Shown: piece after piece, positions 1 to 59,514 of the stretch
How the letters are laid out: the number at the start of each line of letters is the position of its first letter
How positions within the stretch are numbered: the stretch's first letter is position 1
Origin: a bacterium BMS3Abin01
GTDB taxonomy: Bacteria > Actinomycetota > Thermoleophilia > BMS3ABIN01
DNA: 59,514 nucleotides
Direction of reading: 5' to 3'
Assembly (NCBI GenBank): GCA_002897715.1
Contig: BDUA01000011.1
Coordinates: 1 to 59,514, forward strand
Made by a program: the position numbers and the translations under genes
The notes under the pieces: model-generated
The model's database searches: none
What the model was told of the DNA's origin: nothing
The model's input: only the letters and a program-made list of their open reading frames with translations

Positions 1-635
1 CGGTAAACCCCCTGGGTAACCTGGAAGGGGTGTCGGTGGGCGCCCTGGGCCAGGTAGATATAAGTGGCTGGGCCATAGATCCCGGTACCGCTGACCCCAT
101 AGAGGTCCACGTCTACGTGAACGGCCAGTGGGGCGGCGCCTTCACCGCCGGTGGCTACCGGCCCGACGTGGGCGGCGCCTACCCGGGCTATGGCGACAAC
201 CATGGCTTCAGCGGGTCTGTCCGCGCCAATGACGCCAGCAACACCGTCTGCGCCTACGGCATCAACACCGGCGCGGGAGACACCAACTCCCTGCTGGGGT
301 GCAAGGTGATCGATGTTCCCGTCGGTCCCATCGGCAATCTGGACGGGGTGTCGGCCGGCACTCCGGGCCGGCTCGATGTGGGTGGCTGGGCCATCGACCC
401 TGATACCACCGACCCCATAGAGGTCCATATCTACGTAAACGGCCGGTGGGGCGGTGCCTTCACCGCCGGCGGCAGCCGGACCGACGTGGGCGCCGTCTAT
501 CCGGGCTACGGCGACAACCACGGCTTCAGCGGCAGCGTGACCGCCGCCGTCTCGGAAAGCTACACGGTGTGCGCCTACGGCATCAACGTAGGACCGGGAG
601 ACACCAATCCCTTGCTGGGTTGCCGAACCACGTGA
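1..635 (+). CDS. Secreted repeat protein, 3' end only (5' truncated by window edge)
   Basis: An open frame enters at the left edge (codons in phase with base 3) and stops with TGA at 633-635. The visible part is only two full copies of a ~105-residue repeat: Gly-Asn-Leu start, a GWAIDP core, VHIYVNG, PGYGDNHGFSG, and a C-terminal half with two cysteines (VCAYGIN and LLGC). The same repeat ends four other secreted proteins in this window, so this is probably the tail of another exported wall-associated enzyme or adhesin whose catalytic part lies outside. A GTG at base 30 could be called as a start but sits inside the first repeat, so it is not the real start. Function of the missing N-terminus is unknown. 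Confidence 0.85.
   Translation, partial: VNPLGNLEGVSVGALGQVDISGWAIDPGTADPIEVHVYVNGQWGGAFTAGGYRPDVGGAYPGYGDNHGFSGSVRANDASNTVCAYGINTGAGDTNSLLGCKVIDVPVGPIGNLDGVSAGTPGRLDVGGWAIDPDTTDPIEVHIYVNGRWGGAFTAGGSRTDVGAVYPGYGDNHGFSGSVTAAVSESYTVCAYGINVGPGDTNPLLGCRTT
12..632 (+). repeat. Two tandem ~310-bp GWAIDP repeats (type B)
   Basis: Unit 1 covers about 12-329 and unit 2 about 330-632. Both are the VNGQWGGAF/GFSG subtype with the paired cysteines. Long stretches are close to identical at DNA level to units at 10.8-11.2 kb. Confidence 0.85.
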
Positions 636-675
636 GGAATGAGTGTTAAGAACCTCCGGCAGCAGCTGAGGAAAC

Positions 676-2076
676 TCACGGCAGTCTCCTTTTTATTCTA
701 CCGGCAGCCCGTTTGAAACAACCAGCCAACCGCCGCCGGCTGCTCCAGTTCTTCCCAGGGCCGGGAATGCTGATAGCCAGCCTGCTGACGGTAGCATCGT
801 TCCGGTCCGCGTAGGCGATACTTTTGAGAAACCTTTTTATCGGTTGCGTGGTTTCCGACCAGTGGAATTCTGCGGCTACAGTCCGGAGGTTGCTGCTACA
901 ACGGCTACGGAGTTCATCATCATCCAGCAACCTCTCGATGGCATCAGCATAAGCCCGGGCATCACCGGGTCTGGTAACGAGCCCCAGCTTACGGTGCTGC
1001 ACCATGCTGCTGAGCGAGTCGCCATAGGTGGAGACGATCGGTAACGAAGACCAGATGCAGTCCAGGATTCTCGTGCGGAAGGAAAAACGGGTTTCGATGT
1101 GGTCGATATTGGCATTTACGCCCAGGTCGGACTCCAGCAGGAAGTTGACACGGTCCTTGTAAGCGACCCACCGGTCGTTAAAGAACACACTGCTGTTGAG
1201 GACACCCAGCTCACGGCTGAGCAGCAGCGCTTCGTCGTAGGCCCTCATCCTGGGAACGTTGGGGTCCGGATGCCCGGTACCCATGAAAAAAAGCTTTATG
1301 TCGCCACGTTTCTTAGCCAGGCTGGCTACCGCTCTGATGGGAGTGAATGGATCCAGCCAGTTATAAACGCCGCCACCCCAGAGCAGGATCTTATCGCCTG
1401 CACCGATTCCCGGATAAACTCCCTTCAGGACTTTTCCTGTAGCAACCGGTGGTTTGTCGGGAAGACCGAAAGGCACCACATCGATCAACTGATACAGGGA
1501 CTGGTCGTTATTGAAGCTCACCGGGTCCACCCGTCCGGCTGCGGACAGGAGACCCAGCCAGTAGTCCCTCTGCCGCTTTGAGGCACATATGAAAAAGTTA
1601 CCGAAGGCTAACTGTTCGATAATCGCAGACAGGACGTTTTCCTGCGTGGCGTTTTGCTCTGGGAGTCCGGCATGCTGGAACTGCGCCAGCGCCTCCAGGG
1701 CCATGGGGACGTAAAGATCGACGATAAGATACTTGCCAAGCTTCTTTATAGCGGGGAAATTATTGAGGATAAATCCCTGGCAGAGTATAGCGTCGCAGCT
1801 TGAAACCTGTTTGACCAGTGTCTTGTCTGAATAAGTAATCAGGTCGAAACCCTTGGGAGTAAGGTCGGACTCTTCCGGCGAGAATAACCTTACATCAGCT
1901 GTGTCGGCGAGCGCTCTGGCGAACTCCCAGCAGCGAATGCCCGGTCCCGCCATGGAGTCGGAGATCCGTTGATGGCTGATGATACCCAGGGTTATGTTGC
2001 CACCGGGCAATTTATCTACCTCTGGTTTCCGGTGAGCAACGGGATCAGGACGTACTGTAGATGGCAACCCGGACAT
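676..2076 (-). CDS. Glycosyltransferase, GT-B fold (GT1/GT4-like)
   Basis: 466 residues with a two-Rossmann layout. The N-terminal half contains LGIISHQRISDSMAGPGIR and a run like other surface-polysaccharide glycosyltransferases. The C-terminal half has an ILLWGGGVYNW nucleotide-sugar-domain entry strand and the IETRFSFRTRILDCIWSSLPIV stretch, equivalent to the donor-binding region of GT4 enzymes. A basic tail ends the protein. Its start overlaps the end of the upstream repeat-protein gene by 32 bp, so the two are probably cotranscribed. No signal peptide: a cytoplasmic or membrane-associated enzyme is expected. Donor and acceptor cannot be read from sequence. A later start would remove the unconserved first ~25 residues. 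Confidence 0.8.
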   Translation of the reverse strand: MSGLPSTVRPDPVAHRKPEVDKLPGGNITLGIISHQRISDSMAGPGIRCWEFARALADTADVRLFSPEESDLTPKGFDLITYSDKTLVKQVSSCDAILCQGFILNNFPAIKKLGKYLIVDLYVPMALEALAQFQHAGLPEQNATQENVLSAIIEQLAFGNFFICASKRQRDYWLGLLSAAGRVDPVSFNNDQSLYQLIDVVPFGLPDKPPVATGKVLKGVYPGIGAGDKILLWGGGVYNWLDPFTPIRAVASLAKKRGDIKLFFMGTGHPDPNVPRMRAYDEALLLSRELGVLNSSVFFNDRWVAYKDRVNFLLESDLGVNANIDHIETRFSFRTRILDCIWSSLPIVSTYGDSLSSMVQHRKLGLVTRPGDARAYADAIERLLDDDELRSRCSSNLRTVAAEFHWSETTQPIKRFLKSIAYADRNDATVSRLAISIPGPGKNWSSRRRLAGCFKRAAGRIKRRLP

Positions 2077-5000
2077 TCATATCGGTAGACAGGGGCTGGA
2101 TAACAGTGCCCTGATAATAGTAAGTGAGGATGTCGTTGAAACTGTCACCGCGCTCCGCCCGCATATAGGCTCCGTGGCCGCTCATGCCCACTCCGTGGCC
2201 GTTAAGAGCCATGCCGGCACAGTCCGGGTCGGGAACACTGGTCAGCCAGGGCCAGTAAGTGACTCCCCAGGCTTCCTGCGCCGAACGGGTCCTGCCATCC
2301 GAATTGGAGAAATAAGGCGTGATGGCCAAGGAACCATTATATGTCACCACCAGACCGTTGGTGGCGGTAACGGCGGCAGTCAGATCGGGGAAGCGTGCTT
2401 CCAGACCGTAGCCCTTGTATACCTGGTCATCGCCGTTGCCGTTACGGCTGTTCTTCAGGTGGAAGATATCCTGGCCGTTTTCGTAATACTTGCCGCCCCG
2501 GTTCACATGATAGAGAGCGTAATCACGGGCAGCGACGCTCATGGTTTTCAGGAATTCCTGCGGCGCCCCCGAGCTGCTTTCAGCGATCCCTCTCAGGTAG
2601 AGTTCCAGCGGCAGGTCATTGATGACCCAGACCTTTTGGGAAACGGGGGAATAACGGATTTCAACCGAGCCCCGGAAACGGTTATCGTCGAGGCTGGTAT
2701 CCCATGACGGGATATCGTGATAGGAGGTTACCTGCATTATCCCTTCAGCGTTTACCGGGTTCAGCCGGACATATGCCTGACTGGTCCTGCTGACGCCGGG
2801 TGCCTGGATGAAATATTCATCCGAGGAATAGCTCACAGTTACTGTCTCGCCGGCGTTAAAGGTAGCAAGCAGGGTCCCGTCGCCGTCGACGGCATTGAAA
2901 GCCGTGTCAGATGTCAAGGTGATCGGCACCCCGGGAGCTGGAACCGTGGTGCAGCCCAGGAAGGCGTTGTTCCCCAGCCCGGTATTTATGCTGTAGGCGC
3001 AGATATCATTACTGGCGGCGCTTACCGGCACAGTACCGCTGAAGCCGTGGGCAGCGCCGTAGCCGGGATAGGCGGCGCCCACATCGGTCCTGGTGGTATC
3101 GGCGGTAAAGGCGCCGCCCCACTGGCCGTTGACGTAGATGTGGATCTGGATGGGGTCGGTGGTGTCCGGGTCGATGGCCCAGCCGCTTACATCAACCTCG
3201 CCCGGGGCAGCCATCGACACCCCGTCCAGGTTGCCGAAGGGGTCTCCCGACAGCACGTCGACGACCTTGCATCCCAGCAGGGGGTTGGTGTCTCCCGCGC
3301 CCACGTTGATGCCGTAGGCGCACACCGTGTGCTGCCCGGGGGATACATTGTCCAGCTGGGCGCTGTAGCCGTGGTTGTCGCCGTAGCCCGGGTAGGCGGA
3401 GCCCACATCGGTCCGGGCGCTGTCGGCGGTAAAGGCGGTGACGTACTGATCGTCCACGTACAGGTGCACATCGATGGGGTCGGTGGTGTCCGGGTCGATG
3501 CCCCAGCCGTTCACATCAACCTGTCCCGGGTTTGCTACAGACGCACTGTCCAGGTTGCCGAAGGGGTCTCCCGACAGCACGTCGACGACCGTGCATCCCA
3601 GCAGGTTGTTGCCTCCGGGGCCGGTATTGATGCCGTAGGTACATACGGTGTGCGGCCCGGAGGATACATTGTCCAGCTGGGCGCTGTAGCCGTGGTTGTC
3701 GCCGTAGCCCGGGTAGGCGCCGCCCACGTCGGTCCGGGCGCCGTCGGCGGTAAAGGCGGTGACGTACTGATCGTCCACGTACAGGTGCACATCGATGGGG
3801 TCGGTGGTGTCCGGGTCGATGGCCCAGCCGCTCACATCAACCTGTCCCGGGTTTGCTACAGACGCACTGTCCAGGTTGCCGAAGGGGTCTCCCGACAGCA
3901 CGTCGACGACCGTGCATCCCAGCAGGGTGTTGGTGTCTCCCGCGCCCACGTTGATGCTGTAGGCGCACACCGTGTGCTGTCCGGGGGATACATCGTCCAG
4001 CTGGGCGCTGTAGCCGTGGTTGTCGCCGTAGCCCGGGTAGGCGCCGCCCACGTCGGTCCGGGCGCCGTCGGCGGTAAAGGCAGCGGCGAACCGGTCATCC
4101 ACATAGATATGCACGTCTATAGGGTCGGTAACGTCCGGGTCGATGGCCCAGCCGTTCACCTGGAAGCCAAAGGGGAGTCCCTGCCATGAGTCCAGGTTGC
4201 CGAAGGGATCACTGGGAATCGTCACGACCTCACATCCCAGCAGGGGGTTGGTGTCTCCCGCGCCTACGTTGATGCCATAGGTACACACGGTATGCGGGCC
4301 GGGGGATATGTTATTGATCTGGGCGCTGTAGCCGTGGTTATCGCCATGGCCCGGGAAGGCGGCGCCCACGTCGGTCCGGGCGCCGTCGGCGGTAAAGGCG
4401 GTGACGTACTGATCGTCCACGTACAGGTGCACATCGATGGGGTCGGTGGTATCGGGGTCGATGGCCCAGCCGTTCACCTGGAAGCCGAGGGTGATTCCCT
4501 GCAGGGAATCGATATTGCCGAAGGGATCACTGGAAATCGTCACGACCTCACATCCCAGCAGGGGGTTGGTGTCTCCCGCGCCTACGTTGATGCCATAGGT
4601 ACACACCATGTGTTGCCCGGGGGATACATTGTCGATCTGGGCGCTGTAGCCGTGGTTGTCGCCAAATCCCGGGTAGGCGGCGCCCACGTCGGGCCGGGCG
4701 CCGTCGGCGGTAAAGGTGGTGACGTACTGATCGTCCACGTACAGGTGCACATCGATGGGGTCGGTGGTATCGGGGTCGATGACCCAGCCGTTCATCTGGA
4801 AGCCGAGGGGGGCCGCCTGCAATGAGTCGACGTTGCCAAGGGGGTCGTTACCTAGGGAGTTGCCGGAAACGTCCACAGTGCTGCACCCCAGCAGGTTGTT
4901 GCCTCCGGCGCCGGTATTGATGCCGTAGGCACACACCGTATGCGGGCCGGGGGATATGTTATTGATCTGGGCGCTGAAGCCGTGGTTGTCGCCGTAGCCC

Positions 5001-5881
5001 GGGTAGGCGGCGCCCACGTCGGGCCGGGCGCCGTCGGCGGTAAAGGCGGTGACGTACTGATCGTCCACGTACAGGTGCACATCGATGGGATCGGTGGTAT
5101 CGGGGTCGATGGCCCAGCCGTTCACCTGGAAGCCGAGGGGGGTTCCCTGCAGGGAATCGATATTGCCGAGGGGGTAAAACAGCGGCACACTGAACCACCT
5201 CTCGGAAATAATGACGAAATTCTGATTGCCATGGAAGTGAGGCGTATATCTGTACAGGGATGCAGTCGCGCCGTTCTGTAAATAGACCGGTGTATCATCA
5301 ATTGTAATAGTGTCGCCGGTCAGGTATGGAGCGACCCGCGAATCACGGCTGTTGGCCAGGTCCATGTTCCAGCGGAGCTGCCAGGTGCCCCAGTCGACCT
5401 GCATGGCCAGGCCCGGATAGGACGAACAGGGGCTGGAGTCAGGGCAACCGTAACCCATGGCCCAGTCGATCGCCCAGGCCGGCGGCGCCGGGTTGGTGAT
5501 AAGGCTCTGTTCTTTCTGCAGGGTGGCCAGGATGACCTGAGGGTTTATTCCATACCAGTTTGCCACATTCCATATTATCTTTGAGGCACGCCAGCCCCTG
5601 GCGGCAATGTCGTTATTGGGGCCGATATAGGAATCCCTGGTTTCATAATAATCGGCGAGATAGCTGCCCTTGGATTCCAGAAAGGCCTGAACATCAGCTT
5701 CAGTCATGGTTGCCGTGTTGGTAAAGGCCGGGTCGGAAATTATATACGATGGGTTGAAGTCAGCCCTGGCGCTGCCATTGATATTCACCAGGATGACTAT
5801 CAGTAAAGCGAACAACGTAGAGACAGCCCACCTGGTGCAAGAAAAAAAAGCGGTCCGGTTTTCAACTTTATTATCCATCAT
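2045..5881 (-). CDS. Secreted transglycosylase-like + 7 repeats + SpoIID/LytB protein
   Basis: 1278 residues. A signal peptide/membrane segment lies at about 15-40. A lysozyme/transglycosylase-like domain (about 42-235) follows, with the LATLQKEQSLI stretch carrying a probable catalytic Glu, as in actinobacterial cell-wall lytic proteins. Next come seven copies of the ~105-residue GWAIDP repeat (six type A, last type B). The C-terminus (about 1040-1278) is a SpoIID/LytB domain: VWVINDLPLELYLRGIAESS, MSVAARDYALYHV and the GHGVGMSGHGAYMRAERG motif near the end. SpoIID enzymes are lytic transglycosylases that cut glycan strands already stripped of stem peptides. Having two glycan-active domains at opposite ends of a repeat stalk is unusual. 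It is followed with a 32-bp overlap by a glycosyltransferase gene. Confidence 0.85.
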   Translation of the reverse strand: MMDNKVENRTAFFSCTRWAVSTLFALLIVILVNINGSARADFNPSYIISDPAFTNTATMTEADVQAFLESKGSYLADYYETRDSYIGPNNDIAARGWRASKIIWNVANWYGINPQVILATLQKEQSLITNPAPPAWAIDWAMGYGCPDSSPCSSYPGLAMQVDWGTWQLRWNMDLANSRDSRVAPYLTGDTITIDDTPVYLQNGATASLYRYTPHFHGNQNFVIISERWFSVPLFYPLGNIDSLQGTPLGFQVNGWAIDPDTTDPIDVHLYVDDQYVTAFTADGARPDVGAAYPGYGDNHGFSAQINNISPGPHTVCAYGINTGAGGNNLLGCSTVDVSGNSLGNDPLGNVDSLQAAPLGFQMNGWVIDPDTTDPIDVHLYVDDQYVTTFTADGARPDVGAAYPGFGDNHGYSAQIDNVSPGQHMVCTYGINVGAGDTNPLLGCEVVTISSDPFGNIDSLQGITLGFQVNGWAIDPDTTDPIDVHLYVDDQYVTAFTADGARTDVGAAFPGHGDNHGYSAQINNISPGPHTVCTYGINVGAGDTNPLLGCEVVTIPSDPFGNLDSWQGLPFGFQVNGWAIDPDVTDPIDVHIYVDDRFAAAFTADGARTDVGGAYPGYGDNHGYSAQLDDVSPGQHTVCAYSINVGAGDTNTLLGCTVVDVLSGDPFGNLDSASVANPGQVDVSGWAIDPDTTDPIDVHLYVDDQYVTAFTADGARTDVGGAYPGYGDNHGYSAQLDNVSSGPHTVCTYGINTGPGGNNLLGCTVVDVLSGDPFGNLDSASVANPGQVDVNGWGIDPDTTDPIDVHLYVDDQYVTAFTADSARTDVGSAYPGYGDNHGYSAQLDNVSPGQHTVCAYGINVGAGDTNPLLGCKVVDVLSGDPFGNLDGVSMAAPGEVDVSGWAIDPDTTDPIQIHIYVNGQWGGAFTADTTRTDVGAAYPGYGAAHGFSGTVPVSAASNDICAYSINTGLGNNAFLGCTTVPAPGVPITLTSDTAFNAVDGDGTLLATFNAGETVTVSYSSDEYFIQAPGVSRTSQAYVRLNPVNAEGIMQVTSYHDIPSWDTSLDDNRFRGSVEIRYSPVSQKVWVINDLPLELYLRGIAESSSGAPQEFLKTMSVAARDYALYHVNRGGKYYENGQDIFHLKNSRNGNGDDQVYKGYGLEARFPDLTAAVTATNGLVVTYNGSLAITPYFSNSDGRTRSAQEAWGVTYWPWLTSVPDPDCAGMALNGHGVGMSGHGAYMRAERGDSFNDILTYYYQGTVIQPLSTDMNVRVAIYSTS
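2950..5175 (-). repeat. Seven tandem GWAIDP repeats inside the SpoIID protein gene
   Basis: Seven units of ~310-320 bp. Several blocks, for example the one encoding VDDQYVTAFTADGAR, recur almost unchanged in at least five units. This points to recent tandem amplification or gene conversion. The high-GC repeats also open long spurious frames on the other strand. Confidence 0.9.
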
Positions 5882-5909
5882 TGAATAATCGGCTCTCTGA
5901 TAAAAACTA

Positions 5910-6521
5910 TTACTGCGAACCGGTATAGGTTTTTATGCCCCCGGCGGAGTCTACATCTGACCTTGAGATTGTGAACTCTTCGGTAACAGCCACATATTTC
6001 CCGTCCTCAACCTTTAGGGCTCGAACGGTTTTTGTCTCCTGTTCAGCTGATATCTCACCGGCATCGAGGCCGCCGGCACCCGAGTACATGACGTTCTCGA
6101 ACGTTGTATGCCATTGACCTGATTCTTTCTCCTGTATAGTGAAACTGCCGGGCCCGTCAAGATAAAAGAATATGGAGATGTTCTTCTCGTTGATCCCCTT
6201 CTGGGCGGTGACGGTAGCGCTTAGCTTCGCCAGCGGCGGATGGTCAATAGTGGGTGCTGTGACGCCAGTCGTATCTTCTGGAACCGGCGGTAGATCATAA
6301 TTCCCGCTATTATCGGTTTTTACAGCTGCCCCTGACGAGATGGTATCTATCAAGGCACCTGTCTTTGTGGTCTCGTCCGGCTTGTCCGTGACCGTACCCG
6401 CCCGCTTCTCTGCATTCTGTGTTCCATCACAGGCCATCACAGGGAATACAAAGATTCCAACGGCGGTGATAATAAGTAAACTGATTATGATTGCTTTAAT
6501 CTTTTTATCCATGATCATCAT
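5910..6521 (-). CDS. Secreted or lipid-anchored hypothetical protein
   Basis: 203 residues, not recognised. The N-terminus has basic residues (KKIK) and a hydrophobic segment ending FPVMAC. This fits either a signal peptide or a weak lipobox with the Cys at about residue 31. The middle is low-complexity and Thr/Asp-rich. The C-terminal ~110 residues look like a small beta-sandwich (LSATVTAQKGINEKNISIFFYLDGPGSFTIQEKESGQW) of the kind seen in surface proteins. Base composition is lower in G+C than the flanking repeat genes. It lies 28 bp upstream of the SpoIID-protein gene on the same strand, so the two may be coexpressed. Confidence 0.65.
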   Translation of the reverse strand: MMIMDKKIKAIIISLLIITAVGIFVFPVMACDGTQNAEKRAGTVTDKPDETTKTGALIDTISSGAAVKTDNSGNYDLPPVPEDTTGVTAPTIDHPPLAKLSATVTAQKGINEKNISIFFYLDGPGSFTIQEKESGQWHTTFENVMYSGAGGLDAGEISAEQETKTVRALKVEDGKYVAVTEEFTISRSDVDSAGGIKTYTGSQ

Positions 6522-6732
6522 AGTTCGCGACTACCGCCCAGGGCTTTCTGACAATGATAATTAAAAGGGGGAATAGTATTCATTTTTCTAAAGGATCTCA
6601 ATATCCTTTTAATTCATACCCCGGAGATGCTTCCGGTTACACCTCTGGGCTGGTTAAGGGCTCGCGGCAAATTGTTATCTGGGGGTAAAATCAGCATGCA
6701 GCGGTCGCAAAAAGTGCGTCCCGGCGCCGCCC
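6522..6732. other. AT-rich intergenic stretch with one hairpin
   Basis: 211 bp between the amidase stop and the start of the hypothetical secreted gene (both minus strand). A 7-bp stem with 6-nt loop (AAAGGAT / ATCCTTT) lies at 6590-6609 with T-rich flanks. It may act as a weak terminator, but no strong U-tract follows it on the minus strand. No gene seen. Confidence 0.4.
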
Positions 6733-9540
6733 CTATATCTGACGGCACCCCAGCAGGGGGTTGGTGTCTCCCGCCCCCAGGTTGATGCCGTAGGCGCAGA
6801 CGGTGTAGCTTCCCGAGACGGCGGCGGTCACGCTGCCGCTGAAGCCGTGGCTGTCGCCGTAGCCCGGGTAGGCCGAACCCACGTCGGTCCGGGTACCGTC
6901 GGCGGTGAAGGCGCCGCCCCACTGGCCGTTCACGTAGATATGTACCTGGATGGGGCCGGTGGTGCCGGGGTCGATAGCCCAGCCGCCCATGTCTATCTGG
7001 ACATGGTCGGGGTCGGAGGGGTCGGGGCTGCCCAGGGAGAGCGAGTTCAGGTCACCGAAGGGGTTTACCGGCACATCGATCACCTTGCACCCCAGCAGGG
7101 GGTTGGTGTCTCCCGCCCCCTGGTTGATGCCGTAGGCGCAGACGGTGTTGACAGCGGAGCGAACCGCTACGCTGCCGCTGAAGCCGTGGCTGTCGCCGTA
7201 GCCCGGGAAGGCGGAACCCACGTCGGTCCGGGTGGCGTCGGCGGTGAAGGCGCCGCCCCACTGGCCGTTCACGTAGATGTGTACTGCTATGGGTTCAGCG
7301 GTGCCGGGGTCCAGGGCCCAGCCGCTCACATCGAGCTGGCCCGGAGCACCTGCCGATACTCCTTCCAGGTTACCGAAGGGGTTTACCGGCACATCGATCA
7401 CTCTGCATCCCAGCAGGGAATTACCTCCCGGCCCGGTGTTGATGCCGTAGGCGCAGACCGTGTTGCGGGCGGCGCTAACCGGGATGGTGCCGCTGAAGCC
7501 GTGGTCAGGCGCGTAATCCGGGTAGCTGTTATCCACGTCTGCCCGCGGGTCGTTTGCCGTCAGCACCCCGCCCCACTGGCCGTTCACGTAGATGTGTACC
7601 TGGATGGGTTCGATGCTGTCCGGGTCGATGGCCCAGCCGCCCAGGCTGAGCTGGTTGGGGCCGGCCAGGGAAAGGGAATTCAGGTCACCGAAGGGGTCCA
7701 CCGGCACATCGATCACCTTGCACCCCAGCAGGGGGTTGGTGTCTCGCACCCCGGCGTTGATGGCGTAAGTACACACCGTATGTGGACCGGAAGATACATT
7801 ATCGATCCGCGCGCTGTAGCCGTGGTCATCCCCATATCCCGGGTAGACGGCGCCCACATCGGTCCTGGTGTTATCGGCGGTAAAGGCAGAGACGTACCGG
7901 CCGTCCATATAAAGATGCACATCGATGGGCTCGGTAACATCCGGATCGATGGCCCAGCCATCCACATTGATCTGGTTGGGGCCGGTCAGGGAAAGTGAGT
8001 TCAGGTCACCGAAGGGATCCACCGGCACATCGATCACCTTGCACCCCAGCAGGGGGTTGCTGTCTCCCGCCCCCACATTGATACCGTAGGTACACACCGT
8101 GTGAGGACCGGAGGATACATTATCTATCTGCGCGCTGTAGCCGTGGCTGTCCCCGTAGCCCGGATAGGCGGCGCCCACGTCGGGCCGGCTGCCGTCGGCG
8201 CTAAAGGCAGTGATGTACCGGTCGTCCATATAAATGTGTACCTCGACAGGGCCGGTGGTGTCAAAGTCGATGGCCCAGCCGCTAGAGATAATTTGCCCAG
8301 GACCAGTTATGGCTACAGAGTCCAACGTTCCGTGCGGCCTGACAAAATCAACGTAGGCATCATTGCGCAGTGAAGGCAGATACTGATAAAGATTATCGCC
8401 CGGGCATGTTGTTGAAATCACATCCCTGTGTCCCAGGTAGTTGGGAAGGTAAGTTCCATTGAGATAATCGTTTCCGAGGGGATTGATCTGATTGACGATG
8501 GATTTCCAGGTCATCAGTTCCACCAGGGCCTTGTATGTCTGGGACGATACTTCCCCGCTTCTGTAATCGCCCAGAACGGCGATTCCGATCGAGCCGTAAT
8601 TCCAGCTCAGAGCGTGTCCGCCTATTACACCGTTCCCGCCATAGCGGCCTTCATATATATTTCCGTTACGGTCAACCAGGAAGTTGTAACCGATATCACC
8701 CCAACCCAGACTTACAGCATGATAATAATATATTGACCTTACCGTAGCTGCCGGATTCGAGTCGAAGTTGTTTGTAACAGTATGGTGGATTATCTGTTTC
8801 CTGGGTGTCTGGTACTCCGGCTCCCAGGTCATGTAATCCTCATCGGCGCCCCATTGGGCTCTGGAGATGATAGCCGGCTGGGCGCTGGCGGGCGGAGGCT
8901 GGGCAAAGGCGCCAACCTTTCTCCAGATAGCAGCCGGAGACAGCGGTGATTCATGGTAGCCCATAGCGTCGATATAACTGGCGGTCAGCCTGCTTACCGT
9001 CGGTGACTCACCAGCCTGGTTGCTGGTTAGATTAAGCCTGTACTGGAAAAAACGCGCTTCATCATAAAAGACAAGCTGACCTATTGTCTCCCCGGCCGAT
9101 TTCGTTTCATTGACATGATCCGGTACTGCATCATCGGCAACCGGGACCTTCAGCCAGTCACCCCAGTTCGTACCATCCCGGCTGAATCTTACTTCCGCCT
9201 CTACGCCACCGCCATCCGGCACATCTTCGACCCAATGGAGCCCCAGGGCGTTAAAAGCGTAGTCCGCCTGCAGCCGGCCGGAAGTATAGGTGCCGGCTGA
9301 TTCCGCCTCTGAAAGCATGATTACTTGTTGTCCAGTTCCGGTTATAGATGTTACGGAAGCGCCCTCCGTCGCTCCTTCGAGGAAATCAGAGCCTGACAGG
9401 ACAATATCGTCACCGATGGTCTCCGGCGGGGCCTGGTTACCACCGAACCCTCCGCTCGCCAGGGTAAAGACGACCAGGGCCAGAATGACTCCGGCGGTAA
9501 AGAATAAGCTACGATTCTTGATATTCAAAACCATTTCCAC
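6733..9540 (-). CDS. Secreted N-acetylmuramoyl-L-alanine amidase (PGRP type) with 5 repeats
   Basis: 935 residues: signal/TM segment at about 10-30, an Asp/Ser-rich beta region to about 200, then a peptidoglycan-recognition-type amidase (Amidase_2) at about 220-395. Zn ligands are visible as the His in QIIHHTVTNN and in the His and Cys of GHRDVISTTCPGD. The entry motif ISRAQWGAD and the GSIGIAVLGDY strand are typical of the family. It should cleave the MurNAc-L-Ala bond. Five GWAIDP repeats follow (two type A, then three type B) and the protein ends in the last one. Divergent from the glucosaminidase gene across 124 bp. Confidence 0.9.
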   Translation of the reverse strand: MEMVLNIKNRSLFFTAGVILALVVFTLASGGFGGNQAPPETIGDDIVLSGSDFLEGATEGASVTSITGTGQQVIMLSEAESAGTYTSGRLQADYAFNALGLHWVEDVPDGGGVEAEVRFSRDGTNWGDWLKVPVADDAVPDHVNETKSAGETIGQLVFYDEARFFQYRLNLTSNQAGESPTVSRLTASYIDAMGYHESPLSPAAIWRKVGAFAQPPPASAQPAIISRAQWGADEDYMTWEPEYQTPRKQIIHHTVTNNFDSNPAATVRSIYYYHAVSLGWGDIGYNFLVDRNGNIYEGRYGGNGVIGGHALSWNYGSIGIAVLGDYRSGEVSSQTYKALVELMTWKSIVNQINPLGNDYLNGTYLPNYLGHRDVISTTCPGDNLYQYLPSLRNDAYVDFVRPHGTLDSVAITGPGQIISSGWAIDFDTTGPVEVHIYMDDRYITAFSADGSRPDVGAAYPGYGDSHGYSAQIDNVSSGPHTVCTYGINVGAGDSNPLLGCKVIDVPVDPFGDLNSLSLTGPNQINVDGWAIDPDVTEPIDVHLYMDGRYVSAFTADNTRTDVGAVYPGYGDDHGYSARIDNVSSGPHTVCTYAINAGVRDTNPLLGCKVIDVPVDPFGDLNSLSLAGPNQLSLGGWAIDPDSIEPIQVHIYVNGQWGGVLTANDPRADVDNSYPDYAPDHGFSGTIPVSAARNTVCAYGINTGPGGNSLLGCRVIDVPVNPFGNLEGVSAGAPGQLDVSGWALDPGTAEPIAVHIYVNGQWGGAFTADATRTDVGSAFPGYGDSHGFSGSVAVRSAVNTVCAYGINQGAGDTNPLLGCKVIDVPVNPFGDLNSLSLGSPDPSDPDHVQIDMGGWAIDPGTTGPIQVHIYVNGQWGGAFTADGTRTDVGSAYPGYGDSHGFSGSVTAAVSGSYTVCAYGINLGAGDTNPLLGCRQI
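6736..8335 (-). repeat. Five tandem GWAIDP repeats in the amidase gene
   Basis: Two N-terminal units are subtype A (YMDDRY..., HGYSA), and three C-terminal units are subtype B (VNGQWGG, HGFSG). Each encodes the two conserved cysteines. Confidence 0.88.
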
Positions 9541-9664
9541 TTTAGTTATTTACCACTCTCATTCATGACGTTCTTCCAAACATTTATATAATATTTACGC
9601 AGTTTTATCTGCACATCGGAACATATATCCTTTACTGACTATAATACTCGGTCAAAAAAATCTT
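9541..9664. promoter_or_regulatory. Divergent promoter region of amidase and glucosaminidase genes
   Basis: 124-bp AT-rich gap between two divergent wall-hydrolase genes. A perfect TATAAT lies at 9640-9645 on the plus strand, 20 bp before the TTG start of the glucosaminidase gene, but no good -35 hexamer is seen. Shared regulation is plausible. Confidence 0.45.
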
Positions 9665-11272
9665 TTGCCCAAAGAAAAAATAAGAAAAAACATTATCAGG
9701 ATAATGCTCCCGCTGACGGTGCTTACTTTATTTTGCTTGTCAGCAAGCGAAGGTGCTGCGGGTATTACTGCTGATGAGCCGATCGCAGGTATCTCGTCAG
9801 TCACGCCTGAGCAGCTGGAAGAAGCGCTCACCTCTAAAAACCCGGATCATATCCATCCCGAAATCGCTCAACTGTACGTTAAATGGGGAAAACTATTCGG
9901 CATCAAAGCCGACCTCGCATTCGCCCAGATGCTTCACGAGACAAATTATCTCCGTTACACGGGTGATGTAAGGCCCTGGCAGAATAATTTCGCCGGAATC
10001 GGCGCGACCGGTGGTGGTAATCCTGGGAATTCTTTTCCCAGCGCCGAAGCCGGTGTTATCGCTCACTATGCACACCTTGCATGGTATTTGTTCCCAAACC
10101 ATGTTAATCAGTATTGCAATGACAGCTGGGATCCGAGACACTTTGGCGCCAACCACATCAATAATGTCCGTACATTAAGAAACCTGGGCGGCAAGTGGGC
10201 GGTCCCCGGACTCACTTACGGCCAGTCTATAGCTCATATTGCATCAGTTTATTCCAATTCCTCTTTCTATCCTCCCATCATCGGCAACCTTGATGGAATA
10301 TCTATTTACGCGCCCAGCCAAATAAGCTTGTTTGGCTGGGCGTTTGATACCGATACTTCTGATCCGGTTGATGTATCTATCTATTTGGATGGGAACTTTT
10401 TCCATACAGTCTCAGCCGACGATATCAGGTTTGATGTTTATGCCTGGTACTTGCGTTTTGGCGCTAACCACGGCTACAGTGCGCAGATAGATAATGTATC
10501 CCCCGGTTTACACACAGTGTGTACCTATGGCATCAACACCGGCGCGGGAGACACCAACTCCCTGCTGGGGTGCAAGGTGATAGACGTGCCGGTGGATCCC
10601 TTCGGTGATCTGAACTCCCTTTCCCTGACCGGCCCCAGCCAGATCGATGTGGGCGGCTGGACTATCGACCCCGATACCGCCGCCCCCATAGAGGTCCATG
10701 TGTACGTGAACGGCCGCTGGGGCGGCGCCTTCACCGCCGACGGCACCCGGACCGACGTGGGCGGTGTCTTCCCCGGCTTTGGCTCTGATCACGGCTACAG
10801 CGGCAGTGTAGCCGCCGCCCCGGGTAGCAACACAGTGTGTACCTATGGCATCAACACCGGCGCGGGAGACACCAACTCCCTGCTGGGGTGCAAGGTGATA
10901 GACGTGCCGGTAAACCCCCTGGGTAACCTGGAAGATATTTCAGCAGTGGTGGATGAATACGGCAACAGTACCGGCGATATAGACATAAGCGGCTGGGCTC
11001 TGGACCCCGATACCGCCGAACCCATAGCAGTACACATCTACGTGAACGGTCAGTGGGGCGGCGCCTTTACCGCCGACGGCACCCGGACCGACGTGGGTTC
11101 GGCCTACCCGGGCTACGGTGACAGCCACGGCTTCAGCGGCAGCGTAGCCGCCGCCGTCTCGGGAAGCTACGCGGTGTGCGCCTACGGCATCAACGTAGGC
11201 GCGGGAGACACCAACCCCCTGCTGGGGTGCCGGGTGATAGATGTGCCGGGCATGCAGGCGAAAATTTATTGA
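9665..11272 (+). CDS. Secreted glucosaminidase-like wall hydrolase with 3 repeats
   Basis: 535 residues from a TTG start; an ATG 36 bp downstream would shorten the basic n-region. The signal peptide runs to about residue 32. Residues ~45-205 form a glucosaminidase-type (Glyco_hydro_73-like) domain: LYVKWGKLFGIKADLAFAQ, then MLHETNYLRY with the likely catalytic Glu, NNFAGIGATGGG and FPSAEAGVIAHYAH. It should cut the glycan chain of peptidoglycan. Three repeats follow, the first of which is diverged and less GC-rich while the last two closely match those of other genes. It ends in a short non-repeat tail and converges on the polysaccharide operon. No clear Shine-Dalgarno precedes the start. Confidence 0.85.
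   Translation: MPKEKIRKNIIRIMLPLTVLTLFCLSASEGAAGITADEPIAGISSVTPEQLEEALTSKNPDHIHPEIAQLYVKWGKLFGIKADLAFAQMLHETNYLRYTGDVRPWQNNFAGIGATGGGNPGNSFPSAEAGVIAHYAHLAWYLFPNHVNQYCNDSWDPRHFGANHINNVRTLRNLGGKWAVPGLTYGQSIAHIASVYSNSSFYPPIIGNLDGISIYAPSQISLFGWAFDTDTSDPVDVSIYLDGNFFHTVSADDIRFDVYAWYLRFGANHGYSAQIDNVSPGLHTVCTYGINTGAGDTNSLLGCKVIDVPVDPFGDLNSLSLTGPSQIDVGGWTIDPDTAAPIEVHVYVNGRWGGAFTADGTRTDVGGVFPGFGSDHGYSGSVAAAPGSNTVCTYGINTGAGDTNSLLGCKVIDVPVNPLGNLEDISAVVDEYGNSTGDIDISGWALDPDTAEPIAVHIYVNGQWGGAFTADGTRTDVGSAYPGYGDSHGFSGSVAAAVSGSYAVCAYGINVGAGDTNPLLGCRVIDVPGMQAKIY
10279..11260 (+). repeat. Three GWAIDP repeats in the glucosaminidase gene
   Basis: Unit 1 (type A) is diverged in codon use and sequence. Units 2 and 3 (type B) share long near-identical DNA blocks with the truncated gene at the left edge and with the amidase gene, as expected for gene conversion between loci. 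Confidence 0.85.
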
Positions 11273-11284
11273 CCGAAGCTGAAC

Positions 11285-12583
11285 TCAGGTTCCTGCACTA
11301 TTTTTATCAGTGATGAATTCCGTTGTCCCTTTAAGGTTTTCATCCCAGTCCCTTTGCTCCAGGAAGAGCTCAGCGTTCCTTCTGATTGTTTCCTGGTCCT
11401 CAAGCCGGTCAATAGCCCTTTTTATGGCCTCCGCCATGTCTTCGATACTGGAGTCTGAAGATATGAAGTTGTCGTTGACCTTTGCCAGGTCCTTGTTGTA
11501 TATGCGATTGGTAACCACCAGCATGCCCGCGGCGGCCATTTCCAGGGGAGGATAACTGGGGTGCGGTGAACACATTACCGAAATGCCTATATCACTCTCC
11601 CGTGCCAGGCGGGCCCATTCAGTCATGGACAGTTTACCCAGGGATTTTATCGTAAATCCGCCGACTACCAGGCTATCGTGCTTCTCACCGACAGATATTA
11701 TCTCGCCGATCTTTTCCTTGTACGCGGGATTGGCTTTGAAAAAATGTTCCAGGCTTAATATCACCAGCTCAAAAAGGTTTCGGGTTACCGCCGGCCGGCC
11801 GTAAAGCAAGATAGTAGCCTTGCCTGTATCTTTATACCTGGTTTTCTCGTCAGGATAAAACAGTGACTTGGTAATGCCCGGCTCAAAGAATATCTCGCGT
11901 TCACCGGATAACAGGTCCTGTTCTTTAAAGAACTCGTACAGGATCGAGGTGTTGAATATCTTGGCGTATTTGAACTTATATGACTCCAGAGCCAGGATGT
12001 ATCGATATGACCAGGAATAAAACCCTGGCTCAAAGTCCTGAATCAGGTAAAATACCTGGTTGGTGGTTTCCAGTTCCTTGATCACATAAGCGGTCCACCA
12101 GGCGGTTACTATGAACAGTTCGTCGTGCTCTATTTCACAGGGAACATTATCCTCTCTTTGCCAGGACTCGATGTTCAGTACCTCTCCCGGTCCGATAAAA
12201 TCCAGCTTTTCCAGCCCTTCGGAACTATAGGGGCTGGTGGCTGAGATTACCCTGACGCGATAATCGTTTTCCTGGGCGGTGTTCCAGAATATTTTCAGGG
12301 CGGTCCAGGCACCGGCATAAAGGTGTTCCTGGTTGACTGTTGGTAAGATCAGGGTCAGGCGCCGCTGCTTGCCGGTATTCCTGACCCTCCTGATCGGTAT
12401 CGGCTGTGCCTCGGGGGGGAAGTAATCTGAGATATCAACCGGTCCGGGCGAGGACCTGGGACTGGTATCTTCATTACTCTTAACCACAGTTGCCAGTTTG
12501 TTCAGGCCTCTGGCGACTGTGTTCCTCGCGCCTTCAGTACGAAAATAATATATGACTTTTTTAACTGGAGACGACATCATCAA
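11285..12583 (-). CDS. Glycosyltransferase, WsaF-like (GT-B)
   Basis: 432 residues. The stretch RLTLILPTVNQEHLYAGAWTALKIF starts a Rossmann domain. The motif VFYLIQDFEPGFYSWSYRYILALESY is characteristic of WsaF/RgpF-like rhamnosyltransferases of S-layer and O-glycan clusters. The C-terminal half holds ILLYGRPAVTRNLFELVILSL and a donor-site EMAAAG segment. It is the last gene of the five-gene minus-strand operon; its start overlaps the preceding glycosyltransferase stop by 4 bp (ATGA), implying translational coupling. The acting sugar, possibly a deoxyhexose, is inferred only from family resemblance. Confidence 0.8.
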   Translation of the reverse strand: MMMSSPVKKVIYYFRTEGARNTVARGLNKLATVVKSNEDTSPRSSPGPVDISDYFPPEAQPIPIRRVRNTGKQRRLTLILPTVNQEHLYAGAWTALKIFWNTAQENDYRVRVISATSPYSSEGLEKLDFIGPGEVLNIESWQREDNVPCEIEHDELFIVTAWWTAYVIKELETTNQVFYLIQDFEPGFYSWSYRYILALESYKFKYAKIFNTSILYEFFKEQDLLSGEREIFFEPGITKSLFYPDEKTRYKDTGKATILLYGRPAVTRNLFELVILSLEHFFKANPAYKEKIGEIISVGEKHDSLVVGGFTIKSLGKLSMTEWARLARESDIGISVMCSPHPSYPPLEMAAAGMLVVTNRIYNKDLAKVNDNFISSDSSIEDMAEAIKRAIDRLEDQETIRRNAELFLEQRDWDENLKGTTEFITDKNSAGT

Positions 12584-14361
12584 TTCTCCCTCAAACCCCG
12601 GAGAGTATTCCCGTCCGTACCTGCCAGCGAAAGATTTTCATTGTAATAGGGATCTCCTCTTTGCAGGAAAGGCGCGTAGTGCCTTATCGAACATTCGATA
12701 TCCTTTTGATCAACCCAGGCCCTGCGCGTCTGCGCCTCATAATGATAAAGCCTGACGAAAGCGAGATAAACATTCCGGTAGCCGGCTGCATATAAACGCA
12801 GACACAGCTCCACGTCACTGCCACAAACCACGAATTCTTCATCGAAGCCGCCTACAGCTTCAAATTTTTTCCTGTCCACCATCAGGCAGGCGGCGGTAAC
12901 GGCCAGATAATTGCGGGTCCAGGTGTCCCGGCCAAAAGCGGTACTGCTGTTTTCCCTGGCGCCGGCGTAGATATGATCCGCGAAGCCGCCGATCCCCAGG
13001 ACTACGCCGCCATGCTGAATGGTCCCATCCTCGAAAAGCAGCTTGGCGCCCACGGCTCCTATTTCCGGACGCTGAGCGTACCCCAGCATTTCCTCGATCC
13101 AGGAGGGAGAAATCACCTCTGTGTCATTATTCAGGAATAAAAGATACTCTCCGGTCGCCTGTGCTGCTCCCCAGTTGTTTATTTTTGAGTAGTTAAAAGG
13201 GATGTCATAAGTAAATAATCTGACCCGGGGATGGTTCAGGCTTTCCAGATATTCCCGGGTTTCGCCTTCCCGGCTGTTGTTGGAGATCAGGATAACTTCA
13301 TAATCGGGGTAGCTGCTTTTTTCCAGGAGCCGGTCAATACAGTTCTTCAACAGCTCCACTTTGTCCTTAAAGGGAACGATGATGGAAACCTTCGGGCTTC
13401 CCCGTACCTTATATCTGACAATATATTCTGTGGATATGGCGCCGGCCGCAGCTGTCGCCTGCTCGCCCCTGGCGTCGAGAAAATCGGTTACAGCCTTAAG
13501 GCCGTCATCAGAGGAGTTGTCCTTTTCCGCCACAGTTGACCTTGCCGGCCGCGATGCCGTTCCGGAATGATACAGTATCCGGGGAATATGGAAGAACTTG
13601 TCGCTGACCAGGTAAATCCTTAATAACAGATCGTAGTCCTGTGCCCCGTCATACCCCGGCCTGTACCATCCCACACGATCCCCGATCTCCCGGCGAACCA
13701 CATAGAAGCGGTTGATGTAATTGACAGACATCAAAAGTTCCGGCGACCAGTCAGGCTTGAACCAGGGATCGAACCTGTTGCCGGCGGCATCGATCCTGTC
13801 TTCGTCGCTGTATATGAGATCAGCCCCAGGACGCTCATTGATGAGTCCAACGACCTCGGACAAGGCAAAAGGCGAAAGTTCATCGTTGTCGCCAAGGATG
13901 CCGATGTACTCGCCGCCGGCCATCCTGACGGCTTCGTTCGACCTTATGGATTTATCTTCGTTCTGTTCTCCCAAGGCAACAATTATCCGTGGGTCGTCCT
14001 GCCGCCCCCACCGGTCGAGACAGTCGATCGTTTCTTGTCTGCTGGACGCATTATCATGCAGACAGAGTTCCCAGTTATCGTAAACCTGCCGCCTCACCGA
14101 CTCTATGCACCGGTTCAGGGAGCCGGGGTCGGTGTTGAAAACCGTCACGATGAGCGAGATCTTCGGTTTGAGTTCATACCCTTGGATATCTTTTGTTACC
14201 TGTGATGATTCGCGGTTTTCGTTTTCCGCCAGCCACTTTTGGTAAACCCTGTCCTGATTGCCACCATGGCTGAAGCGACCTCGAATCCTTTCCAGCACTC
14301 CCCCATTGCCAGCTTTCTTGCATATTCGTTTTATACAGGCAGGCATCGGAATCTGGATCAC
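12580..14361 (-). CDS. Glycosyltransferase family 2, two-domain
   Basis: 593 residues with two GT-A entry motifs: KISLIVTVFNTDPGSLNRCIESV at about residue 70 and KVSIIVPFKDKVELLKNCIDRL at about 315. Acidic metal-site motifs are YSDEDR in the first half and FLNNDTEV in the second. The second half continues with GAVGAKLLFEDGTIQHGGVVLG, common in large polysaccharide GT2 proteins. It probably adds one or more sugars to a lipid-linked chain on the cytoplasmic side. It sits 14 bp after the methyltransferase gene and overlaps the next gene by 4 bp. Confidence 0.88.
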   Translation of the reverse strand: MIQIPMPACIKRICKKAGNGGVLERIRGRFSHGGNQDRVYQKWLAENENRESSQVTKDIQGYELKPKISLIVTVFNTDPGSLNRCIESVRRQVYDNWELCLHDNASSRQETIDCLDRWGRQDDPRIIVALGEQNEDKSIRSNEAVRMAGGEYIGILGDNDELSPFALSEVVGLINERPGADLIYSDEDRIDAAGNRFDPWFKPDWSPELLMSVNYINRFYVVRREIGDRVGWYRPGYDGAQDYDLLLRIYLVSDKFFHIPRILYHSGTASRPARSTVAEKDNSSDDGLKAVTDFLDARGEQATAAAGAISTEYIVRYKVRGSPKVSIIVPFKDKVELLKNCIDRLLEKSSYPDYEVILISNNSREGETREYLESLNHPRVRLFTYDIPFNYSKINNWGAAQATGEYLLFLNNDTEVISPSWIEEMLGYAQRPEIGAVGAKLLFEDGTIQHGGVVLGIGGFADHIYAGARENSSTAFGRDTWTRNYLAVTAACLMVDRKKFEAVGGFDEEFVVCGSDVELCLRLYAAGYRNVYLAFVRLYHYEAQTRRAWVDQKDIECSIRHYAPFLQRGDPYYNENLSLAGTDGNTLRGLREN

Positions 14362-14375
14362 AGGTTACTCATGGA

Positions 14376-15455
14376 CTAAGACGCTCCGGGCGTCCTGGTC
14401 CGATTCGCCAACTCCACCAATCTGCGGACGGTCATGCCTGCCGCTCGTAACGGCCTGGTGATCTGCCAGCTGCGGGACGAGTGTATCCTTTGAATCTCTT
14501 CCCTTGACGTCCGCAGCTCTTTTTTCAGATGTTCCAGATGTTGCTGCTTCGCCTCTATTTCTTCGTTCTTCTTGATGACCAGGATCTCTTTTTCCTGATA
14601 ATCTTTCCTTAACTGCTCGTATTTCTCCTTGTCTTCCAGATATACCTGAGACAAAAGATTGAAATTGTTCTTAATGGCTTCGAGATGAAGGCTGGTACTG
14701 ACGCCGTCTTTTTCAAATGACAGGTTTTTCAGATCTTTTTCTTTTTTTATAAAGTAAATTGTCCGGTAAGAGCCCTCATCGTGGTCATAGGGATACAGCT
14801 GCTCGTTATAGAATTGGTTAAATTCCTTGGCTTTATCCAGTTTGTCCGCGGCAAGTAATATGAAGCTGGAGCAGAGCATCTGCTCCCACAGGCAGAGGTT
14901 GTTTATGGGAATCTTTTGAAAGTCGTATCCGTTGGCCCTTAGCGGGTCCTCGACCTCTTCGTTGCGGGGCAAGCCGTTTTCAATATGCTCTTTCAGCCAG
15001 AAATGATCATCCCCCCGGGAGATGAGCCTGTAACTGTCATTGGCGTTTTTCTCAGCCAGCTCCACCTCTTCGGAATAGAACGGCGCTCCCAGGATGACCC
15101 CCAGCCTGGCAACTCTCAGGTTTTCCATCAAGAATAGCTTTCTCCTTGACGGTTCGATATGTTCAAACACATCCGAGGAAACAACGAAGTCGAAACTGCC
15201 GTCTTCCAGGGGTATGTCGCAGCCATCGCCTTCTATATAGTTATGGTCATCGGAGTCAATGAGTGGATCGAGGTAGAACACGTCATCTTCGGGCATGAAG
15301 TTCTGCAACAGGTTGCCCCGCCCGCCGACATCCAGTATCCGGTATCTCTCCTGGTCATTCCTATTGATATTAATGATATCTCTGGTAGTCGCAAAGCGAC
15401 AATACTGGTCAAAGGCGAGCGTTCTTCTGAGTTGCTCTTCACCTATATCTTCCAT
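14376..15455 (-). CDS. SAM-dependent methyltransferase with C-terminal coiled coil
   Basis: 359 residues. A class I methyltransferase fold covers about 1-210: RILDVGGRGN is the glycine-rich SAM loop, and DGSFDFVVSSDVFEHI is the motif-IV region. Residues ~255-335 are a Lys/Glu heptad coiled coil. The end carries SRSWQITRPLRAAG, a short motif often seen at the ends of polysaccharide-assembly proteins. In ABC-transporter-dependent O-antigen systems a methyltransferase can cap the chain and set its length through a coiled coil, so a WbdD-like terminating role is a reasonable inference. It overlaps wzt by 13 bp. Confidence 0.8.
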   Translation of the reverse strand: MEDIGEEQLRRTLAFDQYCRFATTRDIININRNDQERYRILDVGGRGNLLQNFMPEDDVFYLDPLIDSDDHNYIEGDGCDIPLEDGSFDFVVSSDVFEHIEPSRRKLFLMENLRVARLGVILGAPFYSEEVELAEKNANDSYRLISRGDDHFWLKEHIENGLPRNEEVEDPLRANGYDFQKIPINNLCLWEQMLCSSFILLAADKLDKAKEFNQFYNEQLYPYDHDEGSYRTIYFIKKEKDLKNLSFEKDGVSTSLHLEAIKNNFNLLSQVYLEDKEKYEQLRKDYQEKEILVIKKNEEIEAKQQHLEHLKKELRTSREEIQRIHSSRSWQITRPLRAAGMTVRRLVELANRTRTPGAS

Positions 15456-16660
15456 GAGGTCTCCAGTTTTACCACTCCGTACTGATTTTCCTCGGCGGAT
15501 TTGATCTTAAATGTATACTTTTTTTTCTGGTATGCGTAGGGTATTGACAGGTTCCAGTTAAATAATGCAACCGTCAGCTTATAGGCGCCGGTAAACAGGG
15601 GCGCTTCCTTGATAATGAAATCCAGATACCCCTCTCCCTGTATTTCCGGAATCATAAATCCGGAAGTCCTGGTATTGGGACCGGAGATATGGATGCCATC
15701 CTGAGTATGAATAGCCACGCCGAATACAGGTTTTTCAATGGTGTCCTCTGAAAAATAATGGATCCTGGCAACAATGTCATCTCCTGTTCCAAAGACATTT
15801 CTTTCCTGCCCCCGGCTATCCAGGAATTCCACATTGGTTATGCCGACATCCCCTTCCCTGAAAGTGCTTTCCTCATCATTCTCCTTCTGTTCTTCCTGAA
15901 TTCTCTTTTCTTCATCCTCCATGTTCTGGAGTATATATTCATTGCCGATATCCTCGGGTTTGCCGATTTTTACGATATCCCCGTTCCTCAATAACATGGC
16001 CCTGTCGCAATATCTTTGAACCACGGCGATGTCGTGAGTCACCAGCACAACGGTTTTGCCTTCTTCCCGGTATTTATTGAACTCCTCCAGGCACTTGTTC
16101 TGAAAATTGCTGTCGCCCACGGCCAGGACCTCATCCATCAAAAGAATCTCCGCGTGAGCGTAAATTGCCAGGGCAAACGCCAACCTGACCTGCATGCCGG
16201 ATGAGAAGTTTTTGAATTTCATGTCAATAAAATCCTGCAGCTCGGAGAACTCCACTATTTTATTGAATCTTTTCTTTATTTCTTTCTTGGTAAGTCCGAG
16301 TATTGAACCCCCGAGAAATATATTCTCCCTGGCGGTCAACTCCGGATTAAAACCGACCCCCAGTTCCAGGAAAGGTGAAATTCTTCCATTGATTTTGATT
16401 TTTCCCCTGGAAGGAACGTAAATTCCGGCGATAATTTTTAACAACGTGCTTTTGCCGCTTCCGTTTCTGCCGATAATCCCGAAAAACTCCCCCTTTTTCA
16501 CTTCAAAGCTGACATCCTCCAGCGCCTGAAACTCCGTGTAACTTTTTTTATTGAAGATATTCAACACCGCTGCTTTAAGGGTGGAATGCTTTTCGTGGGG
16601 AATCTTGAACCTTTTGGAAACAGCATCCACTTTAATAGCTATCTCAGTATTTTTCGCCAT
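15443..16660 (-). CDS. wzt: Polysaccharide ABC exporter, ATP-binding subunit (Wzt type)
   Basis: 405 residues. The nucleotide-binding domain covers 1-240: Walker A GRNGSGKST, signature SSGMQVRLAFALA, Walker B ILLMDEVLAVGD and the VTHD switch. A Glu/Gln-rich linker (MEDEEKRIQEEQKEND) follows. The C-terminal ~150-residue beta-sandwich (VGITNVEFLDSRGQ...) is of the Wzt carbohydrate-binding type. That domain recognises the finished, often terminally modified glycan before export, matching the adjacent methyltransferase. The start codon overlaps the last base of wzm. Base composition is clearly more AT-rich than the flanking genes. Confidence 0.92.
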   Translation of the reverse strand: MAKNTEIAIKVDAVSKRFKIPHEKHSTLKAAVLNIFNKKSYTEFQALEDVSFEVKKGEFFGIIGRNGSGKSTLLKIIAGIYVPSRGKIKINGRISPFLELGVGFNPELTARENIFLGGSILGLTKKEIKKRFNKIVEFSELQDFIDMKFKNFSSGMQVRLAFALAIYAHAEILLMDEVLAVGDSNFQNKCLEEFNKYREEGKTVVLVTHDIAVVQRYCDRAMLLRNGDIVKIGKPEDIGNEYILQNMEDEEKRIQEEQKENDEESTFREGDVGITNVEFLDSRGQERNVFGTGDDIVARIHYFSEDTIEKPVFGVAIHTQDGIHISGPNTRTSGFMIPEIQGEGYLDFIIKEAPLFTGAYKLTVALFNWNLSIPYAYQKKKYTFKIKSAEENQYGVVKLETSWKI

Positions 16661-17454
16661 TAAATATCCTCAGCAAACCTGGAGGCTTCCCTCTCAAAAA
16701 ACCAATACCCGCTGATAAAAATGACAACAGGTAAAAGGTAGGGAATCAAGGAAAACGGGAAAGACAGAACATCAAAGGCGGTACTCGTCTCATTGGAAAT
16801 CAGGAGATAGCGGCTGTCCTGAATTATTTGAGAGAGGGGACTCAACATGATGACACTTTGATATCTATCGGGTACAAAGCTTAGCGGGTAAAGGATCGGG
16901 GTGGCATAGAACAAGACCTGAATCGTTACCTCCCAGATATGAGCGATATCCCGGAAGCGAACGAAGAATGATGCAAGATAAAGTGAAACCCCGATTGTGA
17001 AAATGATGAATTCAATCAGAATCAGGATAAACAGAGGTGAAGCTGCCGTAAGAGAGACTTTTGAGAAAGCCATGAAAATGAAAAAAACCACCAGATTCAA
17101 AAGCAGGGTTATCAGTGCTGTCAGTGAGGCGGTGACCGTCAGGATGATCCTTGGAAAATACACTTTCCTGATTAGGTCTCCTTTGCCGACGATGGACGTC
17201 AGTGAAGTGATAGTCGCTTCAGTAAAAAAAGTCCACAGCACGATTCCCAAAAGGAGGTATACGGGATAGTTGGGAATTGAACCGCCGATTTTAAAGAATT
17301 TGGTAAAAACAACCAGCAGTACACCAAAAAACATCAACGGTTTGCCCAAAGACCACAAATACCCAAAGAAAGAAGCTTTATATTTCAATTTGAAATCAGT
17401 AAGTATCAGTTCCCTTACTAATCCAAAATAATTATATGAGATTGTTTTTTTCAT
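16660..17454 (-). CDS. wzm: Polysaccharide ABC exporter, permease subunit (Wzm type)
   Basis: 264 residues with six predicted membrane segments and the ABC-2 permease layout: an amphipathic start (YFGLVRELILTDFKLKYKASFFGYLWSLGKP) typical of Wzm/TagG, and a C-terminal YRYLLISN-type loop. With Wzt it should export an undecaprenyl-linked polysaccharide across the membrane. First gene of the five-gene operon, AT-rich like wzt. About 290 bp of non-coding DNA lies upstream. Confidence 0.92.
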   Translation of the reverse strand: MKKTISYNYFGLVRELILTDFKLKYKASFFGYLWSLGKPLMFFGVLLVVFTKFFKIGGSIPNYPVYLLLGIVLWTFFTEATITSLTSIVGKGDLIRKVYFPRIILTVTASLTALITLLLNLVVFFIFMAFSKVSLTAASPLFILILIEFIIFTIGVSLYLASFFVRFRDIAHIWEVTIQVLFYATPILYPLSFVPDRYQSVIMLSPLSQIIQDSRYLLISNETSTAFDVLSFPFSLIPYLLPVVIFISGYWFFEREASRFAEDI

Positions 17455-17746
17455 ATATTTTTCTAAGAAGCAGCCCTTGACCTGGTGATAGCGCTCCTGA
17501 AATTTCCAGCTAAAGAAGTAAATTCCTAGAGTAGAACCCTCGAAGGGATCCCAAAATCAATCATGGGCGACTAAGCAGGAATAGAGTTTATCACATTCAA
17601 TGGTACAGATTGGAAGCCGGGCCGGGGCTTTTGCAGGAAACATCGAGTTCAATCAGAACGGCTGTCAGCCGCGAGGACGAACACCGGTATGAGAGGCGCC
17701 AAGCGGTAAAACAGCCGGCTCTGTCGATGGCCGGCAGGCCTGGTCT
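17455..17746. other. Non-coding gap upstream of wzm
   Basis: 292 bp with no supported gene. It must hold the promoter of the wzm operon and the 3' untranslated part of the M4 peptidase transcript, both on the minus strand. A CCCTCGAAGGG inverted repeat lies near 17535-17555. I could not identify a convincing promoter pair. Confidence 0.4.
17708..17735 (-). terminator. Likely intrinsic terminator of the M4 peptidase gene
   Basis: Read on the minus strand, a GCCGGC stem pairs with a second GCCGGC across a 10-nt loop, followed by TGTTTTACC. It lies about 12 bp after the stop codon. The U-tract is short, so strength is uncertain. Confidence 0.45.
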
Positions 17747-20700
17747 TTATTCAGTCCTGCATCCCAGCAGCGCGTTGCCGCCCGGGCCCTGGTTGATGCC
17801 GTAAGCACACACGGTGTTGCTGCCGGCCTGGGCCCCGACGATTCCGCTGAAGCCGTGACTGTCTCCGTAATCCGGATAAGCGATACCCACGTCCGGGCGG
17901 TCACCGTCGGCGGCAAGCACGCCGCCCCAGCGGCCGTTCACATAGACATGGACGTCTATGGGGTCGCCGGTGTCCGGGTCGATGGCCCAGCCACCGACAT
18001 CGATCTGCCCCGATGAATCCACTGAAACCCCGTCGAGTGCTCCAAAAGGATTCACCTGAACGTTTACTGTCTTGCAACCCAACAGGACATTTTCCCCGGG
18101 GCCGTTGTTTATTCCATAGGCGCAAACCGTATTGCCGGCAGCATCGGTTGAGATGCTCCCGGAAAAACCGTGATTATCCCCGTAACCCGGTATTGCGGAT
18201 CCTACATCGGGACGGCTCCCGTCAGCGGCTATGGCCGTGGCCCACCGGCCATTCACGTATATATGGACATCGATCGGGTCACTGGTATCCGGATCGATAG
18301 CCCAACCGTCGATATCCAGCCGCCCGGGATCTCCCGCCGAGACCGCGTCAACATTGCCGAACGCCGGCGCCGTAGTGTCCAGCACCGTAAAGGAACCGTC
18401 CAGGGGGGTGGCGTTTCCCGCCTTGTCGGCTATGGAACCGCCGACGGTATAGTCACCGTCTGCGAGACCGGTCACCTGGCAGGTGACGTCAGCGGCGGTT
18501 ACCTCGCATCCGGAAATGGGGTTGTCATCGATAGTGACTACCACAGCATCAGTGTCGATGCCTGAATCTTCATCGCTGTAGCCGGCATTGATCGACAGGT
18601 TGCCGGTATGTACGATCCCGGTGGGATCCACGCCGGTCACTGAAGGCGTGGTCGGATCGACCACAAAGTTCCACTGGTAATCCGCGGTGAGATGGTTGCC
18701 GGCCTGGTCCGCTACACCGCTGGTTATGATCGCCTTGTAATCCCGCACCTCGCCCAGATCGTTAACCGGGTCGAGTGTGGCTGTTCGCGTTCCGCTGTCA
18801 TAAGAGACTACGGCGGGAACCTGTTGTCCATAGGGATCTGCCTGCCTGACCAGTCTGAAGCTGGAGCCATCGATGGTGTTGGCATCGATATCCTCCGAAA
18901 ATGTCACTTTAATGCTGGAATTCATGGCGACCGCCGTGTCGCCATCGACGGGCACGGTAGAGATCAACGCCGGCGGGACTACGTCGGTCGTCGGCACATA
19001 AGCGTAGGATGTCTGATAGTCGTCTATCGCCACCGGGACTTCGACCGAGTCATACGTGCTCCCGTGGTCGGTTATGCTGAACCTGGTAATCCGGCCGGTG
19101 TCCGACCCGGCGGCATCATAGACCTTGAGATACCACCGGTCTCCCCAGCTGGGCGGCAGATGGGACACGGCATCATCAATATCGACCGTTACATTCAGTC
19201 CGTTGGCCGAACCCCCCTGCCGGTTGGAGACAACCGTGGACCAGTCGGGGGACGAAGGATCGCCCACACCCAACGTCACCACCAGATCGCCCCGGTAAGA
19301 ATGATCGATCTCTATCCGGGCTGTGGTCTGGGAGGGCATACCGCTGCCGGTGATGCCGACCGCGGCGAAGCCGCTATCCACAGCGAGGACTTCGACGCTG
19401 GTGGCGCCGTAAAGGTCAGCCGCCGCCTGCACGCTGGCGTCCCTGGCGTCCGAGAACTGGGAGCTGGAGGTAAGGTAGTCGGTCAGTGCCCGGTACCATA
19501 TCTGTTCCATCTTGTCCTTACCGATCGCCGCCGCTACGTTATAGGCGGCCTTGTTGGGGATACCGCTATTGGCATGAACGCCGCCGTTGTCGCTGCTGGT
19601 GTTGACGTAACTGTTCATATGGGCGGGCTGGCCGAACCGGGACGGGTCCGACAAGCTCCGCAACGCGTCCCCGGGAGTCTGGGGAGAATAGACATCCTCG
19701 CCCATCAGCCAGTCGTCGCGGTCCACCATGGCGCCCATCACGTCGGAGTAGGATTCGTTCAAGGCGCCGGACTGGTAGGAATAGACCAGGCCGGCCGTGT
19801 ACTGGGTGACGCCATGAGTCATCTCATGAGCGACCACATCTAGCGCGTTACCTAGCGGTGAGAAAACATATCCGTCGCCGTCGCCGAAGGTTATCTGTGA
19901 ACCGTTCCAGAATGCGTTGTTATAGCCACTGCGGTAATGCACCGTGCTCTTGATGTCCATCCCCGACCCGTTGATGCTGTCACGGCCGAATGTGTTGTAG
20001 TAATAATCGTAAGTACGTCCGGTGTTGTAGTAGGCGGCGTTGACCACCGAATCGCCGGTCCAGGCGCTGCCTTCATTCATCATCAGGGTGCCGGGAATAC
20101 TTGTACCGTAATTGGCTGTATAGGTCTGGCGGTTCACCACATCCTGCAGGGCGTTATACGCCGCCGCCAACTCACCGCTGTGGGCGTCGATGAAATACAC
20201 CATGCGGAGCGGCGGGTCCTCTGATACCAGGGTTACCTTCCAGGTCAGCGCCACGGAAGTCCCTTCCTGCGGCAGTATCACCAGTTCGGGAGGCTCCCGG
20301 TCCGATAAAACCGCGCCCTGTCCCAGCTTCGCCTGAGCTGTTTCCACAGCCGCGGCCTTACCGACCTCAGGCTCCACGGAAAGATCGATGCCGGGAAGGT
20401 AGTAACCGTTTATAGCCGAGATCTTCCCGTCAGCCGTGTAATGAAAGGACAACTCGGAGCCGAAGACCGGGACCCCCTTGTAAACCTGCGCCATGCGCAG
20501 ATGGGTCATGCCCAGACCATCCCGCTCCATCCGCTGCAGAACCAGTTCTTCCGCCGGCCGGGAGATCTGATAAATATCGCTATTCTCATCCAGGAATGCA
20601 TAGGTGGCCTCGGGGAGGCCGGCTGCCGCTGGAGGCGTTACGGGTCCGGTAAGGAAAGCCGGAACCCCCGTGTCCTTATCCCACCTTATGGTCGCCTGCT

Positions 20701-21007
20701 GTCCATCTTCCAGCGCCGTAACCGTGGTTACGTCCCCGGCGCCGGACCTGGAGTGAAGCGCAACCATATCATCTTCGAAGAAAGCGGTTATGGTGCTGAC
20801 GGGAGAAGAAACCGCCGTCTTGGCGGCAGGTGAGGACTGGATCTGAGCCGGTTGCGCTGAAGGCCGGCCGGCGGACAACTCCTCCAGGGCCAGGCCGGCA
20901 AGTCCTTTGTTTGAAAAACCGGGAACCGCCAGGATAACCGCCATAACCGACAAGGCCGCCAGCATGAACCAGACTATCCCTTTATGCCCTTTGTCTTGCC
21001 TGCCCAT
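17747..21007 (-). CDS. Secreted M4 (thermolysin-family) metallopeptidase with P-domain, Ig-like domains and 2 repeats
   Basis: 1086 residues. Signal/TM at about 10-35; FTP/PepSY propeptide region to about 290. The peptidase domain follows, with the zinc motif HEMTHGVTQYTAG near residue 394, the downstream Glu in ALNESYSDVMGAM and the HANSGIPNKAAYN motif. Then come a proprotein-convertase P-domain (IEIDHSYRGDLVVTLGV, about 570-650), a Big_5/SbsA-like Ig domain (PPALISTVPVDGDTAVAMNSSIKVTFSEDID), a second Ig-like segment, and two type B GWAIDP repeats. It is expected to be autoprocessed and wall-retained. Divergent from a glycosyltransferase gene across 269 bp. Confidence 0.93.
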   Translation of the reverse strand: MGRQDKGHKGIVWFMLAALSVMAVILAVPGFSNKGLAGLALEELSAGRPSAQPAQIQSSPAAKTAVSSPVSTITAFFEDDMVALHSRSGAGDVTTVTALEDGQQATIRWDKDTGVPAFLTGPVTPPAAAGLPEATYAFLDENSDIYQISRPAEELVLQRMERDGLGMTHLRMAQVYKGVPVFGSELSFHYTADGKISAINGYYLPGIDLSVEPEVGKAAAVETAQAKLGQGAVLSDREPPELVILPQEGTSVALTWKVTLVSEDPPLRMVYFIDAHSGELAAAYNALQDVVNRQTYTANYGTSIPGTLMMNEGSAWTGDSVVNAAYYNTGRTYDYYYNTFGRDSINGSGMDIKSTVHYRSGYNNAFWNGSQITFGDGDGYVFSPLGNALDVVAHEMTHGVTQYTAGLVYSYQSGALNESYSDVMGAMVDRDDWLMGEDVYSPQTPGDALRSLSDPSRFGQPAHMNSYVNTSSDNGGVHANSGIPNKAAYNVAAAIGKDKMEQIWYRALTDYLTSSSQFSDARDASVQAAADLYGATSVEVLAVDSGFAAVGITGSGMPSQTTARIEIDHSYRGDLVVTLGVGDPSSPDWSTVVSNRQGGSANGLNVTVDIDDAVSHLPPSWGDRWYLKVYDAAGSDTGRITRFSITDHGSTYDSVEVPVAIDDYQTSYAYVPTTDVVPPALISTVPVDGDTAVAMNSSIKVTFSEDIDANTIDGSSFRLVRQADPYGQQVPAVVSYDSGTRTATLDPVNDLGEVRDYKAIITSGVADQAGNHLTADYQWNFVVDPTTPSVTGVDPTGIVHTGNLSINAGYSDEDSGIDTDAVVVTIDDNPISGCEVTAADVTCQVTGLADGDYTVGGSIADKAGNATPLDGSFTVLDTTAPAFGNVDAVSAGDPGRLDIDGWAIDPDTSDPIDVHIYVNGRWATAIAADGSRPDVGSAIPGYGDNHGFSGSISTDAAGNTVCAYGINNGPGENVLLGCKTVNVQVNPFGALDGVSVDSSGQIDVGGWAIDPDTGDPIDVHVYVNGRWGGVLAADGDRPDVGIAYPDYGDSHGFSGIVGAQAGSNTVCAYGINQGPGGNALLGCRTE
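17750..18362 (-). repeat. Two GWAIDP repeats at the end of the M4 peptidase
   Basis: Two type B units of ~310 bp, more diverged from each other and from the other loci than the units in the wall-hydrolase genes. Confidence 0.85.
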
Positions 21008-21241
21008 CGTCTTATCCGCTCCATTTCAACTCATGGCAAGATTCAGCCTCTGATCTCACGCCGGAGTAAACAGCTGGAAACTTGGTCCATACGTCCGATA
21101 CCACCAGACTCCCTAATATTTGACTCGGTACGACCCGGGAAATAATGAGGGTTTTTCGTGAAACCGGGACAGACGAGCTTCCTGGCGGCCGGGCTTGCTG
21201 ATAAAGTGTTGAAGCTGGCGGGATGGGTTGTTGCCAGTGGT
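21008..21241. other. Divergent intergenic region
   Basis: Part of a 269-bp gap between the M4 peptidase and glycosyltransferase genes. Apart from the plus-strand promoter listed separately, I see no gene or clear operator. Confidence 0.4.
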
Positions 21242-21269
21242 TTGACTTGCTGATCTAAACCAATAGGAT
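21242..21269 (+). promoter_or_regulatory. Promoter giving a probably leaderless glycosyltransferase mRNA
   Basis: TTGACT (21242-21247), 16-bp spacer, TAGGAT (21264-21269). The ATG begins at 21277, where transcription should start, and there is no Shine-Dalgarno sequence. Together these suggest a leaderless transcript. Confidence 0.55.
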
Positions 21270-21276
21270 TCTAGCC

Positions 21277-22389
21277 ATGAGAATCGGAATCGAGGGTCTT
21301 CCCCTGTTCTTTCATCGGACCGGGACCTTCACATATACCCATGAGTTGGTCCAGAACCTGAGACGGCTGCCTCCGGGGGATACGGTGATGCTGTTCGGCA
21401 GGAATCAGAGGATGGCGGGGTCCTCTTACCACGATATCTCCTATCCCGAACGGTTCGCCAACTATTTCTACAAGAAATATCGGCTTCCCTGCGAGCTGTT
21501 GAACCGGCAGGTGGACATATATCATTCTCCCCGCGACATGGGTCTGCCCAAGCCCTCGTTGCTTCCCTGCCCCACGGTGATGACGCTGCACGATATCATC
21601 CTGGTAAGGATGGCCTCCGATTACTACACCCCCTCGCGGGCCAGGCTCTACGAGCGGCGGCTGCTTCAGAGGGTGCGGCAGGTGGACCATATTATCACCG
21701 CCTCCGAGTTCTCCCGGCGTGACGCTCTCGACTGGAGCGGTATCGACCCGGGCAAAGTCAGCGTTGTCTATAACGGTGTCTCCTCCATGTTCCAGCCGGT
21801 TACCGCTGTAGAGGAGTTGACGCGGGTCAGTTCGCGGTACGACCTGCCCAAACGCTTCATTCTCTGCGTCGGCGCCACCGAGCCGCGCAAGAACGTGCGC
21901 ATGGCTATCGAGGCTTTCCAGCGCCTGCGACAGGGCCGCTCGGATGTCAGGCTGGTGGTGACCGGCGGCGACTACTGCCGCCTGGACCCATCCACCGCCT
22001 TCGCCGGCCAGAGCCTGGACGATGTTCATTTCGCCGGCTATATCGCCGACTGCGACATGGCGGCGGTATACAGCCTGGCGGAAGTACTGTTGTTCCCGTC
22101 CCTCTACGAGGGCTTCGGCCTGCCGCCGCTGGAGGCCATGGCCTGCCGGACACCGGTGGTCGCCTCCAACCTTACCTCCATCCCCGAGGTCGTGAGCGAT
22201 GCCGCCATGCTGGTGAACCCGCTCAACACCGGTGAGATAGCCGCCGCCCTGGAGATGATCCTTTCATCCGGCGAGATACGCCGTGACCTCATCGACCGGG
22301 GGAGCGCCCGGGCGGCTCAGTTCAGCTGGTACCGCTCCGCGGAGCAGACCCGGGAGATATACGAGAAGGTCATCGCCGGCCATGCCTAG
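21277..22389 (+). CDS. Glycosyltransferase family 4 (mannosyltransferase-like)
   Basis: 370 residues. The N-terminal domain starts MRIGIEGLPLFFHRTGTFTYTHE and holds the acceptor-side VMTLHDI motif. The C-terminal donor domain begins with FILCVGATEPRKNVRMAIEAF and contains FPSLYEGFGLPPLEAMACRTPVVASN, the EX7E-type nucleotide-sugar site of GT4 enzymes. Cytoplasmic, probably acting on cell-surface glycans or glycolipids. It overlaps polX by 8 bp although the two functions are unrelated. The start is supported by the promoter placed immediately upstream. Confidence 0.9.
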   Translation: MRIGIEGLPLFFHRTGTFTYTHELVQNLRRLPPGDTVMLFGRNQRMAGSSYHDISYPERFANYFYKKYRLPCELLNRQVDIYHSPRDMGLPKPSLLPCPTVMTLHDIILVRMASDYYTPSRARLYERRLLQRVRQVDHIITASEFSRRDALDWSGIDPGKVSVVYNGVSSMFQPVTAVEELTRVSSRYDLPKRFILCVGATEPRKNVRMAIEAFQRLRQGRSDVRLVVTGGDYCRLDPSTAFAGQSLDDVHFAGYIADCDMAAVYSLAEVLLFPSLYEGFGLPPLEAMACRTPVVASNLTSIPEVVSDAAMLVNPLNTGEIAAALEMILSSGEIRRDLIDRGSARAAQFSWYRSAEQTREIYEKVIAGHA

Positions 22390-24112
22390 CAACCGGCAGA
22401 TCGCCGCCACCCTGGACCGGCTGGCGGACCTGATGGAGCTCGACGGCGCCAATATCTACAAGATCGTGGCGCATCGCAAGGCAGCGCACCGGATCGCCGA
22501 ATCGAATTTCTCCATCGAGGCACTGGCGGATGAAGGACGGCTGACCGAGCTCCCGGATATCGGCGAAAAGATAGCCGCCAAGGTAGAGGAGATGGTGACT
22601 ACCGGCAGGATTGCCGAGCTCGATGAATATTCGCGCAAATTCCCGCCCGACCTGGTAGACCTGCAGAGGGTCCAGGGCATAGGACCCAAGACCACACGCA
22701 AGGTCTGGGAGGAGCTGGGAGTCTCCTCGCTGGATGAACTGGAAGCCGCTGCGCGCGCCGGACAGGTCGCCGGTCTGCCCGGTATGGGCAAAAAGACCGA
22801 GGCTAATCTTATTAAGGCAATCGAGCGCCTGAGAGAGCGAAGCGGCCGCATGCCGCTGGGAGAAGTGCTGCCCGTTGCCGAAGAGGCGGCGGCGGCGTTA
22901 TCGCGTCTGCCCCAGTCACACCATGTCACCCTTGCCGGCAGTGTGCGCCGCATGAAGGAGACGGTGAAGGATGTGGATATCATCGCCACCGCCGCCGACC
23001 CCCGGGAGCTGACACGCGCTTTTGCTAACCTGCCCATGGTGGCGGAGGTTATCGCCGCCGGCCCCACCAAGTGCTCCATCCGCACCCACACGGACCTGCA
23101 GATGGACCTGCGGGTGGCTCCTGACCAGAATTATGGCAGCCTGTTGCAGCACTTTACCGGGTCAAGGGAGCATAATATCGCCCTGCGCGAAATGGCCATC
23201 GGCCAGGGCCTGAAGGTCAGCGAATACGGCATCGAGGAGACGGCGTCAGGCAACATACACGCCTGCGGCACCGAGGAAGAGGTTTACCGGCGCCTGGGAC
23301 TGGACTTCATTCCCCCCGAACTGAGAGAAAACGCCGGCGAGCTGGAAGCGGCAGCGACCGGCAGGCTGCCGGAGCTGATAACCGAGCCGGACATCAAGGG
23401 TGACCTGCATGTCCATTCGGACTGGAGCGACGGCCGCGGCACTATCCGTGACATGGCGGATTCCGCCCGCCGGAGAGGATGTGAGTATATCGCCATCTCG
23501 GATCACTCCCAGTCGCTGGCGGTGGCAGGGGGCCTGACGCCGGCGCGGCTGGAGCGGCAACTGAAGGAGATTGGGAAGATAAACGCCGGTGCGGACGGTT
23601 TTCACATATTCACCGGTATGGAGGTCGACATAAAGGCGGACGGATCCCTGGACCTCCCGGATGACTCGCTGGAGGCGCTGGACTTCGTCACCGTCTCCAT
23701 CCATTCAGGGTTCACCCAGGAGCGGCGACAGATCATGGCACGGCTGACAGCGGCCATGGAGAAACCCTTCGTACGCTCCATAGGCCACCCCACCGGCAGA
23801 TTGATAAGCCGCCGGGATGCTTATGAGGTGGATGTGGACGAACTCATCGCCACGGCGGCCCGCACCGGCACCGCCCTGGAGATAAACTCCCATTACTGGC
23901 GGCTGGACCTGTGCGACCTGCACGCGCGGGCGGCCCAGGAGGCCGGCGTACGCCTGGTGATCAACAGCGATGCTCATACGCCCGGGGACGCCGGCAACCT
24001 CAGATTAGGCGTGGCGACCGCCCGTCGCGGCTGGATAAGGCGGGAGACCGTGCTCAACACGCTGTCCGTCACAGAACTGTCCCGGGTTCTCGAGTCACCC
24101 AAGGGTACCTGA
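22382..24112 (+). CDS. polX: DNA polymerase/3'-5' exonuclease PolX (Pol beta + PHP domains)
   Basis: 576 residues from the ATG overlapping the glycosyltransferase stop; an in-frame start further upstream would lie inside that gene. The N-terminal HhH domain has the motifs LPDIGEKIAAKVEEM and VQGIGPKTTRKVWEELG. The polymerase palm has LAGSVRRMKETVKDVDII with the paired catalytic Asp. The C-terminal PHP domain has GDLHVHSDWSDGRG, AISDHSQSL and a final NSDAH metal motif, which gives the 3'-5' exonuclease/AP-endonuclease activity. The length matches bacterial PolX. Role: gap filling in base-excision repair. Confidence 0.95.
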   Translation: MPSNRQIAATLDRLADLMELDGANIYKIVAHRKAAHRIAESNFSIEALADEGRLTELPDIGEKIAAKVEEMVTTGRIAELDEYSRKFPPDLVDLQRVQGIGPKTTRKVWEELGVSSLDELEAAARAGQVAGLPGMGKKTEANLIKAIERLRERSGRMPLGEVLPVAEEAAAALSRLPQSHHVTLAGSVRRMKETVKDVDIIATAADPRELTRAFANLPMVAEVIAAGPTKCSIRTHTDLQMDLRVAPDQNYGSLLQHFTGSREHNIALREMAIGQGLKVSEYGIEETASGNIHACGTEEEVYRRLGLDFIPPELRENAGELEAAATGRLPELITEPDIKGDLHVHSDWSDGRGTIRDMADSARRRGCEYIAISDHSQSLAVAGGLTPARLERQLKEIGKINAGADGFHIFTGMEVDIKADGSLDLPDDSLEALDFVTVSIHSGFTQERRQIMARLTAAMEKPFVRSIGHPTGRLISRRDAYEVDVDELIATAARTGTALEINSHYWRLDLCDLHARAAQEAGVRLVINSDAHTPGDAGNLRLGVATARRGWIRRETVLNTLSVTELSRVLESPKGT

Positions 24113-24115
24113 GCC

Positions 24116-25384
24116 GTGCGCCGGCCGGAAACCACACCCGGGATCCTGCTTCTTGCCATCGTCGCCATCATGGCGCTCTCGACCGCGGGCTGCCTGGGCG
24201 AAACACCGGTGGATATCGGCTGGGCCACACCGCCGGGTTCGGCCATATCGGGTACGGAGCAGGAGATCCAGCAGCTGTTCGACACCTACACTCAGGCTCT
24301 GGTAGCCAGAGACCGCGATGCGTTCCTCTCCCTGATCGATGCCGGCAACCCGGATTTCCTTGCCCGGCAACAACAGTTTTTCGACTATACGGAAAACATT
24401 CCCTTCGACCGCTACAGCATCACACTGGATTCACTCAGCGAGGCTGACGACGGGAGCATCACCGCCAAGACCTCCGAAGCTTTTACTCTAAAAGGCAGCT
24501 TCGCCGCGCTGCCCGACGCGGACCGCGCCGGATACAGGCTGGTCAGGCACGATGACGGCTGGAAACTGGCCGGTGACGCTACCCTCCAGGCCCTGGGCAA
24601 GGAGCGTGACGCCAGGCTGTGGGACCTGGGCAAAGTGGAAGTGGCTATCGGCGAACACGCCATCGTCCTCTACCATGCCGCCGGAGAGGCAGTGGCCGGT
24701 CAGGCCGGTGGGGATGTCGACCGTGCTTACGCGCAGCTGACAGAAGCCCTTCCCGGGGCGGAGATGCCCCTGGTCCCGGTATGGGTCTTTTCCGGCAAGG
24801 AACAGATCGACCAGGCCTATCCAGGACAATGGCAGGACTGGGTAGGCGGTGCTTCGCGTCAGCTGGGTTATGACGAGGAACAGGGCGGCGAGATCATCCT
24901 GGACGCGAGGCTGTTCAACGAGATCGGTTCCTATGACCCGGAGTACAATCGCAAGATGATCGCCCACGAGTTGACCCACGTGGCCCTCTTCTCCCGTACC
25001 GGTGATACTACCCCGTCTTTCCTGGTGGAGGGTCTGGCTGATTTCGTCGCCGGCCTGGAAGCGACGCCCTATCTGGCCGGCAAGCTCCGCAACGGCGAGA
25101 CCATCAGCCCCACTCTCAGGGACCTGTACTACCCTTCCGGCTTCAACGTGCTCATCAGCGACGAAGCGGCGACCCTGGCTTACGAGATCGCCGACACCGC
25201 CGTGGCCTATCTGGAGCGGGAATACGGTAACGAGAAGGTCGTGATGCTCCTGCGCGAGTTCAAGCGACGCGAGTTGGATACCCAACCCCAGGAGCAGCTG
25301 GTGGACGAGGTCTTCCGCTCCGTACTGGGCGTGGGAACGGACGAGTTCGAGAACGGCTGGCGCCTCTATGTACTGAAGGGGTGA
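24116..25384 (+). CDS. Lipoprotein with gluzincin-type metallopeptidase domain (peptidase MA-like)
   Basis: 422 residues from GTG. Signal sequence with lipobox LSTAGC (Cys26). Residues ~45-160 look like an NTF2/SnoaL-type domain (IQQLFDTYTQALVARDRDAFLSLID). The C-terminal half holds HELTH (284-288) and VEGLADF with Glu305 as a candidate third zinc ligand, giving a HEXXH...E gluzincin site of the Peptidase_MA type. It should face the outside of the membrane. It starts 3 bp after polX and precedes a coiled-coil protein gene by 9 bp, so these three are likely cotranscribed. Substrate unknown. Confidence 0.8.
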   Translation: MRRPETTPGILLLAIVAIMALSTAGCLGETPVDIGWATPPGSAISGTEQEIQQLFDTYTQALVARDRDAFLSLIDAGNPDFLARQQQFFDYTENIPFDRYSITLDSLSEADDGSITAKTSEAFTLKGSFAALPDADRAGYRLVRHDDGWKLAGDATLQALGKERDARLWDLGKVEVAIGEHAIVLYHAAGEAVAGQAGGDVDRAYAQLTEALPGAEMPLVPVWVFSGKEQIDQAYPGQWQDWVGGASRQLGYDEEQGGEIILDARLFNEIGSYDPEYNRKMIAHELTHVALFSRTGDTTPSFLVEGLADFVAGLEATPYLAGKLRNGETISPTLRDLYYPSGFNVLISDEAATLAYEIADTAVAYLEREYGNEKVVMLLREFKRRELDTQPQEQLVDEVFRSVLGVGTDEFENGWRLYVLKG

Positions 25385-25393
25385 ACCGTACCC

Positions 25394-26308
25394 GTGACCG
25401 CCATCCCCACCGGACATCGGTTGAGAGCCGCCACCCTTCTGGCAGGTACGGTCCTGGTGTTGCTGGCGGCCCTCACCTGGTTCACTCTCCCCTGGCTCCA
25501 GACGCGGCGGGCCGACTTGCTGCTTGCCGACGCCAACGGACATATCGAAAGCGCCAACCGGAGCCTGGCGGAAATCGACATCGACCTGCTCAGCCCGGAA
25601 GGCTTCACGTCCCTGGAGGAGATCGACAAAGCCCGCGAGGCGGTCGCCGCCGCCGGTCCCAGGCTGGAAGAAAGCACGGCCGAGGTGGACAAGGCGGAAG
25701 CGGCGGCGGAAAAAGGCTCCGGGCTGCTGCGTCTTCCGGACTGGTACGCGGACTACCTGCGCAAGAAACAGGAAGTGGCCAAACTTCGCGGCCGGCAACT
25801 GCGACTACTCGAGGATGCCGCCGGCAAGCTGGAGGAACTTTACCAGGCGGCGCCCCTGATGTTCCAGGCCATGGAGGAGATGGACCGGTTGCTGGGGCGC
25901 TTCGAGTCCGCCATGGACACCACTCAGGATGACCCCGTGGGTGCGGCAGCGGCGCTGGATGAGGTATCCCGGTCCATGCGGGCTATCCAGCAGCGGCTGG
26001 AGGACCTCTATGCCCGATCCGGTTTCATCCTGCTGCAACACATGGCCGACAATGTCCGGAGCAACGCCGAACTGGCGGAACAATCGAAGCTGCTGGCGGA
26101 CGCCGTCGCCGGCGGCGACCAGTCCCTGGTCCAGCAGACGGCCAGTGACCTGGAAAACCACCTGATGGAGACCGACATCGGCATCGATTATCTGCAACTC
26201 TGGCTCGACACCGAGATCAAGCCCCTCAAGAGTGAGTACGAAGTTTTGCGTTCACGCCAACAGCAGCTGGATCAGGAGGCTGCTGAGCTTTTTCACGAAC
26301 ATCGTTGA
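25394..26308 (+). CDS. Membrane-anchored coiled-coil protein, hypothetical
   Basis: 304 residues from GTG. One hydrophobic segment at about 12-32 (AATLLAGTVLVLLAALTWF) anchors the protein. The rest is long alpha-helical coiled coil rich in Glu, Ala, Leu and Gln, with no catalytic motif and no cysteines. Probably extracytoplasmic. It follows the metallopeptidase lipoprotein by 9 bp, so an accessory or substrate relation is possible but not shown. I do not recognise the family. Confidence 0.65.
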   Translation: MTAIPTGHRLRAATLLAGTVLVLLAALTWFTLPWLQTRRADLLLADANGHIESANRSLAEIDIDLLSPEGFTSLEEIDKAREAVAAAGPRLEESTAEVDKAEAAAEKGSGLLRLPDWYADYLRKKQEVAKLRGRQLRLLEDAAGKLEELYQAAPLMFQAMEEMDRLLGRFESAMDTTQDDPVGAAAALDEVSRSMRAIQQRLEDLYARSGFILLQHMADNVRSNAELAEQSKLLADAVAGGDQSLVQQTASDLENHLMETDIGIDYLQLWLDTEIKPLKSEYEVLRSRQQQLDQEAAELFHEHR

Positions 26309-26310
26309 CT

Positions 26311-27300
26311 TCAGCTTACCGGGGAGATACCAGGCAGCCCGGATTCCATAAGACTCTCTGCTTCATCGTAACTCTGCGCCCGCCGGAGCTCCCCTGCCAG
26401 GTTTGAAGGTAGCCGGAACGGCTTCATATACCATCCATAGAACTTGCGCATGAACCTGACCGCCCGTTCGCGGCCCATCTCAACAACCAGGTCCTGGAAG
26501 AAACGGCGCATCTCCGCCATGACTTCTTCCGGGCGCCGGCGCCGGCGCTCCCGGCCCGCCAGCATGTCGGTAAACAGCCAGGGATCGCCCAGCATGGCCC
26601 TGCCCGGCATCACCGCCGCGGCGCCGGCGCCCTGAAGCAGGCGCTCCGCGTCCACCCTGCCGGCGATATCACCGCTGGCGATCACCGGCACCCGCAGACG
26701 TTCGACCAGTGCCGCCGTGACCGTATGGTCAGCCCGGCCCTTGCGACCCTGCACCCCCAGCCGCGGATGGATGCATACCCCCGCCAGTCCCGCATCCTCC
26801 AGCCTGGACGCCAGCGACAGCGCCGTCACCTCGCGCCCCGGACCGGAACGGATCTTGGCCGTTACCGGCACCCTTACCGCGTCCACTATGGCGGCCACTA
26901 CTGCCGCAGCCCGTTTTCCGTCTTCCATCAATGCCATGCCGGCACCGGTCTTGATGACCTTCCTTACGGGGCAGCCCATGTTGATGTCGATGATATCCGC
27001 GCCCGCGCCCTCGGCGGCCAGAGCCGCCTCGGCCATGACCTCCGGCCGGTTGCCGAACAGCTGCACGGAGACCGGATGTTCTTCCTCCGCCAGCTCCAGC
27101 ATTCGCAGGGTGCGCTGGTTACGGTAGTGTACAGCGTAGCTGCTGATCATCTCCGTGGCGACCATGCCGGCACCGTACCGTCTTGCCTGCAGGCGGAAGG
27201 AACGCACGCTGATTCCCGCCATGGGCGCCTGGACCAGGCGGTTGGGTAACCGTACCGTACCGATATCAACAGGGCTATCAGGCTGTGGCTTTCCGGGCAT
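26311..27300 (-). CDS. dus: tRNA-dihydrouridine synthase
   Basis: 329 residues from the ATG at 27300; an in-frame start 18 bp upstream is possible. FMN-dependent TIM barrel of the Dus family: LVQAPMAGISVRSFRL at the start, VQLFGNRPEV, DINMGCPVRKVIKTGAG with the catalytic Cys, and SGDIAG near the phosphate site. It reduces uridine to dihydrouridine in the D-loop of tRNA, and is closest in layout to DusB. It converges on the coiled-coil protein gene (2 bp apart) and is divergent from the ABC transporter genes with only 20 bp between the start codons. Confidence 0.93.
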   Translation of the reverse strand: MPGKPQPDSPVDIGTVRLPNRLVQAPMAGISVRSFRLQARRYGAGMVATEMISSYAVHYRNQRTLRMLELAEEEHPVSVQLFGNRPEVMAEAALAAEGAGADIIDINMGCPVRKVIKTGAGMALMEDGKRAAAVVAAIVDAVRVPVTAKIRSGPGREVTALSLASRLEDAGLAGVCIHPRLGVQGRKGRADHTVTAALVERLRVPVIASGDIAGRVDAERLLQGAGAAAVMPGRAMLGDPWLFTDMLAGRERRRRRPEEVMAEMRRFFQDLVVEMGRERAVRFMRKFYGWYMKPFRLPSNLAGELRRAQSYDEAESLMESGLPGISPVS

Positions 27301-27302
27301 CG

Positions 27303-27312
27303 TGATACAATA
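27303..27312. promoter_or_regulatory. Overlapping divergent -10 elements for dus and the ABC transporter
   Basis: Plus strand: extended -10 TGATACAAT (27303-27311), with the ABC gene ATG at 27321. Minus strand: TATTGT over 27307-27312, with the dus ATG 6 nt downstream. Start codons only 20 bp apart leave no room for leaders, so both messages may be leaderless. No good -35 elements were found. Confidence 0.4.
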
Positions 27313-27320
27313 CACCACAC

Positions 27321-28106
27321 ATGTCAGAGACGGTTATCCAAACCAATAATCTCACCAAAGAGTTTACCAAGCTCAGGGGGATATCGTCCCCCCGGAATTT
27401 TTTTGACAAGGTCTCCTTCACCGCGGTTAGGGGTATCAACCTCACCGTATCCCGAGGGGAGATCTTCGGACTGTTGGGTCCCAACGGCGCCGGCAAAACA
27501 ACGCTTACCAAGATGCTGTGCACCCTCATCCTTCCCAGCGACGGCAACGCCACTATCTGCGGCTACGACCTGGCCCGCCAGCAGGCGCAGGTGAAGGCAT
27601 CCATCGCCCTCATTTCCAGCGAGGAACGCAGTTTCTACTGGCGCCTTTCCGGCCGTCGGAACCTGGAGTTCTTCGCCGCCCTTTACGGGCTTTCCCGCAG
27701 ACGGACCCGGCAGAGAATACCCGAGGTGCTTGAGATAGTCGGCATGAGCGATGCCGCCGAACGACGTTTCCAGGAATATTCCACGGGGATGAAGCAGCGC
27801 ATGGCCCTGGCACGTGGCCTGCTGGCCGAACCCGATGTCTTTTTCATGGATGAGCCCACCAAGGGACTGGACCCGGTGGCCGTGAGGAACCTGCATGACT
27901 TCATCCGCAGCCAGCTGACCTCCCGGGGCAAGACCGTGATCCTGGCCACACACGACCTGGTGGAGGCTGAAGAGGTCTGCGACCGCGTCGGCATCATGCA
28001 GGGAGGCCGGATGAAGGCGGAGGGCAAGGTATCGGAGCTGGCCGGGGACGCCTCCCTGTCCGATTTCTTCCACAACCTGATAGCCGACCCGGAGAAAAAG
28101 TCGTGA
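27321..28106 (+). CDS. ABC-2 type exporter, ATP-binding protein
   Basis: 261 residues. Walker A LLGPNGAGKTT, signature YSTGMKQRMALARGLL, Walker B VFFMDEPTKGLDP and the switch LATHD. The N-terminus resembles the CcmA/DrrA group, which exports drugs, lipids or polysaccharides. The GTG of the permease gene overlaps the TGA stop, so the two subunits are translationally coupled. Substrate not predictable. It lies upstream of the sigma-54 regulon genes but has its own promoter. Confidence 0.92.
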   Translation: MSETVIQTNNLTKEFTKLRGISSPRNFFDKVSFTAVRGINLTVSRGEIFGLLGPNGAGKTTLTKMLCTLILPSDGNATICGYDLARQQAQVKASIALISSEERSFYWRLSGRRNLEFFAALYGLSRRRTRQRIPEVLEIVGMSDAAERRFQEYSTGMKQRMALARGLLAEPDVFFMDEPTKGLDPVAVRNLHDFIRSQLTSRGKTVILATHDLVEAEEVCDRVGIMQGGRMKAEGKVSELAGDASLSDFFHNLIADPEKKS

Positions 28107-28924
28107 CCCTGAGAAAACCCCAGGCGTTCCTGAAGAAGGACTTCCTGATGGAGACCAGCTACCGCTTCTCCTTCTTCCTGCAGTTCGGCGGGATCTTCTT
28201 CTCCGTGGTGATGTTCTATTTCGTATCCGAACTCATCGGCAGCGCCCCCTCGGTACAGCAGAGCCTGAGCCGCTACGGTGGCAACTACTTCTCCTTCGTG
28301 CTCATCGGCATCGCCTTCTCCAACTTCCTCTCCGTAGGCCTGGGGAGCTTTTCCAGCAGCATCAGGGGAGAGCAGATGATGGGGACGCTGGAGGCCATGC
28401 TGGTAACGCCGACGCGTCTGTCCACGATCATTATCTCCTCGTCGCAGTGGAGTTTCGCCTTTACCTCGCTGCGGGTGGGAATCTATCTATTGCTGGGAGG
28501 ATTGCTGTTCGGCGTCGACTTCGGCGATGCCAACGTGATACCGGCGCTTGCGGCGCTGCTGCTGACCGTGATCGCCTTCAGCAGTCTGGGTATTATCTCC
28601 GCCAGCTTCATCATGATCTTCAAGCGTGGTGACCCCATCGCCTGGCTCATCAGTAGCACGTCCACGCTGGTGGGAGGAGTCTTCTACCCCATCTCCATCC
28701 TGCCCGATTGGCTGCAGAAGCTGTCGTACCTGTTCCCCATAACATATTCCCTGGACGCTATCCGCCTGTCGCTGTTACAGGGTTACGGTTTTGCCAACCA
28801 GGAGGTTACCCGCGATCTGGCGGCTCTGGTAGTCTTCTCCGTCATCACTCTTCCTGTCAGCCTGGTAATCTTCCGCTACGCGGTGCGCCGCGCCAAGAAA
28901 GACGGAAGCCTGGCATATTATTAA
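28103..28924 (+). CDS. ABC-2 type exporter, permease
   Basis: 273 residues with six predicted membrane helices and the ABC2_membrane pattern. Signature-like stretches are GEQMMGTLEAMLVTPT after the second segment and SLGIISASFIMIFKRGDPIAWL with GGVFYPISILPDWLQ near the end. Partner of the preceding ATPase. The last residues are basic (RRAKKDGS), as expected for a cytoplasmic C-terminus. Confidence 0.9.
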   Translation: MTLRKPQAFLKKDFLMETSYRFSFFLQFGGIFFSVVMFYFVSELIGSAPSVQQSLSRYGGNYFSFVLIGIAFSNFLSVGLGSFSSSIRGEQMMGTLEAMLVTPTRLSTIIISSSQWSFAFTSLRVGIYLLLGGLLFGVDFGDANVIPALAALLLTVIAFSSLGIISASFIMIFKRGDPIAWLISSTSTLVGGVFYPISILPDWLQKLSYLFPITYSLDAIRLSLLQGYGFANQEVTRDLAALVVFSVITLPVSLVIFRYAVRRAKKDGSLAYY

Positions 28925-28930
28925 GAAACC

Positions 28931-28968
28931 GTAAAGTTTTCGTAACACCCGGTTAAGTATCTGTTAAA
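28931..28968 (+). promoter_or_regulatory. Four direct GTWAAN repeats spaced 10-11 bp
   Basis: GTAAAG (28931), GTAACA (28942), GTTAAG (28952), GTTAAA (28963), at one helical-turn intervals. This layout resembles binding sites of OmpR/PhoB-type response regulators. It is directly upstream of the rpoN promoter. Confidence 0.4.
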
Positions 28969-29013
28969 CGGACACAATGACTGTTTAACAGCCCCCCGTT
29001 CTGGAGTTACAAT
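28961..29013 (+). promoter_or_regulatory. rpoN promoter with a perfect 9-bp inverted repeat over the -35
   Basis: CTGTTAAAC (28961-28969) and GTTTAACAG (28983-28991) form a perfect inverted repeat. The right arm contains TTAACA (28985-28990), which with a 17-bp spacer and TACAAT (29008-29013) makes a good housekeeping promoter. A protein bound to the repeat would cover the -35. Confidence 0.55.
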
Positions 29014-29079
29014 AGAGAAAGCATAACCGGGAGCCGGCCCCGTGTCCCCCACACGACAGGCTCGTTACACATCAGCTAT

Positions 29080-30456
29080 ATGCCAAAAGCCCATATCAAG
29101 CAGAGCCCCATGCTTACCGTCCGGCAGAGGACTGTCCTGGCGCCCCAGCTTTATCAGGGGCTCAAGGTGCTACGCATGGGCGCCGCAGAGCTGCAGCAGC
29201 TCATCCAGAGCGAGCTGAACGAGAACCCGGTACTCGAACTCCCCGAGCCCGTCGACACTGGCTTAACAGCGGAATCCCAGCCCTACCGGGAGCTTTGGAA
29301 TGAATATGCCGGGGCTAACCGCATCCATGGCTCCAACAGACAGGGTGAGACGACGCCCCACCCCAACCCGGTAGAGCTGACTGCCAGCCCCACCACCCTG
29401 GCGGAGCATCTGGGCGTTCAACTCGAGCTTCAGGATCTTGCCGAGGCTGAGAACCGCATCGGCAGAGCGATCATCGGCAGCCTCGATGACAACGGCTACC
29501 TGCGCGATTCCATAGCGTCCCTGTCGGAGACTACCAGCGAACCTCCCGGCGAGGTAGAGAAGGTGCTGGCGGTCATCCAGGGTTTCGACCCCCCGGGCAT
29601 CGCCGCCAGGAGCCTGGAGGAATGCCTGCTCAACCAGATGGACCCGGGTGATGCCCAGGGCCTGCCGGGAAGGATCGTCAGACATTGCCTGCCGCAGCTG
29701 GGACGCGGCTCCATCGGCAGTATCGTCCGCATGTTGTCCGAGAACCGTTACCGCGTTGAATACGCGATAGCGCTGATACGCCGTCTCTGCCCTTCGCCCG
29801 GATCGCAGTTCGACACCAGCCCGCCCGCCGGTGCCGCCATCCCTGATGTCTTCATCAGGAAGTCAGGCGATAGCTGGGCTATACTGACCAATCGCGAGAT
29901 CACGCCCTCGCTGAGCATAAGCCGTGATTGTGAACGGCTGGTGGAAAAGCTGGCGGACGCCGATGCCAGGGAGTACATCCAGGCCAAAAGTGAACGGGCA
30001 CGCCAGCTTATCAAGGATGTGAACCAGCGCCGTCTCACGCTCACCCGGGTAGCGCGCGCCATCGCCAACGCCCAGGAGGAATTCTTCGAGAAGGGAAGGG
30101 ACAGCCTCAAGCCGATGAACCTGGATGACATCGCCCGTGTCCTGGACGTCAACCCTTCTACCGTCAGCCGCGCCATCCAGGGTAAATACATGAGCACCCC
30201 CTTCGGCATCTTCGAGTTCAAATTCTTCTTCTCTACCGGTTACGCTGTCGCCTCCGGACCGGACCTCTCGGCCACGGCGCTGAAGGAGCGGCTGAAGAAG
30301 ATGATCGCCGCCGAGGACGGCAGGCGCCCCCTGTCCGACCAGAAGCTGGCCGACGCGTTAAAAAGGGAGAGTATCAGTATCTCGCGGCGGACAGTGACCA
30401 AGTATCGTGAGGAGCTGGGCCTGCCGGCCTCCTGGCAGAGGAAGAGTTCCGCATGA
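29080..30456 (+). CDS. rpoN: RNA polymerase sigma-54 factor
   Basis: 458 residues. N-terminal Gln/Leu-rich activator-interacting region (QSPMLTVRQRTVLAPQLYQGLKVLRM, ELQQLIQSELNENPVLE), central core-binding region with FDPPGIAARSLEECL, an HTH (MNLDDIARVLDVNPSTVSRAIQGKYMSTPFGIFEFKFFFSTG) and the C-terminal RpoN box SRRTVTKYREELGLP. All regions are present and the length is normal. It overlaps the next gene, a histidine kinase, by 4 bp. It directs transcription from -24/-12 promoters, one of which lies at 35.92 kb in this window. Confidence 0.97.
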   Translation: MPKAHIKQSPMLTVRQRTVLAPQLYQGLKVLRMGAAELQQLIQSELNENPVLELPEPVDTGLTAESQPYRELWNEYAGANRIHGSNRQGETTPHPNPVELTASPTTLAEHLGVQLELQDLAEAENRIGRAIIGSLDDNGYLRDSIASLSETTSEPPGEVEKVLAVIQGFDPPGIAARSLEECLLNQMDPGDAQGLPGRIVRHCLPQLGRGSIGSIVRMLSENRYRVEYAIALIRRLCPSPGSQFDTSPPAGAAIPDVFIRKSGDSWAILTNREITPSLSISRDCERLVEKLADADAREYIQAKSERARQLIKDVNQRRLTLTRVARAIANAQEEFFEKGRDSLKPMNLDDIARVLDVNPSTVSRAIQGKYMSTPFGIFEFKFFFSTGYAVASGPDLSATALKERLKKMIAAEDGRRPLSDQKLADALKRESISISRRTVTKYREELGLPASWQRKSSA

Positions 30457-31988
30457 GCGATTCCACGCGGGAGAATACTGATAACCGCTTCCGGCAACCG
30501 CTGGCGGCGGTGACCCGTGGCCAGATCCGCGACATTATACTGATAGTCACCGTCACCGCCCTGATCACCTACTTCCATAACTGGCCGCCGCATATTGGTA
30601 TCATCCCTTCGGAGTCGCTGCATATCCTGCTGCGACGCCTGTATTACATACCGATAATCTACGCCGCCTTCCGTTTCGGCATCAAGGGCGGTCTGCTGAC
30701 TTCACTCACCATCACCGCCCTGTTCGCACCGCACGCGGCCAGGTCCATGGGCGGGCTGTTCAAGGGGGCGGCCGTCGATAACTTCTTCGACCTGCTCATC
30801 TACAACGTGGTAGCCATCACCACGGGCATGGTGGTCGACGACAAGCGCCGTCAGGCGCAGCGATACCAGGAAACGCTTAAACTGAACCGGGAGATAGAGG
30901 AGCGGGAAACGGCCCTGCGGCAGATAAAGGCTTATACTGACAGCATCCTGAGCAGTATCAGCAGCGGCGTCATCTCTCTGGACCGCCGGGGTAATATCGT
31001 CACCGCCAACCCGGAGGCGATGCGGATACTGGGACGGAAGGAGAGCGAGCTGGTGGGCTTCCCGCTGGAAAAAATATTCAGAAACCAGGAACGGCTGGTA
31101 CTGGCGGCGCGGCGCATTCTCAACGGAGAACAACAGCGCGCCACCATGGAGGCCGAGCTGGCCGGTGAAGGACAGGTGCTTACGGTCGCCATCCGTATCA
31201 CGCCACATCTGAGCCGGGGTGAAACCGTAGGTATTGTGATCACCATCGAGGATCTTACCGAGGTCAAGAACCTGACGGAACAACTTATGCGGGCGGATAA
31301 ACTTTCAGGTCTGGGTGAACTGGTGGCCGGCGTCGCCCACGAGGTACGCAACCCCCTGGGCGTCATCAGGGCCAGCGTCCAGATGATGGAAAAGGAGATG
31401 GAGACCGGTTGCAAGTCCTCGGAGCTGACCCACGTCATGTTACAGGAGATCGACCGGCTGGACGCGGTAGTGAAGGCTCTGCTGGATTTCGGCCGGCCCT
31501 CGAAGTCCCAGTTCGAACGGATCGACGTGCAGCAGTCGCTGGAAGAGGTAATCCTGCTTACCCGCCAGTTCGCCCTCCAGCAGCAAGTGGGGGTGAGTCG
31601 TAATTTCGCCGAGGACCTGCCGGCACTGTGGGCTGATGACGATCAATTGAAGCAGGTCTTCGTCAATCTGATATCCAATGCCATACAGGCCATGCCCGAC
31701 GGGGGGAGACTGAGCATCTCCGTGTACACGGAAGGTGGCTTCATCAAGATCTCCTTCGCCGACAGCGGCACCGGCATTTCCACGGAAACAAGGGAACGTA
31801 TCTTCGATCCATTCTTCACCACGCGTGCCGGTGGCAGCGGTCTGGGACTTTCCATCGTCCATCGTATCGTCGATGCCCATAACGGTTATATGCAGGTCGG
31901 GAGCAGGGTCGGTACCGGTAGTACCTTTACCGTCAGCCTGCCGCTGATAAAGAGAGGAGAACGACCCGAGGTGGAGATCAATGCCTGA
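30453..31988 (+). CDS. NtrB-like membrane sensor histidine kinase with PAS domain
   Basis: 511 residues. Membrane segments lie at about 25-130. A PAS domain covers about 160-270 (ILSSISSGVISLDRRGNIVTANPEAMRILG). The HisKA box is GVAHEVRNPLG, with the phospho-accepting His about residue 296. The catalytic ATPase domain has NLISNAIQAM (N box), DSGTGIS (G1) and GGSGLGLSIVHRI (G2). Overlaps at both ends tie it to rpoN and the NtrC-like gene as one unit. The signal is unknown; the membrane part is not a recognised ligand-binding domain. Confidence 0.93.
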   Translation: MSDSTRENTDNRFRQPLAAVTRGQIRDIILIVTVTALITYFHNWPPHIGIIPSESLHILLRRLYYIPIIYAAFRFGIKGGLLTSLTITALFAPHAARSMGGLFKGAAVDNFFDLLIYNVVAITTGMVVDDKRRQAQRYQETLKLNREIEERETALRQIKAYTDSILSSISSGVISLDRRGNIVTANPEAMRILGRKESELVGFPLEKIFRNQERLVLAARRILNGEQQRATMEAELAGEGQVLTVAIRITPHLSRGETVGIVITIEDLTEVKNLTEQLMRADKLSGLGELVAGVAHEVRNPLGVIRASVQMMEKEMETGCKSSELTHVMLQEIDRLDAVVKALLDFGRPSKSQFERIDVQQSLEEVILLTRQFALQQQVGVSRNFAEDLPALWADDDQLKQVFVNLISNAIQAMPDGGRLSISVYTEGGFIKISFADSGTGISTETRERIFDPFFTTRAGGSGLGLSIVHRIVDAHNGYMQVGSRVGTGSTFTVSLPLIKRGERPEVEINA

Positions 31989-33324
31989 TACTATTCTTCT
32001 GGTAGATGATGAGGAAAACATGCGTTTCGTGGTGGCGCGGGCCCTTTCAAGCGACGGGTACGGTATCCGCGAAGCATCGTCCGGAAAGGAAGCTCTCATC
32101 CAGGTTGAAGCGGAATCGCCGGACCTGGTGATCCTCGACCAGCGCATGCAGGGAATGGATGGTATCCAGACCCTGACGGAGATCAAGCAGGATAACCCGG
32201 ATCTGCCGGTGATCATGCTCACCGCCCACGGTAACGTGGAGAACGCGGTTCAGGCGATGAAGGCCGGGGCCGTTGAATACCTCACCAAGCCCTTTGATAT
32301 CGAGGAGCTCAAGCTTGTCGTACGGAAGGCACTGCGGGTCAGCCGTCTGGTACGGCAGGTGGATTACCTGCGTAGCGAGCTGGACCGCGACTACGATACC
32401 GGCGGCATCATCGGCAACAGTCCCCAGATGCACGACGTCCTGGACACCGTCTCCCGCGTCGCTCCCTCGGACGCCACAGTAATCATCTACGGCGAGAGCG
32501 GGACGGGCAAGGAACTGATCGCAAAGGCCATCCACGAGAACAGTTCACGCCGGGACCGGGCCTTCATCCAGTTGAGTTGCGCCGCCCTGCCGGAGACGCT
32601 GCTGGAGAGCGAACTGTTCGGCTACGAGAAGGGAGCGTTTACCGGAGCCACGGGAGCCAAACCGGGGCGGTTCGAGTTGGCCGACGGCGGCAGCCTGTTC
32701 CTCGATGAGATCGGTGACATCACTCTGGCGGTCCAGGTGAAACTGTTGCGTGTGCTGGAGCAAAAAACATTCGAGCGGCTGGGCGGCTCCAAGACCGTCG
32801 ATGTCGACGTGAGGCTGATCGGCGCCACCAACCGTGACCTGCCGACGATGGTACGCGATGGAGAATTCCGCGAAGACCTGTTTTACCGCCTGAATGTCAT
32901 CCCCATCAACATGCCACCGCTACGGAACCGAAAAGACGACATCCGGCTGCTGGTGAACCACTTCATGAAACGCTACGCGCCGGACAAGGAGCTTTCGGAC
33001 AAAGCGCTGCGCCTGCTGGCCGAATACTCCTGGCCGGGAAACGTACGCGAGTTGCAGAATACTATCGAACGGGCGTCGATACTCTGCCGCAACCGGGAGA
33101 TCCGGGTCGATGACCTGCCGGAAGAGATAAGCCACAGCCGTCCTCTTTCCTGTGGCTCCTTCAAGCTGCCCCCGGACGGCATCGCCCTCGAACAGGTGGA
33201 GCAGGAGCTGATATCACAGGCGCTGGAGCGTACCGGAGGGAACAAGACACGCGCAGCGGAACTACTGGGCATAAGCAGACATACGCTGCTTTACCGTCTC
33301 GACAAGTTCGGAATCGGCAATTGA
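31981..33324 (+). CDS. Sigma-54-dependent response regulator, NtrC family
   Basis: 447 residues. Receiver domain 1-120 with the phospho-accepting Asp53 (VILDQRM) and the Lys of LTKPFD. AAA+ domain with Walker A GESGTGKE (171-178), the sigma-54-contact loop GAFTGA (218-223) and Walker B LFLDEIGD. Fis-type HTH at the C-terminus (GNKTRAAELLGISRHTLLYRLDKFG). It is the enhancer-binding activator expected to be phosphorylated by the preceding kinase and to open sigma-54 promoters. Start overlaps the kinase stop by 8 bp. Confidence 0.96.
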   Translation: MPDTILLVDDEENMRFVVARALSSDGYGIREASSGKEALIQVEAESPDLVILDQRMQGMDGIQTLTEIKQDNPDLPVIMLTAHGNVENAVQAMKAGAVEYLTKPFDIEELKLVVRKALRVSRLVRQVDYLRSELDRDYDTGGIIGNSPQMHDVLDTVSRVAPSDATVIIYGESGTGKELIAKAIHENSSRRDRAFIQLSCAALPETLLESELFGYEKGAFTGATGAKPGRFELADGGSLFLDEIGDITLAVQVKLLRVLEQKTFERLGGSKTVDVDVRLIGATNRDLPTMVRDGEFREDLFYRLNVIPINMPPLRNRKDDIRLLVNHFMKRYAPDKELSDKALRLLAEYSWPGNVRELQNTIERASILCRNREIRVDDLPEEISHSRPLSCGSFKLPPDGIALEQVEQELISQALERTGGNKTRAAELLGISRHTLLYRLDKFGIGN

Positions 33325-33424
33325 ACTTCTTGCATCAACTGAATGACAGTTGTATCCTGACAAATAGTCTTATATATATCATGTATCGTTTATCTCCCTC
33401 CGCAAAGCGGTCGAAAGAGAACTT
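33325..33424. other. Short AT-rich gap before the ABC permease gene
   Basis: 100 bp. CAACTG-5nt-CAGTTG hairpin at 33336-33352 follows the NtrC-like stop by 11 bp without a U-tract. AT-rich TATATATAT follows and may serve as a -10 region. No sigma-54 element with correct spacing was found. Confidence 0.35.
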
Positions 33425-34627
33425 ATGAAACGGCTCGGACTCCTTTACCTGGCAGCACAGAACCTCAGACGCAAACCCTTCAGAAGCTTTGTGACCATTG
33501 CCATCGTGGCGATCGCCGCCGGCACCCTGTTCTCGGCCACACTGCTGATCAGTAGTGTCAACCGCAGCCTCGAGGTCGGCATGGAACGGCTGGGCGCCGA
33601 TATCCTGGTGGTGCCGGAGGGTTCACAGGAATCCGGCGAGGCGGCCCTGATTACCGGAGTCCCCACCAGCTTTTACATGGAACGGTCGGTGGCCGATCAG
33701 GTTGCCGCAGTACAGGGGGTGGACCAGGTCTCTCCCCAGCTGTTCATCGAATCCCTTATCTCCTCCGCCTGTTGCACGGGCCACGTGCAACTGGTGGGTT
33801 ATGACCCGGATACGGACTTCGTTATAACGCCCTGGCTCGAGCAGAACGTCGACAAGCCTCTGGATCGTGATGATGTGGTCATCGGCTCGCTGATACTCGC
33901 CAATAAGGGTGAGACGGTGAAGTTCTACGGGCATGACTTCAATGTAGTAGGCATACTGGACGCCACCGGCATGGGCGCCGACGAGAGCGTGTTCATGACC
34001 CTGGATGCCGCCTACGCCATGGCGGACGAGTCGGCCCAAGACGCGGCCACGGCCCTTGAGCTGCAGCCCGGCCAGATCTCGTCGGTGCTGGTAAGGGTAG
34101 CGCCGGGGACCACCATCGAGCAGGTGGCGCAACGCATCAAGACCAGCGTACCGGGCACCCTGGCCATTACCGCCAACGAACTGAGCCGTTCAGTTACCGA
34201 CCGGCTCTCGGGTTTCCTCAAAGGCTTTATCGTGCTCGATATCATCGTCTGGATTATGGCCCTGCTTACCATCGCCGCCATCTTTTCCATGATCGTCAAT
34301 GAACGCCAGCGGGAGATCGGCCTGTTGAGAGCCATGGGCGGCAAACGTGGGTATATCTTCCGCCTGATGACTACCGAAGCGATACTGCTTACCGCCGCCG
34401 GCGGCCTGACAGGCGTCCTCCTCGGCGGCGCGGGAATGTTCATCTTCCGCGCAGTGATCACCGCCAGCCTGGGTATCCCCTACCTCTGGCCACCACTGTG
34501 GTTCTTCGCGTTACTGGTACTGGGCACACTGTTTCTCTCAGTGGTAAGCGGCGTGGTGGCGTCCCTTTATCCGGCGATAAGCTCCAGTCGCCTCGAACCC
34601 TATGCCGCCATACGAAAGGGAGAGTGA
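33425..34627 (+). CDS. ABC transporter permease, FtsX/MacB-LolC type
   Basis: 400 residues. One N-terminal membrane helix (about 20-42), a large extracytoplasmic MacB_PCD-like domain (about 45-265), then three C-terminal helices with the FtsX core (ERQREIGLLRAMGGKRGYIFRLM). The external domain has an unusual adjacent Cys pair (SACCTG). Family members act as mechanotransmission exporters for peptides, antibiotics or lipoproteins rather than as channels. The ATPase gene follows 10 bp downstream. Confidence 0.9.
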   Translation: MKRLGLLYLAAQNLRRKPFRSFVTIAIVAIAAGTLFSATLLISSVNRSLEVGMERLGADILVVPEGSQESGEAALITGVPTSFYMERSVADQVAAVQGVDQVSPQLFIESLISSACCTGHVQLVGYDPDTDFVITPWLEQNVDKPLDRDDVVIGSLILANKGETVKFYGHDFNVVGILDATGMGADESVFMTLDAAYAMADESAQDAATALELQPGQISSVLVRVAPGTTIEQVAQRIKTSVPGTLAITANELSRSVTDRLSGFLKGFIVLDIIVWIMALLTIAAIFSMIVNERQREIGLLRAMGGKRGYIFRLMTTEAILLTAAGGLTGVLLGGAGMFIFRAVITASLGIPYLWPPLWFFALLVLGTLFLSVVSGVVASLYPAISSSRLEPYAAIRKGE

Positions 34628-34637
34628 CGGCAATACC

Positions 34638-35324
34638 ATGTCAGACAAAATAATTTCGCTAAAGGGTGTGAGCAAGACCTATAAGGTAGGCCCCAGCACG
34701 GTACGAGCCGTTGACAACGCCGTCCTGGAGATCGAGCGGGGGCGCATGGTGGCCATAGTCGGTCATTCCGGCAGCGGCAAAACTACGCTGCTCAGCCTGA
34801 TCGGCGGTCTTACCAAACCAACATCGGGAAACGTACTGTTGAACGGCACCGACATCTGGGCCATCTCGGATAACGAGCTGTCGGTACTGAGGAACAAGAT
34901 GATCGGCTTCTCCTTCCAGTTCGCCAGCCTCATCCCCACACTCAACGTCTACGATAACGTGAGATTGCCCTCCACCTTCGACGGAGCGCCTCCGGTCAGG
35001 GAGGACCGGGCCCAGGATCTGCTGGAAATGGTGGGGTTGGGGGATCGGGGCAATTCTTTTCCGGCCCACCTCTCAGGCGGTGAACAGCGGCGGGTGGCGC
35101 TGGCCCGTACCCTGATGAACGAGCCGCAACTCATCCTCGCCGACGAGCCCACCGGTGACCTGGACGAGGATACAGAGGGCGAGATCCTGGATATCCTCAG
35201 GAAGATCAACGCCGGAGGTGCTACTATAATACTCGTAACCCACTCGCGAGCGGTCGCTTCACAGGCGGAATATGAGCTGCGGATGGACAAGGGTCACCTC
35301 TCTGAGAAACCTGCTGAATTCTGA
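34638..35324 (+). CDS. ABC transporter ATP-binding protein, MacB/LolD type
   Basis: 228 residues from the ATG at 34638, which gives the usual family length; an in-frame ATG at 34602 lies inside the permease gene. Walker A GHSGSGKTTLL, signature LSGGEQRRVALART, Walker B LILADEPTGDLDEDT, switch VTHS. Partner of the preceding permease. Typical substrates of the family include antimicrobial peptides and outer-surface lipids. The position just upstream of a PqqD-like gene makes peptide export or immunity one possibility. Confidence 0.93.
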   Translation: MSDKIISLKGVSKTYKVGPSTVRAVDNAVLEIERGRMVAIVGHSGSGKTTLLSLIGGLTKPTSGNVLLNGTDIWAISDNELSVLRNKMIGFSFQFASLIPTLNVYDNVRLPSTFDGAPPVREDRAQDLLEMVGLGDRGNSFPAHLSGGEQRRVALARTLMNEPQLILADEPTGDLDEDTEGEILDILRKINAGGATIILVTHSRAVASQAEYELRMDKGHLSEKPAEF

Positions 35325-35335
35325 AAGGGGTAGGA

Positions 35336-35653
35336 ATGAGACGCAACCTCACCTTCATCATTCTGACTTTGATGCTGTCAGCCTGGCTGCTGACCGCCGT
35401 CGGCTGCGGCGACGAACAGGGCTCCATCAACAAGGAAGTCCACGGACAGATCACCAACGGCATGACTATGGACGAAGTGGACGCGGTCGCCGGTCAGCCG
35501 GAGCGTTCTCACAGCATCGGCTCCGCTCAGAACCCCCAGATATTCTGGTATTACAACAAATCCGAAGGCGAAGGTTTCGTCCGGGTTGTATTCGAGGATG
35601 GCAAGGTGACCACCGTCTCCCCTTACGACGAGAGCATCACCCCCGAATCCTGA
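35336..35653 (+). CDS. Small lipoprotein, SmpA/OmlA (BamE)-like fold
   Basis: 105 residues. Signal sequence with lipobox LTAVGC (Cys about 23). The mature part has the BamE/SmpA pattern: QITNGMTMDEVDAVAGQPERS followed by FWYYNK and FVRVVFEDGKVTTVS. Such small beta domains bind partner proteins in many lipoproteins. It lies 11 bp after the ABC ATPase gene and probably belongs to that operon. Specific role unknown. Confidence 0.75.
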   Translation: MRRNLTFIILTLMLSAWLLTAVGCGDEQGSINKEVHGQITNGMTMDEVDAVAGQPERSHSIGSAQNPQIFWYYNKSEGEGFVRVVFEDGKVTTVSPYDESITPES

Positions 35654-35746
35654 CCTAAATAAAACCACCCGGCGCTGATCCCTCCCGGATACCGAGGTGC
35701 GGACAATATTATCAACGCTAATTATGACGTCCCGGCTTGGTCAGAG

Positions 35747-35762
35747 TGTAGCATATGGTACA
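35747..35762. promoter_or_regulatory. Candidate activator (enhancer) site
   Basis: TGTAGCATATGGTACA, a 16-bp inverted repeat broken only by a G-G pair, about 160 bp upstream of the -24 element. This is a typical distance for NtrC-type enhancers. A weaker AGT-N10-ACT palindrome sits at 35809-35824. Confidence 0.35.
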
Positions 35763-35919
35763 TCAAGAGTAGGATACGGCTCAATGACAGCGACCCACCA
35801 TTGCCCTCAGTGGTATATATTACTCAGCTTAAACCGTCATTTCCCCTGATTGCAGGCTTCATTCAGGACAAAGGGCCTACAACCCGTATCATTCAACCTT
35901 TTTTAGCTTTTTCCCGAAC

Positions 35920-35936
35920 TTGGCAAGTTCTTTGCT
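35920..35936 (+). promoter_or_regulatory. Sigma-54 (-24/-12) promoter
   Basis: TTGGCAAGTTCTTTGCT. GG and GC are separated by exactly 10 nt, and only one base (A for C after TTGGCA) departs from the TTGGCACG-N4-TTGCT consensus. Transcription should start near 35948, giving a ~148-nt leader before the PqqD-like gene. Confidence 0.7.
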
Positions 35937-35992
35937 GTATATATATATGAAAAGCCTTGATCCCATACTAAAACCCTCTTTCTAACGGTTTG

Positions 35993-36048
35993 GGAAAGCT
36001 GGCTTTCCACTTTTCCGGGGCCTGCCTGTGACGGCAGGCGGGCCCCCG
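35993..36048 (+). promoter_or_regulatory. Two-hairpin leader upstream of the PqqD-like gene
   Basis: Hairpin 1: GGAAAG-CTGG-CTTTCC (35993-36008). Hairpin 2: GGGGCCTGCC pairing with GGCAGGC and GCCCC across TGTGAC, with a small bulge (36016-36048). A Shine-Dalgarno (AAAGGAG) follows about 30 nt later. It does not match any riboswitch class I know; a role in mRNA stability or attenuation is possible. Confidence 0.4.
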
Positions 36049-36095
36049 AAACAACCGCGGGGGCAACGGAACAGCCGCAAAGGAGAGAGTGCGTA

Positions 36096-36359
36096 ATGGA
36101 ATTAAGCGAGGAAACTGCTACCGATTTGTCCGGCAGCGGGCAGATGACCAGTGAAGTACACGACCTCATCATGCATAGCGCCATTGCGGAAAAGGTTTGG
36201 GAGTTGCTGGACCACACGCTTACACTGCCCGATATCGCCGCTGTGATCTCGTCCGAGTTCGGGCTTCCACGTGAACGCGCCCTGTCCGACACCCGGGAAC
36301 TCGTTGATATCTTCAGCAGGGCGGACTTCGTAACCGTCTTGCGCGCACCGCAACACTAG
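36096..36359 (+). CDS. PqqD-like peptide-binding protein (RiPP recognition element)
   Basis: 87 residues with the winged-helix PqqD pattern: AEKVWELLDHTLTLPDIAAVISSEFGLPRERALSDTRELVDIF, matching the family theme of a W-E-L-L-D turn, an I-A-x-x-I helix and a final D-T-x-E-L-V/D-I-F helix. PqqD-type domains bind leader peptides of ribosomally made, modified peptides and hand them to maturation enzymes. A Shine-Dalgarno AAAGGAG is 10 nt upstream. It is driven by the sigma-54 promoter at 35.92 kb. No radical-SAM, cyclase or protease gene adjoins it, which is odd. A 44-residue ORF with a lasso-type leader lies 4 kb downstream. Confidence 0.75.
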   Translation: MELSEETATDLSGSGQMTSEVHDLIMHSAIAEKVWELLDHTLTLPDIAAVISSEFGLPRERALSDTRELVDIFSRADFVTVLRAPQH

Positions 36360-36391
36360 AACCACAATTTTTTTCCCACAGCGGTTAATCA

Positions 36392-37420
36392 CTACCGCTT
36401 GCCGGCCGCGGCGCTGGCTACCCATCGCCTGACTGTTTCCATATCGGATCCCAGCCGGCCTGCTATCTCATTGCAATCCATACCCTTTTCGCTGAGCTCC
36501 CTGGCGCGTGCCTGCCGGTCTCGGTATGCCTTGCTGCGACAGGCGTTGGAACAGAAATAGCGGTTCGTGCGAGCCGTGTAATGATCGATTTCAAACCAGG
36601 TATCACACTGCCGGCAGCGGCGGTAATCCTTCTCCTGTGTTATGGACTGGGAGAGTTGAAGCCAGAGGGCACCAATCAGGTTGTTGGGTACGAAATAGAG
36701 GCTCCAGCCGTTCAGGTGCCGGTCATCCCACAGTATCCTGGGAGAGATGCGCCTCTCCAGGCACCGGTTGGCGATGGCCTGCACCGCCAGCAAGGCGGTC
36801 CCGGCCAGGTTGCCCGCCCGGTACATATTCAGGCTCTCCGGATGGCTGCGATACCATCTTAGCTCACCCGGATCCACTTTTGGCAGCAGCCGCGAGGCGA
36901 CGCCATTGGCGGAGATCTCTCCCGCAGCCATGTCTGCTTCCACCCACCGCATCAGCGGTGAAAGAAATGCGTCCAGTCCCCTGCCGTCCTCATCCTGGAC
37001 CATATCCCATATCCGTAAGGCTTTACGCATGGCGCGTATCTCATTCCGCCATGACTCCAGGGGCTCCATCCGCAGGTAAACAGGAGAACTGCCCGCGTGT
37101 GCCGTCTCACGCCCGAACCCCATCAGCCCGTACTCATCGGCAAAACCGATGATGTCTTCAGGCTCCATGCCGGTCTCAGCGAATGCCCGAAACAGACATT
37201 TTTGCTCAAGAAGCGGGTTATACTGCTTCATGTCATAGGAGCCGGGGCCCTCGGAGAGCTTGGCGGCGATCAGTCTCCCCGGCGCAGACCCCTCACCGCG
37301 GTTTCCGCTGTTCCCATTGTCGTCGATGCCCCCTGATGAATCTCCGGCCAACGCCGCATCAACCAGCGTGTAGCCGGCCTTATTCACAAACCAAATAAAG
37401 TCAAATATCTCTCCTGGCAC
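36392..37420 (-). CDS. Putative zinc-finger/HTH DNA-binding protein (CGNR-like)
   Basis: 342 residues from GTG at 37420. That start has a GGAGGGG Shine-Dalgarno 6 nt upstream, whereas the ATG at 37435 contains this motif and has no ribosome site of its own. The N-terminal ~250 residues are unrecognised. The C-terminus has a treble-clef zinc motif (CRQCDTWFEIDHY ... RYFCSNACRSKAYRDRQ) as in CGNR-type proteins, followed by an HTH-like helix pair (MDCNEIAGRLGSDMETVRRWV). Probably a transcription factor. It is convergent with the PqqD-like gene (32 bp between stops) and divergent from the beta-propeller gene, so it may control the local genes. Confidence 0.65.
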   Translation of the reverse strand: MPGEIFDFIWFVNKAGYTLVDAALAGDSSGGIDDNGNSGNRGEGSAPGRLIAAKLSEGPGSYDMKQYNPLLEQKCLFRAFAETGMEPEDIIGFADEYGLMGFGRETAHAGSSPVYLRMEPLESWRNEIRAMRKALRIWDMVQDEDGRGLDAFLSPLMRWVEADMAAGEISANGVASRLLPKVDPGELRWYRSHPESLNMYRAGNLAGTALLAVQAIANRCLERRISPRILWDDRHLNGWSLYFVPNNLIGALWLQLSQSITQEKDYRRCRQCDTWFEIDHYTARTNRYFCSNACRSKAYRDRQARARELSEKGMDCNEIAGRLGSDMETVRRWVASAAAGKR

Positions 37421-37454
37421 AAAAAACCCCTCCATATTCGATATCGTTACGGGA

Positions 37455-37483
37455 ATTATATCGGAATACGTATTGAATGTCCA
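37455..37483 (-). promoter_or_regulatory. Promoter of the zinc-finger protein gene
   Basis: On the minus strand: TGGACA (37478-37483), 17-bp spacer, TATAAT (37455-37460). A second candidate, AAGACA-N17-TATAAT, spans 37501-37529. Initiation from the first near 37448 leaves room for the Shine-Dalgarno only if the GTG at 37420 is the start. Confidence 0.6.
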
Positions 37484-37529
37484 TCGAAGTAGCGGATACA
37501 ATTATAATCGGTTAACTTGCATTTGTCTT

Positions 37530-37794
37530 CACAGGCAGGGGATAGGGGAATTGACAGGGGAAAGCCGGTCCTGACTTAGGAATCACCCGGTTTTTGCGAT
37601 ATAAACAGGGTGTTCTGCTTTTAATAGTCAGCTTCCTCCACCGGCAACGTAATAAGCCTCCATTTCTTCTCTCGAACCTCTCCCCCCACTCTAGCGAAGA
37701 CGCATTATCAAATTACGGGAAACGGGAGGTGGTGGCACTAACGCAGGGTGCAAGTCTAACCCTTAAGATACATTACTATTAGGAGGATGAAGGG
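37530..37794. other. Non-coding region upstream of the beta-propeller gene
   Basis: No supported gene. A perfect TTGACA is at 37551-37556 but lacks a matching -10 at normal spacing. A strong Shine-Dalgarno (AGGAGG) lies 8 nt before the ATG at 37795. Sigma-54 elements with correct spacing were looked for and not found. Confidence 0.4.
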
Positions 37795-40251
37795 ATGAAA
37801 GTTGCATTGAGCAACACTAAATGGCAACTGCTGCTACTGGCAACGCCGCTGGTACTGATCCTGGCGATAGCTATCGCCACCAGCGGCATGTCAGGCGCAG
37901 CTGATGCCGCGTACGGCGGTTACGGTTGCGGCGCCTATACGCCCTGCGACCAGGCTCCGCCCGCCTCTTACGGCCTCGGCAACGAGTTGCTGTATGTGGC
38001 CAACGGTGACGCCAGCGACGTACTGGTGATCGATGCCAATACCATGCGCAAGGTGGACACCATACCCGTGCCCGATGCCGACCCGGGCGGAGATGCCTGG
38101 GAGATCCACGGCATGATCCCGTCCCCTGACAGGAGCTCCATGTTCGCCATAGGCGCCCTGTCCGGAACGGCGGCCGACGTTACCATGTACGAGATCGATA
38201 CGGCCACCAAGAACGTAGTGCGCACTATCGGCCCCATGTACAGCTCCAACGTCGGTTATTGCGGCTTCGAGTACGACCGCAACGACGAGAACTCCAACCT
38301 GGTCTACGCCACCAACATGGGGACACCGTTACTCGGCCCCACCGGCAGCGTGGGCGGTTGGCAGGAAGTGGATATCTCCACCGGCACCGTGGGCAGGTTC
38401 ATACCTACGGACGCCAACGGCAACGGCGAGTCCAGCACCTGTGGCGTCGCCTGGGATGCCAGCGGCACTCACGGCTACGCCGGACTGATGTTCGACGCCC
38501 CGTCATCGGAGACCGAGATGGACTGGCCGGGCGCTACCACGATGAATTACAACGCCTCGTCCGGTACATCGGGCATCTCCTACCACCAGAGCACGGTGGA
38601 CAAGGAACGCGGCCTGCTGTTCCAGTCGGGCGGCAACGGTCACGTCCTTGATGTCTTCGACATCAGCGGCGGCAATCCGGTGCTGATCGGCACCATCGAC
38701 CTGGCGGCGCTTACCGGCGTCCCCTCGGCCGAACCTCATGGCCCGGAGATCTCCGCGGCCAACAGCAACGTCCTGTACGTCAATACGCGCCAGGTACCCG
38801 ATCCCAACCCATCGGGCGGTACAGTGCTGGCTATTGACGTCAGCGATATCAACGCTCCTGTACTGATCGGCGGCTACAGCGGCACCAATAAATCATCTTG
38901 CGGTGTCTTCGCCGACGCGGACAAGAGCCTGTACTACAGTCACGCAGATCCCAGCGGTACCGGTAGCGAGACCCTGCTGGTAGCTAACGGCAGCGACAGC
39001 GATGTGCTGGTAGCTGACGTCGCTTCCATGTCCTGGGTGGACAGCATCAATATCCCGGACGCCGACCCGGCCGGAAACGCCTGGGAGATACACGGCATGA
39101 TCCCGTCTCCGGACAGGACATCCGTCTACGCCGTAGGCGCCCTGTCCGGCACCTCGGCTGACGTGACCATGTATCAGGTCAACTCGGCCAACGACTCTGT
39201 CGTCGGCACTATCGGACCCATGTACGGCTCCAACGTCGGTTACTGCGGCATCGAGTACGACCGCAACGACGAGAGCTCCAACCTGGTCTACGCCACCAAC
39301 ATGGGGACGCCGTTACTCGGCCCCACCGACAGCGTGGGCGGTTGGCAGGAAGTGGATATCTCCTCCGGCACCGTGGGCAGGTTCATCAACACCGATGCCA
39401 ACGGCAACGGCGAATCCAGCACCTGTGGTGTCGCCTGGGATGCCAGCGGCACTCACGGCTACGCCGGACTGATGTTCGACGCCCCATCATCGGAGACCGA
39501 GATGGACTGGCCGGGCGCTACCACGATGAACTACAACGCCTCGTCCGGCACTCCGGGCATCTCCTACCACCAGAACACGGTGGCCAAGGAACGCGGCCTG
39601 CTGTTCCAGTCCGGTGGTACCGGTGGAGTCCTTGATGTCTTCGACATCAGCGGCGGCAACCCGGTGCTGATCGGCACCATCGACCTCGTCGCTCTCACCG
39701 GTGCGCCTTCTACCGAGCCTCATGGTCCGGAGATCTCGTCCATCGACGAGAACATCCTGTACGTCAATGTTCGCCAGGTACCCAGCCCCAACCCCTCCGG
39801 GGGATCACTGCTGGTTATCGACGTCAGCGACGTTACAGCTCCGGTGCTGCTTGGGACGATACAGGGCACCAACGAATCGTCCTGCGGCGTCTTCGCCATG
39901 AGCACAGCTTCATGGAACCCCGGCCAGCCCGCCCTGAGTCTCACCAGGGGCACGGTCTACTGGGCCTCCGTGGCTGACTACAACAACCGCATCCTGTCCG
40001 TCGACTACAGCATCGGCAACGCCGGACCGGACGCCAAGGACGTCACCATCGCCGGCACGGTCAACACCGGCGGCGTGACCTCGGTGAACACGCCCAGCCT
40101 GGCCGGCGACATCGCCGGCGGCGGCAGCGGCGCCTACATCGTCGAGTACTATGTGCCCGTCGGCGTAGTGGCGTTCAGCACCACCGTATACGCAACCGCT
40201 CAGAGCGGCGCCACCATCTACGACTACCCCGGTCCGTACCCCGGACCTTAA
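37795..40251 (+). CDS. Secreted protein with tandemly duplicated beta-propeller
   Basis: 818 residues. Signal peptide at about 1-40 (LLLLATPLVLILAIAIATSG), then a Gly/Tyr/Cys-rich segment. Residues ~64-380 and ~393-705 are two close copies of a YncE/LVIVD-like beta-propeller, with repeated strands such as LVIDANTMRKVDTI, GVLDVFDISGGNPVLIG and VLAIDVSDINAPVLIGG. Each copy has three conserved Cys (GYCG, STCGVAWD, SSCGVF). The C-terminal ~110 residues resemble a CARDB/DUF11-type beta-sandwich and end Pro-Gly-rich. Ligand unknown; it resembles LVIVD-repeat and selenium-binding-like propellers only in general form. A 44-codon ORF with a strong ribosome site follows 47 bp downstream. Confidence 0.8.
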   Translation: MKVALSNTKWQLLLLATPLVLILAIAIATSGMSGAADAAYGGYGCGAYTPCDQAPPASYGLGNELLYVANGDASDVLVIDANTMRKVDTIPVPDADPGGDAWEIHGMIPSPDRSSMFAIGALSGTAADVTMYEIDTATKNVVRTIGPMYSSNVGYCGFEYDRNDENSNLVYATNMGTPLLGPTGSVGGWQEVDISTGTVGRFIPTDANGNGESSTCGVAWDASGTHGYAGLMFDAPSSETEMDWPGATTMNYNASSGTSGISYHQSTVDKERGLLFQSGGNGHVLDVFDISGGNPVLIGTIDLAALTGVPSAEPHGPEISAANSNVLYVNTRQVPDPNPSGGTVLAIDVSDINAPVLIGGYSGTNKSSCGVFADADKSLYYSHADPSGTGSETLLVANGSDSDVLVADVASMSWVDSINIPDADPAGNAWEIHGMIPSPDRTSVYAVGALSGTSADVTMYQVNSANDSVVGTIGPMYGSNVGYCGIEYDRNDESSNLVYATNMGTPLLGPTDSVGGWQEVDISSGTVGRFINTDANGNGESSTCGVAWDASGTHGYAGLMFDAPSSETEMDWPGATTMNYNASSGTPGISYHQNTVAKERGLLFQSGGTGGVLDVFDISGGNPVLIGTIDLVALTGAPSTEPHGPEISSIDENILYVNVRQVPSPNPSGGSLLVIDVSDVTAPVLLGTIQGTNESSCGVFAMSTASWNPGQPALSLTRGTVYWASVADYNNRILSVDYSIGNAGPDAKDVTIAGTVNTGGVTSVNTPSLAGDIAGGGSGAYIVEYYVPVGVVAFSTTVYATAQSGATIYDYPGPYPGP
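37984..39903 (+). repeat. ~990-bp direct duplication inside the propeller gene
   Basis: Copy 1 about 37984-38939, copy 2 about 38974-39903. Several stretches, for example those encoding the GTHGYAGLMFDAPSSETEMD segment, are nearly identical in DNA, including synonymous sites. The duplication is therefore recent or kept uniform by conversion. Confidence 0.85.
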
Positions 40252-40298
40252 GGGCGAGTCGGAGATAACGCGGCGAACTGACGTGAAAGGAGAACCAG

Positions 40299-40433
40299 AT
40301 GGCCTCTAAACAGAGTGACCACCGGGAGCCTTACGCCAAGCCTGAGCTGGTGAAGCACGATAACTTGAAGGATGTAACCTTCGAGTGCCCCAACTGGCAG
40401 TGCAGCGTAACGGTTCCAGCGCCGCCGGCCTAG
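40299..40433 (+). CDS. Candidate RiPP precursor peptide with lasso-type leader
   Basis: 44 residues, ATG with an AAAGGAG Shine-Dalgarno 6 nt upstream, stop TAG, followed by a strong terminator. Residues 12-27 (YAKPELVKHDNLKDVT) fit the Y-x-x-P-x-L ... H-x-N-L-x-x-x-T leader theme that PqqD-like B1 proteins bind in lasso peptide systems. The presumed core is FECPNWQCSVTVPAPPA, with two Cys four residues apart and a Pro-rich end. It has no Gly/Ser/Cys at the expected lasso ring start and no acid at core position 7-9, so a lasso fold is unlikely. A Cys-based modification or disulfide loop is more plausible. Probably cotranscribed with the propeller gene. Confidence 0.65.
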   Translation: MASKQSDHREPYAKPELVKHDNLKDVTFECPNWQCSVTVPAPPA

Positions 40434-40466
40434 ACACAGCCTGCGGCAAGCGGTAAGGCTAACAGC

Positions 40467-40498
40467 CGGAGGGCGGCCCCCACGGGGGCCGCCCTCCG
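40467..40498 (+). terminator. Strong GC-rich terminator hairpin after the precursor gene
   Basis: Stem of 13-14 bp (GGAGGGCGGCCCC pairing with GGGGCCGCCCTCC) with a 4-nt loop, 34 bp after the precursor stop. The following GTCATTTACGG is only weakly U-rich, so termination may need help. Confidence 0.65.
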
Positions 40499-40713
40499 TC
40501 ATTTACGGTCGTTCAGACCATATCGCCACCATTCAAAACCGCTGTGACATATAGTAAAAAAGCTCCCCCGCCCCCTGAATAAAGAAAATTGACCCGTATG
40601 CCGATAACGCTAACGAAGGAAAGACAGCATGGACAAATCGGGCCAGTCCAGGGGGACCTTTTAGGGTGAGACGATGAGTCTCGGAAGGCTATGAAATCTA
40701 TTCGAACTGCTGA
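40499..40713. other. Intergenic region
   Basis: About 215 bp with no supported gene. It contains TTGACC near 40600 and a GAGAC-5nt-GTCTC hairpin near 40672-40686. The open frame of the next gene begins right after a stop codon at 40711-40713. Confidence 0.35.
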
Positions 40714-41157
40714 TTGTCTACAAAAAACAAAAAACAGGTTAACGAATATTTCATACAGAGAGTCGTCCTCTCACAAGGTCAGGTTATAGATCTGGTCTGC
40801 TTCGATGAAGATGAATGCGTCGAAAGCATAATTGAGGAAATCATGACTGAACTACAGAAGAAAAAGACAGAAATCCAGACCTGTCCCCTCTGTAAGTCAG
40901 AGCTGGTCTACCCCGTTGAACGGTGCCAGGTCAACGATATGGAGTGGAAAGTACTGTTGCTCTGTCCCAACTGTTCATGCAAGCGGGAAATGGTCGTCGA
41001 GCGCGAGACCGTTCGCGAACTTCTGAAGAGCGCCAGGGTGGGCCGTGAGTCCCTGATGAGAGAACTGGACAAAATGCAGAAGAGAAACATGGAAGAGGAA
41101 GTTGACAAGTTCATCTGCGCTCTCAACAAGGACCATATCCTTCCCATTGATTTCTAG
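40714..41157 (+). CDS. Small zinc-ribbon protein, hypothetical
   Basis: 147 residues from TTG. An in-frame stop immediately precedes this codon and there is no clear Shine-Dalgarno, so the start is uncertain; an internal ATG (MTELQKKKTEIQTC) is the alternative. Two CxxC knuckles, TCPLCKSEL and LLCPNCSCKRE about 30 residues apart, form a zinc ribbon. A Glu/Lys-rich helical tail with FICALNKDHILPIDF ends the protein. Family not recognised. It lies downstream of the terminator following the precursor peptide gene and so has its own promoter. Confidence 0.5.
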   Translation: MSTKNKKQVNEYFIQRVVLSQGQVIDLVCFDEDECVESIIEEIMTELQKKKTEIQTCPLCKSELVYPVERCQVNDMEWKVLLLCPNCSCKREMVVERETVRELLKSARVGRESLMRELDKMQKRNMEEEVDKFICALNKDHILPIDF

Positions 41158-41230
41158 ACCTTCTTAACCGCACCCCGGCGACTGGGCAAATCGGGGAACA
41201 GGCAAAACGGGGGAGGCATCATCGTTTACT

Positions 41231-41485
41231 GTGAGCAAAAACATGATGCCGGATATTCCAGATACACGAAGCAAGCCGGGCTGCGAATGTCCCGTAGAGC
41301 AGCCCGCACCCCAGATGTGCGTCAATTGCATCGAGTCCAGCGGTGGCGCCCTCAGCAACATTCAGAGAGTGATGGCAGGCCCCAACGGAGTCGTAGTCGG
41401 GGTGAAGCTGCGTAGCGCCGCGGAAGTGCAGGGCTGGATGGAATCACTCGATACCGGCAGATGCCCCTGCCTGTCGTTCACCTGA
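41231..41485 (+). CDS. Small Cys-rich hypothetical protein
   Basis: 84 residues from GTG. Cysteines cluster as CEC and CVNC in the first third and CPC near the end. The middle (IQRVMAGPNGVVVGVKLRSAAEVQGWMESL) looks like a small alpha/beta unit. The nearest purine-rich ribosome site (GGGGGAGG) is about 14 nt upstream, which is long. It converges on rho, with 13 bp between stops. No signal peptide. It might bind metal, or be another small secreted or modified peptide, but nothing proves it is translated. Confidence 0.45.
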   Translation: MSKNMMPDIPDTRSKPGCECPVEQPAPQMCVNCIESSGGALSNIQRVMAGPNGVVVGVKLRSAAEVQGWMESLDTGRCPCLSFT

Positions 41486-41498
41486 GCGAAAGACCCCC

Positions 41499-42689
41499 TC
41501 ACTTGGCGGAGTTCTTCTGGATCTCCTTGAGAAAATGAGCGTTATCCTTGGTGTCGCGCAGTTTGGAGATAAGCAGTTCGATGGCGGCGCCGGGATCGAG
41601 AGCGTGAAGCACATTCCTCAGCTTCCACACCTGGATCGCCTCTTCTTCCTCCATCAACAGCTCCTCCTTGCGGGTACCGGAGCGCTCGATGTCGATAGCC
41701 GGGAAGATGCGCTTGTCGGCCAGCCTCCGGTCAAGATGCAGTTCCATGTTGCCGGTGCCCTTGAACTCCTCGAAGATCACCTCGTCCATACGGCTGCCCG
41801 TATCCACCAGAGCGGTGGCCAGTATGGTCAGCGAGCCGCCCTCCTCCACGTTCCGGGCTGCCCCGAAAAACTTCTTTGGCGGGTAGAGGGCGGTGGAATC
41901 CACGCCTCCCGAGAGGATCCGTCCGCTGGCCGGCGCGCTCAGGTTATAGGCTCGCGCCAGCCTGGTGATGCTGTCCAGAAGTACTACCACATCACGTCCT
42001 GATTCAACCAGACGCTTGACCCGGTCCAGCACCAGCTCGGCCACCTGGATATGATTCTCCGACGGCTGGTCGAAAGTAGAACTGACCACTTCACCGTTCA
42101 CCGAACGCTCCATGTCGGTAACCTCTTCCGGGCGCTCATCCACCAGCAGGACCAGCAGATAGACGTCCGGGTTGTTGGCCGTGATGCTATTGGCGATCTG
42201 CTTGAGGATGGTAGTCTTGCCCGCCTTGGGTGGTGACACGATCAAGCCCCGCTGGCCCTTGCCGATAGGCGTCGTCAGGTCGATAACCCGCGTGGCGATA
42301 TCGGTGGGCTCGGTCTCCAGGCGCAAGCGCTCCGTGGGAAACAGAGGCGTCAGCCGGTCGAAAGTGGGCCGGTCGCGCGCTTCCTCCGGGTCCAGCCCGT
42401 TGACCGCCACGATCTTCAGCAACGCGTTGTATTTCTCGCTGTCCTTGGGCTCCCTTACCTGCCCCGACACCTCATCGCCGCGCCGGAGACTGAAACGCCG
42501 TATCTGGGACATGGACACATAGATGTCATTGTCGCTCTGATTATAACCGCGGGTACGCAGGAAACCGAACCCGTCCGGTAACAGGTCCAGGGTCCCGGTG
42601 CGGATATCGACATCCTCCGCCGGGGCGTTACCCGAACCTTCGCTCTTCCTGGTTTTCTTATCCTGTTCCTGGTTTTCCTTGACTGCCAT
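41499..42689 (-). CDS. rho: Transcription termination factor Rho
   Basis: 396 residues. RNA-binding CSD ([51 protein letters not shown]), then the ATPase: [25 protein letters not shown] (P-loop), [35 protein letters not shown] and the Q-loop region [26 protein letters not shown]. Shorter N-terminal extension than many actinobacterial Rho proteins. Monocistronic here with a ~310-bp leader/upstream region. Rho often regulates itself through its leader. Confidence 0.97.
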
Positions 42690-43001
42690 GTTTTCTCTTT
42701 CTCGCTTGCCGGTCTTGCCGGTTTGAATGGATGGGAACTCTTTTCAGATATCGCTCAAGTGTTTTTGGACTGGAAGCTGTTTCGCGTCCTCCCCCTCGCA
42801 CTGCCACCACATATGGAATATCCCAAGGCTACCTTGGCATCAAGATGGATACCCGTATATCTTCCGGAAACATCGGGGGGAATTTCACAATGCCGCAACC
42901 GGGAAGCGTGTTAAAGGTTACGTGCAAAGGATGTCGGATGCTTGCCACAATTACTTTAATAAAAAAACCGCCGTTTGAAAAGACCTCCGTCCATATTTCT
43001 T
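42690..43001. other. Upstream region of rho with a palindrome
   Basis: 312 bp. On the minus strand, TTGATG and TATTCC flank a 17-bp spacer that contains the perfect palindrome CCAAGG-CTA-CCTTGG (42823-42837). It may be a regulated rho promoter, though the -10 is poor. No terminator hairpin was found after the kinase gene stop at 43002. Confidence 0.35.
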
Positions 43002-43048
43002 TCAGCCCGTGTTTATCATCAGACCGCTGGACTGCTGGTAACGGTTAA
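42890..43048 (+). CDS. Possible 52-residue CxxC peptide (doubtful)
   Basis: ATG with a GGGGGGAA purine run 7 nt upstream. The first 30 residues include VTCKGCRMLATITL, a single CxxC knuckle like MJ0042-type zinc fingers. The 3' third overlaps the opposite-strand 2-phosphoglycerate kinase gene. It is probably chance, but the ribosome site and Cys pair are worth recording. Confidence 0.18.
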   Translation: MPQPGSVLKVTCKGCRMLATITLIKKPPFEKTSVHISFSPCLSSDRWTAGNG

Positions 43049-43943
43049 CCGAATCCAGCACGATATCCATGGCCGTGGCCACCGCATCGTCTATACTCTG
43101 GTTGTCGATGACCGGGACATCGACCTTCCTGGCCCTTTCTACCAGATACCTCTGTATCAGCCTTATCTTCTCGATGTTGTCCAGATACTTCTTCAGGGAA
43201 CGTACCCCGTCCGTTTCCTGATCGCGCACGAAGAAATGGCTCTTGTGGTGATCCTCGTCCTTTACGATGAGCACCATCTGGATAACGATGGCATCATGCC
43301 AATATTCCTCGTTCAGGTAGCCGGGGACTATATGGGCCCCCTCCAGCACCATCCTCGTTCCCTCACGGATAGCCCTCTCGATGATAGCGTTGATACCTAC
43401 GCTCACCTTTTCGACCTGTTCGATATATCCGGCCAGGTCGCGGTTCACTCCCCGGGCCATATCCGGTCTCACCGCCTTTGCCGCCTCAAAGGATGAATAA
43501 TGTATGGCCGGCATCAACTCCTCGGAGAAGAAGGCCCGCATCACCTGCCGTACCGAATCACTGGAGGTCAGCCGCGTCACGCCCAGCCGGTGGGCCACCT
43601 GTGTGGCCAGGGTGCTCTTGCCCACCCCGGTGGCGCCGCCAATGAGGATGACAATGGGTTTCTCCAGCTTCCCCAACATACGCCACCGCCGGTAGCGCTC
43701 GGTAAAACTCTGTCCTTCCTCCTCGCCCAGGACCTGCTGGGCGATCTCACGCAGCCGCTTAAGCGAGATGCTCGACTGGCCGCTATCGTGAAGGTGCTGC
43801 TCGATCTCACGGGCTACATGGTAAGCGCGTTCCGGCGGCAGGCCCGTAGCCATGATGGACTGGGCCATCAGGCCCTTGGAGTACGGCAGGCCGTATTCCT
43901 TGTCCACAATCTGCAGATCTGGATGTATATCCTTTTCCGCCAT
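43002..43943 (-). CDS. 2-phosphoglycerate kinase
   Basis: 313 residues. N-terminal ATP-cone-like domain (about 5-90: YGLPYSKGLMAQSIMATGLPPERAYHVAREIEQHL), then a P-loop kinase with Walker A LIGGATGVGKSTLA and LTSSDSVRQVMRAFFS, as in archaeal 2-phosphoglycerate kinases. It makes 2,3-diphosphoglycerate from 2-phosphoglycerate and ATP, the first step to cyclic 2,3-diphosphoglycerate. The second-step gene lies 3 bp upstream in the same operon, which strongly supports the assignment. Confidence 0.88.
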   Translation of the reverse strand: MAEKDIHPDLQIVDKEYGLPYSKGLMAQSIMATGLPPERAYHVAREIEQHLHDSGQSSISLKRLREIAQQVLGEEEGQSFTERYRRWRMLGKLEKPIVILIGGATGVGKSTLATQVAHRLGVTRLTSSDSVRQVMRAFFSEELMPAIHYSSFEAAKAVRPDMARGVNRDLAGYIEQVEKVSVGINAIIERAIREGTRMVLEGAHIVPGYLNEEYWHDAIVIQMVLIVKDEDHHKSHFFVRDQETDGVRSLKKYLDNIEKIRLIQRYLVERARKVDVPVIDNQSIDDAVATAMDIVLDSVNRYQQSSGLMINTG

Positions 43944-43946
43944 AGG

Positions 43947-45314
43947 TCAACTGAAGTCGGCTATCGCCTGCTCGGCCAGGCCGATGACGAGACGCCCCAG
44001 ACGTTCATCTCCATCCACTTCCATCGGTACGTTGTCGCAGAAGACCACCTCGGTCCCCCGTCTTGCCGCCTCTTCCGCCACCACGTCCACTGCCGCAGCC
44101 TTGATCTCGGTAAGAAAAATATCCACCTCTCCCCCTCCAAGCTCCGAAAGAGCCTGGCGCAACTTTCTCCTGTCAGCCAGCTCCGTTGAGATAAAATCGA
44201 CGGTACAACCATATGTCGAAGAGATATACTCGGCGATACGGTCCACCACTTCCCCCTGGGCTGTCGTGAAATAGGCCACTCTCCTGCCGCGGATATCACC
44301 GTCCGGCTTCGGCCTCAACACCGTGGCCACTACTTCCGCCGACGGATTCAGCTCCCGGATATCCTTCTTAAGCTTTTCCACCTTCGCCGGGCTGGCGAGC
44401 GGCTCCTCACACATGGTCAGTACTACCAGATCCGATATCAGGATACGAAATGATCCCAGATACCCGAGAATATAATCATAGGGCTGGTCGGCGCCAGCGA
44501 CACAGATGGTCCTGTTGACCTTGATGGGCGGAAGGGCCGCGCCGCTCCCTTCAAACACCAGCAGGTCCGCCGGCAGCTTTTCCGCGATCCTGGCGCCCTC
44601 CACCACGTTGGAGATGAACGGTTCCCCTGCCAATCCGCCGCCGCAACGGCGGCAACCGATCGTCGTCACCGAGCTCAGGGCCGCGTCCTCCAGATAGTCC
44701 GAAGCCGCGTGCCGCCCCTGACGGCTGTACGCAAGCAGTTCATCCACACCGATATGGCGCTGCCGGCCCTCGATTACCTCCGGCTCCGGCGGCCCACCGC
44801 GTCCCATGGCCACCACGACTACGCCTTCGTCCCGGCCCGATGCGGAGAATGCCCTGGAAATTTCCCGGGCCATAAAACCGCTTACCGCGGTTTTGCCTAT
44901 CCTTTTGCCGGTACCGATAATGGAAACAGAGGGCTTCTGGGAAAGCTCATGAAAAGACGGTGGAAGTAAGGTAAAGTCTGCGCCCCGATATTCCGCCCCG
45001 GAAGCCAGTGTCAAACTGGCATACCGGAAACGCTCAACATATCCTAACACCGGCTCGTCGCTCAAGTCAATCACTACTTCGGGCTCATGTTCGCTGATGG
45101 CCAGCAACAGCGCTTCCGACGCGTCCTCGTGCAGAAACACGGGAACACCGTACTCATTCTGTTCCGCGTCGCCTACCAGCGAGGTGTCGATCTTCTCCGT
45201 GCCCCCGAGAAAGACCGCCGCGCGCAGGTCGAACCTGGCGGAGATCTCCTCCAGCGCCTCCCTGACTACCCCTGGATAATGCTCACCATCGATAAGGGCG
45301 ATAGCCCGCTTCAC
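43947..45314 (-). CDS. cpgS: Cyclic 2,3-diphosphoglycerate synthetase
   Basis: 455 residues. The opening MKRAIALIDGEHYPGVVREALEEI and AAVFLGGTEKI are characteristic of the CpgS family known from methanogens. The central P-loop-like motif is SIIGTGKRIGKTAVSGFMA, and the Cys-containing TIGCRRCGGG and VFEGSGAALPPIKVN follow. It cyclises 2,3-diphosphoglycerate with ATP to a trianionic compatible solute that protects proteins against heat. It overlaps the metallophosphoesterase gene by 4 bp and precedes the kinase by 3 bp. Confidence 0.9.
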   Translation of the reverse strand: MKRAIALIDGEHYPGVVREALEEISARFDLRAAVFLGGTEKIDTSLVGDAEQNEYGVPVFLHEDASEALLLAISEHEPEVVIDLSDEPVLGYVERFRYASLTLASGAEYRGADFTLLPPSFHELSQKPSVSIIGTGKRIGKTAVSGFMAREISRAFSASGRDEGVVVVAMGRGGPPEPEVIEGRQRHIGVDELLAYSRQGRHAASDYLEDAALSSVTTIGCRRCGGGLAGEPFISNVVEGARIAEKLPADLLVFEGSGAALPPIKVNRTICVAGADQPYDYILGYLGSFRILISDLVVLTMCEEPLASPAKVEKLKKDIRELNPSAEVVATVLRPKPDGDIRGRRVAYFTTAQGEVVDRIAEYISSTYGCTVDFISTELADRRKLRQALSELGGGEVDIFLTEIKAAAVDVVAEEAARRGTEVVFCDNVPMEVDGDERLGRLVIGLAEQAIADFS

Positions 45315-46147
45315 CCGGAACTCTCCTTGTTTTGGTCTGCCGATTTCTCAAAAGCGAAGGTGGATGGATAGAACTTGATTATCTGGTCAGCGTCGTGGAA
45401 GGGGTATTTCCTCCAGACCGTTACCTGGTCGTCACTGATCTCGATAACATTGTAGCAGGGACGCACCTTGCCGCGAAGCCTGAGGGTGCAGACGGTACCG
45501 GCATTGACGGCGAACATATTCTCCAGGCGCCAGGCGTTGGGTACATGCTTGTGGCCGCTCAGCACCAGGTTGACGCCGCACTCCTGCAGCACCTGCAGGG
45601 TATCGCCGGCGTCATAGACCACATTGCGCTCACGACCCGTTCCGGGGACGGGCAACAGGTGATGGTGCAGCATGAAGACCCGGAAATTGGCAGGCGTCTC
45701 GAACTGCTCCTTCAGCCAATGGTAACGATGGCGGCCGATGGTTCCGTAATCGAGATCGGGCTCGGACGAGTCCACACCGATGATACTGATGCCGTCCCGG
45801 TGACGGCAGACCTGCCGGGAGCCGAACATGTCCTCAAAGTGCACATAGCCCACATTGCGGGCGTCGTGATTCCCCGGCACCACCAGCATATTCTCACACT
45901 GGATCTTGTCCAGATAGCTCTTGGCCAGCAGGTATTCCTGCTTGAACCCCTCATTGGTCAGGTCGCCGGTAACGACCACCACGTTAGGCTTGAGTTCGTT
46001 CAGTTCGATAACAGCGCGGTCCATGAGGTTGGGAACGAAATACTGCGAACCGGCATGCATATCAGATATATGGGCCACGACGAACGGCTTGTCTTTGGTG
46101 ATGCCCCCGGATTTTTCCGATGACGACACGGTTGCTTCAGGGTTCAT
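45311..46147 (-). CDS. Calcineurin-like metallophosphoesterase
   Basis: 278 residues. Binuclear-metal motifs are all present: DMHAG (D-x-H), VVTGDLTNEG (GD), VPGNHDARNVG (GNHD), MLHHHLLPVP and the final SGHKHVP (GH-x-H). Related to the Icc/3',5'-cyclic-nucleotide phosphodiesterase group. The gene is translationally coupled (ATGA) to cpgS, so hydrolysis of cyclic 2,3-diphosphoglycerate or of a related cyclic phosphate is an attractive but unproven role. It could instead act on cyclic AMP or a nucleotide unrelated to cpgS. Starts 76 bp after coaX. Confidence 0.85.
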   Translation of the reverse strand: MNPEATVSSSEKSGGITKDKPFVVAHISDMHAGSQYFVPNLMDRAVIELNELKPNVVVVTGDLTNEGFKQEYLLAKSYLDKIQCENMLVVPGNHDARNVGYVHFEDMFGSRQVCRHRDGISIIGVDSSEPDLDYGTIGRHRYHWLKEQFETPANFRVFMLHHHLLPVPGTGRERNVVYDAGDTLQVLQECGVNLVLSGHKHVPNAWRLENMFAVNAGTVCTLRLRGKVRPCYNVIEISDDQVTVWRKYPFHDADQIIKFYPSTFAFEKSADQNKESSG

Positions 46148-46222
46148 CGATATGTCTCCTGGTGATTGGGAAACGGCTTTTCAGCTTTCGGCTGGTGAAC
46201 GGCATTCCATGAGAGCGTGGGA

Positions 46223-47005
46223 CTATTCCTTTTGGTTCCTCGCATCAATGAGTTTCAAACCCTTCAGCGTCAGCAACGGGTCCACCCTGTCCAGCGAGTT
46301 CGTATGCGGAACTATCAACCCGGCATTACCGCCGGTGGCGATAGTCGCTATCGTACCGCTGCCGAGCTCCTCCCTTATACTTCCCACCATTCTATCTACC
46401 AAACCGGCGAAACCCAGCACTACGCCGGAGCAGAGAGAGGCGACCGTTGTCTTGCCGATGGCTGTCTCCGGCTCGCAGAGTTCTACCATGGACAGCCGGG
46501 CGGCTCTGGCGGCAAGAGCTTCCAGCGACACATCCACCCCCGGCGCGATGGCGCCGCCCAGGTATTCCCCTTCCGGGGAAATGGCGCAGAAGGTCGTGGC
46601 AGTTCCGAAATCAACCACTACGCAGGGACCCCCCAGCTGGTCAAGGGCCGCGACCGCATTGACGATCCTGTCGGCACCCACCTCGTGCGGATTGTTGATC
46701 AGAATCGGCAGCCCGGTGCGGGTCCCCGGCCCGACCACCACCACCTCCATGCCCCGGTAGCGCCCTGCCAGCAGTTCGTACTGGCCGGACAGGCTCGGCA
46801 CGACCGAGGATACGATTATCCGCCCGACCTCATCCAGGCGGGAACCGCTCAGCGCCAGCAAGGACGCGAAGGTCGCGGTCAGTTGATCGGCAGTCGCGTG
46901 CGGTTCGGTGGCTATGCGCCAATGCTCCTGGAGCCTGTCGCCGGAGAAAAGCCCGGCAACGGTTTGCGTATTGCCGATATCGATAGCAAGCAGCGAGGCT
47001 TCCAT
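46223..47005 (-). CDS. coaX: Type III pantothenate kinase
   Basis: 260 residues from the ATG at 47005; a longer in-frame start is possible but would add a non-conserved segment. Acetate/sugar-kinase fold: LLAIDIGNTQTVAGLF at the start, GADRIVNAVAA, CVVVDFGTATTF and GGAIAPGVDVSLEALAARAARL. It catalyses the first step of coenzyme A synthesis, phosphorylating pantothenate, and type III enzymes need a monovalent cation and are not inhibited by CoA. It lies in the cofactor gene run after bioY. Confidence 0.96.
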   Translation of the reverse strand: MEASLLAIDIGNTQTVAGLFSGDRLQEHWRIATEPHATADQLTATFASLLALSGSRLDEVGRIIVSSVVPSLSGQYELLAGRYRGMEVVVVGPGTRTGLPILINNPHEVGADRIVNAVAALDQLGGPCVVVDFGTATTFCAISPEGEYLGGAIAPGVDVSLEALAARAARLSMVELCEPETAIGKTTVASLCSGVVLGFAGLVDRMVGSIREELGSGTIATIATGGNAGLIVPHTNSLDRVDPLLTLKGLKLIDARNQKE

Positions 47006-47172
47006 AGCGAAAGAAGTGTAGCAGAGACCCGCGGGGAGCGCGAGCCTCAATCCTGCCGGCGCCAATCATCGCGAAATTCACACAGGTTATCCGCCTCCAG
47101 GCGATCACCCGGAACCCGGATCAGCGCCGGCCAGACTCCGGCGACCAGTCACACCGATAACCGGTATGAACA

Positions 47173-47805
47173 CTAGTCGTTCTCTGACTGCCGAGCCAGA
47201 TCCTTCGCCGCCGGTGTACTCCAGACATGTGAAGACTGCCCTACCAGACCGAGGCACAGGACCACTCCCATCAAGACCTTCAGCGCATCTCCCGGCAGGA
47301 AGGGATACATGCCGACCACCATGGCGGCGGTGAGGTTCATGCCGGTTACCAGTGCCAGCCAGGGGACCCCCACCGCGTAAATGACCATCGTTCCCGCTGT
47401 CAGGCCGACCGCGAACCTTACCGCCATCCGCCTCACAGGAAGGTATTCCACCAGCATCCCGGCTACAAACGCTCCGGCGATATATCCTGCCAGATAGCCG
47501 CCGGTAGGACCGGCCACGATTCCCGGACCGGCGGTGAACCTGGCGAAGACCGGTATGCCGGCCAGGCCCATGAGAACATATACGGACTGACTCAGCGCTC
47601 CCAGCCATTTTCCCAGTATGGCGCCGGAGAGCAGCGCAAACAGGCTGGCAAGAGCGATGGGGACGGGGCTGAACGGCAGAGGAACGGCAATCCAGGCGCC
47701 TACGGCCGTAAGCGCCGTAAAGAAAGCCACCCATACCATCTGCCTGATGGAAATACTGCTCACAAGACCTTCCGCCGATGCCGGTATTAACTCTGCATCA
47801 GCCAT
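47173..47805 (-). CDS. bioY: Biotin transporter BioY
   Basis: 210 residues from the ATG at 47805. Six predicted helices with the BioY pattern: MVWVAFFTALTAVGAWIAVPLPFSPVPI, GAILGKWLGALSQSVYVLMGLAGIPVFA and the conserved GPGIVAGPTGGYLAGYIAGA. It is the substrate-binding (S) component for biotin uptake, with or without an ECF module, which is not encoded nearby. It follows birA by 52 bp and has a candidate BirA site in that gap. Confidence 0.95.
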   Translation of the reverse strand: MADAELIPASAEGLVSSISIRQMVWVAFFTALTAVGAWIAVPLPFSPVPIALASLFALLSGAILGKWLGALSQSVYVLMGLAGIPVFARFTAGPGIVAGPTGGYLAGYIAGAFVAGMLVEYLPVRRMAVRFAVGLTAGTMVIYAVGVPWLALVTGMNLTAAMVVGMYPFLPGDALKVLMGVVLCLGLVGQSSHVWSTPAAKDLARQSEND

Positions 47806-47827
47806 TCTATGGGGGCAAACATCCAAC

Positions 47828-47857
47828 GTCAACCTGAAGATAACAATTAGTTTACAT
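47828..47857 (-). promoter_or_regulatory. Candidate BirA operator upstream of bioY
   Basis: Minus strand: TGTAAAC, then a ~15-nt spacer, then GTTGACG, compared with the bacterial BirA box TTGTAAAC-N15-GTTTACAA. The left arm matches perfectly and the right arm at 5 of 7 bases. It lies between birA and bioY, and BirA here has the DNA-binding domain needed. Confidence 0.4.
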
Positions 47858-48841
47858 TCATCCCGGCCTGCCGCTACCGTCTATGGTGACTTCACCGCTG
47901 AACAGGGAAATCTTCTCCCCGCCGGGCCTCTCCAGCAGCAGCCTTCCCTCGGCGTCGATACCGGCCGCCCTGCCATCTATAACCCCTTCCGGCGTCTTCA
48001 CCCTTATCTTCCTACCCTGCAGGATGTCCAGCCGGAGGAACTCCTCACGGTAAGGGTCCAGGCCGGCGGCGGGACGGACGGCAAGCCACAGGCGGTCCAG
48101 CTCGCCCAGCAGCGCCACGGCCAGGTCCTTACGCGACACCCGGGTGCCGGCCACTTCCGCCAGGGAGACAGCCGACCCCTCGAGTTCCGTTCCCCGGAAA
48201 CTGTTGTTGACGTTGACGCCTATGCTGTCGATGATCCATCTCACCCGGTCCAGTTCGGCGCCCATCTCCACCAGCACGCCGCCCAGCTTCAATCCTTCCA
48301 GATAGATATCATTGGGCCATTTGAGGCCGGGGCGAACATCCACCGTAGCGGCTATGGCCCGCGCCACGGCTACCGCCGTAGCCAGGCTGAACAGGGGGAC
48401 GCGGGTAGGAACGATGCCTGAATAGAAGATGACGGACATGGCGATCGCCTTTCCCCCGGGGGTCGACCAGCCACGCCCCATGCGGCCCCGTCCGGCTTTC
48501 TGGCTCTCAGCGATCACTACCGTGCCCTCAGGGGTGCCGCGGTCCACCAGCGCCCGCGCCTCATCGGCGGTGGAGCCGGTCTCCTCCAGGTGAACGATAC
48601 GGCTGCCCACGACCCTGGCCCTGAGCCGCGGGGCTATCTCCACCGGAAACAGTTTATCCGGCCGGCTCACCAGCCGGTATCCGTTCCTGGGCGACGCCTC
48701 TATCTCGTATCCGCTGTTACGCAGCTTGACGATGTGTTTCCAGACGGCGGAACGGGTGATATCAAGCTCATCGCTTATCTCTTCACCGGAACGATAGTTT
48801 CTGCCTGATATCTCACTGAGGATCTTCTCCTCTATGTTCAT
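47858..48841 (-). CDS. birA: Bifunctional biotin ligase/biotin operon repressor BirA
   Basis: 327 residues from the ATG at 48841, which overlaps the nadC stop by 4 bp. N-terminal winged HTH (EKILSEISGRNYRSGEEISDELDITRSAVWKHIVKLRNSGYEI), then the ligase domain with the biotinyl-AMP loop KAGRGRMGRGWSTPGGKAIAMS and KWPNDIYLEGLKLGGVLVEM, and a C-terminal SH3-like domain. It attaches biotin to the carboxyl-carrier protein and can repress biotin genes, the likely target being bioY next door. Confidence 0.96.
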   Translation of the reverse strand: MNIEEKILSEISGRNYRSGEEISDELDITRSAVWKHIVKLRNSGYEIEASPRNGYRLVSRPDKLFPVEIAPRLRARVVGSRIVHLEETGSTADEARALVDRGTPEGTVVIAESQKAGRGRMGRGWSTPGGKAIAMSVIFYSGIVPTRVPLFSLATAVAVARAIAATVDVRPGLKWPNDIYLEGLKLGGVLVEMGAELDRVRWIIDSIGVNVNNSFRGTELEGSAVSLAEVAGTRVSRKDLAVALLGELDRLWLAVRPAAGLDPYREEFLRLDILQGRKIRVKTPEGVIDGRAAGIDAEGRLLLERPGGEKISLFSGEVTIDGSGRPG

Positions 48842-49686
48842 GCCTCTACCTCCAGGCTGAAGTCCACGGCGACGGCGGCGTTGGTTATGGCCCCTACCGA
48901 AATGATATCGGCGCCCGCCTCGGCGTAAGCACGAACGTTCTCCAGCCCGATCCCCCCTGATGCCTCTATCACCACCCGGCCCGCTGCCATATCCACACAT
49001 CGGCGCACATCGTCCGGCTCCATGTTATCCAGCAGCACCGTATCCACCCCCGCCGGCAGCGCCTGTTCCAGCTGTTGTAACGTATCCACCTCGACCTCGA
49101 TGGCCGTCCCTTCACCCAGAGCCCCTCTCACGGTGGTCACAGCCTCGCTGACGCCCCCGGCTGCGGCGATGTGGTTATCCTTTATCAGAACCGCGTCGTA
49201 CAGGCCCATGCGGTGTGTCTCACCGCCGCCGTGAACAACGGCCCGCTTCTCCAGAAAGCGCATACCGGGAGATGTCTTGCGCGTAGCCGCGATTCGCGCC
49301 GGCAGACCCTGAAGAGCGTCGACAAAACGTCGGGTCAGGGTGGCTACGCCCGAGAGGCGCGCCATGAAATTCAAAACGGTGCGCTCGGCCGTGAGAATGG
49401 ATAAAAGCTTCCCTTCCAGCCGCGCCACCTCTGCTCCCGCGGGAACCGCCTGGCCCTCTTCGACCAGCGCCAGCCATGCCAGGTCGCCGTCCACCTGGCT
49501 ACAGACCTCGACGGCCGCCGCCAGCCCGGAAACGGTACAGGCCTCCCTGGTCAATACGCGGGCCGCGCCCGACTCCCCCCTGAAGAATACCGACTGTGAC
49601 GTGATATCGCCCGCCTCCCCCAGGTCCTCCGCCAGCGCCAACTCCACTATGCGTACCAGCTCCGTTCTGCTGTTATCCATCGCCAC
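48838..49686 (-). CDS. nadC: Nicotinate-nucleotide pyrophosphorylase (quinolinate phosphoribosyltransferase)
   Basis: 282 residues. Family motifs: LAEDLGEAGDITSQSV at the start, TVLNFMARLSGVATLTRRFVDAL, ARIAATRKTSPGMRFLEKRAVVHGGGETHRMGLYDAVLIKDNH and the final EASGGIGLENVRAYAEAGADIISVGAIT. It converts quinolinate and PRPP to nicotinate mononucleotide, the third step of de novo NAD synthesis. It overlaps nadB by 14 bp and birA by 4 bp. Confidence 0.97.
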   Translation of the reverse strand: MAMDNSRTELVRIVELALAEDLGEAGDITSQSVFFRGESGAARVLTREACTVSGLAAAVEVCSQVDGDLAWLALVEEGQAVPAGAEVARLEGKLLSILTAERTVLNFMARLSGVATLTRRFVDALQGLPARIAATRKTSPGMRFLEKRAVVHGGGETHRMGLYDAVLIKDNHIAAAGGVSEAVTTVRGALGEGTAIEVEVDTLQQLEQALPAGVDTVLLDNMEPDDVRRCVDMAAGRVVIEASGGIGLENVRAYAEAGADIISVGAITNAAVAVDFSLEVEA

Positions 49687-51325
49687 CGGACACCTCTCCC
49701 TGTCTCCTGTCCCCTTTCAGGCGGAAGTTGATATGGTGCCTCCACCTGGCATCATCCCTTTGCGGATAATCTTCCCGCAGGTGGACGCCACGGCTCTCTT
49801 TTCTCAACAGCGCCGCCCGCGTTATATGGCCGGCCACGGTTATCAGGTTATAGAGTTCATACTCCTCCGGACTGGCTCCGGGCGGTTCCAGTTCCGCCAG
49901 CAGCGAACCTATCCGTCCCAGGGCCCGGGCCAGGCCGTGCTGGTCACGAACCATGCCCACGTCCACCGTCATCAGCTTCTGCAGCCGCCGGCGGATATCC
50001 GCCAGTCGCGCCGGTTCGTTCTTCCCCGTTGCCGGCGCCGGCAGCTCTATGGTCAGCCGCCGCGCCGAGCCTCCGGAGGCACCGGCGTAACGGTCGAGGT
50101 CGCGCACGATGCGGTCGCTGAACACCAGCCCCTCCAGCAGGGAGTTGCTGGCCAGACGGTTGGCCCCATGCACCCCGGTGTTGGAGACTTCACCGCTGGC
50201 ATACAGGCCGGGCAGAGTGGTCCGGCCCCAGAGGTCCGTGGTAACGCCGCCGATCATGTAATGGGCGACGGGGGCGACGGGCACCCGGTCGCGGCAGAGG
50301 TCGTAGCCACGGTCACGCAGGGTCTCGTAGACCGTGGGAAACCGCTGCCTGATCTTCCGGCAATCCAGATGGGTGGCATCCAGGTAGAGGAACTCGTGGC
50401 CCGATGCCGACATCTGCCTGACCATCTCCTTGACCACCACGTCCCTGGGGCCCAGCTCCGCCTGGGGATGCACGCCCACCATGAACCTCTCACCGTCGTG
50501 GTTGAGCAGGTAGGCGCCTTCGCCCCTGAGCGCTTCCGTGATGAGGAAAATGGGCGATTCGTCGGCGTACAGGCCCGTGGGGTGAAACTGGACGAACTCC
50601 ATGTCGCCGATGGCGGCGCCGGCACGCCAGGCCATGGCCATGCCATCGCCGGTGGCTACGGCGGGGTTGGTGGTGAACGAATATACCTGGCCGCTGCCGC
50701 CGGTGGCCAGGACCGTGGCCGAAGCGTAATCCAGCGTGAACTCGCCGGTCCTGAGATTGAGGGAGACGGCGCCCACGCAACGGCCGCCGCTGGTGAGCAG
50801 GTCCACCACGAACTCCTGTTCCAGAACCTGTACGCGGCTGCCCGAGCGCATCGCCTGGGCCAGAGAGCTGGCTACCTCGCTGCCGGTGGCGTCGCCGCCG
50901 GCGTGGGCTATGCGGGGTACGGAATGGGCGCCTTCGCTGGCCAGCACCAGATCCCCCCCGGAGCGATCAAACTTGGGGCATATCTCCATCAGTTCGCGTA
51001 CCCGGTCCGGCCCTTCGTTTACCAGGATCCTTACCGCTTCCTCTTTGCACAGGCCGGCGCCGGCGCGCATGGTGTCCTCCAGGTGCAACTGGGGTGAATC
51101 CTGTTCGCTGAGGGCGGCGGCGATACCCCCCTGGGCCAGGAAAGTGGTGGTGTCCCTGAGTACGCTCTTGCTGATAAGCGCCACCTTCCAGCGACGGGCG
51201 GCACCGACGGCGGCGGTGAGCCCGCCTATACCGCTGCCGATGACGATAACATCATGGAACCGTCTGGCCGGTTCGCCGTCCGTTGCCGCCAGCATGAATG
51301 GGTGCGTCGTCACTGGATACGGCAT
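49673..51325 (-). CDS. nadB: L-aspartate oxidase
   Basis: 550 residues. N-terminal FAD-binding motif VIVIGSGIGGLTAA, the covalent/active-site region AQGGIAAALSEQDSP, AVLATGGSGQVYSFTTNP and the C-terminal APVAHYMIGGVTTDLWGRTTLPGLYASGEVSNTGVHGANRLASNSLLEGLVF typical of the succinate-dehydrogenase flavoprotein superfamily. It oxidises aspartate to iminoaspartate. Between nadA (13 bp) and nadC (overlap). Confidence 0.97.
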   Translation of the reverse strand: MPYPVTTHPFMLAATDGEPARRFHDVIVIGSGIGGLTAAVGAARRWKVALISKSVLRDTTTFLAQGGIAAALSEQDSPQLHLEDTMRAGAGLCKEEAVRILVNEGPDRVRELMEICPKFDRSGGDLVLASEGAHSVPRIAHAGGDATGSEVASSLAQAMRSGSRVQVLEQEFVVDLLTSGGRCVGAVSLNLRTGEFTLDYASATVLATGGSGQVYSFTTNPAVATGDGMAMAWRAGAAIGDMEFVQFHPTGLYADESPIFLITEALRGEGAYLLNHDGERFMVGVHPQAELGPRDVVVKEMVRQMSASGHEFLYLDATHLDCRKIRQRFPTVYETLRDRGYDLCRDRVPVAPVAHYMIGGVTTDLWGRTTLPGLYASGEVSNTGVHGANRLASNSLLEGLVFSDRIVRDLDRYAGASGGSARRLTIELPAPATGKNEPARLADIRRRLQKLMTVDVGMVRDQHGLARALGRIGSLLAELEPPGASPEEYELYNLITVAGHITRAALLRKESRGVHLREDYPQRDDARWRHHINFRLKGDRRQGEVSGGDG

Positions 51326-51338
51326 GGGTGGCTTCCTC

Positions 51339-52259
51339 TCAGGTGTAGGAGACCATAGCCTCGACCGCTGCCAGGGCCCGCTTGCGTATATGCTCGTCCA
51401 GCCGGATCTGGTACCGTTCTTCGCGCAGGGTCTGGACAGCCTTGGCCAGTGTGGTCATCTTCATATTAGGGCATATGGCCCGGTTGGTGGGCGAGTAGAA
51501 ATGCTTATCCGGGTTCTCTTTTTTAAGGCGATGGATGAGACCCATCTCAGTGGCGATGATGAACTCCCCGGCGCTGGAGGCGGCGGCGTAGCGGATCATG
51601 CCTGAGGTGCTCTCCAGGCTGCCGGCTATCTCCTGCACCCCGGGAAGACACTCGGGGTGGGCCAGAACCACTGCTTGCGGATGCTCCTGTTTCGTCCTGA
51701 GAATATCCTCCAGGGTGATGTTGTCGTGCGTGGGACAGAAACCGTCCCATTTGATGAGCCGGCGGCCCGTCTGTTTTTCCACGTACATGGCCAGGTTGCG
51801 GTCGGGTATGAATATGACATCCCTGCCAGCGGGGATATTGGACACCACCTTGGCGGCGTTGGCGCTGGTGCAACAGATATCGGTCTCCGCCTTGACCGCT
51901 GCCGAGGTGTTGACATAAGCCACGACCAGGGCCTCCGGATGTTCCGCCTTCAGCTTGACCAGGTCTTCGGCGGTGATCATATCCGCCATGGGGCAGCCGG
52001 CGTTGATGTCCGACAGCAGGACCTTCTTGCCGGGCGACAGGATGTACGCCGTCTCCGCCATGAAATGAACACCGCAGAACAGGATAATACGGGCATCCGT
52101 CTCGGCCGCCAGACGCGAGAGTTCCAGCGAGTCACCGGTGAAATCCGCCACATCCTGTACCTCGGGACGCTGGTAATTGTGGGCGATTATCAGCGCGTTC
52201 TTTTCCCGCGCCAGCTCCCTCAGCTCTTCCTGCAACGGTCCGTAATCTACCTGGCTCAT
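51339..52259 (-). CDS. nadA: Quinolinate synthase
   Basis: 306 residues. Typical motifs: NALIIAHNYQRPEVQDVADFTGDSLELSR, ILFCGVHFMAETAYILSPGKKVLLSD, AGCPMAD, DICCTSANAAKVV, and WDGFCPTHDNITLEDI with HPECLPGVQE, which supply the cysteines for the [4Fe-4S] cluster. It condenses iminoaspartate with dihydroxyacetone phosphate. Start overlaps the folK stop by 4 bp. Confidence 0.97.
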   Translation of the reverse strand: MSQVDYGPLQEELRELAREKNALIIAHNYQRPEVQDVADFTGDSLELSRLAAETDARIILFCGVHFMAETAYILSPGKKVLLSDINAGCPMADMITAEDLVKLKAEHPEALVVAYVNTSAAVKAETDICCTSANAAKVVSNIPAGRDVIFIPDRNLAMYVEKQTGRRLIKWDGFCPTHDNITLEDILRTKQEHPQAVVLAHPECLPGVQEIAGSLESTSGMIRYAAASSAGEFIIATEMGLIHRLKKENPDKHFYSPTNRAICPNMKMTTLAKAVQTLREERYQIRLDEHIRKRALAAVEAMVSYT

Positions 52260-52765
52260 TGGTCTCCCGTCTCCTTCAGACTGCCTGACATCTCCACCCT
52301 GGCGCCGTCATCAAGGCCGGCCAGGGCCTCCCCGATGCTGCCGTCACCGGGGATCTCCACCGCCGCTGCGATCTCATGCAGGGGCACCAGCACGAACGCC
52401 CGCTCCCGCAGACGCGGATGGGGAATGGTCAGGTCACGGCCCGTGATTGTTTTCTTCCCATACAGAAGTATATCAATGTCCATGGTGCGTGGTCCCATGG
52501 GCACCCGTCCCTGGCGGCCTCCGAGCTCCTCCTCTATGGTCCGGCAGGCCCGGTGGAGCACATCCGGCGGCAGCTCCGTCTCCAGCCCGACGGCGATATT
52601 GAGGAAATCCGGCTGACGGACGCCGCCCACCGGTTCGGTCCGGTATACGGACGAAACGGCGATGATGCGAACGCCTTCCAGCTCCTCCAGCCGGCGGACC
52701 GCCCGGGCCAGGCCCTCCCGGCAGGCGCCCATATTGCACCCCAGCGACAGGTAGACGGCGTTCAC
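52256..52765 (-). CDS. folK: 6-hydroxymethyl-7,8-dihydropterin pyrophosphokinase
   Basis: 169 residues from GTG at 52765, chosen because the HPPK pattern begins directly there (VNAVYLSLGCNMG). Further motifs: VSSVYRTEPVGGVRQPDFLNIAV, RVPMGPRTMDIDILLYG and IPHPRLRERAFVLVPLHEI. It activates the pterin for folP. It lies 4 bp after folB and overlaps nadA by 4 bp. Confidence 0.96.
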   Translation of the reverse strand: MNAVYLSLGCNMGACREGLARAVRRLEELEGVRIIAVSSVYRTEPVGGVRQPDFLNIAVGLETELPPDVLHRACRTIEEELGGRQGRVPMGPRTMDIDILLYGKKTITGRDLTIPHPRLRERAFVLVPLHEIAAAVEIPGDGSIGEALAGLDDGARVEMSGSLKETGDQ

Positions 52766-52769
52766 GCGC

Positions 52770-53168
52770 TTACAGCCCCCCGCCCCGCTGCCGGCGCCGC
52801 TCCAGCAGGACCGCCACCTCACTCACCCGGCAGGGCATGGGCGCCGCCGGCTTGGCCACGCGTACGCTCACCGCCTCCACCCGGGGAAAGTCCGCCAGCA
52901 CAGCCTCCGCCGTGACCGACGCCAGCCTCTCCAGAAGGTCGAAGCTGTGTGCCGTCGCCGCCCCGGTCACACAGGCAGCGACCTTCGCATAATCGACCGT
53001 ACCACCGATATCATCGCTGTCTACCGCCGGACAGTCTGCCAGGATCAGCCGCAGGTCGAAGCGGAACACCTGCCTCGACTCCTTCTCTCCCGGCAGCAAA
53101 CCGTGATGGGCGAAGACCTCCAGCCCCTCGATGACGACCTCTACGGATCTGTCTTTCCCGCCATTCAC
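52770..53168 (-). CDS. folB: Dihydroneopterin aldolase
   Basis: 132 residues from GTG at 53168, supported by an AAAGGAG Shine-Dalgarno 6-7 nt upstream and by the usual family length. Motifs: IEGLEVFAHHGLLPGEKESRQVFRFDLRL and the YAKV...ERLASVTAEAVL stretch with the catalytic Glu/Lys positions, ending VRVAKPAAPMP. It releases glycolaldehyde from dihydroneopterin. Starts 1 bp after the folP stop. Confidence 0.94.
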   Translation of the reverse strand: MNGGKDRSVEVVIEGLEVFAHHGLLPGEKESRQVFRFDLRLILADCPAVDSDDIGGTVDYAKVAACVTGAATAHSFDLLERLASVTAEAVLADFPRVEAVSVRVAKPAAPMPCRVSEVAVLLERRRQRGGGL

Positions 53169-53169
53169 T

Positions 53170-54405
53170 TCATGCTCCTTTGTCACCTGTGTCACCGGCG
53201 GCATCGCCGCCAATGAACCCGATGCCCGCCGCCACCTCCAGCGCCTGCCGGTTCTCCGCCACATCGTGGACGCGAAAGATACGGGCACCCCTCTCCAGAG
53301 CAAAGACATTGGCGGCGATGGTCCCCGGCAGCCGGTCCCCGGCCTGCTTGCCGGCGATCATGCCGATGAAGCTCTTGCGGGAGACGCCTACCAGCAACGG
53401 CCGCCCCAGACTGAGAAAGGAGTCCAGATGGTTCAGCAGTGTCAGATTGTGCTCCAGCCCCTTGCCGAAACCGATGCCCGGATCGATAATGATATTCCCG
53501 CGGGCGACCCCCCGCGCCGCCGCCCATTCTACCCTCTGGTGAAAGAATTCTATCAGCTCACTTACCACGTCCCGGTACCGGGGGCGCCGTTGCATGTTCC
53601 GCGGCGTACCCCGCATGTGCATCAGGCACAGGGGACATCCGTAATCAGCCGCCACCGACACCATCTTCCTGTCACCGGTCAGAGCTGTAACATCGTTGAT
53701 CATGGCGGCCCCCGCCTGAAGCGCTTCCCGGGCTACTTTCGCCTTGGAGGTATCTATCGACACCGGCACATCCAGTTCCGATGCTATCCTCTCAACCACC
53801 GGCAGCACCCGGGCAAGTTCCTCCTTTTCGCCTACGGCGTCAGCGCCCGGACGCGTCGATTCGCCGCCTACGTCTATGATGCCGGCGCCCGCCGCCGCCA
53901 TCCGGCCTGCCTGCGCCAGTGCCGCCCCGGTATCCAGATGCCTGCCGCCATCGTAGAACGAGTCCGGGGTGATGTTGAGGACGCCCATCACCTGCCATGG
54001 CTTCCCGCCGAGAGCGGACGGCAGGCCGTCGCTGGTGGATGCCTGTTGATAATTGCGTGAACACCACCGCAGCCGCTCTCCCAGATCCGCCAGGTCACCG
54101 CCATGGCGTGCCAGTTTATCCGCCAGCTCAGCCAGCAGGGCCGGCGAACCCATGACCAGCGCCCCACATTCACCATTTTCGAGACTGTAGGCTGCCGCCG
54201 GCAGGGCGGCATCACCTCCCAGCGACAGAGCTTCCTGCTTGAGGATGTTGGCAATGCGCGGCGACAGGCCGGAGACCCGGGCCATCTGTCCCGGAACCCT
54301 CGGCGCCATGAGTTCGATACCCGGTTCAGCCACCCCCAGACGCCGCATGAGCACGGCGGCTTCAGCCGGTGATGATACGCTGATGATGTATGGAGTCGGT
54401 TTCAC
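53170..54405 (-). CDS. folP: Dihydropteroate synthase, long form
   Basis: 411 residues, about 130 longer than E. coli FolP. The C-terminal TIM barrel starts at about 135: MGVLNITPDSFYDGG, AGAGIIDVGGESTRPGA, DVPVSIDTSKAKVAREALQAGAAMINDV, IDPGIGFGKGLEHN and VGVSRKSFIG. The extra N-terminal domain (SPAEAAVLMRRLGVAEPGIELMAPRVPG...) occurs in long DHPS proteins of several deep-branching phyla; its role is unknown. The enzyme joins the pterin to p-aminobenzoate. Followed 1 bp later by folB. Confidence 0.96.
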   Translation of the reverse strand: MKPTPYIISVSSPAEAAVLMRRLGVAEPGIELMAPRVPGQMARVSGLSPRIANILKQEALSLGGDAALPAAAYSLENGECGALVMGSPALLAELADKLARHGGDLADLGERLRWCSRNYQQASTSDGLPSALGGKPWQVMGVLNITPDSFYDGGRHLDTGAALAQAGRMAAAGAGIIDVGGESTRPGADAVGEKEELARVLPVVERIASELDVPVSIDTSKAKVAREALQAGAAMINDVTALTGDRKMVSVAADYGCPLCLMHMRGTPRNMQRRPRYRDVVSELIEFFHQRVEWAAARGVARGNIIIDPGIGFGKGLEHNLTLLNHLDSFLSLGRPLLVGVSRKSFIGMIAGKQAGDRLPGTIAANVFALERGARIFRVHDVAENRQALEVAAGIGFIGGDAAGDTGDKGA

Positions 54406-54503
54406 GGGAACAGGCCGGTTTTCTGAAAATCATGTCCATTCTACCGGAAAATCGGAAAATGGGAGACGGATAGACCGTGACGGGCGAAACCCTGCTCCGG
54501 GAA

Positions 54504-55076
54504 CTAGATGTCGCTCCTGGCGTTGATTACCGACAGTACCTCCGCCCGGGTGGCGGCGTTGCTGCGGAAGATGCCGCGAACCGCCGAGGTAATCGTCTGC
54601 GTCCCCGGGCTGCGGATGCCGCGCATGGACATGCACAGGTGTTCGGCGGACACCAGCACCATCACCCCCAGGGGCTGAAGCGCCTCCACCATGGAGTCGG
54701 CGATGACCGAGGTCATACGCTCCTGCAGCTGCGGCCGGCGGGCAACGACCTGGACCAGCCGGCTCAGTTTCGATAGACCGGTGATCATACCACCCTCGCT
54801 GGGGATATAGGCTACGTGGGCCATGCCGAAGAAAGGCAACAGGTGGTGCTCACACATGGAGAAGAAAGAGATATCCTTAAGCAGCACCATCTCCTGGTGT
54901 CGGTCCGACGGCATGGGTTCCAGGATGGAGGCAGGCTCCACCTTGAGCCCGGACAGGACATCTTCATACATCGACGCCACTCTGGCGGGGGTGTTCTTCA
55001 GGCCATCCCTGTCGGCGTCCTCGCCGATACCCTCCAGGATGAGGCGGGTGCCGTTCCTTATTTTCTCCAGGTCCAT
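54504..55076 (-). CDS. folE: GTP cyclohydrolase I
   Basis: 190 residues. Zinc and active-site motifs: [52 protein letters not shown] and [31 protein letters not shown]. First step of folate synthesis, from GTP to dihydroneopterin triphosphate. It lies 8 bp after ftsH; folP follows after a 98-bp gap that holds no clear promoter. Confidence 0.97.
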
Positions 55077-55084
55077 GGAGGGAC

Positions 55085-57073
<1,989 letters not shown>

Positions 57074-57088
57074 CTCGATGATCCTTTC

Positions 57089-57102
57089 ATTGACATGTCA
57101 AT
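57089..57102. promoter_or_regulatory. Perfect 14-bp palindrome upstream of ftsH
   Basis: ATTGACATGTCAAT, 16 bp before the ftsH start codon. It is located like an operator in the 5' untranslated region or core promoter. It includes a TTGACA on each strand, but no -10 at proper spacing was found. Confidence 0.4.
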
Positions 57103-57163
57103 CCATTCAATTATCGCATATTTGCCGCTGAGAGGCCCATTTATTAACCGTGTCAAACACAGG

Positions 57164-57700
57164 CTATCTAGAACCCCCCTCGGGCATGGAAGCGATAAAC
57201 CTTAGGTTGCGATAATCCTCGTTGAAATCAAGGCCATAGCCGACAACAAAGGTGTCCGGGACCTCAAAACCCACATATTTACAGGAAATATCCGCCTTGC
57301 GCCGCTCCGGTTTGGTCAACAGGGCGCAGACCTCGACGCTGGCGGGATTGCGGGCACGCAGGTTCTTGCTCAGATAGCTGAGGGTGAGCCCGGTGTCGAT
57401 GATATCCTCGATGATGATCACATGCCGTCCCTCGATGTTCGCATCCAGATCCTTGAGGATACGCACCACTCCCGAAGAATCGGTGGCTGACCCGTAGCTG
57501 GAGACCGCCATGAAATCCAGCTCACAGGGTACGTTGATCTCACGCACCAGGTCCGCCATGAAGAACACCGCCCCTTTCAATACGCAGACCAGCAGGGGAT
57601 CCATCCCCTGGTAATCGGTGGAGATCGCCTTGGCGAGTTCGGAAACGCGTGTGCGGATCTCCTTCTCCTCCAGCAAAACCTTATCAAACTGCGTTTTCAA
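57164..57700 (-). CDS. hpt: Hypoxanthine phosphoribosyltransferase
   Basis: 178 residues. LVCVLKGAVFFMADLVREI and the PRPP-binding loop VIIIEDIIDTGLTLSYL are diagnostic; KYVGFEVPDTFVVGYGLDFNEDYRNL is the hood and purine-contact end. It salvages hypoxanthine and guanine. Overlaps tilS by 17 bp, a conserved bacterial pairing. Confidence 0.97.
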   Translation of the reverse strand: MKTQFDKVLLEEKEIRTRVSELAKAISTDYQGMDPLLVCVLKGAVFFMADLVREINVPCELDFMAVSSYGSATDSSGVVRILKDLDANIEGRHVIIIEDIIDTGLTLSYLSKNLRARNPASVEVCALLTKPERRKADISCKYVGFEVPDTFVVGYGLDFNEDYRNLRFIASMPEGGSR

Positions 57701-59150
57701 TCTCCCTCCTTACCGCCGCGAGCCTGATAATACGCTCGCTTTTTGAAGTAACCCTGAAATCCTCCGATACACGCATGCCACAGACCCAGACGATCTCGTC
57801 GCCAAGGGTGATGATGGGCAGATGCCGCCGCTGGTAACGGGGTACCTTCCCATCGGTAAACAGATCCTGCAGGCTCCTGGTCCCGTTCATGCCCAGCGGC
57901 CTGAACCTGTCACCCTCACGCCAGCACCTGACGGTCAGAGGGCCCGGCGAACAGCCGGCGTCTACGGCTGTCCGCAGGGGATCATCGCTGTGCATGTCAA
58001 CAGCCTTCCTCGTCCCCGCCGCGTCCACCTCCGCCACGATATCGAATTCCCCGAAAGCCACTTTACCCGGAACCGGCAACTCGACCGGCCCGAGGGACTC
58101 CTCCCGGCCGCCGGTCCCGGCCACCACCAGCGTCAACCTGTCGTAGCAGCGCTCGACTTCCCACCCTCCCGGCAGAGACAGGGAGCGTGTACCGCTGGAA
58201 TCGGAGCAGAGATCGATAATGGCATCCAGCAGCCGGCGCGTCATGCCTTCGCCGGCTCCGGCCCGGGCAAGCCAGCGCCGCACCACCAGCCGGGCCACGG
58301 CCCGGTCCAGCAGGGACAGGGAGGCGGCGGCCAGGACCTCCTGCTCCTCCCCGGACGCAACCTCGCCCCAGGCCTCATCCGTCAACGACGCCAGCACTTC
58401 CTGTTCGTCCTCCAGCAGGGAGATGGTATCCTCGACGCGCTGGCGAAAATCGGGCCGGATCTCCGCCAGCGCCGGCATGACCTTATGTCTGATACGGTTG
58501 CGGCGGTAATCCATGCCGCTGTTGGATTCGTCCTGGTGATAGGCGATGCCCGCCTGCCGGCAGAATTCCCTGATCTCAGCCGCCGTAAGGAACAGCAGCG
58601 GCCGGACTATCTTGCCCCGGCGCGGCGGCATCACTGCCAGCGAGCGGCGCCCTGAATAGGTGATGAGGCGGTAAATAAAAGTCTCCACGCGGTCATCGCG
58701 GTTATGGCCCACGGCGATGCGGGTGTAGCCCTGCCAGCGGCAGAGGTTTTCCGCTGCCAGATAGCGGAAGTCCCGGGCCCAGGCCTGGAAGTTGGAGCGG
58801 GGCGGCTCAGGGGCGCGGAGAGAGTGGACCTGGATCCGGTGCTGGTCGCCGAGGCTGCGCACCAACGCCTCATCGGCATCGCTGCCGTTGCCGCGGCAAC
58901 CATAATTCACGTGACATATCCCCAGCGAGAACCCGTTGGTCCCGATCCCTTCCACGCCACTCGACAGCATGTTCAGCAGGTGGAACATGGCGACAGAATC
59001 AGCGCCGCCCGAGACCATTAACAGCACACGGTCTCCCGACCCTATCAATCTGTTCTCCTGGATATAGTTCCCGGTCATCTCGATAACCTGGGAAACGGAG
59101 TGGCTGGTTGAAATTAAAGGATAGGGTTCAGGCATTCGCCCGCAAGACAC
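57684..59150 (-). CDS. tilS: tRNA(Ile)-lysidine synthase
   Basis: 488 residues from GTG at 59150; an ATG at 59135 is equally possible. PP-loop N-type ATP pyrophosphatase motif VLLMVSGGADSVAMFHLL, then AVGHNRDDRVETFIYRL and the TilS-specific C-terminal domains (VRCWREGDRFRPLGM). It converts the wobble cytidine of the CAU-anticodon isoleucine tRNA to lysidine, essential for AUA decoding. First gene of the long minus-strand run that includes hpt, ftsH and the folate and NAD genes. Confidence 0.95.
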   Translation of the reverse strand: MSCGRMPEPYPLISTSHSVSQVIEMTGNYIQENRLIGSGDRVLLMVSGGADSVAMFHLLNMLSSGVEGIGTNGFSLGICHVNYGCRGNGSDADEALVRSLGDQHRIQVHSLRAPEPPRSNFQAWARDFRYLAAENLCRWQGYTRIAVGHNRDDRVETFIYRLITYSGRRSLAVMPPRRGKIVRPLLFLTAAEIREFCRQAGIAYHQDESNSGMDYRRNRIRHKVMPALAEIRPDFRQRVEDTISLLEDEQEVLASLTDEAWGEVASGEEQEVLAAASLSLLDRAVARLVVRRWLARAGAGEGMTRRLLDAIIDLCSDSSGTRSLSLPGGWEVERCYDRLTLVVAGTGGREESLGPVELPVPGKVAFGEFDIVAEVDAAGTRKAVDMHSDDPLRTAVDAGCSPGPLTVRCWREGDRFRPLGMNGTRSLQDLFTDGKVPRYQRRHLPIITLGDEIVWVCGMRVSEDFRVTSKSERIIRLAAVRREIENAV

Positions 59151-59177
59151 CCCCGATTGTTTATTGGGCCAACAGCG

Positions 59178-59186
59178 ATTATAGCA
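59178..59186 (-). promoter_or_regulatory. Extended -10 promoter of tilS
   Basis: On the minus strand TGCTATAAT, a perfect extended -10, with transcription expected near 59171, about 20-35 nt upstream of the candidate start codons. No recognisable -35, as expected for extended -10 promoters. Confidence 0.6.
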
Positions 59187-59203
59187 GATGAGCCAGCCCT
59201 GCC

Positions 59204-59232
59204 TTCACTGCGCGGGCGTTAAGCGATAGAAT
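59204..59232 (+). promoter_or_regulatory. Promoter giving a probably leaderless crp/fnr-type mRNA
   Basis: TTCACT (59204-59209), 17-bp spacer, TAGAAT (59227-59232). The ATG at 59239 coincides with the expected transcription start and lacks a Shine-Dalgarno. Confidence 0.55.
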
Positions 59233-59238
59233 GCCTCC

Positions 59239-59514
59239 ATGGAAGACGGCGGCAAGATCGATTACCTGGCGAAAACACCGATCTTTTCAGGGCTCAGCAG
59301 GACGGAGCTGGAAGAGTTGGCACCGCTGGTGATAAAAAGAAGCCTGAAGAAGGACACGGTGGTCTTCCATGAGCACGACCCCGCTTCCGCCTTCTACCTG
59401 GTGCGCAGCGGCAAGGTCAAGGTCTACAAGCTGTCGCGGGACGGCCGGGAGCAGATACTGGCCATCCTGGGCGAAGGCCAGATATTCGGCGACGTACCGG
59501 TCTTCGACGGCGGG
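59239..59514 (+). CDS. Crp/Fnr-family regulator, N-terminal part (cut by window edge)
   Basis: 92 codons are visible and the frame is open to the edge. Translation starts MEDGGKIDYLAKTPIFSGLS, then shows the cyclic-nucleotide-binding beta-roll: VVFHEHDPASAFYLVRSGKVKVYKLSRDGREQILAILGEGQIFGDVPVFDGG. That is the usual sensory-domain pattern of Crp/Fnr proteins; the DNA-binding HTH must lie beyond the window. No N-terminal Cys cluster of the Fnr iron-sulfur type is present in the visible part, so a nucleotide or other small-molecule signal is more likely than direct oxygen sensing. Divergent from tilS. Confidence 0.88.
   Translation, partial: MEDGGKIDYLAKTPIFSGLSRTELEELAPLVIKRSLKKDTVVFHEHDPASAFYLVRSGKVKVYKLSRDGREQILAILGEGQIFGDVPVFDGG

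Follow-up and report, generated by a model that had tools for sequence, protein, structure and literature searches.

The unit at this locus is two genes only, a secreted doubled beta-propeller of 818 aa (37795-40251, plus strand) and the lasso-leader peptide of 44 aa encoded behind it (40299-40433, plus strand), both lying in a window of 59,514 nucleotides, which is the whole stretch of DNA analyzed. The locus is best explained as one copy, two genes long, of a system restricted to this lineage in which a RiPP-type peptide would act as a docking strand for surface proteins, with a probability of about 0.5 given to this explanation as a whole. The key to the locus is the C-terminal domain of the propeller (CTD; about 39895-40248, plus strand), an Ig-like domain with the end YDYPGPYPGP that is predicted, from its sequence and from structure models of relatives, to be the domain into which the peptide core docks. 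This domain was missed in the initial annotation of the region, in which a real signal was picked up but given the wrong boundaries.

The Two-Gene Unit and Its Flanks

The propeller looks like a secreted protein with an internal duplication, as the initial annotation had it, and matches TIGR02276 in NCBIfam at E 1e-5, a match that stays under the cut-off of that model. The ATG of the peptide gene is preceded by the Shine-Dalgarno sequence AAAGGAG (40286-40292, plus strand), and codon changes among relatives favor third positions (1076/507/319 at positions 3/1/2). The peptide has eight copies in the genome as well as family-wide homologues, and the lasso-type RiPP leader that had been claimed for it is genuine. 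A perfect 14-bp inverted repeat, GGAGGGCGGCCCCC/GGGGGCCGCCCTCC (40468-40497, plus strand), can be read 35 bp past the peptide stop and is probably the transcript end, although it carries no T-run and was not flagged by a terminator scan. No credible candidate for a riboswitch or structured RNA was found at 33-43 kb or around the standalone copies of the peptide gene.

The open reading frames first described around the propeller are present where they had been placed, and they had been taken as one accessory RiPP island comprising a local PqqD protein, a CGNR-like protein, Cys-rich proteins and an FtsX/MacB exporter, with the propeller perhaps acting as maturase. While these genes do adjoin within the window, such an island is hardly credible given their distribution. 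The PqqD-like P0001 (36096-36359) does match PqqD (PF05402; E 9e-7 and 29.5 bits, above the cut-off of 23.4, over profile positions 12-66 of 67 only), but its orthologues, like those of P0002 (36392-37501, minus strand), occur in the same genus only, and with so restricted a range and so poor a match P0001 is therefore not the conserved recognition protein. No CGNR match was found for P0002 in Pfam or NCBIfam, with only weak HTH and treble-clef matches. The exporter is real (33425-34627; PF12704, PF02687) but, like the two small Cys-rich proteins that had been counted as members of the system, belongs to a conserved chromosomal flank outside it. The backbone around the site in other genera consists of FtsX, P0008, P0005, P0006 and rho, and in genera that keep FtsX, P0005 and P0006 the site is occupied by another CTD protein. 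Nor was there support for the propeller as maturase, the propeller being just one among the many types of secreted proteins that carry the peptide-paired CTD.

The CTD Family and Its Pairing With the Peptide

The CTD makes up the last ~110 aa of the propeller and is carried by 11-39 secreted proteins per genome. No Pfam family was matched consistently by CTD members and the CTD sequence had no match in the PDB up to E 1; the CTD would represent a new C-terminal domain family. In searches across genomes, from which the genome-wide counts are taken, the peptide family was present in 19/19 genomes of the host family and 0/41 of other families (class-wide, 19/399), with the CTD found in the same 19 of the 60 genomes and in none of the 41 relatives. 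Because all of these genomes come from one family, the co-occurrence of peptide and CTD counts as a single phylogenetic event. The host family consists of uncultured Thermoleophilia of deep subsurface rock and hot springs.

In 59 of 83 cases the peptide gene follows a CTD gene of the same orientation at a distance of 5-109 bp, compared with a mean of 0.44 and a maximum of four peptide-CTD pairs following random placement in the same loci (2000 trials), and with none on the opposite strand. For the propeller-type CTD proteins, the peptide gene was directly downstream in 18 of 18 cases, so that the genetic tie between peptide and secreted propeller is upheld. The N-terminal parts of the CTD partners are unrelated to one another, being of propeller, rhodanese-like, multihaem cytochrome, ethylbenzene-dehydrogenase-like and beta-helix kinds. 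Pairing in cis is not obligatory, since 24 of the 83 peptide genes do not adjoin a CTD gene and, in this genome, some 14 of the 19 CTD genes have no adjoining peptide gene. The co-occurrence and tight pairing, together with the leader spacing and core described below, establish a gene module.

Leader and Core of the Precursors

Lasso leaders follow the rule YxxPxL at -17 to -12 with Thr at -2 (PMC10368454). Among the intact precursors of the present family 86/89 match YxxPx[LIVA]x9T, which places YxxPx[LIVA] at -17 to -12 and a Thr at -2. In an NCBIfam search the lasso-leader models were matched weakly by only 1-2 of 21 precursors. At this locus the leader MASKQSDHREPYAKPELVKHDNLKDVTF (40299-40382, plus strand) has Y(-17), P(-14), L(-12) and T(-2) and runs into the predicted core ECPNWQCSVTVPAPPA (40383-40430, plus strand), in which the precursor alignment and the models put the predicted docking strand at Q6-T10. 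The core ECxxW(Q/S)CSVxVPxxP hardly varies between paralogues or between genera, with C7 and S8 invariant in 89/89 precursors.

A true lasso peptide, closed by a macrolactam cyclase acting from elsewhere in the genome, would be in keeping with the lasso-type leader and B1/B2 proteins (see below) and with the presence of Asn-synthetase family genes on contig C16. It is nonetheless very improbable, as none of the 89 precursors has Asp or Glu at core positions 7-9 and the core, judged from its sequence, is without the acidic residue needed for a lasso ring. No cyclase was found beside the B1-B2 operon in relatives, and the two C16 genes, considered as cyclase candidates, were rejected as they resemble ordinary AsnB and lie in a glycan/B12-radical-SAM cluster far from B1/B2. 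With neither the acid nor an adjoining cyclase, no lasso ring is expected.

The Probable Maturation Operon

The initial annotation had allowed that the maturase might be encoded elsewhere, and the probable maturation genes do lie in a conserved operon outside the locus (contig C14 here) encoding an HprK-like kinase, a PqqD protein (B1) and a B2 protease, in the order kinase-B1-B2-DUF2079 with a methyltransferase added in some genomes. B1 matches PF05402, while B2 scores 44.4 bits against the NCBIfam lasso B2 model NF033537 (cut-off 33) and is present in 16/19 family genomes, with the operon proteins having conserved Cys/His and Walker A. The co-occurrence of these enzymes suggests that the precursor is modified and its leader removed, although the operon may serve other precursors instead. 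No exporter for the peptide was found. A radical-SAM/PqqD/HprK-like cluster lies on contig C18 between two CTD genes, and radical-SAM matches near standalone peptide copies were weak (26-31% identity only).

Two HprK-like kinases are present in 15/19 family genomes. The lipoprotein encoded beside the second kinase has the C-terminal end [VI]x[VI]PxxP in 11/11 loci, a tail found in 15 of 3378 ORFs of at least 100 aa, with 14 of the 15 being these lipoproteins or the peptides.

The nearest machinery is that of the linear polyphosphorylated peptides (LPP), which have a lasso-like RRE-binding leader, a discrete RRE and an HprK-like kinase but no macrolactam cyclase (Popov et al., 2026, PMC13381572), features shared by the present system, from which a linear phosphorylated product would likewise be expected. 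The peptide could then be a linear phosphorylated secreted RiPP of this kind, a signal or antimicrobial made by kinase-B1-B2, with the adjacency to CTD genes serving only for co-expression and the docking being a prediction artefact. The kinase and RRE without a cyclase, the invariant Ser8 and the paired kinases all fit, yet we consider this unlikely, as LPP cores are variable whereas the present core is nearly constant, the pairing with one domain family is very tight, and the lipoprotein shares the tail motif of the peptide. LPP also use a SipW-like signal peptidase as leader peptidase, in a single cluster with an MsbA-like exporter and an NTP transferase (PMC13381572). The present system would use B2, encoded in an operon with DUF2079 and sometimes a methyltransferase, and its precursors are dispersed. 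The phosphorylated lasso peptides paeninodin and BsfA (PMC10368454) also resemble the present system in having YxxPxL at -17 to -12, B1 (PqqD), B2 and an HprK-like kinase, with the Thr at -2 being of the paeninodin type and replaced by Ile in BsfA (PMC10368454). The present system differs from them in having no adjoining cyclase, no acid at core positions 7-9 and many dispersed precursors per genome.

Structure Models of Docking

In two AlphaFold fusions of CTD and precursor, read through the stop codons and judged from the summary of the best model, the core docked as a beta strand with QCSVT at pLDDT 96 and 92, the alignment for the second fusion having no peptide rows and AlphaFold being prone to adding edge strands. 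The leader and linker were disordered in both (pLDDT mostly 41-75). When the models are aligned with complete Ig-like domains (Z about 8-10.6), the match continues across the docked strand as far as the final strand of those domains, which suggests that in these models the core takes the position of that strand.

Docking as modeled would require no modification, and the peptide might be nothing more than a small structural partner for the CTD, with no RiPP chemistry taking place and a lasso-type leader that is a chance or relic likeness. Against this, the exact YxxPxLx9T spacing is kept in 86/89 precursors though neither model gives the leader an ordered structure, and the same genomes conserve a B1-B2 pair of lasso type, making such a partner decidedly unlikely.

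In chaperone-usher donor-strand complementation, a second chain supplies the strand that an incomplete Ig-like fold lacks, as is predicted here. The present system has, in contrast, no usher or pilin and its donor would be a RiPP-type peptide in what is presumably a single-membrane bacterium. A further likeness is to the WxL/WxLIP clusters, in which large secreted proteins share a C-terminal domain and a partner strand is predicted to complete a beta-sandwich (PMC10599100), with the WxLIP structure 9i25 being among the fold matches of the modeled CTD. The WxL/WxLIP donor is, however, a large membrane protein rather than a leader-bearing peptide, and no sequence relation between the CTD and WxL/WxLIP was found, the CTD alignment being without the dual Trp-x-Leu motif.

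Proposed Mechanism

Under the docking-strand explanation, each unit would yield a lasso-leader peptide together with a secreted protein in which the N-terminal part varies and the CTD is shared. We infer that B1 would bind the leader in trans and B2 would cleave after T-F, while the invariant Ser8 may be a phosphorylation target of the kinase, with the linear core then being exported. Its C-terminal strand QCSVT-V-P-x-x-P would dock into the CTD, completing the beta-sandwich like a donated strand, and the same strand would occur in membrane-tethered form in the lipoprotein encoded next to the second kinase. By docking as the completing strand, the peptide would serve to fold CTD proteins, to cap or release them, or to position them at the cell surface. 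It is possible, and put forward tentatively at somewhat less than even odds, that many dispersed genes and a single maturation operon supply one unvarying linear peptide, perhaps phosphorylated, as the donated strand of the CTD shared by about 10-40 secreted proteins per genome. This peptide might also control the CTD via phosphorylation or competition with the lipoprotein-tethered copy, and the whole would be a categorically new use of RiPPs in peptide-based docking of surface proteins.

The established roles of RiPPs are as antibiotics, signals, toxins and cofactors, and we know of no strand-donating role for a RiPP-type peptide. No paper on this combination was found in a literature search that scarcely covered preprint and subscription literature. 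If true, the docking-strand explanation would extend RiPPs to structural partners of surface proteins and offer a possible role for kinase-B1-B2 sets without a cyclase. It would also hint at how this uncultured Thermoleophilia family might keep proteins for respiration and sulfur handling in place on the outside of its cells.

A conserved site with exchangeable contents

The initial annotation proposed 35700-41490 as one accessory island that may be a secreted RiPP-like system; its open reading frames are real. Two of these genes form one co-directional unit, the secreted doubled beta-propeller (37795-40251, + strand) and, 47 bp behind its stop, a gene for a 44-aa peptide (40299-40433, +) preceded by the Shine-Dalgarno sequence AAAGGAG (40286-40292, +). 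A perfect 14-bp inverted repeat lies 3′ of the peptide gene (40468-40497, +); it has no T-run and was unflagged by a terminator scan, so the transcript is only presumed to end there. The PqqD-like protein P0001 (36096-36359) scores above the PF05402 cut-off in a profile search, in keeping with its proposed identity, while its place in the unit was lost with the finding that a close orthologue, 87% identical, is confined to the same genus, matches outside it not exceeding 42% over part of the length. P0002, proposed as a CGNR-like protein, gave no CGNR match in Pfam and NCBIfam profile searches and is also restricted to the genus. The order FtsX, P0008, P0005, P0006, rho is kept around the site in other genera, which removes the FtsX/MacB exporter (33425-34627) and the Cys-rich pair P0005 and P0006 from the proposed system. 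Between these flanks other genera hold a different protein with the C-terminal Ig-like domain of the propeller (CTD, ~39895-40248) plus a peptide, or a peptide alone (L092, L113, L126, L129, L148), so that what is conserved in the supposed island is the chromosomal site, its contents being exchangeable. Upstream of the CTD protein further genes occupy the site in L113 (3970-4533), L129 and L092, that in L113 being DUF4418 (PF14387).

Pairing of peptide and CTD genes

The C-terminal ~115 residues of the propeller are found again at 18 places in its own genome, mostly in secreted proteins. A CTD profile gave 11-39 matches per genome in exactly the 19 genomes belonging to the taxonomic family of this one, with no match in 41 genomes of other families, and neither a Pfam search nor a sequence search of the PDB found a family or entry covering it. 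Its N-terminal partners include propellers, rhodanese-like and ethylbenzene-dehydrogenase-like (EB_dh) haem domains, multihaem cytochromes, beta-helices, a Sortilin/BNR-type domain and a GH26-like enzyme, several of these carrier types being followed 3′ by a peptide gene and the GH26-like carrier having none.

Upstream sequence is long enough for 83 peptide genes, of which 59 follow a CTD gene of the same strand at 5-109 bp, compared to a mean of 0.44 and a maximum of 4 on random placement in the same loci (2000 trials), and an opposite-strand CTD gene is never found at this spacing. The other 24 include standalone genes. A downstream peptide gene was present for propeller-type CTD proteins (18/18), multihaem cytochromes (2/2) and EB_dh proteins (3/3), and for 22/35 in the largest mixed CTD cluster, where several contigs end early. 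CTD genes outnumber peptide genes, so the peptides must also act in trans if they serve all CTDs. In L030 (7987-9145) a CTD-bearing multihaem cytochrome and its peptide gene lie directly 5′ of a molybdopterin-oxidoreductase-like operon in which a Tat signal, a ferredoxin-like subunit and a chaperone-like gene could be read.

The peptide family

In published lasso leaders YxxPxL occupies positions -17 to -12, and Thr usually stands at -2 (PMC10368454). The pattern YxxPx[LIVA]x9T is matched exactly by 86/89 intact precursors, bearing out the proposed lasso leader. The predicted core, E1-C2-x-x-W5-[QS]6-C7-S8-V9-x-V11-P12-x-x-P15, is invariant at C7 and S8 (89/89) and nearly so at C2 and W5 (87/89) and at V11 and P12 (88/89). 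Not one of the 89 has Asp or Glu at core positions 7-9, making a lasso macrolactam impossible by the known rule. Codon changes relative to the window copy fall at the third position 1076 times vs 507 and 319 at the others, and a Shine-Dalgarno-like motif precedes 82/87 peptide genes, from which patterns the family ORFs are judged to be true genes. A variant precursor in the same genome (L031:15112-15258, contig C55) has the same leader type with a different core, ...DMTFSSPELMCSCGMGGGHGGHGHHGDSSSE, and a Gly/His-rich tail.

There are 8 copies in this genome and 4-12 in all 19 genomes of the family, with 0/41 in genomes that represent seven further families in the class; in a class-wide sample the peptide occurred in 19/399 genomes, every one in the same family. 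Scanning 84,980 species with a pattern gave 76 loci, nearly all in uncultured Thermoleophilia, Gaiellales or Actinomycetes assemblies, several from deep-subsurface sites judging by assembly names (SURF, DeMMO). The odd locus is L152 (10004-10105), where an ORF resembling a precursor (..EPYTKPELTKDENLKDITFDDCTWQCSSPVPGSP) is flanked by dnaK and dnaJ in assembly DBS2-1.bin143, named 'bacterium', with no CTD or kinase match found nearby, which may reflect horizontal spread or misbinning.

Predicted docking of the core

In several loci the CTD gene stop and the peptide gene share a frame, and the read-through translation was modelled as a single CTD-linker-precursor fusion. The first AlphaFold model (L079, 80 sequences) gave pLDDT ~97 for the CTD, mostly 50-75 for linker and leader and 96 for the core block, with a strand at QCSVT of the core. 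The second (L078, from the window's genus, its alignment holding CTD rows only) gave 90-97, 41-46 and 92 with the strand again at QCSVT. Leader and linker were undocked in both, providing an internal negative. Both models align structurally to adaptin-ear/GAE, ApaG and WxLIP domains (Z ~8-10.6, rmsd mostly 2-4.5), the Z values being middling, as is common for such sandwiches, and the models fused chains. The alignments begin where the CTD begins, take in the docked strand and reach the end of the matched domains, which suggests that the core, predicted to dock on the CTD, supplies the final strand of an otherwise incomplete sandwich.

Candidate maturation genes and a second kinase

A maturase elsewhere in the genome was one of the possibilities raised initially, and candidate maturation genes lie on contig C14, where an HprK-like kinase, a PqqD protein (B1) and a B2 leader protease (NF033537, 44.4 bits vs a cut-off of 33) precede a DUF2079 membrane protein. 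This order recurs in relatives beside hemW-like, hrcA and dnaJ genes (annotated from sequence, not by profile), with no cyclase adjoining the operon in the relatives' loci. The catalytic Cys and His of B2 and the Walker A motif of the kinase are conserved. B2 was matched in 16/19 family genomes, the three others including assemblies 69% and 78% complete, and exceeded the cut-off in only 3/41 genomes of other families. A radical-SAM/SPASM protein, two PqqD proteins and an HprK-like protein stand in a row on contig C18 (L034:8146-11003) with CTD genes on both sides, possibly a second RiPP-type pathway.

A second HprK-like kinase (contig C47, 893-1936, - strand; 63-96% identity in 14 relatives) closely follows a propeller-type peptide gene in 14/15 genomes possessing it. 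In 11/11 loci a lipoprotein is encoded between the two, with a Gly/Ser/Pro-rich linker and an end reading GGWxxGGIxIxVPxxP or similar. Of 3378 ORFs 100 aa or longer, 15 end in the C-terminal tail [VI]x[VI]PxxP, 11 being these lipoproteins, 3 the peptides themselves in extended ORFs and 1 seemingly spurious. Peptide and lipoprotein thus have in common a C-terminal motif in which hydrophobic residues alternate.

Proposed mechanism

The gene module and its co-occurrence across genomes are established by the data and the docking is predicted, while we infer the chemistry, export and purpose of the peptide. The leader would be bound by B1 and cut off after T-F by B2, with Ser8, which is invariant, possibly phosphorylated by the kinase ahead of that cleavage, and the linear core with its two cysteines would be exported and then dock on the CTD. 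Phosphorylation of Ser3 has been described for BsfK, aided by BsfB1 (PMC10368454), and for LppK (PMC13381572). The lipoprotein would present the same strand at the membrane, and the placing, capping or release of the proteins could involve competition between lipoprotein and peptide or their action in sequence. Of working systems, WxL/WxLIP is the nearest parallel, its WxL sandwich likewise being predicted to be completed by a strand of the partner (PMC10599100). As a RiPP the peptide is a new combination of lasso leader, B1/B2, kinase, no adjoining cyclase, constant core and many dispersed genes, and no description of a peptide and CTD system was found in the literature searched. If the docking is real, a RiPP would here serve in a role of another kind. 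A selenocysteine tRNA (Rfam RF01852, 70.7 bits) was also detected in one Thermoleophilia assembly of the set (L117:6249-6340).

Follow-up and report, generated by a model that had tools for sequence, protein, structure and literature searches.

A short ORF that places a lasso-type leader in front of a core with two Cys raises two questions: whether it is a gene at all and, if so, what kind of product could come from such a core. The ORF lies in the window, i.e., the whole 59,514-nucleotide stretch of the bacterium BMS3Abin01 (contig BDUA01000011.1) that we analyzed, just downstream of a gene for an exported protein (Table 1). As judged from sequence comparison, the ORF is a real, translated gene. 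We consider it probable that this gene supplies the precursor (A) for a family of lasso-leader RiPPs that mature into something other than a canonical lasso and are tied to cell-surface proteins.

Results

Table 1. Features of the precursor locus and its surroundings (positions in the window).
Feature	Position	Strand	Remarks
Weak PqqD-like protein	36096..36359	+	29 bits; N-terminally short, matching the profile from position 12
818-aa exported beta-propeller protein	37795..40251	+	Upstream gene; ends 47 bp before the precursor
C-terminal ~105-aa Ig-like domain of the 818-aa protein	39934..40248	+	Common to proteins upstream of most precursor copies
Shine-Dalgarno-like AAAGGAG	40286..40292	+	Precedes the ATG of the precursor ORF
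Precursor peptide ORF, 44 aa	40299..40433	+	Encodes MASKQSDHREPYAKPELVKHDNLKDVTFECPNWQCSVTVPAPPA
Lasso-type leader block Y(-17)xxP(-14)xL(-12)....N....T(-2)F(-1), residues 12-28	40332..40382	+	From sequence, alignments and positions in PMC10368454
Predicted core ECPNWQCSVTVPAPPA with W-x-C-S motif, residues 29-44	40383..40430	+	From alignments; cleavage site inferred from Thr(-2)
GC-rich hairpin 3' of the precursor ORF, without a T tract	~40468..40497	+

The local features named in the initial annotation, which are the ORF, the Shine-Dalgarno sequence, the 3' hairpin, CPNWQC and the Pro-rich tail, all hold in the sequence. The two Cys of the Pro-rich tail are four residues apart, and the predicted cores are of the ECPNWQCSVTVPPPPA type. 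The hairpin has a perfect 13-bp stem, lies 34 nt past the stop codon, and gave z = -5.0 against shuffled sequences; no terminator-like site was called there.

Recognition of lasso precursors by B1 is reported to need Tyr(-17), Pro(-14) and Leu(-12), and their processing Thr(-2) (PMC10368454). When T27 of the ORF is set as -2, residues Y12, P15 and L17 fall exactly at -17, -14 and -12. The exact motif Y..P.L.{9}T occurs once more when the window is read in six frames (119,024 positions), where about one match is expected from composition. Because about one chance match per window is expected, the motif by itself is no proof; the proof is conservation.

A protein search of the organism's own 1.5 Mb genome returned seven further copies of the precursor, six with the same core and one divergent. 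Among 99 relatives, the precursor was present in all 19 genomes of the family, which span seven genera, and in none of 80 outside it; a profile search found it in 19/299 genomes of the class, exactly the family, and in 0/280 from other families. Each family genome holds 4-12 near-identical copies. The ORF does appear to be a RiPP-type precursor, as first proposed, but it is not a single gene: it is one member of a multi-copy set that is scattered over the genome, hardly varies and occurs throughout the family. A scan of genome contigs with the narrow pattern N[LV][KR][ED][IVL]TFEC matched named records of Thermoleophilia, Gaiellales and Actinomycetes MAGs; such a scan yields names and no proof of absence, and the absence of the precursor outside the family rests on the sampled genomes instead.

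Selection on the precursor is strongly purifying, with pN/pS of 0.24 and dN/dS of ~0.14 over 67 distinct 29-codon blocks whose synonymous sites are near saturation. Y12, P15, N22, T27, C30, C35, S36, V39 and P40 are invariant in 67 distinct DNA sequences, and L17 and Glu1 of the core are nearly so. The claim of a lasso-type leader is thus upheld by both its spacing and its residues, and the leader motif and the CxxxxC core, on whose conservation the initial annotation had staked its proposal, are conserved in 19/19 family genomes. The peptide matched no NCBIfam, Pfam or PHROGs model above threshold, the Ogr/Delta-like zinc finger of Pfam reaching 14.5 bits against a gathering score of 26.3 bits. 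No Rfam families were found around the ORF, no relatives among viral contigs, phages and plasmids, and nothing among the open-access papers searched that describes such a peptide family.

Lasso-type precursors usually yield antimicrobial or signaling products, and by this precedent the ORF could encode a secreted, bacteriocin-like peptide. We find this highly improbable, given that each genome carries 4-12 scattered and very similar copies, that the core hardly varies across seven genera, that 19/19 genomes have the peptide, and that no dedicated exporter or immunity gene was recognized beside the copies. Because the core is near-invariant and the copies are many, a structural or surface role is favored over an antibiotic one.

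Weak profile matches gave a second group of ORFs (group II), one or two in most family genomes. These have the leader of the first group (group I) and very different, hypervariable tails rich in His, Gly, Asp and Ser, e.g., YEKPSLSRRGNIRDITFNHSSWTCSIGFDDDDDHGHDD. Classical lasso leaders have Gly(-8); this position is Asp or Glu in most group I copies, but some of them (G000:C9) have Gly, as do many group II ORFs. W-x-C-S is kept in nearly all group II ORFs, with its Cys aligned to core position 7 in most. Because it persists despite the different tails, W-x-C-S is the conserved element of the core, and it may be the site of modification. Small, partly tandem ORFs with lasso leaders and short cores (EYQKPELTEHENLDEVTKG...) were also seen in another actinobacterial family (L201, L202, L203), some of them adjoining radical SAM genes.

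In the 818-aa protein encoded upstream, two halves that closely resemble each other precede the C-terminal domain, which AlphaFold modeled as a beta-sandwich (pLDDT 91). A fold search with this domain returned insignificant matches only (best E 0.02), including adaptin-ear and MSP domains, some of them solved peptide-bound; we therefore take the predicted structure only as an Ig-like beta-sandwich. The domain is present in 19/19 family genomes at 11-39 per genome, and weakly in 1/70 outsiders; it is 2-4 times as numerous as the precursor peptide. Among the 64 testable precursors, i.e., distinct ones for which 400 bp or more of upstream sequence was available, 49 start no more than 130 bp downstream from a gene whose product carries this domain at its end, and 15 (about a quarter) are without a domain-gene neighbor, such as the copy adjoining hemC. 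The upstream partners include propellers, a phosphatase-N-like protein, and a multiheme cytochrome whose gene precedes an operon for a Tat molybdoenzyme. Many genomes have a locus with the order domain protein, precursor, lipoprotein, HprK-related kinase, domain protein, precursor. The C-terminal tail of the lipoprotein (L009 1958-2509 and orthologs), W..GGI.I.VPP.P, resembles the C-terminus of the adjoining precursors.

The close, operon-like linkage with the domain-protein genes would also suit a small conserved protein that is no RiPP and is used uncut, for example alongside the exported proteins as a partner that binds metal or protein, with a leader likeness that is convergent. The weak zinc-finger-like match of the peptide and the look-alike tail of the lipoprotein, whose gene separates the precursor from the second kinase, point the same way. 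However, the exact lasso register, the hypervariable tails of group II behind the same leader, the co-distribution of the precursor with B2 (below), the kinases beside precursors, and the absence of a signal peptide from a peptide whose neighbors are exported make this explanation improbable.

The initial annotation had listed B2 as missing and had offered the PqqD-like protein at 36096 as B1. Both B1 and B2 are in fact encoded in trans: on contig G000:C14 of the organism's own genome, genes for an HprK-related kinase, B1, B2 and a DUF2079 membrane protein follow one another with overlapping ends, and this order is repeated in sister genera. The precursor system probably does not use the protein at 36096 as its B1, because this protein is a weak, short match and because a PqqD gene of this type lies near a precursor in the nearest relative only. 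Its gene is convergent with that of a 369-aa protein with a C-terminal treble-clef/HTH region (36096-37501), a pair also present in G001 and G005.

Every family genome (19/19) encodes PqqD-like proteins, and 16/19 have a Transglut_core3 match that passes the Pfam cut-off; the two genes are adjacent in most. The main B1 has four PDB matches, all of them PqqD-type proteins that bind RiPP leaders; those from lasso systems match best, with TbiB1 (5V1U/5V1V) first and TfuB1 (6JX3) included. Its score against NCBIfam lasso_PqqD_Bac is under the cut-off (60 vs 80 bits). B2 exceeds the cut-off of NCBIfam lasso_biosyn_B2 (NF033537; 44 vs 33 bits), and its catalytic Cys, His and Glu are invariant in 14 sequences. 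Full-length B2 of the lasso type was present in 16/19 family genomes, compared with two weak matches in 130 others; the three family genomes in which it was not found are 69, 78 and 92% complete. Because the B1/B2 genes are far from the precursors, we infer from the leader and the shared distribution that B1 and B2 serve the precursor. There is good support for the view that the precursor is handled by lasso-type leader processing.

HprK-related kinase genes are linked both to B1/B2 and to precursor copies, the second kinase lying ~0.75-3 kb from the latter. The best model for the kinase, HprK_rel_A, is under its cut-off (62 vs 200 bits). NTP_transf_5, a PsmN-like partner of HprK-type kinases (PMC9266682), is encoded in 11/19 family genomes, mostly on the B1/B2 contig. 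The predicted structure of the DUF2079 protein is poor (pLDDT 57).

Core positions 7-9 in group I are Cys-Ser-Val or Cys-Ser-x, with Cys7 and Ser8 invariant, and most group II ORFs also have Cys-Ser there. An acceptor Asp or Glu was never seen at core position 7, 8 or 9 in group I, and a canonical lasso ring is therefore impossible. This agrees with the earlier suggestion of a RiPP outside the normal lasso class in which the ring-forming residues are missing.

No macrolactam cyclase is encoded in the B1/B2 operon. The view that the genome has no cyclase-like protein was nevertheless dropped, since the second of two Asn-synthetase homologs in a glycan cluster of the own genome (G000:C16) lacks Cys2: one homolog has the normal MCGIAG, the other MSGIAG without the glutaminase Cys. 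Cys2-to-Ser homologs lie near a normal homolog and/or radical SAM genes (L207 1340-3223 on G000:C16; L209-L215) and were present in the other sister genomes inspected; in the glycan cluster, SPASM or B12-type radical SAM genes recur nearby. Lasso cyclases typically lack Cys2, and the Cys2-less homolog is possibly an amide-forming enzyme that acts in trans. The peptide might then be cyclized after all, e.g., through activation of the side chain of the nearly invariant core Glu1. Against this, the homolog scores 271 with the NCBIfam lasso cyclase model (cut-off 525), less than with an EPS amidotransferase model, a full-length Asn-synthetase homolog was not detected in G003 (98% complete, 11 precursor matches), and the residues at core positions 7-9 offer no Asp or Glu. 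We judge trans cyclization of the lasso type to be unlikely.

Cassettes resembling GeoRSP and SynChlorMet, with genes for an HprK-like protein, PqqD, a SPASM radical SAM protein and a peptidase, were observed at L076 7146-10021 (G000:C18, in the own genome and separate from B1/B2) and at L039 1756-3094. The C18 proteins score under the SCM/GeoRSP cut-offs, and neither a B2 nor a group I precursor was found there. At L039, the radical SAM gene is followed by a 61-aa ORF that contains Cys (...NCKCQAPQVSGPPTGWCSGVFGESCSTVGSY) and may encode the precursor for this cassette. The C18 cassette was set aside as a maturase because it has no group I precursor and because the candidate precursor of the related cassette is of another type.

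Discussion

The system described here resembles the paeninodin, pseudomycoidin and BsfA lasso systems in its YxxPxL....T(-2) leader (BsfA has Ile at -2) and in its split B1 (PqqD-like RRE), B2 (transglutaminase-like protease) and HprK-type kinase (PMC9266682, PMC10368454), and also, in 11/19 family genomes, in an NTP_transf_5 gene. Unlike them, it has no Asp or Glu at core positions 7-9 and no cyclase in the operon, and its precursors are multi-copy, scattered, nearly invariant in the core and coupled to exported proteins. With PQQ and mycofactocin (PqqA-PqqD, MftA-MftB) it shares a small conserved precursor, a PqqD-like protein and a housekeeping-like distribution, but it differs in its many copies per genome, its lasso-type leader, its B2 protease, and the lack of a radical SAM maturase beside the precursors. 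The HprK-like and PqqD-like proteins are also found in SynChlorMet and GeoRSP cassettes, which combine them with a SPASM radical SAM protein.

If the ORF is the precursor of a non-lasso RiPP, B1 would bind the YxxPxL leader and B2 would cut after Phe28, releasing ECPNWQCSVTVPxPPA. Before cleavage, the HprK-type kinase may phosphorylate the invariant Ser36 of W-x-C-S, as in paeninodin-type clusters. The two Cys could form a disulfide or another link, or undergo other Cys/Trp chemistry, and the peptide would be exported to act at the cell surface with the upstream-encoded proteins that carry the Ig-like C-terminal domain. From its operon position, one might guess that the DUF2079 protein glycosylates or exports the product. 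A more specific version holds that this is a RiPP-based surface system, in which leader proteolysis and the kinase, perhaps with DUF2079, make a W-x-C-S peptide that is bound or attached to the domain proteins, often with one peptide gene per target protein. Taken as a whole, this version is tentative, and we think it rather unlikely.

The enzymes that bind and cut lasso leaders are known from antibiotic-like lasso pathways. In the present family, the same leader is found throughout on cores that barely vary, exist in many copies, cannot form a lasso and are linked to exported proteins. The case is a warning that lasso-type B1/B2 genes by themselves do not predict lasso peptides, and precursor groups I and II, B1, B2 and the two kinases provide a concrete substrate set for in vitro study. 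If our reading is true, the B1/B2 machinery would extend to a housekeeping, surface-related role.
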